Assembly (NCBI GenBank): GCA_017649945.1
Contig: JAGCFU010000002.1
Location: 1 to 36,162, forward strand
Source of the DNA: Bacteroidales bacterium
GTDB lineage: Bacteria; Bacteroidota; Bacteroidia; Bacteroidales; F082
DNA: 36,162 nt
Reading direction: 5' to 3'
Part shown: piece after piece, positions 1 through 36,162 of the stretch
Layout of the letters: every line of letters starts with the position of its first letter
Position numbering within the stretch: the first letter of the stretch is position 1
Notes under the pieces: model-generated
Told to the model about the DNA's origin: nothing
What the model saw: only the letters and a program-made list of their open reading frames with translations
Database searches by the model: none
Program-made: the position numbers and the translations under genes

Positions 1-686
1 GTTTTATAAATCAATGATTTTCTTGAAATTCCTATCAATACCGGCAAATCGTTGATACGATATTTGTCGATGTCTTTAAGAAGTCCGAAATTGCATTCGA
101 TGGTCTTGTTGAACCCGATCCCGGGGTCTAAAATGATCTGCTGCTCGCCGTAATCCAAGAGTTTGTTAACCTGTTTTTCAAAGAATCTTCGCACTTCTTC
201 ATGGATGTTCTCGCTTATAATCTCTTCCTTATGCATCCCTTCAAGCGTGCCGGTGATATGCATCAAGATGTAAGGAATATGATTTTTCCCGATATACGGA
301 ATCACCGCCTCGTCGAAGAGTCCTCCCGAGATGTCGTTGATGATGTCGGCGCCTTCTGCAATGCATTGAGCAGCAACGCTTTGACGGAATGTGTCAATGG
401 AGATAGGGATGTTCGGAAACTCTTTCCTAATCACTTTTAAAGCAGGAATGATACGTTCAATTTCTTCCTTGTCGGAGATGCGTTCGCTGCCAGGTCGGGT
501 GGAGAAAGCACCCAGATCGAGGATGTCGGCACCCTCGGCGACCATCTTCTGACAATGTTCCAAAACCGACGTAAGTCCTTGATACTTACCGCCATCGAAG
601 AAAGAATCGGGCGTCACATTCATGATTCCCATCACCACAGGACGGTCCCATGAAAAAATTTGTTCTCTACTCGCTATTCGTAACAT
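1..686 (-). CDS. folP: Dihydropteroate synthase, 3' end cut off by window edge
   Basis: This enzyme joins 6-hydroxymethyl-dihydropterin pyrophosphate to p-aminobenzoate in cytosolic folate synthesis and is the sulfonamide target. Reading from ATG at 686 the frame stays open to the window edge, about 228 residues. Family motifs are clear: MGIMNVTPDSFFDGGK near residues 19-34, then GADILDLGAFSTRPGS, then SIDTFRQSVA, NDISGG, and ILDPGIGFNKT followed by LIGISRKS. Only the last part of the TIM barrel, with the terminal Arg-His region, is missing. It is divergent from the DUF1599 gene. A minus-strand TAATTTTG box at 710-717 would give a leader of roughly 15-20 bases. Confidence 0.96.
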   Translation of the reverse strand, partial: MLRIASREQIFSWDRPVVMGIMNVTPDSFFDGGKYQGLTSVLEHCQKMVAEGADILDLGAFSTRPGSERISDKEEIERIIPALKVIRKEFPNIPISIDTFRQSVAAQCIAEGADIINDISGGLFDEAVIPYIGKNHIPYILMHITGTLEGMHKEEIISENIHEEVRRFFEKQVNKLLDYGEQQIILDPGIGFNKTIECNFGLLKDIDKYRINDLPVLIGISRKSLIYK

Positions 687-709
687 AAAAATGTGTAATT
701 TTACAATCG

Positions 710-717
710 CAAAATTA
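710..717 (-). promoter_or_regulatory. Bacteroidetes-type -7 box for folP
   Basis: On the minus strand this reads TAATTTTG, a perfect match to TAnnTTTG, 23 bases before the folP ATG. No TTG at the ideal -33 distance is seen. The plus strand carries a poorer box, TAATTTTA, at 696-703, which could serve the DUF1599 gene. The two divergent promoters would then overlap. Confidence 0.55.
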
Positions 718-731
718 TAAATTTTTTTTCA

Positions 732-1283
732 ATGAAGAGAGATACGACAGAAGAATATCAGCAAGTGGTGGCGCAGTGCCGCGATATTTTCGACAAAAAG
801 ATGAAAGACTACGGCGCTGCGTGGCGTATCATGCGCACCGAGTCGCTCACCGACCAGATCTATATCAAGGCAAACCGCATCAGAAGCCTGCAGAGAAAGA
901 AGGAACATTTTGTAAATGAAGGCATTGAGCCAGAATTTATTGGCATCATCAACTATTCGGCGATGGCGATAATCCAGCTGCAGCTTGGCGTGGTTGAACA
1001 GCCTGATTTAACTTATGAGAAGGCTACTGAACTATATACAAATATTCTCGATGAGGCTTTCCATCTGATGTGTAAGAAAAACCATGATTATGACGAGGCT
1101 TGGCGTAGCATGCGTATCAGTTCGATGACCGATTTGATTCTGATGAAGATATTGAGAGTCAAGGAGATAGAGGATAACAACGGCAAGACTCTGATTTCGG
1201 AAGGTCTCGACGCGAACTATTACGACATGATAAACTACGCTGTCTTCTGCATGATTTTGATTAACGAAGGGAAAAAAGAATAA
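732..1283 (+). CDS. DUF1599 family protein with two tandem domains
   Basis: The 183-residue soluble protein consists of two copies of the same unit. Residues ~9-85 contain KDYGAAWRIMRTESLTDQI and residues ~97-178 contain HDYDEAWRSMRISSMTDLI, each followed by a K..R...I segment and an 'INYAxx' segment. I recognise this as DUF1599 (Pfam PF07659), which I recall has been linked to nucleotide modification; no reaction is established that I know of. The all-helical pattern resembles nucleotide pyrophosphohydrolase-like folds, but that is inference. Its stop codon overlaps the next gene's ATG by one base (TAATG), indicating translational coupling with the DoxX-like gene. Confidence 0.85.
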   Translation: MKRDTTEEYQQVVAQCRDIFDKKMKDYGAAWRIMRTESLTDQIYIKANRIRSLQRKKEHFVNEGIEPEFIGIINYSAMAIIQLQLGVVEQPDLTYEKATELYTNILDEAFHLMCKKNHDYDEAWRSMRISSMTDLILMKILRVKEIEDNNGKTLISEGLDANYYDMINYAVFCMILINEGKKE

Positions 1284-2374
1284 TGGCAAATTCAGCAAAG
1301 AAAACGGTCGTAGCGGTATGCAGGATACTCGTCGGGATGCTGTTTATTTTCAGCAGTTTCACGAAGGGTGTCGATCCGCTTGGCACGAAGTACAAGATGC
1401 TCGACTACTTCGCGGCTTACGGCATCGAGTGGATGAACGACGCCGCTCTGGTGCTTGCCGTGGTGATGATTTTGGCGGAGTTTATCGTTGGTATCTGCTT
1501 GTTGACCAACGTCTTGCCGCGCCTCGCTACGCTCGGCGCGACCCTTCTCATGATTTTCTTCACCGCCACAACGTTCTTCGATGCCTTGTATGACCTCGTT
1601 CCCGACTGCGGATGCTTCGGAACGGCGATAAAACTAACAAACTGGCAGACGTTTGGCAAAAATATAGTGATAGATTTGGTTCTGTTGCCTGTGATTATCA
1701 ATAATAAGTCACTGAGAAACAGAAGATTAACGCGTTTGGGAGAGTGGACGCTCGCAATCATCTTTATGCTTTGCTTCACTTGGTTTGAGATTCATAACAT
1801 CCGCCATCTGCCGGCCATCGACTTCATGGATTGGAAAGTAGGGAAGGACATGACACCGCAAGGCTACGATGCTGGCAAGATTTTTGTGACGTATCAGAAC
1901 AACGAAACCGGTGAGACTCAAGAGTTTGAGTCGCCGAACTATCCTTGGAACGACAGCGTCTGGATGAGCCAGTGGACTTTCGTTTCGCAACGTACTGAAG
2001 GCGGCTCCAGCGCCCTCGGATTCGCCATTTTGGATGCGGAAGGCGAGGACTTTACACATATCTTGTTCGATACAGAAAACCTGTACGTCTTCGTGGCTCC
2101 GTATCTCGAAGAGATGACGGAACGCGACTTCGAGAACTGCACGAAGATGACGGAAGTGGCTTATAATCAAGGATTTGAATATATCTGGCTGACATCGGCA
2201 TCGCCTGAATATGTTGAGAAATTGAATGAAGAATATCTGATTTTCAACGACGTTTATTACGGCGACGAGCTCGAGCTGAAGACCATGGTGCGCTCGAATC
2301 CAGGCCTGATGCTGATTGATAACGGAGTCATCAAGAATAAGTGGTCGAAAATCGATTTTCCGCTGGTGAAATAG
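1283..2374 (+). CDS. DoxX-like integral membrane protein with C-terminal extracytoplasmic domain
   Basis: A 363-residue protein. The first ~150 residues hold four hydrophobic helices typical of the DoxX/MauE superfamily, including the motif DCGCFG at residues 108-113, which puts a cysteine pair at the membrane face. A fifth hydrophobic stretch near residues 155-168 (WTLAIIFMLCFTWF) leads into a ~190-residue soluble domain. In Bacteroidetes relatives this domain is thioredoxin-like; here no CxxC is visible in it (FENCTKM is a lone Cys). A role in periplasmic redox or electron transfer is inferred from MauE/DoxX biology only. It is coupled to DUF1599 upstream, and the permease gene starts one base after its stop. 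Confidence 0.8.
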   Translation: MANSAKKTVVAVCRILVGMLFIFSSFTKGVDPLGTKYKMLDYFAAYGIEWMNDAALVLAVVMILAEFIVGICLLTNVLPRLATLGATLLMIFFTATTFFDALYDLVPDCGCFGTAIKLTNWQTFGKNIVIDLVLLPVIINNKSLRNRRLTRLGEWTLAIIFMLCFTWFEIHNIRHLPAIDFMDWKVGKDMTPQGYDAGKIFVTYQNNETGETQEFESPNYPWNDSVWMSQWTFVSQRTEGGSSALGFAILDAEGEDFTHILFDTENLYVFVAPYLEEMTERDFENCTKMTEVAYNQGFEYIWLTSASPEYVEKLNEEYLIFNDVYYGDELELKTMVRSNPGLMLIDNGVIKNKWSKIDFPLVK

Positions 2375-2375
2375 T

Positions 2376-3377
2376 ATGTTTGCGTACATTGTGAGAAAGA
2401 TACTTTACGGCATCCTCGTCCTTTGGGGCGTGGCGACGCTGGTGTTTTTCCTTTTCACAATCGTTCCCGGCGACCCGGTGCGCATGATGCTCGGCCAGCG
2501 TGCCGACGAGAAGGACGTGCAGGCAATCCGTCATGAGCTCGGTCTCGACCAAAGTATTGGTAAACAATACGTTGACTATCTTAACGACCTTTCGGTTATC
2601 TCGTATAAAGACGGCAAAATTGTGCTGAAAGCACCGTATCTGCGCTATTCTTATCAGAGCAAAAGGCCAGTGGGAACAATACTTTCCGAGGCTTTCCCGA
2701 ATACTTTGATACTCGCTTTCGTGTCGATACTCTTTGCCTTTGTGATTGGAGTGCTGCTTGGGGTGCTCACCGCCATCGTGAACAGCGATTTCCTGAACCG
2801 TTTTACCTTGTTTATCACCACGATAGGGATGTCGCTGCCATCGTTTTTCGCTGCCATCCTCATCGCATGGCTTTTCGGCTTCGTTTTGGAGTCAGTAACA
2901 GGCCTCAGCATGACTGGAAGCCTTTTCTCCGTTGACGATTACGGCAATGGAGCCTATCTCGACCTTAAAAACCTCATTTTGCCTGCGTTGACGCTCGGTT
3001 TGCGTCCGTTGGCAGTTATCACAGAATTAACCAGGACCACCTTGCTTGAGGTGATGTCGATGGATTACATACGCACAGCGAAGGCCAAAGGCTTGAAGAA
3101 ATGGCGCGTCATCGGTGTCCATGCTCTTAGAAACGCTCTTACGCCAGTGGTTACTGCCGTTTCCGGATGGTTTGCAAGCCTTCTTGCAGGCGCCGTCTTC
3201 GTGGAATATGTCTTCGACTGGAAAGGAATCGGCGTGGTCATCGTCGATGCGCTCGACAAATTCGACTTCCCGGTCGTCATGGGCGCGGTATTACTAATAG
3301 GAGTTATGCTTATCATTATCAACATCGTTGTTGACATTGTTTACGGAATACTTGATCCAAGAGTGAGGATTAAATAA
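2376..3377 (+). CDS. DppB-type ABC transporter permease
   Basis: A 333-residue inner-membrane permease of the binding-protein-dependent peptide/nickel class. It begins with the typical DppB/OppB N-terminus (YIVRKILYGILVLWGVATLVFFLF), then VPGDPVRMMLG. The EAA loop is near residues 225-250 (MDYIRTAKAKGLKKWRVIGV) and the C-terminus is the usual ILDPRVRIK. Such permeases normally work with a second permease (DppC), one or two ATPases and a solute-binding protein. None of these is encoded in the window, so this is an orphan subunit here. It is the last gene of the DUF1599-DoxX unit, one base after the DoxX stop. The substrate is unknown. Confidence 0.9.
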   Translation: MFAYIVRKILYGILVLWGVATLVFFLFTIVPGDPVRMMLGQRADEKDVQAIRHELGLDQSIGKQYVDYLNDLSVISYKDGKIVLKAPYLRYSYQSKRPVGTILSEAFPNTLILAFVSILFAFVIGVLLGVLTAIVNSDFLNRFTLFITTIGMSLPSFFAAILIAWLFGFVLESVTGLSMTGSLFSVDDYGNGAYLDLKNLILPALTLGLRPLAVITELTRTTLLEVMSMDYIRTAKAKGLKKWRVIGVHALRNALTPVVTAVSGWFASLLAGAVFVEYVFDWKGIGVVIVDALDKFDFPVVMGAVLLIGVMLIIINIVVDIVYGILDPRVRIK

Positions 3378-3378
3378 A

Positions 3379-3452
3379 AGTGTGCTGAAAGCACACTATT
3401 CTATTAGCCCCTGGCATTGCCAGGGGCTAATAGGGTTCCGTGCCTCGGCACG
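3379..3452. repeat. Cluster of three consecutive palindromes (REP-like and/or terminator)
   Basis: Three perfect inverted repeats follow the permease stop. The first has an 8 bp stem at 3379-3386/3390-3397 with loop GAA. The second has a 15 bp stem at 3401-3415/3419-3433 with loop ATT. The third has a 6 bp stem at 3439-3444/3447-3452 with loop TC. The first or second could terminate transcription, but no clean T-run follows directly. The stacked arrangement resembles REP/BIME-type elements mobilised by RAYT transposases. No RAYT gene is present here. Confidence 0.6.
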
Positions 3453-3540
3453 ACGGTTCTTCCGATTTTTTTTTACAATATTTTTTCGCTTCAAGTGTAA
3501 GATTTCACCATTTTCTGCGATATTAATACAAACGAATGTG

Positions 3541-4032
3541 ATGACGACAGAGAACTTCAAACGGGACATTTTGCGACTGCAACCGAAGTTGCAGCGTATC
3601 GCTGAGCATATCGTCGGTGACCCCGACAGCGCAGCGGATGCCGTGCAAGAAGCCGTAATCACATTGTGGAAGCAACGCTCATCGCTGCAAAGTCAGGATT
3701 TGGAGAAACTGGCACCGACCGTCGTTAAGCGGCGCAGCATCGACATGTTGAGAAGACAGCATCCAACCGTGCCTGTCGATGCGGAAACCCTGATGCTGAC
3801 AGAATTGCCATCTGACGACTCGGAAGAACGTTATCAGCTCGCCCGAAAACTCGTTGACAAACTGCCCAAACGCCAGCGCGATGCCATTTTGATGAAATAC
3901 GAGAACGGCCTCAGCATTGAGGAAATCGAAAAAGCGACCGGCATGAGCAGCACCCATGTGTATGCAACGCTTTCGCGCGCCTACAAAACGTTGCGGGAAG
4001 CCATAAAACAATATAAGGAGGAATTATCATGA
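3541..4032 (+). CDS. ECF-type RNA polymerase sigma factor
   Basis: A 163-residue sigma-70-family factor. Region 2 is at about residues 10-75 (PDSAADAVQEAVITLWKQ, then a basic RRSIDMLRRQH segment). Region 4 is at about 100-155, with LPKRQRDAILMKYENGLSIEEIEKATGM and a recognition-helix-like HVYATLSRAYKTLR. The frame stays open back to 3382, but that extension translates the palindromes and is not family-like, so ATG at 3541 is chosen. The start of the next gene overlaps the stop (ATGA, 4029-4032), the usual sigma/anti-sigma arrangement. A plain ECF role in envelope or surface control is inferred from the partners. Confidence 0.88.
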   Translation: MTTENFKRDILRLQPKLQRIAEHIVGDPDSAADAVQEAVITLWKQRSSLQSQDLEKLAPTVVKRRSIDMLRRQHPTVPVDAETLMLTELPSDDSEERYQLARKLVDKLPKRQRDAILMKYENGLSIEEIEKATGMSSTHVYATLSRAYKTLREAIKQYKEELS

Positions 4033-4754
4033 CAACAGAAAATGAAATGAATGAAGAATTACGCCAACTGCTCGACAGCTTGGAAGAACACGGCAAGAAT
4101 GTCCGCCGGCAAAAACAACTCGGCGACCTAATCGACCGTCTCGCAGAAGAGGAGAAACCGATGGTGATTCCTCGCAAGCGTGCAAAACTCGTCCCGATAT
4201 GGTGGGCGATGGGTGCTGCAGCCGCCATATTACTGTTTTGGCTTCTTCTTAAACCAAATGTTAACGAAGCCTCTTTGAATAATGAAATCATTGCGGAAGT
4301 ACCAGAAATTATTGATTACAATGTTGATTCTGTCAAGATGGAAAAAGAAGATGCCGTTGTTGAAGAATTTGTTGTTAAAAAAGAACTTATGGCTGAAAAT
4401 AAGCTAGATATTTCTAAAAAATCTATTTCTGATAAGAAAAAAACAAGTGCCGATATTATTGAACCAGTTGAGGAACAACCTGTTATTGCTGAAATAATCC
4501 CAGTACAACCTTCAGATTCAATGATTATTGAAACAAATACTATAATTCCAGAAAATGAAACGCCTTCAGACGTTCAGAAACCCCAGCGTAGAGTCATCCG
4601 GAGCCTCAACCTGGTGTGCTATGAATGTCAGAGGGAACCCGATAATATTCAATACCAGGCTGTCAACGTTCAACCCGAGAAGACACTTTTCGGACAGCCT
4701 CAAGACCCGAACATGAAGGATGGGGCTTTAGCATGGCAAGTTAAACTCAATTAA
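4029..4754 (+). CDS. Single-pass membrane protein, probable anti-sigma partner
   Basis: A 241-residue protein with a cytoplasmic acidic/basic helical N-terminus (residues 1-52), one transmembrane helix near 55-75 (preceded by KRAK, then WWAMGAAAAILLFWLLL) and a low-complexity acidic extracytoplasmic tail rich in Glu, Ile, Pro and Val. The ATGA overlap with the sigma gene and the topology fit an anti-sigma factor, but no ZAS motif or named Pfam domain can be recognised. The first five residues (MTTEN) are the same as those of the sigma factor. The end of the protein (residues ~195-241) is Gln/Asn-rich without hydrophobic stretches. Confidence 0.65.
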   Translation: MTTENEMNEELRQLLDSLEEHGKNVRRQKQLGDLIDRLAEEEKPMVIPRKRAKLVPIWWAMGAAAAILLFWLLLKPNVNEASLNNEIIAEVPEIIDYNVDSVKMEKEDAVVEEFVVKKELMAENKLDISKKSISDKKKTSADIIEPVEEQPVIAEIIPVQPSDSMIIETNTIIPENETPSDVQKPQRRVIRSLNLVCYECQREPDNIQYQAVNVQPEKTLFGQPQDPNMKDGALAWQVKLN

Positions 4755-4765
4755 ATCGTAAAACA

Positions 4766-6076
4766 ATGAAACACATCATCTTAACAATAGCAATAGTTTT
4801 AGCCGCACTGACAGGCTTCGCTCAGGAAGAAGTCGCCATCGAGCAATACATCAACCAGAGTATCAACCAGTTGTATATCGACCCTGGATGGGACGTCCGC
4901 CTGATACATGCCGACACCGACAGCACCTATCGTATAGCGATAGTCACCACGGAGGATTTCGCGGCTTTGGCCTACAACGTCCAGCTGTGCAATCTCAAAG
5001 ACCATACATTGACGATTCTTGAAAATACCAAGATGCCACAAGGCACAGTGGTTGAGATAGAAGGCCCGATGACGTTTGACATGATCTATCTGATGAACAG
5101 AGCAACTGTTGAAGCTGACAAAATCATCGCTCCCCAACCAGAGCAGACCAGTTGCCGTCAGAAAAGCATATTTGTAGCACGTTATGCCAATTTGCATATC
5201 AGAAATTATCAAATTCCAAACCAAGACTGCTTGTCAAACATAGAAATTTGGGACGATGCCAAATGTACTATTGATACCATTTCAGGTGATGGATATTCTT
5301 ATGTGACAACTTATAATACATCTGATTTTCAAATTGTTACCAATAATTTAAATGGGGAAATCATATTGGACGAATATGATGAAACTCCAGGCTGGCATTA
5401 TCAGAAAAGAGATTCGAGAGTGATTAAAAACAAGGAGGTCGATGGAGAGATTGTCACAACAAATCGTAGAAAAATTTGGCAACATAATTTCAATGTTTGG
5501 GCATCTTTCGGCTATCGCTGGGGCACAAATCCACCAGATGCTAATAGTCCGTTGCTGGAAGATGGTACACTGTCAATTAACGTAGGGGCAAGCACTGATT
5601 TTCAACTCAGCTGCCGTTGGAGTTTGAGTACCGGAATCTTATTAAACGCAAACCGTAAATCATTATGCCATCAGGTGAAATACGAAGATGACGCTCTTGT
5701 TGTTGTTGACGGTCAGGAAGATTTCAAGCGCAATCGATTAAAATCCTATTATATCGGTATTCCTGTTGTTTTTAACTATTATCTTGGCAAACGACATACC
5801 GATAGTTTTTCGTTTGACATTTTCTGCGGTCGTCTTATCGGAGAAGAGCTTCGCACCAGCAAAGACGCCACCAATTTGTTGGGATTAACCAATTGGGATG
5901 GAGAAAACATAAAAAACACATTCAATCCATGGAAACTTGAGGTCGGTATAAGCTTCAACACCAACATGCTGGGCATCTTCCACGGCATAAGAGTGTTCAC
6001 AAACCTTCTGCCTGAATATAAACCAGGTGTGACAAGCAGCGAAATCAGGAATATCGGAATTGAAATTAAGTTCTAA
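4766..6076 (+). CDS. Exported GIN-domain-like protein with C-terminal beta-barrel
   Basis: 436 residues with a signal peptide ending TGFA|QEEV (mature N-terminal Gln). Residues ~20-210 alternate short beta strands (ATVEADKI, ANLHIRNYQI, LSNIEIWDDAKC, SDFQIVTNNLNG), a pattern like the beta-helical 'head GIN'/DUF2807 adhesin domain. From about residue 240 the pattern turns to amphipathic strands ending in aromatic or hydrophobic residues (FNVWASFGYRW, LSINVGASTDFQ) and closes with NIGIEIKF, like an outer-membrane beta-barrel with C-terminal Phe. It is the third gene of the sigma operon, 11 bases downstream, so it may be the output or the sensor of that circuit. No enzymatic motif is seen. Confidence 0.65.
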   Translation: MKHIILTIAIVLAALTGFAQEEVAIEQYINQSINQLYIDPGWDVRLIHADTDSTYRIAIVTTEDFAALAYNVQLCNLKDHTLTILENTKMPQGTVVEIEGPMTFDMIYLMNRATVEADKIIAPQPEQTSCRQKSIFVARYANLHIRNYQIPNQDCLSNIEIWDDAKCTIDTISGDGYSYVTTYNTSDFQIVTNNLNGEIILDEYDETPGWHYQKRDSRVIKNKEVDGEIVTTNRRKIWQHNFNVWASFGYRWGTNPPDANSPLLEDGTLSINVGASTDFQLSCRWSLSTGILLNANRKSLCHQVKYEDDALVVVDGQEDFKRNRLKSYYIGIPVVFNYYLGKRHTDSFSFDIFCGRLIGEELRTSKDATNLLGLTNWDGENIKNTFNPWKLEVGISFNTNMLGIFHGIRVFTNLLPEYKPGVTSSEIRNIGIEIKF

Positions 6077-6091
6077 TTGTTTTTTTTTTCT

Positions 6092-6099
6092 TATCTTTG
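6092..6099 (+). promoter_or_regulatory. -7 box for the second sigma operon
   Basis: TATCTTTG matches TAnnTTTG exactly and lies 68 bases before the sigma ATG, just after a T-run that could end the preceding transcript. No TTG is found at the best spacing. A TTG at 6077-6079 is too close. Confidence 0.5.
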
Positions 6100-6167
6100 C
6101 AAAAAATTAATCATTTATTGTAGTTTTTCCATCAGTGTTGCGTCTAATAGGCAAAAGGTTTTAGACC

Positions 6168-6650
6168 ATGAAGGAGAAAGAATTAGAGTTTAACCGAATC
6201 GTGAAGGCTAACAAAGCCGCCATTTTTACCGTGTGCTACCTTTTTTCAAAGGACCAGGATGAGGTGAACGACCTGTTTCAGGAGACGCTCATCAACCTGT
6301 GGCGCGGATTCGACGGCTTTCAGGGAAAATGCGACGTGAAGACATGGATCTGGCGCGTCAGCCTGAACACCTGCCTCACATTCGAACGTAAAAAGAAACG
6401 CCGCGTGGATACGTTGCCGCTGACAATGGACATCAATCTGTTTACCGACACCGACGACGACACCCGGCAAGTGCAGATGCTTTACCGCCGCATCAACAAA
6501 CTTGGAATGCTCGATAGGGCAATCATCCTGCTTTGGCTGGAGAACATGAGCTACGAGGAAATCGGTGAAATCATCGGCATCTCCACCAAAAACGTCTCCG
6601 TAAAACTGGTCAGAATCAAGGAACAACTTAAGAAAATGTCGAACGACTAA
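6168..6650 (+). CDS. ECF-type RNA polymerase sigma factor
   Basis: 160 residues, the standard ECF length. Region 2 spans ~8-75, with QDEVNDLFQETLINLWRGFDGF, then KTWIWRVSLNTCLTFERKKKRR. Region 4 spans ~105-155, with LDRAIILLWLENMSYEEIGEIIGIS and the helix KNVSVKLVRIKEQLKK. It leads a three-gene unit with an integral membrane protein 12 bases downstream and an S41-type peptidase homologue. It is clearly different in sequence from the sigma factor at 3541, so the two are not recent duplicates. Confidence 0.93.
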   Translation: MKEKELEFNRIVKANKAAIFTVCYLFSKDQDEVNDLFQETLINLWRGFDGFQGKCDVKTWIWRVSLNTCLTFERKKKRRVDTLPLTMDINLFTDTDDDTRQVQMLYRRINKLGMLDRAIILLWLENMSYEEIGEIIGISTKNVSVKLVRIKEQLKKMSND

Positions 6651-6662
6651 AAACGCAAAGCT

Positions 6663-7223
6663 ATGGAAAACAACGAATTAGACGAAATGAGGGCGCAGCT
6701 TGCCACCTTAAACGAGAAGCTGGAAAAAGAAAGCATCGTAAGCGATAAGCATATTAGCGAAGCCACTAAGAAACATATATCCGAGTTGCAACGTAAACTG
6801 ATACGCAGAATCATCGTACTCAGTGTGATGTCACCTATTATGGCTCGTTATGTCGGGCTTTATTTCGCATTGTGGTGCTTGGTAATCATCATTTTAAACA
6901 TCTATGTATATCGAGTGGTTAACAAAGGCAATTATGCTTCTGCATCGGTGACTGAATACACGCAAAGCGTACGTAAAGCTCTGAAAACATTCAAAAGGAT
7001 AAATAGGTTTATGTGGTTTTTCAGCATATCGTTAACAATGTTGTTGGGAATAGTTATGTTTATTGGAAATTTGCAAACAATACCAAGACTGGCATACGTT
7101 AGTATAATGGTTTGTTCATTTTTTTCTTTTATATTATGGATCGCCTACTACATCAGCAACGTTATGATATCACCAGATGTTGAACTCATGTTGGAAAAAA
7201 TTTTAAAAGATTTGGAGGAATAA
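6663..7223 (+). CDS. Four-helix membrane protein, probable anti-sigma partner
   Basis: 186 residues. Residues 1-48 are a charged, probably coiled-coil cytoplasmic segment. Hydrophobic helices lie near 49-62, 65-86, 117-136 and 142-164, with a basic cytoplasmic loop between helices 2 and 3 (VRKALKTFKRINR) and a short acidic tail. Position directly after an ECF sigma gene and a soluble N-terminus on a membrane anchor suggest an anti-sigma role. The multi-pass topology differs from the classical single-pass FecR/ZAS type and no known anti-sigma motif is visible. Confidence 0.6.
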   Translation: MENNELDEMRAQLATLNEKLEKESIVSDKHISEATKKHISELQRKLIRRIIVLSVMSPIMARYVGLYFALWCLVIIILNIYVYRVVNKGNYASASVTEYTQSVRKALKTFKRINRFMWFFSISLTMLLGIVMFIGNLQTIPRLAYVSIMVCSFFSFILWIAYYISNVMISPDVELMLEKILKDLEE

Positions 7224-7230
7224 TTATCCT

Positions 7231-8658
7231 ATGAAATACAAATTTTTACTACTGTTAGCTTTGTTGCCAATCACTGATTTTGCTCAGCAATCAAACATCA
7301 TTTACACCGATTCGGTAGTGATGAATTCGAAACAATATCTGAAAGGCAATGATTATCAGAAAGATTTTCTGCTTTTCTTGAATATGCTCGAAAATACCCA
7401 TCCGGCGTTTGCAATGGAAAATCCGTCGCTTGACATCAAGAAAATCAGAAAAGTAGGGTATAAGGAGCTGAAAAAAATCAGCGATTCAGAGAAATTCGCA
7501 TTGTATCTGGAATCGATTGTCTCACAGCTGCACGACGGACATACCTATATTTATTGCAATTATCCGAGCGACACTATCTTCCCGATGGCGTTCAAATACT
7601 TGAACAACGAGTTTTTTATCCAAGGCGTTGAAGAAGGTAATGATGAATTTATCGGCAAAAAGATAATGACAGTCAACGGTTTTGATATGTACGATGTGAT
7701 GATGAGCTTCGGTTCGCTGTTGTCGTGCGACAATGACATTTTTCTGATTGAGCGCTTTAATTGTATAACAAAATTTTGCTGGAAAGATAGCAAATACAAC
7801 ACTCAAGAGGCGTTGACAGTCACATGCGACGACGGTAGTTCGTTGAATCTGAATTGTTTAAGTGCCAAGGAAATCAAGTGGAAATGGGTTGAAACCAAAC
7901 CTTTGCAGTCGCCGTATCAAAAAACTCAAATGCCTTTCAGGTATGAGGTTTATCCGGAAAACGGCATCTGCTATCTGCAATTTAGCTCGTGCAAGGATAA
8001 AAACACCTTGCGTTTTCAATTCCAAGCGAGAGGTTTCAACGGTATGACCGAAGAGGAGTTTGAAGAGAAAATCAAGGATATTCCACAATTTGACATGTTT
8101 TTGCAGGAGGTTTTTGATACTATTCAAAAGCTTGATATTCAGACGCTTGTGGTTGATGCTCGAAGTAACAGTGGCGGCAACAGTATGCTGTGTGACCAGC
8201 TTCTTTCGTGGCTGAAACCTGTTGATGAAATTAAGTCGTTTGACTCGCAGAAACGCATTTCAAAACTTATGGAGGCCAATTATCCTAATGCCGTGGGCAA
8301 TCTGTTCACAATGAACACTGATGCTGACAAAGTTTTTAAAGGTAATGTGTATTTCATTCAGGATAATGGCACTTTCAGCAGTGCGGCAATGTTGATAGTG
8401 ATGGCGACAGATAACAACATCGGCATCGTTATCGGCGAAGCAGGTTCATATCGCCCTTGCCATTTCGGCGATGTTCTCAGCTATGAATTGCCCAATACAC
8501 ATGTGAAAGGAGGCGTTAGCCATGCTTATTTCATGCGACCAGACAAAGATGCCTGTGGCGAAAATAGTCTGATTCCGACAATTCATATCCAACGCACCTG
8601 GCAAGATTTCATTGAAGGAAACGACCCATGGTGGCAATATATACTAAACAATCAATGA
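7231..8658 (+). CDS. S41-family (C-terminal-processing/tricorn-like) peptidase homologue, exported
   Basis: 475 residues with a signal peptide ending TDFA|QQSN. The S41 hallmarks are QLHDGHT at residues 99-105 (His104 as in tricorn-like S41 proteins), DARSNSGGN (the ID.R.N.GG motif) and GTFSSAAM at 380-387, where Ser383 or Ser384 is the expected nucleophile. No PDZ domain is obvious. Location should be periplasmic or outer-membrane associated. It is the last gene of the second sigma operon, seven bases after the membrane protein. A role in cleaving an envelope protein or acting in the sigma cascade is inferred, not shown. A long stem-loop begins five bases after its stop. Confidence 0.85.
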   Translation: MKYKFLLLLALLPITDFAQQSNIIYTDSVVMNSKQYLKGNDYQKDFLLFLNMLENTHPAFAMENPSLDIKKIRKVGYKELKKISDSEKFALYLESIVSQLHDGHTYIYCNYPSDTIFPMAFKYLNNEFFIQGVEEGNDEFIGKKIMTVNGFDMYDVMMSFGSLLSCDNDIFLIERFNCITKFCWKDSKYNTQEALTVTCDDGSSLNLNCLSAKEIKWKWVETKPLQSPYQKTQMPFRYEVYPENGICYLQFSSCKDKNTLRFQFQARGFNGMTEEEFEEKIKDIPQFDMFLQEVFDTIQKLDIQTLVVDARSNSGGNSMLCDQLLSWLKPVDEIKSFDSQKRISKLMEANYPNAVGNLFTMNTDADKVFKGNVYFIQDNGTFSSAAMLIVMATDNNIGIVIGEAGSYRPCHFGDVLSYELPNTHVKGGVSHAYFMRPDKDACGENSLIPTIHIQRTWQDFIEGNDPWWQYILNNQ

Positions 8659-8663
8659 TTTCC

Positions 8664-8742
8664 TTTTCAGAATATGCAAAAAATCAGGCCTTGCGGTGAT
8701 TTCTGAGAAATTACCCAGACTGATTTTTGCATATTCTGAAAA
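8664..8742 (+). repeat. Imperfect palindrome element, copy 1 (possible terminator)
   Basis: A 79 base element: outer arms at 8664-8687 and 8720-8742, an inner stem GGTGATTTC/GAAATTACC closed by loop TGA, and between the stems the unpaired or weakly paired strands GGCCTTGC and CCAGA. It starts five bases after the S41 stop. The distal arm contains TTTTTG (8724-8729), which may also serve as the -33 region for the next gene. Related copies occur at 12207-12285 (opposite orientation) and 18784-18858. Confidence 0.85.
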
Positions 8743-8746
8743 TTAT

Positions 8747-8754
8747 TATTTTTG
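8747..8754 (+). promoter_or_regulatory. -7 box for the 8775 lipoprotein gene
   Basis: TATTTTTG matches TAnnTTTG. A TTG at 8727-8729 lies 17 bases upstream, inside the distal arm of the palindrome. Leader about 15-20 bases. Confidence 0.5.
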
Positions 8755-8774
8755 CAAATCAAATACTTAATCCA

Positions 8775-10190
8775 ATGAAAACAAAATTATTATTCTTGCT
8801 GATTGCTGCATTGTTTGTAATCACAGGGTGCAAAAAAGACAAAATTGACAATGATTCGGGAAATAATTCCGGCGCTAACGTTAATTTAAATGGTCCGTTG
8901 TGTTTTACTGCCGAGGAAGATAACTCGACCATTGCAATTCATATATATAGGTCTGAAGTAATGAATTTTCCCAATATTGAATACAGTTATGATACAATTG
9001 TTTGGGAAACATACGTACACTTAAGCACCGAGATAAGATTGGAACATGCCGGCGACAAGGTTTATTTCAGAGGAAATAACCCAGAGGGGCTCTATGCAAA
9101 TATACCTACGAATCAAAATTTAAAGTTTGATACATACAATAAGAAATTCACGGTAAGCGGAAATCTAATGTCGCTTATTGACCCTTCGTGCAAGACGACA
9201 ACAGTTCCTGATTATTGTTTCCGTGATTTATTTAGTGGCACATATATAACAACACCACCAGCTCTGCCTGCGACAACATTGGGAAAGGAATGTTACTGCA
9301 GATTGTTCAGCGGCTGCATTTATCTTAAAACCGCCCCCGAACTGCCAGCGACAACAATGGCAAATGATTGTTATAGAGGCATGTTTTGGTATTGCATCAG
9401 TTTAAAAGATGCCCCTCAATTACCGGCAATAACCTTGGCGGATAATTGTTATGAAAATATGTTTGATGGCAGCGGTATTATAGAAGCTCCGGAACTTCCG
9501 GCAATGACCTTGGCAGATAAATGTTATGCCAATATGTTTACCGATTGCAAACAGCTCACGAAAGCTCCAAGGTTGCCTGCAACTTCATTAAAAGATGGGT
9601 GTTATATGGCAATGTTTTTAGGTTGTAGTAAACTCACAGCGGCTCCGGAATTGCCGGCAACGTCTTTAGCCAATGATTGTTACGCACACATGTTTGCCGG
9701 GTGTAAAAGTATTACAACAACTCCAAGACTTCCTGCGTTATCTTTGGCTGATCGTTGTTATGAAACCATGTTTGGCAATTGTGATGGTTTGACAACTGTT
9801 TTAGAACTACCTGCAACTACCCTGGCTAATGGTTGCTATTCACAAATGTTTCATGATTGTATCAATCTGACAAATATTCCTGACATTCTTCCAGCAACTA
9901 CTTTGACAAATTCATGTTATGAAGCCATGTTTTATAACTGCGCAAATCTTGAAAAAGCGCCTGAACTTCCGGCAACCACTTTGGCAAGCCGCAGTTATAT
10001 GTCAATGTTTAAGAATTGTTCAAGTTTAAAAAGCATCAAAGTGCATTTGCCCGAATGGGGTGATGAATTAGACACATATTTCTGGGTATTGGATGTGCAG
10101 TCTGATGGAGTATTTTACTGCCCAAGTTCATTGCCACAAGAATTTGGTGTACACAATATACCCGAAGGTTGGACTGTTGTAACATTTTAA
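8775..10190 (+). CDS. Surface lipoprotein with ten or so 26-residue Cys/Leu-rich repeats
   Basis: 471 residues from ATG 8775; an upstream TTG at 8727 lies within the palindrome and is unlikely. The lipoprotein signal has lipobox VITGC with Cys19 followed by KKDK and acidic residues. Residues ~140-420 are repeats of about 26 residues with consensus APELPATTLA-x-x-CY-x-x-MF-x-x-C-x-x-L. Each has a CY..MF..C core and an LPA-T turn, a pattern related to BspA/DUF285-type leucine-rich repeats. The C-terminus (GVFYCPSSLPQEFG...IPEGWTVV) looks like the capping segment common in such proteins. Expected role is surface adhesion or ligand binding; no enzyme motif. Repeats differ by many substitutions, so it is not a recent expansion. 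Confidence 0.8.
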   Translation: MKTKLLFLLIAALFVITGCKKDKIDNDSGNNSGANVNLNGPLCFTAEEDNSTIAIHIYRSEVMNFPNIEYSYDTIVWETYVHLSTEIRLEHAGDKVYFRGNNPEGLYANIPTNQNLKFDTYNKKFTVSGNLMSLIDPSCKTTTVPDYCFRDLFSGTYITTPPALPATTLGKECYCRLFSGCIYLKTAPELPATTMANDCYRGMFWYCISLKDAPQLPAITLADNCYENMFDGSGIIEAPELPAMTLADKCYANMFTDCKQLTKAPRLPATSLKDGCYMAMFLGCSKLTAAPELPATSLANDCYAHMFAGCKSITTTPRLPALSLADRCYETMFGNCDGLTTVLELPATTLANGCYSQMFHDCINLTNIPDILPATTLTNSCYEAMFYNCANLEKAPELPATTLASRSYMSMFKNCSSLKSIKVHLPEWGDELDTYFWVLDVQSDGVFYCPSSLPQEFGVHNIPEGWTVVTF

Positions 10191-10201
10191 TACTTAATCC
10201 G

Positions 10202-10681
10202 ATGAAAAATATATTATTATCACTTTTAATTACTATTATTTGTTTTTCGTGCTCCGGACAGAATGGAATTTTAAAAGAAGAGAAGGCTAAGATTCATGAA
10301 GTTATTGAAAATCACGACAAAACGTTGATTTTCATCTGGAGTGAAAGCTGTGGAGCGAGCAAAAATATGCTCGAAAGAGACATCAAGCCTTATCTTGAAG
10401 GTCTTGAAAAAAACAATGTCGGCATTGTCATCATTTATTATGGAAAAGAAGAGGCTGTCGCCGATTTGAAAGCAGATAATAGGCTGATTATCAGCTCAAA
10501 CTTGTCAGCTCTATTTGGTAAAATTAATGCTAACAAAACCATGAAGAAAATCCTGAAAGACTACAAAAAGTTCAATGGATTTCCGATCCCAATTCTTGTC
10601 GACAAAGACGGTTTTGTGCTGAACTACGACGCCAAGAGCAAGTATTATAGCTATTGGGAGATATTTCAAGCGGCGAAATAA
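10202..10681 (+). CDS. Thioredoxin-fold lipoprotein with CxxS instead of CxxC
   Basis: 159 residues; ATG 10202 is chosen over an upstream TTG because it gives a clean lipoprotein signal (CFSC, Cys17). The fold is suggested by TLIFIWSESCGAS (strand, then Trp-x-x-x-Cys at residue 50) and by the cis-Pro region GFPIPILVDKDGFV near 126-139. The active-site pair reads C-G-A-S, so the resolving cysteine is Ser53. A monothiol site of this kind suits isomerase or trapping roles rather than simple disulfide reduction; that is inference. It starts 11 bases after the repeat lipoprotein, so the two are probably co-transcribed. Confidence 0.75.
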   Translation: MKNILLSLLITIICFSCSGQNGILKEEKAKIHEVIENHDKTLIFIWSESCGASKNMLERDIKPYLEGLEKNNVGIVIIYYGKEEAVADLKADNRLIISSNLSALFGKINANKTMKKILKDYKKFNGFPIPILVDKDGFVLNYDAKSKYYSYWEIFQAAK

Positions 10682-10763
10682 TAGGGATTTTCCCCAACCT
10701 TTTAGGGTTTTAGGAATTGACAAGCAAGATTTTTAATTGTAATTTTGCATAAAACTTCATTCT
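10682..10763 (+). promoter_or_regulatory. Control region, copy 1 (nearly repeated at 18862)
   Basis: Contains TTG at 10717-10719 and TAATTTTG at 10740-10747 with 20 bases between, the ideal Bacteroidetes promoter layout. Upstream, at 10682-10720, is a motif with GGGATTTTCCCC and TTTTAGGGTTTTAGGAATTGAC. Almost the same layout and bases lie before the gene at 18947, including the ACTTCATTCT that touches the start codon. Confidence 0.75.
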
Positions 10764-12203
10764 ATGAAAAAACAATCGCTCCTATGCTCAATATTCGTCT
10801 CATTGATCCTATTAGGTCTATTATCTTTTAGTGCTTCCGCGCAAAATGATAACGCATTGAATATCAATGTAATAGTTGCGGATACTACAGGTAAAACTTT
10901 AAAAGATGTTGCCATTTATAACTCACAACAAAATCTTATCGGAATCACAAATAATTTCGGAAAAACCAATATATCGGCTCGTTACGGCGATGTGATTGTG
11001 TTTTCTCGTGTCAATTATGAGCAGAAATATATGACTGTTTCTGGCGAAACAATCTTCAAACAGGAAGATGACAACAATTATATGCTGGTGTATCTCGTTG
11101 CGAAGACAAATGTATTGCCAGAAGCTGAGATTGTTGAACATATGCCGCATTTGGCATATAGCAACAAGCAAGTCTGGGTCTCTGATTACAAAGTGAATGA
11201 TGCAGGAATGTATCTCATACTTGACAACAATTCCGAGCATTCGCTGATATTTCTTAGCCATGAGCAGGATACTCTCGCAAAGTCGAAAATCAACAAAAAA
11301 TATGATTATCTTTACGAAGACGCTTTCGGAAATATACATCTTCTTGGCTTGGATTCGGTTTATCAGACTTATTACGACGGCGAGAAACTGAATATGCTTT
11401 ATCCTGTTGATATTCAGACTTTTAAGCAAAAACTGATGCCAGTTCAGGTCATTACCGACAGCTTGCTGATTTTGCAACAATACGCTTCGATGTGGCAGGA
11501 GATTTTTTACATTAGCGTTAACCGCAACAATAAGGAAACCAAGACTTTAATCGATTGTTACGGTCCGACAAGAGAGTGGGGAAGGTACTTTTATAGAGAT
11601 ATGATGAAAGACGGACTGATTGACAGGATGGAGATGGAGAATCCGATGTTTCCGAAAGTTATGGAAATGCTTGGTGTTCAGTCGAATAGCGCTTCCGGAG
11701 AGCCTTATGCTGACAATGGAGTTGATGAACTTACCAGAATGAACGATTATGTTGATTTTAATAACAGCCAACGTGCAAGATATGTTGTAAATCCTATTTA
11801 TTGTCCGATAGCGTTTTTCAATGACACTATTTATGTCTTTAATTTTGAGAACGACAGGCTTTACAAATTCACGGAAAACGGGACTTGGGTCTCGGTTTGC
11901 GACCTGACTTTTCACCGTACGACTTATCGTAAAAACAGCCGTATTGGGAACACTTGGGATAAAAAAATCATCATCGACAAAGCACTCGGCAAGTGTTACG
12001 CCCAATTTACGAAAGACGGCCTTGTTACCTTGAAAGAGGTTGATTTACAAACGGGTACGATAAAGAAAGAGATAAAATTAACCCATCATTATTACCCGGA
12101 AAACATACAAGTTCACAACGGCACGGTTTATTACAAATTTATTGATGTCCGACAAGTTAATGGCCGCGACTGCCGAAGCTTATATAAAATGAAGTTGAAA
12201 TAG
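10764..12203 (+). CDS. Exported CarboxypepD_reg-like / beta-rich protein (paralogue A)
   Basis: 479 residues with a signal peptide ending SASA|QNDN. Residues ~33-100 have the CarboxypepD_reg-like beta-sandwich pattern (INVIVADTTGKTLKDVAIYN, then ITNNFGKTNISARYGD). They are followed by VLPEAEIVEHMPHLAYSNKQ, which resembles the linker before a TonB-receptor plug, but no barrel follows. The remaining ~340 residues are short beta strands with recurring 'DSVYQ', 'NDTIYVFNFENDRLYKF', 'LTFHR' and 'LVTLKEVDLQTGT' segments, suggesting a propeller-like fold. Relatives are at 15260, 16319, 17725 and 18947. Periplasmic or surface location is expected. Function unknown. It has its own promoter and a palindrome three bases after the stop. 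Confidence 0.7.
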   Translation: MKKQSLLCSIFVSLILLGLLSFSASAQNDNALNINVIVADTTGKTLKDVAIYNSQQNLIGITNNFGKTNISARYGDVIVFSRVNYEQKYMTVSGETIFKQEDDNNYMLVYLVAKTNVLPEAEIVEHMPHLAYSNKQVWVSDYKVNDAGMYLILDNNSEHSLIFLSHEQDTLAKSKINKKYDYLYEDAFGNIHLLGLDSVYQTYYDGEKLNMLYPVDIQTFKQKLMPVQVITDSLLILQQYASMWQEIFYISVNRNNKETKTLIDCYGPTREWGRYFYRDMMKDGLIDRMEMENPMFPKVMEMLGVQSNSASGEPYADNGVDELTRMNDYVDFNNSQRARYVVNPIYCPIAFFNDTIYVFNFENDRLYKFTENGTWVSVCDLTFHRTTYRKNSRIGNTWDKKIIIDKALGKCYAQFTKDGLVTLKEVDLQTGTIKKEIKLTHHYYPENIQVHNGTVYYKFIDVRQVNGRDCRSLYKMKLK

Positions 12204-12206
12204 CAG

Positions 12207-12285
12207 TTTTAAGAATATGCAAAACTCAGTCTGGATAATTTCTTCGAAATCACCGCAAGGCCTGATTTTTTGCAAATTCTTAAAA
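12207..12285 (-). repeat. Imperfect palindrome element, copy 2 (inverted orientation)
   Basis: Read on the minus strand this 79 base element is almost the same as copy 1: AATCAGGCCTTGC, inner stem GGTGATTTC/GAAATTATCC with loop GAA, then CCAGACTGA. Outer arms begin TTTTAAG and end CTTAAAA, where copy 1 has TTTTCAG and CTGAAAA, so a pair change keeps the stem. It starts three bases after the stop of paralogue A. Confidence 0.85.
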
Positions 12286-12304
12286 CGTTATATTAAAAAA
12301 TAAT

Positions 12305-12312
12305 TATCTTTG
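12305..12312 (+). promoter_or_regulatory. -7 box immediately before the TPR-TM-HTH gene
   Basis: TATCTTTG lies only four bases before the GTG start at 12317. Transcription starting the usual few bases after the box would begin at or very near the start codon, giving a leaderless or almost leaderless mRNA. Confidence 0.55.
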
Positions 12313-12316
12313 CCAT

Positions 12317-13861
12317 GTGAAAAAGCTCCACCTCATATTGTTAATTCTGATTTCAGTGATGATTTTTGCCCCTTGCACAAGTCATAGAAAACCGTTAGAC
12401 GCTGAAAAACAATACAAAATATCTCCTGAGCTCCTTCACATCGACAGCCTCATGTGGCTGCAACCTGACAGCGCCACCAAGGAATTGTCGAGATTTTGGG
12501 CGAACTACAACATTGACAGCACCGATACATTTAATAAACATTATTTCAATTTACTCGTTTCGGAAATACGCTATAAGAACGGAATCCCACAAAACAGAGA
12601 GCGTCTGTTGAAGGCGGTCAATTATTTCGACACTACCGATTCTTGGCTTTCGGCTCGCGCCCATTACATGAACGGTGTGGGGTTTAAAGCAGAAGATAGT
12701 GTTGTTGAGGCTTTGTATGAGTATCTGCACGTTTTGGATATCATGGATGAGCATATCTCAACACCACCGCATACACGTTTCATGATGCTGATTCATTGCC
12801 GCATCGGTGATTTGTTTTCGGACCAGTATATGCAGGAACCAGCTATTGTTTGCTATGAAAATGCATTAAAATACAATAACTTGGGCGAGTGCGTGCCTTT
12901 TGAGCGTTCCATTTTATTGCAGAAATTGGGCTTCCAATACGACAAACTGCAAAAATATGACACTGCCCGATATTATTATGATGAAGCCTTGCACCTAAGT
13001 CCTGATATTAACAATTCAAATTACAAAATGCTGCAGTTTTATAAGGCGATGCTTGATTGCACCTCTGGCGCTGACTTTGAACACGGAATCGTTGAATTGA
13101 AACAATTGGCGTCGCAATGTTCGGAGTCGAGCCGCGATTGGAGATATGTCAATATTGGGTTGGTTTATCAGGAAGCTGGACATGTCGATTCTGCGCTGGT
13201 TTATCTTCAAAAAGCTTTCGACTATGGCATCAATGATGCTGTGAAATCTTATGTGGCAGAGTTTATTTATGATATTTATGAAAGCCAAGACGACACCCTC
13301 AAAATGGCCGAATTTGCTGAATATCTCATCGAAAAACCATCAAATGAACGTGTCAGCATGGCTCGTGTATCGACACTCAATGCAATGTTTCAGGATTATC
13401 TGAATCGTCATCAGGAAAGACTGCAAAATCAAAACCGGAAGAGGGCGGTAATATCAGTTTCAATAGTTGTCGCAATAATTTTGTTGATAGTGTTAATTAT
13501 GATAAAAATTAGGAGTCAAAAGATACAAAAGTTGCAGCAATCATTGGACGACAACAAACGCCTTCAATTTGAATCATTGCAGAAACGTGCAAAATTGATA
13601 TTCAATGAGAAGAAAAACGAATCTTTGCGACTAATAATAGACGAATTCAAATCAGTTTATCCGGACATTTTTAAAAACATTCCGGAAACTTATACGAATA
13701 TCTCCGAAACTGAGCGTAACATTGTTATTTTAAATCTACTCAACTTCCGAATCAAAGAAGAAGCCATAATTTTGAACTTGAGCGAAAACACGGTGATGAA
13801 ATATCGCTCCAACCTCAAAAAGAAAGTCGATTTTGACCTGATTTCGTTACAGATCAAATAA
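12317..13861 (+). CDS. TPR / transmembrane / C-terminal HTH regulator
   Basis: 514 residues. After an N-terminal hydrophobic export segment, residues ~30-365 form tetratricopeptide-like helical pairs (AIVCYENALKYNN, TARYYYDEALHLSP, SALVYLQKAFDYG). A transmembrane helix lies at ~376-397, then a coiled coil (~400-435) and a HTH at ~462-503 (ETERNIVILNLLNFRIKEEAIILNLSENTVMKYRSNLKKK) resembling LuxR/GerE-type DNA-binding ends. The TPRs would face the periplasm and the HTH the cytosol, a one-component membrane regulator seen widely in Bacteroidetes. The start is GTG because an overlapping ATG runs directly into TGA. It likely controls nearby exported-protein genes. A shorter relative is at 24645. 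Confidence 0.82.
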   Translation: MKKLHLILLILISVMIFAPCTSHRKPLDAEKQYKISPELLHIDSLMWLQPDSATKELSRFWANYNIDSTDTFNKHYFNLLVSEIRYKNGIPQNRERLLKAVNYFDTTDSWLSARAHYMNGVGFKAEDSVVEALYEYLHVLDIMDEHISTPPHTRFMMLIHCRIGDLFSDQYMQEPAIVCYENALKYNNLGECVPFERSILLQKLGFQYDKLQKYDTARYYYDEALHLSPDINNSNYKMLQFYKAMLDCTSGADFEHGIVELKQLASQCSESSRDWRYVNIGLVYQEAGHVDSALVYLQKAFDYGINDAVKSYVAEFIYDIYESQDDTLKMAEFAEYLIEKPSNERVSMARVSTLNAMFQDYLNRHQERLQNQNRKRAVISVSIVVAIILLIVLIMIKIRSQKIQKLQQSLDDNKRLQFESLQKRAKLIFNEKKNESLRLIIDEFKSVYPDIFKNIPETYTNISETERNIVILNLLNFRIKEEAIILNLSENTVMKYRSNLKKKVDFDLISLQIK

Positions 13862-14003
13862 AAAATCTGTATATCTCATCTTGTAACTTGTTGCTATTCA
13901 AATTGTTGCCCAAATTACTGGCGACAAAAATCTGTACTCCAAATTTCCTCTTTTTTTCCTGCGATTTTTTGCTATAATTTTGAAGTGAAAAAAACATTAT
14001 TTC
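13862..14003 (+). promoter_or_regulatory. Intergenic region with promoter for the esterase-like operon
   Basis: A 142 base AT-rich gap. TAATTTTG at 13975-13982 is a good -7 box, 21 bases before ATG 14004. The -33 position holds a T-run rather than TTG. No stable hairpin was found after the HTH gene, unlike the other transcription unit ends in this block. Confidence 0.5.
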
Positions 14004-15263
14004 ATGAAAACAAAATTATCACTTTTATTAATCCTATTTGCACTATCATCTTGTTGCAACAAAACCTCCATCGAGTCTCAACTTTCCGACAAATTCACCA
14101 CCTACAATGAGTATTCAGAAAGCTTCGAAACACTGGCCGATTTTGTCAAAGACAAACGAATCGTCATCCTCGGTGAATGCGGTCATGGCGACGGCCGTAC
14201 TTTTGAAATAAAATCGGAAATTGTCAGATATTTGGATTCCGTAGGCGATTACACCTTGATTCTTGAAGGAATGAATCCCTTTGACGGCGCGATTCTTAAC
14301 AAAGAACTACCTGTGCTGATCATCAATAAATCCGGGTTAAACATCCAAAACTGTTGGTATGGGCTGTGGAGTCAGACCAAAGAAGCAGCCGAACTGGCCG
14401 GTGCAATGGACAAAAACAAAATCGACTTTTACGGAATGGATGTACAACCTTCGTATTGCAGTTATTTCCAGATAGCATATTTGAGCAATCTGTTTTACTC
14501 CGATTCGATAATGAAACAGTGGCTTTTTGACTATAATTGGGAAAAATTACTTGAAATTGACAACAAATTGCATCAATACAACGATTCTCTCATAAATGAA
14601 TCTGATTATCCGTACTATGACAGCTCTTTGCTAGCGATGAGGAATAAGTTAAGCGATAACGATGTCTCTTTCAACAAAGATGCTGTTTTGTTATTGATTG
14701 ACAATATGTTGTCGTTCTCACATCAGGCAAAATGCGGATTTTCCATTACGTGCGATTCATGTATCGACCGTGGCATTATGATTCGCGACCGACAAATGGC
14801 TGAAAATGTGGCATGGTACATCAATCATCATCCTGAAAAGAAAATCATCATCTGGGCAGCTAATTTCCATGGGGCAAAGGCTATTTCACAGATAAAATAC
14901 GGCAAAGAGCCTAACCCAGACTTGTATGACAGATACACTTTGTTGGGCGAGCATCTTGCGAACATGTTCCCGAATCAGGTTTATTCCATTGCTTTCACAT
15001 CTGGTGGCGGTGAAGTGGGGTATTTTAATCAAGACGAAAGCTATCCTATTCAGCCTGATTCAATCTCGGTGGAATTTGCCCTGCGGCAACGTGGCATCAA
15101 CTATGGCTTTCTTGATTTTGGCAGTCATCACGAGTTTGAAGATGTGCCATTCCACAGCATCCTTCTTGGTTATCACAACAAAATCGGCAAATGGGTAAAG
15201 TCATTCGATGCGATATTTTACATCAAAGAGCAACATCGGGCGACACAAGTAATTGAACAATGA
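14004..15263 (+). CDS. Erythromycin-esterase-like lipoprotein
   Basis: 419 residues with lipobox LSSC (Cys17). It matches the erythromycin esterase superfamily (PF05139). Motifs are GECGHGDGRTFEIK at residues 57-70 (Glu58 and His61 correspond to the GExxHG catalytic pair), DFYGMDVQP at 141-149, RDRQMAENVAW and IIIWAANFHG with His289. The family hydrolyses macrolide lactones in EreA/EreB, but most members have unknown substrates. The lipoprotein anchor and an operon with three exported proteins (ATGA overlap at 15260) argue for an envelope function rather than drug resistance. Confidence 0.85.
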   Translation: MKTKLSLLLILFALSSCCNKTSIESQLSDKFTTYNEYSESFETLADFVKDKRIVILGECGHGDGRTFEIKSEIVRYLDSVGDYTLILEGMNPFDGAILNKELPVLIINKSGLNIQNCWYGLWSQTKEAAELAGAMDKNKIDFYGMDVQPSYCSYFQIAYLSNLFYSDSIMKQWLFDYNWEKLLEIDNKLHQYNDSLINESDYPYYDSSLLAMRNKLSDNDVSFNKDAVLLLIDNMLSFSHQAKCGFSITCDSCIDRGIMIRDRQMAENVAWYINHHPEKKIIIWAANFHGAKAISQIKYGKEPNPDLYDRYTLLGEHLANMFPNQVYSIAFTSGGGEVGYFNQDESYPIQPDSISVEFALRQRGINYGFLDFGSHHEFEDVPFHSILLGYHNKIGKWVKSFDAIFYIKEQHRATQVIEQ

Positions 15264-16312
15264 AAAATTCAATTATAACTCTCATTTTTTCCCTGCTGTG
15301 CGGCTTAACCATGTCCGCGCAGCAGGATACATGTGCAAAAGCTATAACGCTCGACGCTGTTTATGTCACCGCCGAAAAAGTAACCTATTTCCGTAGCAAA
15401 CCAAATTTCGTGATGCTCGATTTCGAGGTTAATGACAACAAATTCTTCATCCTGCAAAAGAAATTTGGCATAAACACTGATTATCGCGTTCTAATTACCG
15501 ATTTGTTTTATGAGCCAATTGACACTATATTTTTACCGAAACATATTGAGCCAGAGCATATTATCCTCGATTGCATGAATCACTGCCAGATAATGGGCCA
15601 GGACTCGGTTTATCAGATCGTTGAAATTGAAAATGATTTTATTATCGACTTTCCAAATGAAAAACAATATTACAAAACAGTCATGGACAATGTCCTTTTC
15701 ATTACCGATAAATATTTGTATCTCAATGAATTAAAACTTGATGGATATGTTTCGAGATTTTACAGAATCAATTTGTCAACCAAGAAAAAGGAGGATTTGT
15801 TTTTTAGTGACGACTCAAAATCGTTTCGTGAAGTTCAAAGAGAACTTAAGTGGCATGAAGCACATATGCATGTTGTTGATAATATTTGTCACAGCCCGTC
15901 TGTCGAGGATTGGGAAGTTTTTATAAAAAATGCGTGGTATCACACAAAAAACTGTTATCTTGCGAAAGTGGCTGATACTCTTTACTATTTCGATCATCTT
16001 AACTGCAGAATTGAGGCTTATGATGAGACTATGAATCTGCTTAATAGTTGCGAAATATCTTATCCTGAAAAACAAAACTATTGGCGTCACACTATCTATC
16101 AAGACCGCGCCTGGGGCACTTTCTACACCATATTCGGCACAACTTTGAACGAAATCGACATCAAAACCGGCAAAACAATCCCTAAAATCAACGCCAACAA
16201 CTATCTCAGCCAAAAGATGATAATCTACAAAGGAAATCTATATTCTCTGAAAAAGCGTAGAGATTCAGGCAACGCCGAAATATCATTTATCGAAAAAACA
16301 AAGCTTTATTAA
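15260..16312 (+). CDS. Exported beta-rich protein (paralogue B, no CarboxypepD_reg domain)
   Basis: 350 residues with a signal peptide ending MSA|QQDT. It lacks the N-terminal sandwich and goes directly to AITLDAVYVTAEKVTYFRSK, equivalent to the 'LPEVEI' linker of its relatives. The rest is strand-rich, with 'QDSVYQIVEIEN', 'DTLYYFDHLNCRIEAYDE', 'TLNEIDIKTGK' and a terminal 'MIIYKGNLYSLKK' that lines up with the ends of the others. It is the most divergent member. It overlaps the esterase-like gene by ATGA and precedes paralogue C by six bases. Function unknown. A propeller-like fold is inferred. Confidence 0.62.
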   Translation: MKNSIITLIFSLLCGLTMSAQQDTCAKAITLDAVYVTAEKVTYFRSKPNFVMLDFEVNDNKFFILQKKFGINTDYRVLITDLFYEPIDTIFLPKHIEPEHIILDCMNHCQIMGQDSVYQIVEIENDFIIDFPNEKQYYKTVMDNVLFITDKYLYLNELKLDGYVSRFYRINLSTKKKEDLFFSDDSKSFREVQRELKWHEAHMHVVDNICHSPSVEDWEVFIKNAWYHTKNCYLAKVADTLYYFDHLNCRIEAYDETMNLLNSCEISYPEKQNYWRHTIYQDRAWGTFYTIFGTTLNEIDIKTGKTIPKINANNYLSQKMIIYKGNLYSLKKRRDSGNAEISFIEKTKLY

Positions 16313-16318
16313 AGTCTT

Positions 16319-17728
16319 ATGAAAAAGTCATCGCTCATATTACTCCTATTCATCCTATTAGCCTTATTCGCCCTATTCGTCCTATCCCCATCTCGCGTTT
16401 CTGCTCAAAATTTTTTAGTCTCTGGTAATGTCGGAATTAAAGATGTCAATATCACAGAAAACACCACTTTCATCGGCACCTCATCCGACAAAAACGGCAA
16501 TTTCCAACTCAAAATTTTCTCTGAAGACGCAACGTTGCGTTTTACTTGTGTCGGATATGCTGATACGATTATATCATTGAATTCCAATGATTTCCATAAT
16601 AGGGAAGCATCGATAATATTCAAAATGCGACAAATCAGCTACGACTTGCCGTCGGCAGAAATATCTGCTTCCAAATACTTCTATCGCAGCAAATTTGGCG
16701 TTTCTATCGTGGATATTTCGTTCATAGATGATAAAACTCTAATCCTTGAAAACAAAAAATCAAAATCAGAACTTAAAGTTATTGATAATGAAGGAAATAA
16801 TGTCGCTAACATCAAGTTTGACAGCCTCTATAATGAGATTTTTTTGGATTTTTTCAACAATTATATTCTTGTAGGCGAGCATTATTGCCAGCAGATTCGG
16901 TTCGACGATGACTATTCCATCGGGAAAGTGGCTAATTTTTCAAGAAAAGACTTTGAAGAGAAACTGCGAGTAGGAGTGAGAAAGTTCAATGACTGCTTTG
17001 TTTTTAAAGACAAGCCATTGATTGTCAACAATATTTATGCTCGTCGTGATCATAACAAAAGCATCGGATATTTCTATATAAATCCCAACGATTCTATTGT
17101 TGAGCGTCATCAGATTCATCGTTTTATTGATGAAGAAGGTTATAAGGCTGCAGCTGCACTTTATGCGGAGATAATCTCGCTTTACCATGCGTTTTCTGAT
17201 GAAAACGATGACTTGATAAAGCTCGGCTTATGGGATGGCAACCTTATGCGCATCTTGCCCGAACCTGAATGCTCGTTCGCTGTCGAAGCTCCTTGCGGCT
17301 GGCGAACTCGCTGTTTCGTATACATAAACCAATATATTAAACTCGATGCCAAACCATTGAACATCAGTGTTTTTGATAAAGACAATATCTTGTATTTTGT
17401 TTATTTGGATGAAATGAAACTCCTGTCTTTCGACGATAATTTCAATCTTTTAAGTGAAAAAGATATTGAACTTGGCGCTAATGCCAAATATTTTACAAAT
17501 ACAATAATTGAAGATTGTGCTACCGCTGATATTTACGGAGTTTTTGTAAAAGACGGAATCAGTTTTCTTGCTTCGCTCGATTTGGAAACCGCCAAGTTTG
17601 AACATCTTACAAAGGTATCAAACTTTATTTATCCCAACGTATTGAAAATCAACAATAATATTGCCTATTGCGCCTATTTCAATGCCGAAAAACAATATAG
17701 TTTCATCCAAAGAACAACAATAAAATGA
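16319..17728 (+). CDS. Exported CarboxypepD_reg-like / beta-rich protein (paralogue C)
   Basis: 469 residues with a signal peptide ending VSA|QNFL. The hydrophobic core of that signal is coded by five in-frame 9-base units (16345-16389). Residues ~32-100 look like a CarboxypepD_reg-like domain (GNVGIKDVNITENTTFIGTSSDKNGNFQLKI, then VGYADT). Then come DLPSAEISASKYFYRSK and a beta-rich region with 'DNILYFVYLDEMKLLSFDDN' and 'DGISFLASLDLETAKF', close to segments of the others. The stop overlaps the start of paralogue D (ATGA, 17725-17728). Function unknown. Likely periplasmic or surface. Confidence 0.65.
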   Translation: MKKSSLILLLFILLALFALFVLSPSRVSAQNFLVSGNVGIKDVNITENTTFIGTSSDKNGNFQLKIFSEDATLRFTCVGYADTIISLNSNDFHNREASIIFKMRQISYDLPSAEISASKYFYRSKFGVSIVDISFIDDKTLILENKKSKSELKVIDNEGNNVANIKFDSLYNEIFLDFFNNYILVGEHYCQQIRFDDDYSIGKVANFSRKDFEEKLRVGVRKFNDCFVFKDKPLIVNNIYARRDHNKSIGYFYINPNDSIVERHQIHRFIDEEGYKAAAALYAEIISLYHAFSDENDDLIKLGLWDGNLMRILPEPECSFAVEAPCGWRTRCFVYINQYIKLDAKPLNISVFDKDNILYFVYLDEMKLLSFDDNFNLLSEKDIELGANAKYFTNTIIEDCATADIYGVFVKDGISFLASLDLETAKFEHLTKVSNFIYPNVLKINNNIAYCAYFNAEKQYSFIQRTTIK

Positions 17729-18783
17729 AAAATCTATTCATCCTATTCGTCCCTTTGGCCCTATTCGTCCTATTACCAATTACTGCTTCCGCTCAAGAAA
17801 ACATCGCGTTTAAAGTTGAGCTCCCCGAAGCCACTATCACCGCCCAAAACATTCCCCATATCGCCTACAACAACAAGGTTGTCAGCATCGCCGATTTCGA
17901 AATCAACGACATGGGAATTTACATCCTCGCACATCGCATAAGGAACTACTCTCTGCTGCATCTCTCGTTCGATTTCGACACCATCGCTGAAATAAATCTG
18001 CCTAGAAAATTCGATAAGCTTTACAAAGATGTTTACAACCAGATTCATGTGGTCAGCCAAGACTCTGTTTACTGGGTCGGCACCATGAAACGAGGCGACG
18101 AAATCGCTGGAATGGCACTGATGATGGGCATCCGGAAAGACCAGTTCGACTACATTCACAAGCACGTTTCAGCCGCCACCGATAAGGTGATAATCACTCA
18201 TTTATACGCCAACGGAAACCAGGAACTCTATTATTTCGATATCGGAGGTTGCGACGGAAAAGTTGATACAACTCTTCTCGAGCACATTCGTTGGGAAGAG
18301 GGATGTGACTTGATGTTCAACATCCGCATGTTCGGTCCAATGGGACTGAAAGGGGAGGCGCAGTCGCTTTTCTTGAAGCCCATTTACGACCCTGTTTTTA
18401 ATATGAACAACGAGATTTTTGTGTTCAACTTCGAAGACAACATCATCAATCTTTACGACAACTGCGCCCAGAAACTCAACTCGTTTCCTCTTACATTCCA
18501 CAAACGCAAAAGTTGGGGCAACAAAATCCGTTTGGTCGACGGCTGGAACAAAAAAGTGCTTATGGACGCCCCAAACAATGCATTCTACGCTGTTTTTTTA
18601 AGCGATGGCATTACTACTCTAAAGAAAATCGACATCGCTACAGGAACAGCTGAAACCACTGCTGTTTTCGGAGGGTTCCCATTTATCGACGACAAACTCA
18701 AAATATATGATGGCAAAGCATATTTTCTTTACGCCAATGACGTTTCGCGAAACAAAAGATTATACGAAGTTACAATCAATTAG
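17725..18783 (+). CDS. Exported beta-rich protein (paralogue D, no CarboxypepD_reg domain)
   Basis: 352 residues with a signal peptide ending ASA|QENI. The start of the mature protein is directly the linker ELPEATITAQNIPHIAYNNKVVSIADFEIND. This and the C-terminal LPEs are clearly closest to paralogue E: 'PLTFHKRKSWGNK', 'DGITTLKKIDIATGTAE' and 'LKIYDGKAYFLYAND...RLYEV'. It thus equals E without the N-terminal sandwich. It is the last gene of the esterase-like operon and the palindrome copy 3 begins at the base after its TAG. The signal peptide region repeats CTA-TTC-xTC units (17734-17778). Confidence 0.68.
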   Translation: MKNLFILFVPLALFVLLPITASAQENIAFKVELPEATITAQNIPHIAYNNKVVSIADFEINDMGIYILAHRIRNYSLLHLSFDFDTIAEINLPRKFDKLYKDVYNQIHVVSQDSVYWVGTMKRGDEIAGMALMMGIRKDQFDYIHKHVSAATDKVIITHLYANGNQELYYFDIGGCDGKVDTTLLEHIRWEEGCDLMFNIRMFGPMGLKGEAQSLFLKPIYDPVFNMNNEIFVFNFEDNIINLYDNCAQKLNSFPLTFHKRKSWGNKIRLVDGWNKKVLMDAPNNAFYAVFLSDGITTLKKIDIATGTAETTAVFGGFPFIDDKLKIYDGKAYFLYANDVSRNKRLYEVTIN

Positions 18784-18858
18784 TTTTAATGATATGCAAA
18801 AAATCAGGCCTTGCTGTATGCGAAGCATATCCAGACTGATTTTTGCATATCATTAAAA
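18784..18858 (+). repeat. Imperfect palindrome element, copy 3
   Basis: A 75 base element beginning at the first base after the stop of paralogue D. It keeps AATCAGGCCTTGC and CCAGACTGA but has a different inner stem (TATGC-GAA-GCATA) and different outer arms (TTTTAATGAT with ATCATTAAAA). The arms still pair perfectly, so pairing is conserved while bases changed. Same orientation as copy 1. Confidence 0.85.
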
Positions 18859-18861
18859 CGT

Positions 18862-18946
18862 TAGGATTTTTCCCCAAATTTTTAGTGTTTTAGGAATTGA
18901 CAAGAATAGTTTATAGTTATAATTTTGCACAATAAAACTTCATTCT
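18862..18946 (+). promoter_or_regulatory. Control region, copy 2 (nearly repeats that at 10682)
   Basis: TTG at 18897-18899 and TAATTTTG at 18920-18927 with 20 bases between. The upstream part has GGATTTTTCCCC and TTTTAGGAATTGACAAG; the last bases before the ATG are AAAACTTCATTCT. All of this parallels the region before paralogue A. Confidence 0.75.
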
Positions 18947-20206
18947 ATGAAAAAATTATTACTCATCTTTGTCCCATTACTTCTATTGTCTCTTCAAGCT
19001 TTTGCTCAGAATAAAGTCATCAACGGCATCTGCCTCGATAATCGCAACAAACCGATTCGCGATGTTGGAATTTATTCCATCGACTCCACAATTCTTGCTG
19101 TGACTAACAAAGACGGACTATTCTCGCTGATTAATTCGAAGCCCGGCGATACTATTTATGCAAGTCACATGTCTTACGATAATATGACGTATGTCATTGA
19201 TAATGAGAATTATAACAAAAGGATTGTCTTGAAATTGAGCCAGTCGGCCGTGACATTGCCCGAAGTTGAGATTCAAGGAAATGTGCCTCACGTGGCTTAT
19301 GACAACAAAGTCGTCTCTGTTAAGGATTTTGAAATCAACGAGAAAGGCATTTATCTTTTGGCTCAACGCCGCCGCAACAACGCGCTTCTGCATCTTAATT
19401 TTGCCTGCGACACCCTGACGGAACTGAAAATAAGTCCTGATTATTACAATATTTTCAAGGATGTCTACGGCGAGATGCATATCGTTTCCGAAAAAGACGT
19501 TTGGCAAGTGGGGCATAAGACCTACAAAGACAAGGTTTTTGATATGGAACTCCTTTATCACAGCTCGCTGAACGAGTTTCTGACGGTTTTCCAAAATATC
19601 GCCTGTGCCACCGATTCATTGCTCATTGGTGGACAGTATTTCTTCTTCGACCAGGAGATTTACTATTATTATTTCAATATCGGAGGCAACCGGCAACCAC
19701 ATGTTCTTCACCATTGTGTCAATCAGGAGGGACGCGACTACATTTTCTTCGCCTTCAAATACAGGTGGGGCTTTCCTCCTCAAAGCGGCAATTTGTTTTT
19801 CAAGCCTACTTACGATCCGATTTTCGCTTACGACAACAAAATTTATCTTTTCTCTTTTGATGAAGATAAGACGTTTGTTTTCAATAACTTAGGTGAAGTT
19901 GTTAATGAATATCCGCTCACTTTCCATAAATATCGTCACTGGAACGGCAAGATGAAACCCATCAAGAAATGGGGCAAGAAAGTGCTTCTCGACTGGGCTA
20001 CCGGCAAATTTTACACCATCTTTGAAGACGCCGGCGTTACAACCATCAAACGCGTCAACCTTGAGACCGGCACTGCAGAAAACGTATACACTATCAGCGG
20101 TTTCGCTTTCGTCGAAAACATCAGAATCTACAATGGCAAAGTCTATTTCTTATACAAAAACGATAACACTCGCAACAGCCGACTTTACGAAGTTTCAATC
20201 GAATAA
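18947..20206 (+). CDS. Exported CarboxypepD_reg-like / beta-rich protein (paralogue E)
   Basis: 419 residues with a signal peptide ending AFA|QNKV. The CarboxypepD_reg-like domain spans ~24-100 (INGICLDNRNKPIRDVGIY, then VTNKDGLFSLI...PGDTIYASHMSYD). The linker is VTLPEVEIQGNVPHVAYDNKVVS, then a beta-rich body with 'ISEKDVWQVG'-like segments, 'DNKIYLFSFDEDKTFVFNN', 'PLTFHKYRHWNGK', 'DAGVTTIKRVNLETGTAE' and terminal 'IRIYNGKVYFLYK...RLYEVSIE'. It is closest to D in its body and to A in promoter and domain plan, as if a mosaic of both. No partner gene is co-transcribed. Function unknown. Confidence 0.7.
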   Translation: MKKLLLIFVPLLLLSLQAFAQNKVINGICLDNRNKPIRDVGIYSIDSTILAVTNKDGLFSLINSKPGDTIYASHMSYDNMTYVIDNENYNKRIVLKLSQSAVTLPEVEIQGNVPHVAYDNKVVSVKDFEINEKGIYLLAQRRRNNALLHLNFACDTLTELKISPDYYNIFKDVYGEMHIVSEKDVWQVGHKTYKDKVFDMELLYHSSLNEFLTVFQNIACATDSLLIGGQYFFFDQEIYYYYFNIGGNRQPHVLHHCVNQEGRDYIFFAFKYRWGFPPQSGNLFFKPTYDPIFAYDNKIYLFSFDEDKTFVFNNLGEVVNEYPLTFHKYRHWNGKMKPIKKWGKKVLLDWATGKFYTIFEDAGVTTIKRVNLETGTAENVYTISGFAFVENIRIYNGKVYFLYKNDNTRNSRLYEVSIE

Positions 20207-20425
20207 AAGTAAGGTGAAATAATCACCGAAAGCGATTGATTTTGCTCGCATTGCGCCAGATTGTCTCAGGTGCGGTGGCCTGCGCCAGACGGCGGTCCGA
20301 GCATCGGCTGGCGCTTGATTTTTTGGTTACTTTTTTATCAAGAAAAAAGTAACAAGTAAATCAGAATCAAAAGAAAAAAATATTATCTTTGCATGATTAA
20401 AGATAATAATTAAAATCATAATATC
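20207..20425. repeat. Intergenic region with palindromes and tpiA promoter
   Basis: A 219 base gap. 20213-20227 is a small hairpin (GGTGA/TCACC). 20253-20314 is GC-richer than the surroundings and holds GCGCCAG twice (20253, 20282) and its complement CTGGCGC at 20308-20314. 20326-20353 is an 11 bp perfect stem (GTTACTTTTTT/AAAAAAGTAAC, loop ATCAAG) that can terminate in both directions. TATCTTTG at 20384-20391 is the likely -7 box for tpiA. The GC-rich part looks like a dispersed intergenic repeat. Confidence 0.6.
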
Positions 20426-21193
20426 ATGAAAAGAAATAAAATCGTTGCCGGCAACTGGAAAATGAACCTCGACTTCGAGGAAGCCCAAACCCTTATTGAA
20501 GACCTTGAAACTCTCCTTGACGAGAAACAACCGTCATGCGAAGTGATAATTTGCCCTCCGTTCCCATACCTCGAACTCGCTACCGACGAGGCTTCGGAAC
20601 ATGAGCTGTTTGAAGTGGGTGCACAAAACTGTGCAGCCTGGGAATCAGGAGCTTACACTGGCGAGGTGTCGGCCAAGATGCTCGACTCGATAGGAGTGAA
20701 CTGCTGCATCATCGGTCACAGCGAGCGCAGAAAATACTTCGGTGAGGACAATGCAACGCTTGCCGCGAAGGTGAACTTGGCTCTGAAATATGAAATCGTC
20801 CCGATTTTCTGCGTGGGCGAGGTCCTTGAGGAGCGTGAAGCCAACAAACATTTCGATGTCATTCGCAAGCAAGTGGAGGAGGGGCTGTTCCATCTCGACA
20901 TAGCTGATATTGAGAACGTTATCATCGCTTACGAACCTGTGTGGGCTATCGGAACAGGCAAGACCGCAACTCCGGCGCAGGCTCAGGAAGTTCACGCTTT
21001 CATTCGCGGCCTCGTGAAAGAGAAATACGGCGACGACATCGCAAACCAGATTCATATCCTCTACGGCGGCAGCTGCAACGCCAAGAACGCCTCCGAACTT
21101 TTTGCACAGCCTGATGTCGACGGCGGTCTCATCGGCGGAGCGTCACTCAAGGCTGAAGATTTTGTGAGTATCTGCGAACAGGCTTCTAAGTAA
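20426..21193 (+). CDS. tpiA: Triose-phosphate isomerase
   Basis: 255 residues, normal length. It interconverts dihydroxyacetone phosphate and glyceraldehyde 3-phosphate in the cytosol. The catalytic set is complete: Asn10 and Lys12 in GNWKMN, His98 in GHSERR, Glu170 in AYEPVWAIGTG, and the phosphate-binding loop YGGSCN plus GLIGGASL near the C-terminus. A Bacteroidetes -7 box lies ~35 bases upstream. prmA follows six bases after the stop. Confidence 0.98.
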   Translation: MKRNKIVAGNWKMNLDFEEAQTLIEDLETLLDEKQPSCEVIICPPFPYLELATDEASEHELFEVGAQNCAAWESGAYTGEVSAKMLDSIGVNCCIIGHSERRKYFGEDNATLAAKVNLALKYEIVPIFCVGEVLEEREANKHFDVIRKQVEEGLFHLDIADIENVIIAYEPVWAIGTGKTATPAQAQEVHAFIRGLVKEKYGDDIANQIHILYGGSCNAKNASELFAQPDVDGGLIGGASLKAEDFVSICEQASK

Positions 21194-21199
21194 TTGAAA

Positions 21200-22033
21200 A
21201 TGAATTACATCGCTTACACTTTCTCAAATCCTCAGAACGAGGCGTTGAAAGATATGCTTGCCGAACTGCTCGGCAATATTGGCTTCGACAGCTTCATGGA
21301 CGTTGACGAAGGCTTCACGGCCTATTGTGCTGAAAACGCTTTTAATAAGGAGGCTCTCGATGCTCTATTAACTCTCGAGCAACTATCCGACGTTCAAATA
21401 ATTAAAAAGGAAATAATTCCCGACCAAGACTGGAACGCCACATGGGAATCATCTTACGAGCCTGTGGTGATTGACAACACCTGTCGTATCCGCGCGCCTT
21501 TCCACGAAGCCGACAGCAGCTATAAATACGACCTCTGCATCGAGCCGAAGATGTCGTTTGGCACCGCGCATCATGAGACAACGGCGCAAATCATAAAGCT
21601 CATGCTTACTGAGGATTTCAAAGACAAAGACGTGCTCGACATGGGCTCCGGTACCGGTGTCTTGGCTATCCTGGCGAAGAAGCTGGGTTCGGCTAAGACT
21701 GTGGCCATCGACAACGACGAGTGGGCTTACCGCAACGCTCTCGACAACGTAAAACTCAACGGCGAGAATGAGATTGTTGTTGAACTCGGCGATGCTAACT
21801 CATTGAACAACAGACAATTTGATATAATTATTGCAAACATCAACCGTAACATCCTTCTGCGCGATATGCACGAATATGTCAAATGTCTGAAAAAAGGTGG
21901 CAAGATATTTTTCAGCGGTTTCTACGAGGCTGATTTACAAATGATTAGAAACGAGGCGGAGCGTCTGGGCTTGTCATACCTTAATCATATCAAGAAAAAC
22001 GAGTGGACGGCGGCGGTTTTTATCAATAAATAA
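21200..22033 (+). CDS. prmA: Ribosomal protein L11 methyltransferase
   Basis: 277 residues from ATG 21200; a TTG six bases earlier is less likely. The C-terminal half is a class I SAM methyltransferase: motif I VLDMGSGTGVLAILAKKLG near residues 145-163, an acidic residue at VAIDND, and the family motif NINRNILLRDM. FGTAHHETT before motif I is a PrmA signature. The N-terminal ~85 residues form the substrate-recognition domain, shorter than in E. coli as is common in this phylum. It trimethylates L11 in the cytosol. Co-transcribed with tpiA. Confidence 0.93.
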   Translation: MNYIAYTFSNPQNEALKDMLAELLGNIGFDSFMDVDEGFTAYCAENAFNKEALDALLTLEQLSDVQIIKKEIIPDQDWNATWESSYEPVVIDNTCRIRAPFHEADSSYKYDLCIEPKMSFGTAHHETTAQIIKLMLTEDFKDKDVLDMGSGTGVLAILAKKLGSAKTVAIDNDEWAYRNALDNVKLNGENEIVVELGDANSLNNRQFDIIIANINRNILLRDMHEYVKCLKKGGKIFFSGFYEADLQMIRNEAERLGLSYLNHIKKNEWTAAVFINK

Positions 22034-22105
22034 AAAATTTTTAAAAAATAGGCTGCAATTCAAGAAAAAGTTGTAATTTAGCAGTTTGAAAAAATATAGT
22101 GAGTT

Positions 22106-23230
22106 ATGAAGTTTATTCTTTCGAGTTTAAAGCTTTTAAAAGCGATCCAGGCACTCAGTGGTGTCATAAATTCAAGCAACACATTGCCGATTCTTGACGA
22201 TTTCCTTTTCAATATCAACGAGGACGAACTCAAAATTACGGCATCTGACCTTGAGACAACGATGACCGTCTCCATCAAGCCTGACATGGTTGAAGGTAAG
22301 GGACAGGTAACCATTCCGGCACGTCTGCTTATCGACGTGATGAAGAATTTCCCTGACATCCCGGTGTCATTTAATATTGACGAAGCAACTCTCGCTATCG
22401 AAATCACGACAGGCGAGGGCCGTTATAAAATGGTCGGCCATAAGAGCGATGAGTTCCCGCAAGTGCCGGTAATCGCTGAGCCTTCAGTGTGGGATATTCC
22501 AGCCGACGTGCTCGCTTGCGGTTTCGAGAAGACAATCTTCGCGACAGGCAGCGACGAAATCCGTCCAATCATGACTGGCGTGTTTATGGCAATGAGCGAC
22601 ACATGCCTCACCTTCGTGGCAACCGATGCCCACAAGCTCGTGCGCTACAGAAGAATGGACGTGAAGTCGGATGCAGCAGCATCGTTCATCGTGCCTAAGA
22701 AGCCTATCAACCAGTTGAAGAACATCCTCGCTGGCCGTGCTGACGAACCGGTGCATGTTGAGTTCAACAACACCAACGCATCGTTCACATTCGGCGAGTA
22801 TAAGCTTATTTGCCGCCTCATCGAAGGTCGTTATCCTAACTACGAGGCAGTCATCCCGACAACAAATCCTAACAAGCTTATCGTTGACCGTCAGTTGCTT
22901 AACGCCGCCATCAAGCGTGTGGCTATCTTCTCAAGCAAGGCAACACACCAGATTCGTTTCAAGATCAGCGGTCAGGAGTTGGTTTTGACAGCCGAAGACC
23001 TCGACTACTCGAACGAAGCTAAGGAACGCCTCACTTGTAACTATACAGGAGAGGATATGGAAATCGGCTTCAGCTCGAAGTTCTTCCAGGAGATGCTCGC
23101 AAATCTCAGTCAGACTGAGATTCAGCTTGAGATGTCGGCACCAAACCGCGCCGGTATCATCACCCCGGTCGACAACCAGAACGCCGACGAGGACATCCTG
23201 ATGCTGCTGATGCCAGTGATGCTCAACTAA
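22106..23230 (+). CDS. dnaN: DNA polymerase III beta subunit (sliding clamp)
   Basis: 374 residues, usual length. The N-terminus MKFILSSLKLLKAIQALSGVI...LPILDDFLF is diagnostic. It is followed by EGKGQVTIPARLLIDVMKNFPD (domain I), ATDAHKLVRYR (domain II) and the C-terminal LMPVMLN, where the clamp-loader and partner groove ends. The protein forms a ring that tethers polymerase III. dnaA, recF and oriC are not in the window, so this is not a dnaA-dnaN origin arrangement. A strong hairpin follows the stop by three bases. Confidence 0.98.
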   Translation: MKFILSSLKLLKAIQALSGVINSSNTLPILDDFLFNINEDELKITASDLETTMTVSIKPDMVEGKGQVTIPARLLIDVMKNFPDIPVSFNIDEATLAIEITTGEGRYKMVGHKSDEFPQVPVIAEPSVWDIPADVLACGFEKTIFATGSDEIRPIMTGVFMAMSDTCLTFVATDAHKLVRYRRMDVKSDAAASFIVPKKPINQLKNILAGRADEPVHVEFNNTNASFTFGEYKLICRLIEGRYPNYEAVIPTTNPNKLIVDRQLLNAAIKRVAIFSSKATHQIRFKISGQELVLTAEDLDYSNEAKERLTCNYTGEDMEIGFSSKFFQEMLANLSQTEIQLEMSAPNRAGIITPVDNQNADEDILMLLMPVMLN

Positions 23231-23233
23231 ATA

Positions 23234-23264
23234 AAAGCGGCCGAGGCAACGCCTCGGCCGCTTT
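23234..23264. terminator. Bidirectional terminator between dnaN and the 23270 gene
   Basis: A perfect 14 bp stem AAAGCGGCCGAGGC with loop AAC and its complement. It lies between convergent genes, so it serves both. The same stem sequence, with one mismatch, recurs at 25405-25445. Confidence 0.88.
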
Positions 23265-23269
23265 CGTTT

Positions 23270-23821
23270 TTAAAATAGTAATCCACTCACAGCGACACCT
23301 AACATAATGCTATGAACATAGCCTACAGTTTCATCTTTACAAGGTAACGAGCAGTTGTATTGCAATCGTATCATCCAGATGTCGTTATGCTTTGACTTCT
23401 TATTTTTATAGAACTTGAAATCGAGATTTGTACCGGCAGAAGGCGCTGGAAGATTTTCTAAGCTGGAGTCATGACCGAAATACATGATACCGAATCCCAA
23501 GAACGGAGTGATTCCCCAAACATTCCCGTCGATGACATTGTAGCCAGCTCGCAATCCGTAATCAAACATGTCGTTATCTGAGCCCCATCCTTTTGAGGCA
23601 TATAATGAAGCCTGGATCCGATTGTAAAGGACATCAACACTCCATAAGCAGGAGCCGTAATCGTTGAAATCTTTTGCAAAATCATCGGAGTTGTAAGTGT
23701 ACCCTCCTAAAATCGCAGTTCCCAAACGCCATCTTGATTGTGAAGACGATTCTTGACCAAAGAAGATGTTTGCCGAGGAAATCAGCAGCACCGCTAACAG
23801 AAACGATTTATACTTTTTCAT
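23270..23821 (-). CDS. Small exported outer-membrane beta-barrel-like protein
   Basis: 183 residues. The signal peptide ends at NIFFG|QESS. The mature part alternates polar and hydrophobic or aromatic strands (WRLGTAILGGYTYN, FDYGLRAGYNVI, WGITPFLGFGIMYFG, DIWMIRLQYNCS, MLGVAVSGLLF) and ends in Phe, as for an eight-strand OmpA/OmpX-like barrel. No peptidoglycan-binding domain follows. The gene starts 14 bases after the stop of the glycine-zipper gene upstream, suggesting one operon. Function unknown. Confidence 0.6.
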   Translation of the reverse strand: MKKYKSFLLAVLLISSANIFFGQESSSQSRWRLGTAILGGYTYNSDDFAKDFNDYGSCLWSVDVLYNRIQASLYASKGWGSDNDMFDYGLRAGYNVIDGNVWGITPFLGFGIMYFGHDSSLENLPAPSAGTNLDFKFYKNKKSKHNDIWMIRLQYNCSLPCKDETVGYVHSIMLGVAVSGLLF

Positions 23822-23835
23822 AATCCTGTTCTTTT

Positions 23836-24525
23836 TTATTCAGCAAAAATATCCCATAATTTAGCAAAAGCTACACTTGACGAAATAGCCCCTGTAACAC
23901 CGCCCGCAATACCACCTACTACTGTGGCACTGCCTGCAACAGCACCGCCGGCACCTCCAATGACATCAGCAAGTGCTACAAAAAACTTTTTCCAGAACGG
24001 AGCTCTATTATCTTGTATTTTATTTGATAATAATCGTTCATGCCAATAACACAAAGAATAACGCCCAATAGACGAAGCTATCAAGACTGGTTCGTAGATG
24101 TTTCTTTCCCGGTCAAATTCGTTGATTAATATGTTTTCAAAATCAACTATTTGAGTTATCACAGTTAGTAAATTATCAACATCATAACTCAACAAAATAT
24201 CCGCCAATGTAAGAAGTTTTTGTTTTGATTCATAATTAATATTTAAGGAATTAACATAATTTTCCATCTCCAACCTGGTCTGAAAAGATAGAATCGGTGA
24301 TGCAAATGTTTGAGAAGAAAAATTCTGAATATCAGAACCGTAATTTTCCTCTATGACGCCATCAACTATCTCAAATACTTGCGATGTGCTCATATCATGA
24401 GAACCTCGTTGTTCAATAGTCGCCATTAATAAATTGTGTTTTAACCCTGCTTGATCGTAGGGATTGTTGTTGTTTGGTGCAATGTTGGAGTATTGCGTCT
24501 GCCAATAATTGAAATTGTTACTCAT
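23836..24525 (-). CDS. Protein with C-terminal glycine-zipper membrane segment
   Basis: 229 residues of unknown family, no signal peptide. Residues 1-35 are Asn/Gln/Tyr-rich. 40-185 are mainly helical with no recognised motif. Residues ~186-220 contain a glycine-zipper hydrophobic segment (ADVIGGAGGAVAGSATVVGG, then IAGGVTGAI), followed by a short amphipathic tail. Such segments can insert in membranes or oligomerise; bacteriocin-like peptides and some secreted effectors have them, but no export or immunity gene is nearby. A minus-strand box CATCTTTG at 24567-24574 (one mismatch) with TTG 18 bases upstream is a likely promoter. Confidence 0.5.
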   Translation of the reverse strand: MSNNFNYWQTQYSNIAPNNNNPYDQAGLKHNLLMATIEQRGSHDMSTSQVFEIVDGVIEENYGSDIQNFSSQTFASPILSFQTRLEMENYVNSLNINYESKQKLLTLADILLSYDVDNLLTVITQIVDFENILINEFDRERNIYEPVLIASSIGRYSLCYWHERLLSNKIQDNRAPFWKKFFVALADVIGGAGGAVAGSATVVGGIAGGVTGAISSSVAFAKLWDIFAE

Positions 24526-24644
24526 TGTTTTTTAGATTTAATCATTAACCCTTAATTGTTTCGCAACAAAGATGGAAGGGCATAATCGCCATCAATTTGT
24601 TAATGACAAAATTACATGTAAACAACTATTCAAAAATATGTTTT

Positions 24645-25343
24645 TTATTGAACCAGTCCGTTTTTGAGGGATTTTTTCATAAAATCAGTTAATTTTTGAC
24701 TGAAAAGCGATTTTTTTAATTTATTTGTCACTCTTTTTCGGCGACTCACTATGCCTTGATAGGAAAGGGAAAGCAATCCGGCTTTTTGAATCTCAGTCAA
24801 TGGAAGGATGGAAATGTAACAATAATCAAGTTCGACATCACTCAAGTTGGGATGTTGTGTTGAAAATTTATGGGTGAAATCGTTGAATAAAGAATCGATG
24901 GTTGCTTTAAAAATGCTTATTTCAGAAGCGGTGAGCGGATTTTGGAAATACATGATAGTTTCGCCTATCAAATGTTTGTTGTATTTACAACGTTCAATGA
25001 TTGAATTGAAGATTTCTGTCTCTTGAAGTGAATGCCATCGTTCCAAGAACAACTTGTTTGCCAATTCCTCTTTATTTGAAGGCTTATCTCGCTTAGTGCG
25101 CAGTCTGACCATTATCAATACAACGATTACGGCTATTATAATCAATATAGGTTTTACATACTTTTCTGTGGAATTTTGGATTTCTTGATACATACTGGAA
25201 TATTTTACCGATGCGCTTTCATTATCTGATACATTGTCAATAATACATTCATAACGTGCTTTGTTGTCAAAAGCAGTGCCGTTGGGATTGGCATCAGCTG
25301 GTTTTGCCAATGTCAGCAATAATATGAATAAAGTAGTAAGCAT
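24645..25343 (-). CDS. Short membrane-anchored HTH protein, relative of TPR-TM-HTH regulators
   Basis: 232 residues from ATG 25343 (a TTG one codon earlier is less likely). Order of parts: a signal-like hydrophobic N-terminus (LFILLLTLAKPADA), ~35 extracytoplasmic residues, a transmembrane helix near 60-79 (YVKPILIIIAVIVVLIMV), a basic juxtamembrane segment, and a C-terminal HTH near 165-210 (LSDVELDYCYISILPLTEIQ, then VSRRKRVTNKLKKSL). This is the plan of the 12317 regulator without its TPR array, so its sensing part is missing or replaced by a partner. A TATATTTG box on the minus strand at 25365-25372 gives a short leader. Confidence 0.68.
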   Translation of the reverse strand: MLTTLFILLLTLAKPADANPNGTAFDNKARYECIIDNVSDNESASVKYSSMYQEIQNSTEKYVKPILIIIAVIVVLIMVRLRTKRDKPSNKEELANKLFLERWHSLQETEIFNSIIERCKYNKHLIGETIMYFQNPLTASEISIFKATIDSLFNDFTHKFSTQHPNLSDVELDYCYISILPLTEIQKAGLLSLSYQGIVSRRKRVTNKLKKSLFSQKLTDFMKKSLKNGLVQ

Positions 25344-25364
25344 CAAATGGTTAAATTAATATTG

Positions 25365-25372
25365 CAAATATA
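25365..25372 (-). promoter_or_regulatory. -7 box for the short HTH gene
   Basis: Reads TATATTTG on the minus strand, a match to TAnnTTTG, 21 bases before ATG 25343. Confidence 0.5.
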
Positions 25373-25404
25373 AATATTTTTTTGAAAATACCTATTAAAA
25401 TCAA

Positions 25405-25445
25405 ATAAAAAAGCGGCCGAGGCAACGCCTCGACCGCTTTTTTAT
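25405..25445 (-). terminator. Terminator of the 25463-27576 minus-strand genes
   Basis: A 19 bp stem (one mismatch) with loop AAC on the plus strand, flanked by A- and T-runs, so active in both directions. The core GCGGCCGAGGC is the same as in the dnaN terminator, 2.2 kb away. Confidence 0.88.
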
Positions 25446-25462
25446 TCATAAAATGAAGGATA

Positions 25463-26242
25463 TTACAATTCTTTAACACTTATTGTGTTTGTGCCCGTTA
25501 TCGTCATCGGTATTTCCATCCCTTCTTCTGATATTGTTACCGACAAAGTGTTTTCTGTAGTCGTTGCTATGATGATACCAGTGCGAGGGTCGATGGATGA
25601 ATTGCCTTTGAAATTACCTGTAACGTCTTTGGAATTGATGTCTCCAGTGAAACTGAAGTCAATGCTTTTCTTTGAAATGCCGGTAACAGTGCATGTCATG
25701 TTGACAGTGTAGTCATAATCACCGACAGAGTTGGTTTTAACAAAAGTCCATTGGCTGCCGACACTCATTTCTTTTTCAGGAAGTTCAATGATGGCGTTTC
25801 TCAACTGATTCAAATCGTTGTCATCAGGATTTGTATTCAAGCCCAATTCGTTGAAAGTCATTATGACAGGCTTCTTTATCATGCCTTCATACTCTTTTGC
25901 CTGCTGGGCTATCATAGGACTGGTGTTCTGTGGGTTTTCCGAGTCGTATGTGAATGTCATGCCCATTGTTGAACCGGTCATTTTGATGGCTTCAATCTGA
26001 GTCTCAAAGGTGATGCTTTGCTCAGCAATCTCTTTTGCAACAAATGTCTGACGCAGATCTAATTTCTGTGTGGAAGTTATCGACTGACCTTGAACCTTCA
26101 TCACAGTCTTTTGATTTATCGTAGAGTTGATGACATAAGATTTGTCTTTTTGCGGACGAAGTCTTAATGTTACTCCACTGGCGAATGATACTAATGCCAA
26201 TCCGATAATCAGCATCAAAGGAATAATAATACTTTTTTTCAT
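25463..26242 (-). CDS. DUF6263-type exported protein
   Basis: 259 residues with an N-terminal hydrophobic export segment (IIIPLMLIIGLALVSFASG). The mature protein is beta-rich: LRLRPQKDKSYVINSTINQ, then VMKVQGQSITSTQKLDLRQTF, 'GLNTNPDD' and late TGIIIATTTENTLSV. I recognise this pattern as the DUF6263 family, whose function is unknown to me. Likely periplasmic. It starts 20 bases after the stop of the beta-helix gene, so the two are probably co-transcribed. Strong terminator downstream. Confidence 0.7.
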   Translation of the reverse strand: MKKSIIIPLMLIIGLALVSFASGVTLRLRPQKDKSYVINSTINQKTVMKVQGQSITSTQKLDLRQTFVAKEIAEQSITFETQIEAIKMTGSTMGMTFTYDSENPQNTSPMIAQQAKEYEGMIKKPVIMTFNELGLNTNPDDNDLNQLRNAIIELPEKEMSVGSQWTFVKTNSVGDYDYTVNMTCTVTGISKKSIDFSFTGDINSKDVTGNFKGNSSIDPRTGIIIATTTENTLSVTISEEGMEIPMTITGTNTISVKEL

Positions 26243-26262
26243 TTTACAATAGATTTGATGGT

Positions 26263-27576
26263 TTATTTAGGCATCTGTGCTCCGTAGCCTTTCACGGCAC
26301 CGAACAATTTGATTGCATCCTCGAAAGGATATCTGTTTGCAAACATTGTCGATGATGAGTTGATTGTGCCTTGCTTGTTCAAGCCGAGAAGCGAACGAAG
26401 TTGGTTGTCGGCTGAACTTGGTTGGTAGTCAGCGCTTTCTTTGTATGTGGCGCTGGCGAATCCCTTAAGATATGCCTCGTTGAGTTTTCCGTTGAAAACT
26501 TTCGGATCTGACATGCCAATGCATCCGTCAATTTCTGTCAAAGCCTCTGCATCCTCAAACTGGTCAACGCTGATCATCAAGAATTTTCCGCCACCGGCGA
26601 GTGCTGCGTCAGCACGTCTGTTCAAGAAGAACATGTTGTTGGTGGTTTCTGCGATTTTCTGTGCCTCTTTGTCTTTGTAGTCCAAACGTGCGCGATCGAG
26701 ACCTGCATAGATGCTGCAGCCGATGATGCAGTGGTCGACATAGCTGTGAGTGCCGTTGTTGTAACGGAAACCGTAGCCCATGTCGTCGTAGTCTTTCAAG
26801 CGTGACCATGTGAACAAAACTGTGTTGTTGGTGAAATGAACTGTCTGGTACTTCTGTCCGTTACTGCCCATAACATCGCAGGCAATCATACGGCAGTTCA
26901 CGAAAATACAGTTGTCAATGGTTACCTCACCTTGGAACATTCCGCCGACTCCGTAATTCGGTGCGTTCACGAAAGCGCAGTTGCGGATGGTGATGGTCTT
27001 GCAATTTGGATTGTCGAGATATAACTCTCTTGTCTCTGTAGTCAAAACGTTGGTCAACTCAAGATTTGGGCCGCCAATGCCGCCGGTGCCAATCGGGTTC
27101 ATCATTGGACTCTCAACGCCTTTTGGCTTGCCTTCGCCGCGCTGGTTGTATGAGATGCTGTTGCCGCGGTCAAACAAAAGGCCGTCCACCACAATCTCGC
27201 CATTCGGGTTGTTCACCTTGATAATCATCGTTCCGCCACCTTTTGCCGTGCCGTTCGATTCTGCTGTAGGCTGAACCATGGTTCTGTATGTCAAGATGTC
27301 GCGTGCCGAGAAATCGGTGTTGTAACCGCCGTAAATCTTCACGCATTTTGTGACGTTGATATTACCACAATCCAAAGTTCCGAAATAGTTGCCTTCTGCA
27401 ACGTAAATGGTAGCTCCTTCCGGAACAGCGTCAATGGCCTTCTGTAAGTTCTTGTAAGGTTTCTCCTTGCTGCCGTCACCTCTGTTGTTACCTGTGTTTT
27501 TCGACACATAATACTCCTGTGCGCTGATGGTCATCGCGAAAAGCACAGCCACCGCTAACATTAAGAATCTTTTCAT
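26263..27576 (-). CDS. Exported right-handed beta-helix protein (polysaccharide-lyase-like)
   Basis: 437 residues with signal peptide ending ISA|QEYY. The start YYVSKNTGNNRGDGSKEKPYKNLQKAIDAVPEGATIYVAEGNY is typical of DUF1565/pectate-lyase-like parallel beta-helix proteins. Helix rungs follow (GEIVVDGLLFDRG, CKTITIRNCAFVN, GEVTIDNCIFVNCRM). No lyase catalytic residues can be assigned with confidence. Probable polysaccharide-binding or degrading surface protein. No clear promoter was seen between the pckA hairpin and its ATG. Confidence 0.75.
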   Translation of the reverse strand: MKRFLMLAVAVLFAMTISAQEYYVSKNTGNNRGDGSKEKPYKNLQKAIDAVPEGATIYVAEGNYFGTLDCGNINVTKCVKIYGGYNTDFSARDILTYRTMVQPTAESNGTAKGGGTMIIKVNNPNGEIVVDGLLFDRGNSISYNQRGEGKPKGVESPMMNPIGTGGIGGPNLELTNVLTTETRELYLDNPNCKTITIRNCAFVNAPNYGVGGMFQGEVTIDNCIFVNCRMIACDVMGSNGQKYQTVHFTNNTVLFTWSRLKDYDDMGYGFRYNNGTHSYVDHCIIGCSIYAGLDRARLDYKDKEAQKIAETTNNMFFLNRRADAALAGGGKFLMISVDQFEDAEALTEIDGCIGMSDPKVFNGKLNEAYLKGFASATYKESADYQPSSADNQLRSLLGLNKQGTINSSSTMFANRYPFEDAIKLFGAVKGYGAQMPK

Positions 27577-27606
27577 ATTATTAATTTTTTAGTTTATTTT
27601 TAAAAT

Positions 27607-27633
27607 GTAGAGACGTCATTATGGCGTCTCTAC
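27607..27633 (-). terminator. Hairpin after pckA
   Basis: A 12 bp stem with one G-T wobble, GTAGAGACGTCA/TGGCGTCTCTAC, loop TTA, 13 bases after the pckA stop. It may be a terminator; similar GTAGAGACG palindromes also occur as dispersed repeats in this phylum, from memory. Confidence 0.6.
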
Positions 27634-27646
27634 TAATATCTAAGGT

Positions 27647-29278
27647 CTAAAGTTGTGGACCGGCTTTAACTAAAGCTTTCCCAGCCTCATTTGTCGTGAA
27701 CTTCGCAAAGTTCTTGATGAATCTGCCGGAGAGGTCTTCAGCTTTCTTGTTCCAATCCTCTACATTTGCATAAGTGTCGCGTGGATCCAATATCTTCGGG
27801 TCGACGCCTGGCAATGATGTAGGAACCTCGAAGTCGAAGTACGGAATCTTCTTGGTCGGAGCCTTCTCGATTGAACCGTCGAGGATAGCGTCGATGATAC
27901 CACGTGTGTCGCGGATCGAGATACGTTTGCCGGTGCCGTTCCATCCTGTGTTCACGAGGTATGCCTTTGCGTTGCTCTGTTCCATGCGTTTCACGAGTTC
28001 TTCAGCATATTTTGTCGGATGCAGCTCGAGGAATGCCTGGCCGAAGCATGCGCTGAATGTCGGAGTAGGCTCTGTGATGCCGCGTTCTGTACCTGCCAGT
28101 TTTGCAGTGAAACCGCTCAGGAAGTAGTATTTGCACTGGTCTGGAGTCAAGATTGAGACTGGTGGCAACACTCCGAAAGCGTCAGCTGAAAGGAAAATCA
28201 CGTTCTTTGCAGCAGGACCCGATGACACTGGACGTACGTTCTTCACAATCTTCTCGATGTGCTCGATAGGGTAGGAGACACGTGTGTTTTCTGTCACGCT
28301 CTTGTCTTTGAAGTCGATTTTGCCGTTGGCGTCCACTGTGACGTTTTCGAGCAATGCGTTGCGTTTGATTGCGTTGTAGATGTCCGGCTCGCTGTCTTTG
28401 TCGAGGTTTATGACCTTTGCATAGCAGCCGCCTTCAAAGTTGAACACGCCTTCGTCGTCCCAGCCGTGCTCGTCGTCACCGATGAGTAAACGTTTCGGGT
28501 CGGTCGACAAAGTGGTCTTTCCTGTTCCTGACAAACCGAAGAAGATAGCTGTGTTTTCGCCCTTCATGTCGGTGTTTGCTGAGCAGTGCATTGAGGCGAT
28601 GCCTTTCAATGGCAGATAGTAGTTCATCATTGAGAACATACCTTTTTTCATCTCACCGCCGTACCATGTGTTCAAGATAACCTGCTCGCGTGATGTCACG
28701 TTGAATGCCACGCAGGTGTCGCTGTTCAATCCTAACTCTTTATAATTTTCAACCTTGGCCTTCGATGCTGTGTAAACAGTGAAGTTTGGTTTGAACTCTT
28801 TAAGTTCTTCCTCAGTCGGTTTGATGAACATGTTGAGCACGAAATGAGCCTGCCATGCCACCTCCATGATGAAACGCACAGCCATGCGTGTGTCTTTGTT
28901 TGCGCCGCAGAAAGCGTCAACAACATAAAGGTTCTTGCCCGAAAGCTCTTTCTTTGCGAGGTTTCTCACTTCTTCCCACACTTTCTCGCTCATCTCGTGG
29001 TTGTCGTTAGGATAAACAGGGGTGTTCCACCACACGGTGTCCTTCGAGTTCTTGTCCATGACGATGTATTTGTCCTTAGGCGAACGGCCGGTGTAAATAC
29101 CTGTCATCACGTTGACAGCGCCGAGTTCGGTTAAAACGCCCTTGTCAAAACCTGTCAAAGCAGGGTTCATCTCGTCTTTGAACAAATCTTCGTATGACGG
29201 ATTATAATAAATTTCCTTGACATCTTTGATGCCGTAAGAGGTCAAAGCCTCTCTCAATTCGTTGATGTTTTTAGCCAT
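27647..29278 (-). CDS. pckA: Phosphoenolpyruvate carboxykinase (ATP)
   Basis: 543 residues, normal for the ATP-dependent type. It interconverts oxaloacetate + ATP and phosphoenolpyruvate + CO2 + ADP in the cytosol; in fermentative Bacteroidetes it commonly runs toward oxaloacetate on the succinate route (known biology, not shown here). Motifs: [12 protein letters not shown] (substrate binding), the kinase P-loop GLSGTGKTT at 248-256, and the metal-binding [22 protein letters not shown]. The start ATG follows a minus-strand box-like GAACTTTG at 29315-29322. The neighbour ppdK acts on the same PEP node. Confidence 0.98.
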
Positions 29279-29421
29279 ATACTTTTAAATTGATAGAAAT
29301 TCTTAAATAATGTGCAAAGTTCTAAATAAAATTTCAAAAAAGCAACAGTTTTGAAAAAATAAATTTTTTTGACAGTTAAAACAGAGAAATTATGTAATTT
29401 TACGGCCTAAATTTTTTGACA

Positions 29422-30288
29422 ATGACTTATTTTTTGTTTTATTTCATATTATATCCGCTGTCGATATTGCCATTGGCGTTGCTTTATGTCATTTGCCTGC
29501 CGCTGTATTTGGTTTTGGCATTTATAATAAGGTATAGGAGAAAGATTATTGACGACAATTTTGCAAAGTCGTTTCCGGAATGGAGCAGGAGAGAGGTGAG
29601 AAAGGCGAGATACAGGTATTATTGGCATTTCATGCAGCTTGCCGCCGAGATGATTAAGATGCTGACAATGAGTCGCAAAAACGTGCTGAGACGTTATCAT
29701 TGCTCGAATCCTGAAGTTGTAAACAAGTATTTCGACCAAGGCAAGAGTGTCGTTCTGATGTCGAGCCACCATAACAACTGGGAATGGATGGTTTTAAGCG
29801 TCGATATGCAGTTCAAGCATCACGGAATAGGAGTGGGGGCGCATAACACAAACAAGGTTTTCGAGAAGCTGATTAACAGAGCGAGAACGCGTTACGGTGA
29901 CCAAGTGGTTTTTCATGACAATGTTCGCGAAGTGATGGCGTATCATGAGGAAAACCATATCCCTGCGGCTTATATGATTCTTTCAGACCAGAGCCCAAGC
30001 AATGTCAATCGTTGCTATGTCACTGATTTCCTGCATCGTAAGACAGGGTTTATCCGTGGCTCTGAAGGCTTTGCCCGTAAATACGACCTTCCGGTTTTAT
30101 ATTACGAAGTAATCAAAGAACGCATGGGCAAATATCGTCTTGATGTTCATGAAATCTGCGAACATCCTAACGAATTGCCTGAAGGAGCCATCATGCAGAA
30201 ATACGTGGAATTACTGGAACAGACGATTAAAAACCACCCATACTACTGGCTGTGGAGCCATAGAAGGTGGAAACATAAGTTTGATTAA
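29422..30288 (+). CDS. LpxL/HtrB-family lipid A acyltransferase
   Basis: 288 residues from ATG 29422 (an upstream TTG two codons earlier is less likely). N-terminal membrane anchor (residues 1-35), then the LPLAT pattern: SSHHNNWEWMV (the HX4D/E-like HHNNWE motif), ILSDQSPSN (DQxP), YEVIKERMGKY and C-terminal NHPYYWLWSHRRWKHK. It adds a secondary acyl chain to lipid A at the inner membrane in characterised members. It lies between pckA and ppdK, convergent with ppdK. Promoter weak: TTG 29369-29371 and TAATTTTA 29395-29402. Confidence 0.92.
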   Translation: MTYFLFYFILYPLSILPLALLYVICLPLYLVLAFIIRYRRKIIDDNFAKSFPEWSRREVRKARYRYYWHFMQLAAEMIKMLTMSRKNVLRRYHCSNPEVVNKYFDQGKSVVLMSSHHNNWEWMVLSVDMQFKHHGIGVGAHNTNKVFEKLINRARTRYGDQVVFHDNVREVMAYHEENHIPAAYMILSDQSPSNVNRCYVTDFLHRKTGFIRGSEGFARKYDLPVLYYEVIKERMGKYRLDVHEICEHPNELPEGAIMQKYVELLEQTIKNHPYYWLWSHRRWKHKFD

Positions 30289-30290
30289 AT

Positions 30291-30323
30291 AAATAAGGCG
30301 CCGCGAAACGCGGCGCCTTATTT
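30291..30323. terminator. Bidirectional terminator between lpxL-like gene and ppdK
   Basis: A perfect 15 bp stem AAATAAGGCGCCGCG with loop AAA and its complement, between convergent stops. A-rich and T-rich flanks favour termination both ways. Confidence 0.9.
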
Positions 30324-30327
30324 TTAT

Positions 30328-33048
30328 TTATTTGCGATCAGCCTTAATCGCAGCCTGTGCAGCAGCTAATCTTGCAACCGGCACGCGGAATGGTGAGCAT
30401 GAAACATAGTTCAAACCGACACCGTAGAAGAATTCCACTGATGCAGGGTCACCACCGTGCTCGCCGCAAACACCGCACTTCAGGTTGTTTCTAGTCGAAC
30501 GTCCGCGTTCAACACCCAACTTCACCAGCTGGCCAACGCCTTCCTGATCCAATGTGTTGAATGGGTCAGCAGGGATAATCTTCTGGTCGATGTAGCTGTG
30601 AACGATAGCGTTGACGTCGTCACGTGAGAAACCGAATGTCATCTGGGTCAAGTCGTTTGTACCGAATGAGAAGAACTGTGCGACACTTGCGATCTTGTCA
30701 GCGACTAATGTTGCGCGTGGGATCTCAATCATTGTGCCGTACATGTATTCGATTGTCAGACCGTACTGTTTCTCAACTTCAGCCTTAACGCGTTCTGCAA
30801 TAGCTTTCTGGTTTTCAAGCTCTTTCACGTTGATTGTGAGAGGAACCATGATCTCGAGATGTGGATGGTTGCCTTCTTTCATCAACTGTGCTGTGGCCTC
30901 AAACAAAGCGCGGAACTGTGTCTCTGAAATCTCTGGGAACACGATGCCAAGACGAACGCCACGGAGACCCATCATCGGGTTGACCTCGTGTAATGCGTCG
31001 ACGCGTTTCTGGAGTTCCTTAAGATCCATGCCACGTTCTTTAGCGAGCTCCTGCTGCTTCTCAAGTGTATGAGGAACGAACTCGTGGAGTGGTGGGTCCA
31101 TCAAACGGAATGTCACCGGTTTGCCGTCCAAAACCTTCAATGTTGCCTTTGCCGATTCGCGGATGTAAGGCTCGAGTTCTGCCAAAGCTACAACGCGTTC
31201 TTCTGTTGTGTTGGCAAGAATCATGTTACGGAGTTTTGCAAGAGGTTTCTCGCTGTTCTTGCCGTAGAACATGTGCTCGATACGGAACAAACCGATACCT
31301 TCAGCGCCGAAGCTCACTGCTTTCTGTGCGTCGTCCGGGTTATCTGCGTTGGTGCGGACACCCATCTTGCGGTATTTGTCAACCAAGCGCATGAACTCCT
31401 GGAAACGTGGGTTTTCTGTAGCGTCGATGGTTTTAACAGTGCCGTCGTACACATAACCCTTTGTTCCGTTCAATGAAATCATGTCGCCTTCTTTGTATGT
31501 CTTGTCACCGATTTTCACAGTGCCTTCTTTCTCGTTGATGTGAACGGCCTCGCAACCTACGATGCAGCATTTACCCCAGCCACGTGCAACCAAAGCTGCG
31601 TGTGAGGTCATACCGCCACGCTGTGTGAGGATACCGTCAGCAGCGCGCATACCTTCAACGTCCTCTGGGTTGGTCTCTTCACGGACGAGGATGTTGGCTT
31701 CCTTGTTCTTGCGGAATGCCATTGCTTTCTCGCTGCTCAATGCGATTCTACCGACCGCGCCACCAGGACCTGCTGGAAGACCGTGAGCCAAAACGCTCTT
31801 GTTCTTCTCGTCTTTAGTGTCGAGGATAGGGTGGAGGAGCTCGTCAATCTGGTTGACACCGAGTCTCATGACAGCTGTAGCCTCGTCGATTCTGCCTTCG
31901 TGAAGCATGTCGAGTGCCATGTTGACTGCTGCAACGCCCGTACGTTTACCGACGCGGCACTGCAACATGTATAATTTACCGTCCTGGATGGTGAACTCGA
32001 TGTCGAGCATGTCTTTGTAGAAGTCTTCAAGTCTTGCTCTAACGTCGCACAACTCTTTGTAAGTCTGTGGCATAAGCTCTTCCATTGAAGGCATGTTCTT
32101 GTTTTTCTCGTTCTTAGTGTCGTTGTTCAACGGGTTAGGTGTGCGGATACCGGCCACGACGTCTTCACCTTGTGCGTTGATAAGCCACTCACCGTAGAAC
32201 TTGTTGTCGCCTGTGGCAGGGTCACGTGTGAAAGCAACACCTGTTGCTGAGTTTTCACCCATATTGCCGAACACCATCGTCTGCACGTTGACGGCTGTTC
32301 CCCAATCCTCAGGAATACCTTCGATTCTTCTGTATGACACAGCTTTCTTGCCGTTCCAACTCTTGAACACGGCTCTGATACCGCCTTCAAGCTGAAGCTC
32401 TGCATCATCCGGGAACTCTGTGCCGAGAACTCTCTTGATGGTAGCTTTGAATTCTTCTGCCAAAGCCTTGAGCTCGTCTGCTGTGATTTCTGTATCTGAC
32501 TTGTAACCTTTCTTTGCCTTGAATTCATCGAGCATGTCATCCAAAATCTTGCGGATGCCTTTGCCTTCTGCTGGTTCCTTGTCCTCAGCCTTCTCCATGA
32601 CGACGTCGGCGTACATCATGATAAGACGACGGTATGAGTCGTAAACGAAACGAGGATTGTTGGTCTTCTTAATCAAACCAGGGATTGTCTTTGAGCAGAG
32701 ACCGATGTTCAAAACGGTGTCCATCATACCCGGCATCGACTGGCGCGCGCCTGAACGGCATGACACTAAGAGAGGATTCTCTGCGTCGCCGTATTTCATG
32801 CCCATGATGTTCTCCATATTCTTGATTCCTGCGTGAACCTCGTCCATCAAACCTGCTGGAAGCTGGCAGTTGTTTGCGTAATAAGCTGTGCAGCATTCAG
32901 TTGTGATTGTGAGACCTGCTGGAACCGGTAAACCTAACAGACACATCTCCGCTAAGTTTGCACCCTTACCACCCAACAAATTCTTCATTGTTGAGTTACC
33001 CTCGGCTGTACGGTTGCCGAAAAGATAAACGTACTTGGTATTTTTCAT
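30328..33048 (-). CDS. ppdK: Pyruvate, phosphate dikinase
   Basis: 906 residues from ATG 33048; a TTG three codons earlier is less likely. It interconverts pyruvate + ATP + Pi and PEP + AMP + PPi in the cytosol. Domains: ATP-grasp N-terminus (LLGGKGANLAEM at ~24-35, SCRSGARQSMPGMMDT at ~96-111), the swivelling phosphohistidine domain with GGMTSHAALVARGWGKCCIVG (His483), and a C-terminal TIM barrel with NPMMGLRGVRLG and CGVCGEHGGDP (catalytic Cys861). Sequence and length complete. Minus-strand promoter: TTG 33158-33160, TAATTTTG 33130-33137, spacing 20. Confidence 0.98.
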   Translation of the reverse strand: MKNTKYVYLFGNRTAEGNSTMKNLLGGKGANLAEMCLLGLPVPAGLTITTECCTAYYANNCQLPAGLMDEVHAGIKNMENIMGMKYGDAENPLLVSCRSGARQSMPGMMDTVLNIGLCSKTIPGLIKKTNNPRFVYDSYRRLIMMYADVVMEKAEDKEPAEGKGIRKILDDMLDEFKAKKGYKSDTEITADELKALAEEFKATIKRVLGTEFPDDAELQLEGGIRAVFKSWNGKKAVSYRRIEGIPEDWGTAVNVQTMVFGNMGENSATGVAFTRDPATGDNKFYGEWLINAQGEDVVAGIRTPNPLNNDTKNEKNKNMPSMEELMPQTYKELCDVRARLEDFYKDMLDIEFTIQDGKLYMLQCRVGKRTGVAAVNMALDMLHEGRIDEATAVMRLGVNQIDELLHPILDTKDEKNKSVLAHGLPAGPGGAVGRIALSSEKAMAFRKNKEANILVREETNPEDVEGMRAADGILTQRGGMTSHAALVARGWGKCCIVGCEAVHINEKEGTVKIGDKTYKEGDMISLNGTKGYVYDGTVKTIDATENPRFQEFMRLVDKYRKMGVRTNADNPDDAQKAVSFGAEGIGLFRIEHMFYGKNSEKPLAKLRNMILANTTEERVVALAELEPYIRESAKATLKVLDGKPVTFRLMDPPLHEFVPHTLEKQQELAKERGMDLKELQKRVDALHEVNPMMGLRGVRLGIVFPEISETQFRALFEATAQLMKEGNHPHLEIMVPLTINVKELENQKAIAERVKAEVEKQYGLTIEYMYGTMIEIPRATLVADKIASVAQFFSFGTNDLTQMTFGFSRDDVNAIVHSYIDQKIIPADPFNTLDQEGVGQLVKLGVERGRSTRNNLKCGVCGEHGGDPASVEFFYGVGLNYVSCSPFRVPVARLAAAQAAIKADRK

Positions 33049-33129
33049 GCTTTTCAAAATTATTTATTTGTTATTCTCTTGAATTTCAATCAGTTATAGC
33101 TAATGTGCGCATTTTTTCTAAAAAACTTG

Positions 33130-33160
33130 CAAAATTACATTTTTTTTCAAAAAATTCCAA
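33130..33160 (-). promoter_or_regulatory. ppdK promoter
   Basis: On the minus strand TTG (33160-33158) and TAATTTTG (33137-33130) are 20 bases apart, the same geometry as the control regions at 10682 and 18862. The leader before ATG would be about 75 bases. Confidence 0.65.
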
Positions 33161-33179
33161 GTTTTTTTTGAAAAAATCG

Positions 33180-33187
33180 TATCTTTG
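33180..33187 (+). promoter_or_regulatory. -7 box for the TerB/J-domain gene
   Basis: TATCTTTG, 15 bases before ATG 33203, which leaves a very short leader. The two divergent promoters (this and ppdK) lie within 60 bases. Confidence 0.55.
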
Positions 33188-33202
33188 TGAAAAATTTTTA
33201 AA

Positions 33203-34036
33203 ATGTTAAGATTAATAGGTGCTTTAGCGATAATTTTTATCGTTTATGTATTGGTGAAAACTCTTATAAATAATATGAGAAGATCTGATAATCAATTTAA
33301 TACGAATGGAGGATGTAGCTCTGGATTGATAGGGGCGGGTATAGGTTTTATCATAGGCGGTGGCCCGATAGGAGCTATTATCGGATATGCTCTCGGCTCG
33401 CTTTTCGGCAACAGTTATACAAAGGAAGATGTGCGTTTTATGGGCGCTAATCCTCGTCAACAGGATTTTTCAGCCAGTTTGCTCGTGCTTTCCGCTGCCG
33501 TGATGAAAGCCGACGGCGTCGTGAAAAAATCGGAACTCGACTATGTGAAACGCTTCTTCCTCTCTAATTTCGGACAGGAACAGGCTGAGAAGTATATACT
33601 CACTTTGCGCGAGATTCTGAAACAGGATATCCAAATCGCTGAAGTGAGCCAGCAGATCGGCCGTTACATGGATTATTCCTCAAAACTGCAGCTGCTGCAT
33701 TACTTGTTTGGCATCGCTTCAGCAGATGGACAAGTGCATGATCTTGAAATCAATGTCATAGAAACGATTTCGCGTTATATGGGCATATATACCTCTGATT
33801 ATGAATCAGTTAAGGCTATGTTTGTCAAAAAAGTCGACGATGCTTATACAATCTTGGGCATTGATCCTTCTGCCTCGGATGATGAGGTCAAGAAAGCCTA
33901 TCGCGAAATGGCTAAAAAGAATCATCCTGATAAAGTGGCTTATCTTGGCGACGATGTCAGAAAGGCGGCAGAAAAGAAATTCCAGGAAATCAACGACGCA
34001 TACGATAGAATCAAGAAACAACGCGGATTGGTTTAA
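33203..34036 (+). CDS. DjlA-like TerB / DnaJ-domain membrane protein
   Basis: 277 residues. An N-terminal membrane segment (~1-20) and a second glycine-rich hydrophobic segment (~37-68, [23 protein letters not shown] in two parts). Then a TerB-like helical domain (~85-205) with [23 protein letters not shown] and [18 protein letters not shown], and a C-terminal J-domain (~212-272) with [25 protein letters not shown] and the HPD at 241-243. It is the order seen in DjlA, a membrane-anchored DnaK co-chaperone. Its stop touches the convergent porin gene stop with no gap for a terminator. Confidence 0.88.
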
Positions 34037-35950
34037 CTATTTGAATAGCCTCCATCTGGCTCCAAATATCAATCTTGAATCCCTCATAGGATAATGCGGT
34101 GTCGTGAAATACCTGTTGTCTTGCTTGAATGAATAGAGATTGGTGTATCCTAAGAAGATGTTAGCTCTTTTTAATTTGAAAGTAATGTAGAAATCAACGA
34201 AAGGGTAATTGCCTATTTTTACGGTTTTCTGCAGATAGAATGTCCTAAGCGCAGGCATATATGCATCCGCATAATACTCTGTAAAATAATTGACTACGAA
34301 TGACGGCTGCATTATCGATACACCTTTCACCAGTGTTATGTTCCAACCGAATTTTATCTTGCTGTGGATAAATGGCAGATGTAAAATATTTTCATTGTCA
34401 GACATCTGGATTGAAGCGAAACCACTTACCTCAAGAAGCCTGATTCTTACGTAGAAATTCGCGAAAGCTGATGCTATGACAACAGGTATCGCATGTTGAG
34501 TAGGCTTGGCATCTAAATCGAAATATATGTAATGGTCAATGGTTGTCTGTTTCAAACCGATTGAAAACCAAGGGGTTTCATATACTCCTTGAAGTCTTAT
34601 GTATGTCGTCGGACTGAAATCATTATTCCATCTGAAATTGTTGGAATAATAGAATTGCTCAAACCAATCAGCTGATTGTCTGGAAATATTGACATTAAAG
34701 ACCAAGTCGCCGAAATTTTTCTTAAATGTTCCCAAAAACTGCTTCCATTGTCCTTCCAGCATGAAATCTCCAGCCTGATAATCAGTCAATATTATTTCTC
34801 CTTTGCCTGTGATTCTGGTTGTTTTTAATATGTTCATTGTAATTCCGGCAGTCGCACGTATGTTCTGGTAATAACTTTTACCGAATTGCGCTCCTGTCAA
34901 AATATCGGTATATCCGCTATGATATGTATAATTATGTTCAAGACCCACTGATAAGTAGAATGGGATGTCATTTTTATATTGGCCGTATGACAATGAATTC
35001 CAACTGATACTGTTTCTGATCGTATAGAAATTTATGCTGTCATAGGTTTTGTCCTTATTAATTAAGGTGTCAAAATTATCATAAAATCCGGATGTCGGAT
35101 CTGTGTCTGAATATATGTATCTGTTTAATTGATAATCAAAAGAATGGCATAACCTGCCGAATCCGATTCTTTTATCTTTTTTGATATCTGAATAGCTTAT
35201 AATGAAGTATTGGCTGATGCCGAAACCTGTAACGCTGATTTTATTTTTGGCATGTTGAAGGTTGACAGGGATAACGGTTTTGTCGGTTTCAATTAACTCT
35301 GTGAAAAGAGAGTCGTTAGTGATTCCACCGTTTTCATAAGCGTCTATGTCATTCATGACATAATATCCGTTTACTCCATACCTGTTATCTCTTGTGTTCC
35401 AACGGAAATTGGCTACAAAATTGTAGTTCTGGGCAAAACTTCTTTGATAAACAGATGGTGCATAGTCTATGTTGAATTTCAGAGTCACGAAAAATCTGGG
35501 CTGAAATTCTCGGCTGAACAGAATATCCAAATGCTGCTCTTTTTTACCGCCCATCATATATTTGATCTCTGTAAATGGTTGATAGATAATTGGATAGATA
35601 ATATCCTTTTTGGTTATGATAAATTTGTCGTAGGCTGTCAGCTTGTCGTTAAAACCGATAGTGGAAGGGTAGGAGAACTCCAGATTTTTGTGAGCATGTC
35701 CGGAATTACTTAACTCCTGGTAATACTCCATCGGTTGGTTTGTAGGGTCGTAAAACGACGCGGAAAGGGTAGTGGTATCCCAAACTTTTATGTTTCCAAG
35801 TTGTTGATTGTCAAGCTTTTCATAGAAATATCTAACAACGGTTGAGTCTATTGGAATAGAATCGTTTTTATTCTCAAAGATATTTGATGCCATTGAAGTT
35901 CGGCATAATATCACACCTATTAATATTAATATGATTCTTGCAATTTTCAC
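34037..35950 (-). CDS. Putative porin (DUF4289-type outer-membrane beta-barrel)
   Basis: 637 residues with an N-terminal signal (ends near TSMAS). After ~60 residues come long runs of barrel strands with aromatic girdles (FFVTLKFNIDYAPSVYQRSF, NYNFVANFRWNTRDNRYGVNG, FYVRIRLLEVSGFASIQMS) ending RLIFGARWRLFK. This matches the Bacteroidetes 'putative porin' family (PF14121, from memory). The start is GTG at 35950, only four bases after a TATCTTTG box. No Gln follows the predicted cleavage site, unlike most exported proteins of this window. Substrate unknown. Confidence 0.8.
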   Translation of the reverse strand: MKIARIILILIGVILCRTSMASNIFENKNDSIPIDSTVVRYFYEKLDNQQLGNIKVWDTTTLSASFYDPTNQPMEYYQELSNSGHAHKNLEFSYPSTIGFNDKLTAYDKFIITKKDIIYPIIYQPFTEIKYMMGGKKEQHLDILFSREFQPRFFVTLKFNIDYAPSVYQRSFAQNYNFVANFRWNTRDNRYGVNGYYVMNDIDAYENGGITNDSLFTELIETDKTVIPVNLQHAKNKISVTGFGISQYFIISYSDIKKDKRIGFGRLCHSFDYQLNRYIYSDTDPTSGFYDNFDTLINKDKTYDSINFYTIRNSISWNSLSYGQYKNDIPFYLSVGLEHNYTYHSGYTDILTGAQFGKSYYQNIRATAGITMNILKTTRITGKGEIILTDYQAGDFMLEGQWKQFLGTFKKNFGDLVFNVNISRQSADWFEQFYYSNNFRWNNDFSPTTYIRLQGVYETPWFSIGLKQTTIDHYIYFDLDAKPTQHAIPVVIASAFANFYVRIRLLEVSGFASIQMSDNENILHLPFIHSKIKFGWNITLVKGVSIMQPSFVVNYFTEYYADAYMPALRTFYLQKTVKIGNYPFVDFYITFKLKRANIFLGYTNLYSFKQDNRYFTTPHYPMRDSRLIFGARWRLFK

Positions 35951-35954
35951 AATG

Positions 35955-35962
35955 CAAAGATA
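35955..35962 (-). promoter_or_regulatory. -7 box immediately before the porin GTG
   Basis: Minus strand TATCTTTG followed by CATT and the GTG start, the same layout as at 12305-12319. Confidence 0.55.
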
Positions 35963-36000
35963 GTAAATTTAATAAGACGTTGAGGATAATTAATAAAAAA

Positions 36001-36028
36001 AGAAGGAATCAATAATTTGATTCCTTCT
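36001..36028 (-). terminator. rRNA operon terminator
   Basis: A 12 bp stem AGAAGGAATCAA/TTGATTCCTTCT with loop TAAT. On the minus strand it is followed by a run of six T (35995-36000), a textbook intrinsic terminator just after 5S rRNA. Confidence 0.92.
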
Positions 36029-36033
36029 ATGGG

Positions 36034-36143
<110 letters not shown>

Positions 36144-36162
36144 GTGTATCTCTCAAGATTCT

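Follow-up and report, generated by a model that had tools for sequence, protein, structure and literature searches.

A dispersed palindrome with a conserved internal loop and compensated arms at gene ends in one genus of uncultured rumen Bacteroidales

The window, by which we mean the whole 36,162-nt stretch of Bacteroidales DNA analysed here, contains three copies of a palindromic element, each just past the stop codon of a gene. Copy 1 (8664..8742, plus strand) starts 5 nt after the stop of a gene with a Peptidase_S41 domain (7231..8658, plus strand), copy 2 (12207..12285) starts 3 nt after a gene without a Pfam match (10764..12203, plus strand), and copy 3 (18784..18858, plus strand) begins 0 nt after the stop of another gene without a Pfam match (17725..18783, plus strand). 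The positions and spacings agree with an earlier note made on this DNA. In copy 1, the outer arms TTTTCAGAATATGCAAAAA/TTTTTGCATATTCTGAAAA enclose the inner hairpin GGTGATTTC-TGA-GAAATTACC. Between the two stems lie a 5′ core strand, TCAGGCCTTGC (8684..8694, plus strand), whose GCCTT is unpaired, and a 3′ core strand with AGACTGA (8715..8723, plus strand), whose AGA is unpaired. Copy 2 carries its core on the minus strand and has the inner hairpin GGTGATTTC-GAA-GAAATTATCC, while copy 3 combines the arms TTTTAATGATATGCAAAAA with the inner hairpin GTATGC-GAA-GCATATCC. The earlier note had described constant strands, GGCCTTGC and CCAGA, between the stems, TGA or GAA loops, a swapped inner stem, and outer arms whose changes are matched in the partner arm. 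All of these were borne out, and in the three copies the outer arms match each other at 95-100% along 19-20 nt. Because the element comes close to a perfect palindrome, calling copy 2 'inverted' means only that its asymmetric core is on the other strand.

RNA folding in the core orientation gave z = -9.4, -6.1 and -6.8 for copies 1, 2 and 3, respectively, and for each copy 0 of 200 shuffles folded as well as the native sequence. On the opposite strands, copy 1 gave z = -9.4 (0/200 shuffles as good) and copy 2 gave z = -4.0 (1/200). Rfam at the gathering score matched only 5S rRNA in the window and no family at the element; at E ≤ 10, 32 sub-threshold matches appeared, the best with 27.1 bits against a cut-off of 63. 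Ordinary terminator-like hairpins in the window lie about 3-15 nt past stops. Two of these (23233-23275 and 25409-25451; AAAAGCGGCCGAGGC..GCCTCGGCCGCTTT) are 86% alike across 43 nt, so other terminators of this genome may also be repeats. Two 71-nt upstream regions with a promoter-like stretch (10682-10752 and 18862-18932) are 82% alike, the second lying directly 3′ of copy 3, and a tandem repeat of about 78 bp occupies 9313-10010 within a BspA-type leucine-rich-repeat gene. The site of copy 1 is also occupied in five other genomes (G011, G026, G041, G052 and G109), and G052 has an element at the place of copy 2. When 7171-16390 is compared with the G052 locus L071, part of the gene ending at 10681 is seen to occur twice in G052, the two copies being separated by an element and about 2.2 kb.

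The earlier note supposed that these copies belong to a dispersed family, and covariance-model searches found one. A model built from 56 diverse elements (R2) located 14 places at E ≤ 1e-6 in the source genome, which is 84% complete and in 92 contigs; one further element there, before an rRNA operon, was spotted by eye. An eight-copy model (R1) matched 16 of 60 genomes of the same genus at E ≤ 0.01, two of them weakly. Across the bacterial family, R2 matched 19 of 173 genomes at E ≤ 1e-6, all from this genus and none from the 15 other genera, and an order-wide sample gave matches at E ≤ 1e-5 in 3 of 295 genomes, again all from this genus and none from others, with the stricter filters of these two large searches losing weak matches. 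The total is 119 places from 19 genomes, including one doubtful place (L238, over a called ORF) that is also counted among the 112 distinct elements used below. Eight rows of a look-alike family II and a TTAGAC direct-repeat artefact were dropped from both counts, and an earlier 97-row set that still holds look-alikes was kept out of them.

A sequence-only core pattern gave 29 matches in 25 stretches of named GTDB genomes, of which 26 are Bacteroidales/Bacteroidia MAGs and 3 are unrelated bacteria. Several of the MAGs are named after ruminants (red deer, yak reticulum, goat omasum, water buffalo abomasum). For the 26 Bacteroidales matches, pairing of the flanks outside the pattern beat all 200 shuffles in 21, tied in 1 and fell below in 4, three of which have an A-run longer by one A, a variant that the scorer disallowed. 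Flank pairing did not exceed shuffles in the 3 matches from unrelated bacteria or in 2 viral ones; viral carriers were rejected, the two viral matches being unpaired sequence. Plasmids and phages yielded no element match. In the covariance-model searches, the element is confined to one genus of uncultured rumen Bacteroidales.

Each element is about 75-85 nt long. Its outer stem of about 22 bp has arm letters that vary freely yet stay complementary, often with a one-base A bulge. There are also CAG/CTG pairs, and the internal loop is asymmetric and conserved, with the unpaired strands GCCTT and AGA. The inner hairpin comes in 21 types, six of which account for 99 of the 119 elements. In an alignment of 56 elements, drawn from 72 diverse ones with the 4-row look-alikes left out and preselected for at least 18/22 paired positions, 47 to 55 elements pair at each of arm positions 8-20, with 4-6 standard pair types per position, as against 42-72% pairing expected from column composition. 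Because these elements had been preselected for pairing, less biased tests were added. Exact matches to the core had at least 14 of 17 arm pairs at 69 of 85 loci, most of which had originally been fetched with the structure model, compared with 0 of 17 matches to two permuted patterns. With the alignment fixed, the covariation score was 0.370, against 0.161 when shuffled and at most 0.213 when slid, and 203 cells were changed on both sides against 79. Pairs showing a double change anywhere were no more numerous than in the controls (20 versus 18.5 shuffled, a value reached by 103 of 500 shuffles). The outcome that the earlier note had named as refuting, three copies alone and no support from covariation, did not arise.

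We give practically no credence to chance, or to three segments having simply been duplicated. It is true that copies 1 and 2 show 89% complementarity across 88 nt, but the 119 places in 19 genomes, the pairing around exact cores and the pairing of flanks found by pattern alone refute this explanation. The earlier note had argued that conserved loops and varying helices mark a selected structure and not plain duplication. Such a pattern is by itself no proof of selection, since hairpin template switching could have produced some of the covariation unaided. Template switching is reported to homogenise the arms of inverted repeats and to invert their spacers (PMC8604942), and to produce compensatory changes in RNA hairpins as well as inverted loops in bacterial rRNA (PMC8794818). 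The family also cautions against taking covariation alone, when the palindrome is a repeated one, as proof of RNA function. It offers a naturally occurring example of strong covariation that could stem from selection, template switching, or both, with many orthologous sites available for telling them apart.

An apparent excess of wobble pairs, considered as a sign of RNA action, was dropped. The first counts in core orientation were 63 G-T/T-G versus 20 A-C/C-A (37 versus 14 by arm cluster), obtained from elements whose filter had scored wobbles as paired. The excess shrank with Watson-Crick-only filters (28 versus 16, p=0.10; 19 versus 13, p=0.38) and with a symmetric filter (131 versus 111, p=0.22). 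In the inner stems, 50 G-T and 2 T-G face 4 A-C/C-A, with few shared inner types behind these counts. Among tandem elements, G-U tolerance on the mRNA strand was not above that on the complement (17 versus 17).

As the earlier note had anticipated, many copies lie near stop codons. A facing stop is at most 25 nt from the arm end in 77 of the 112 distinct elements, and the median distance is 9 nt among the 101 that have one. By context, 48 elements are tandem, 33 convergent, 3 divergent, 14 overlap ORFs, as judged against mechanically called ORFs, and 14 sit at the edge of the fetched stretch. Both stops are at most 30 nt away at 19 of the 33 convergent sites, which leaves little room for another terminator, and in tandem contexts the median distance is 12 nt to the upstream stop versus 68 nt to the next start. 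The core points with the abutting gene in 30 of the 48 tandem cases and against it in 18, in keeping with the REP-like placement in both orientations that had been proposed; with similar arms collapsed, the counts are 3 same and 7 opposite. The arm beside the core is A-rich at the left and T-rich at the right, also among unrelated arms. A run of at least four T follows the core directly in 7 of 11 arm clusters, whereas the 10 nt after that hold one in 2 of 11, and the run beside the core lies inside the outer stem.

The placement at stops, the sharing by convergent genes, the A- and T-runs and the replacement by simple hairpins at one site (see below) favour a bidirectional transcript-end or boundary element. 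The covariation score, which exceeds its shuffled and slid controls, and the similar position of the ordinary terminator-like hairpins in the window also count for it. On these features of the DNA, we lean towards reading the family as a lineage-restricted, REP-like dispersed palindrome that marks transcript boundaries in both directions. Whichever side transcription came from, the RNA would form a hairpin of about 75-85 nt with a core hairpin, and such a hairpin, preceded by an A-rich and followed by a T-rich run, may stop RNA polymerase or shield the mRNA 3′ end, much as the earlier note had suggested of a terminator or 3′-end protector. In tandem contexts the element would define the end of one gene's transcript, and between convergent genes the ends of both.

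Several observations speak against a boundary role. The outer arms run past the T-run, an extension needless for an intrinsic terminator; 3 calls are divergent and 14 overlap mechanically called ORFs; the copies upstream of rRNA operons lie off gene ends; and a simple terminator scan of the window listed none of the three copies. The rRNA-upstream region of G052 already has a canonical-looking terminator, and neither the mRNA-strand G-U tolerance nor the count of double-change pairs exceeds its control. The element resembles a bidirectional intrinsic terminator in lying right past stops, in being common to convergent genes and in its tendency towards an A-run before and a T-run after the core hairpin, the T-run lying inside the outer stem, and differs in the outer stem that continues beyond the T-run, in the conserved internal loop and in going unlisted by the simple scan.

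A second set of elements, with different and often G-rich arms, lies upstream of rRNA promoters. The rRNA leader pattern was found at 10 loci in 8 of 30 genomes, and at 9 of these 10 the corresponding position holds a palindrome that pairs 16-18 of its 20 arm bases. Taken by itself, a score of 16 says little: at G043:C20, where one arm of the palindrome has been lost, an A/T-rich stretch scores as high. GGCCTT is exact at 8 of the 10 loci, the decayed one included; at G032:C66 a single base of it is changed, and the palindrome at G043:C11 lacks the core. Among element-negative relatives, 10 of 20 genomes yielded a 16S start, at 18 loci in all. For 15 of these 18, the 240 nt before the promoter held no palindrome with a GCCTT/AGA core, only A/T-rich repeats or the terminator-like hairpins of upstream genes. 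Before rRNA promoters, the element may serve as an insulator. The family gives ruminant Bacteroidales a searchable putative boundary element, with one form that precedes rRNA promoters.

Comparison of orthologous sites suggests that copies were both spread and lost within one subgroup of the genus. After mnmA, 3 of 27 genomes have the element (G005, G043, G035), one has a coreless palindrome with similar arms (G026), two have simple terminator-like hairpins (G015, G032), and the remainder have unrelated palindromes or nothing clear. After a permease gene, 9 of 20 loci carry the element directly past the stop, 1 carries it about 60 nt on, and 10 are without it; here G109 is filled, G032 is cleanly empty and G115 has another palindrome. 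Presence and absence at one site in close species are what would be expected of a selfish mobile palindrome of the MITE or REP kind, moved in trans by a putative enzyme reading the folded core, with insertions off gene ends being lost. Like arms at unrelated genes, tandem pairs and arrays, and the occurrence of both orientations fit this explanation as well. However, G109 and G032 are the sole clean filled/empty pair and show no clear target-site duplication by eye, the RAYT domain is unlinked, plasmids and phages are without matches, and the rRNA-upstream place is filled at 9 of 10 loci by palindromes whose arms are unrelated, which suggests maintenance in situ. A selfish palindrome is in our judgement unlikely, though far from negligible.

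The linked RAYT gene raised in the earlier note was not encountered: PF01797 has no match in the source genome (84% complete), and across 60 genomes of the genus it occurs in 6 of 16 element-positive genomes and 36 of 44 others. Two of those six have weak element matches and two have only an 82-position match. With no positive association, the RAYT link was discarded. Likewise, a general GTAG/CGTC tag at the element end was absent among the 112 elements: within the outer 12 nt, GTAG occurs 16 times at the left and 4 at the right and CGTC once at the left and twice at the right, the left-end GTAG cases fitting one subfamily (TTTTTGTAG).

The inner hairpin changes within otherwise similar elements. 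Among sites common to at least two genomes, 7 of 21 combine arms that agree at 18/22 positions or more with differing inner types. By pairs, which are not independent, 49 of 117 same-site pairs at that threshold differ, 9 of them matched on both flanks, and a looser count, for arms that agree at 19/22 or more, gives 46 of 112. In one such pair (G000:C22:8686 and G011:C4:26193), the flanks are 96.75% identical over 400 nt and the arms agree at 22/22, and the inner hairpin differs. These pairs are also what a dedicated putative enzyme would produce if it recognised the split loop in a folded strand and swapped inner hairpins within fixed palindromic frames. No such enzyme emerged from the analysis, and the pairs could equally well have arisen by ordinary gene conversion among copies, different-site pairs sharing their inner type in 24.9% of cases within a genome and 14.9% between genomes. 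We regard enzymatic exchange as very unlikely indeed, and conversion as the probable route by which inner hairpins are exchanged. A combination of the two ideas strikes us as a long shot: the hairpins would mark transcription boundaries at gene ends and before rRNA operons, and a putative dedicated enzyme would recognise their split GCCTT/AGA loop on the folded strand and exchange the inner hairpins within constant palindromic frames. Were it true, the shape would be passed on even as the sequence kept being replaced.

The arms turn over and yet stay complementary, so the family could also be mostly a mutational product, with hairpin template switching keeping and rewriting gene-end palindromes of little function. 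The arm homogenisation and spacer inversion reported in PMC8604942 and PMC8794818 suit this explanation, as does the rRNA-upstream site, where the core is reversed in G115 and G133 relative to G005, G032, G039, G046, G052 and G140, judged on one flank. In-place reversal had at first appeared at 5 of 21 sites, and a both-flank check left the rRNA-upstream site as the well-supported case. Overall, reversal was seen in 36 pairs on one flank and in 0 on both, some of the 36 outside the rRNA site comparing different neighbouring elements. Arm correction should moreover erase the GCCTT/AGA asymmetry, whose persistence argues for constraint on the loop, although the searches were themselves keyed on the core. 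Nor would such an origin explain the confinement to 19 genomes or the placement at stops. A mainly mutational origin is thus rather improbable; within the boundary-element reading, the arms may be kept up by selection and template switching together.

The element is probably a new relative of known repeated hairpins. Its family was not described in the titles and abstract openings of open-licence papers, and may still be in print. REP elements, with GTAG and CGTC super-families, are described (PMC3733652) as dispersed palindromes of 20-40 bp, between tandem or convergent ORFs and downstream of coding regions, with proposed roles in termination and mRNA stability. The present element is likewise a dispersed extragenic palindrome at gene 3′ ends, but it is 75-85 nt long, its arms are unconserved in sequence while the split internal loop is conserved, GTAG marks the left arm end of just 16 elements out of 112, and the element has no linked Y1 transposase. 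The stem-loop families of Cozzuto et al. are also repeated sequences sharing a common stem-loop, are intergenic and in some cases were suggested as terminators; here, arms change and the loop is kept, and the words 'Bacteroid', 'compensatory' and 'covariation' are absent from the accessible part of that paper (PMC2267715).

A different likeness is to integron attC sites, which are palindromes of free sequence with conserved unpaired positions next to stop codons. All three properties recur here, but the present element lies between convergent chromosomal genes, in mixed orientation and without a cassette array.

Gene 3′ ends in this genus appear as slots that may be filled by one palindromic repeat in one species and by another in a close relative. 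After mnmA, the slot holds a palindrome of CGCAGAT units at L197, L198 and L201 (G011, G052, G039). Palindromes with TCATTGCGAG or TCATTTCGAG, which we take to be REP-like, fill it at L216 and L217, and fill the permease slot at L264 (G034, G020 and G115, respectively). About 150 nt past mnmA (124214-125269) in G033, a Y1 transposase match (G033:C8:125420-125764) adjoins the palindrome CCGTCCCTACGGG..CCCGTAGGGG. Look-alike family II (L145, L147, L148, L150, L152, L153, L158, L132) has arms around the core CCTTGCGTYAAGCTGAAAA and near-identical copies at several places in G054, and at the orthologous site L109/L152 it stands where G026 has family I.
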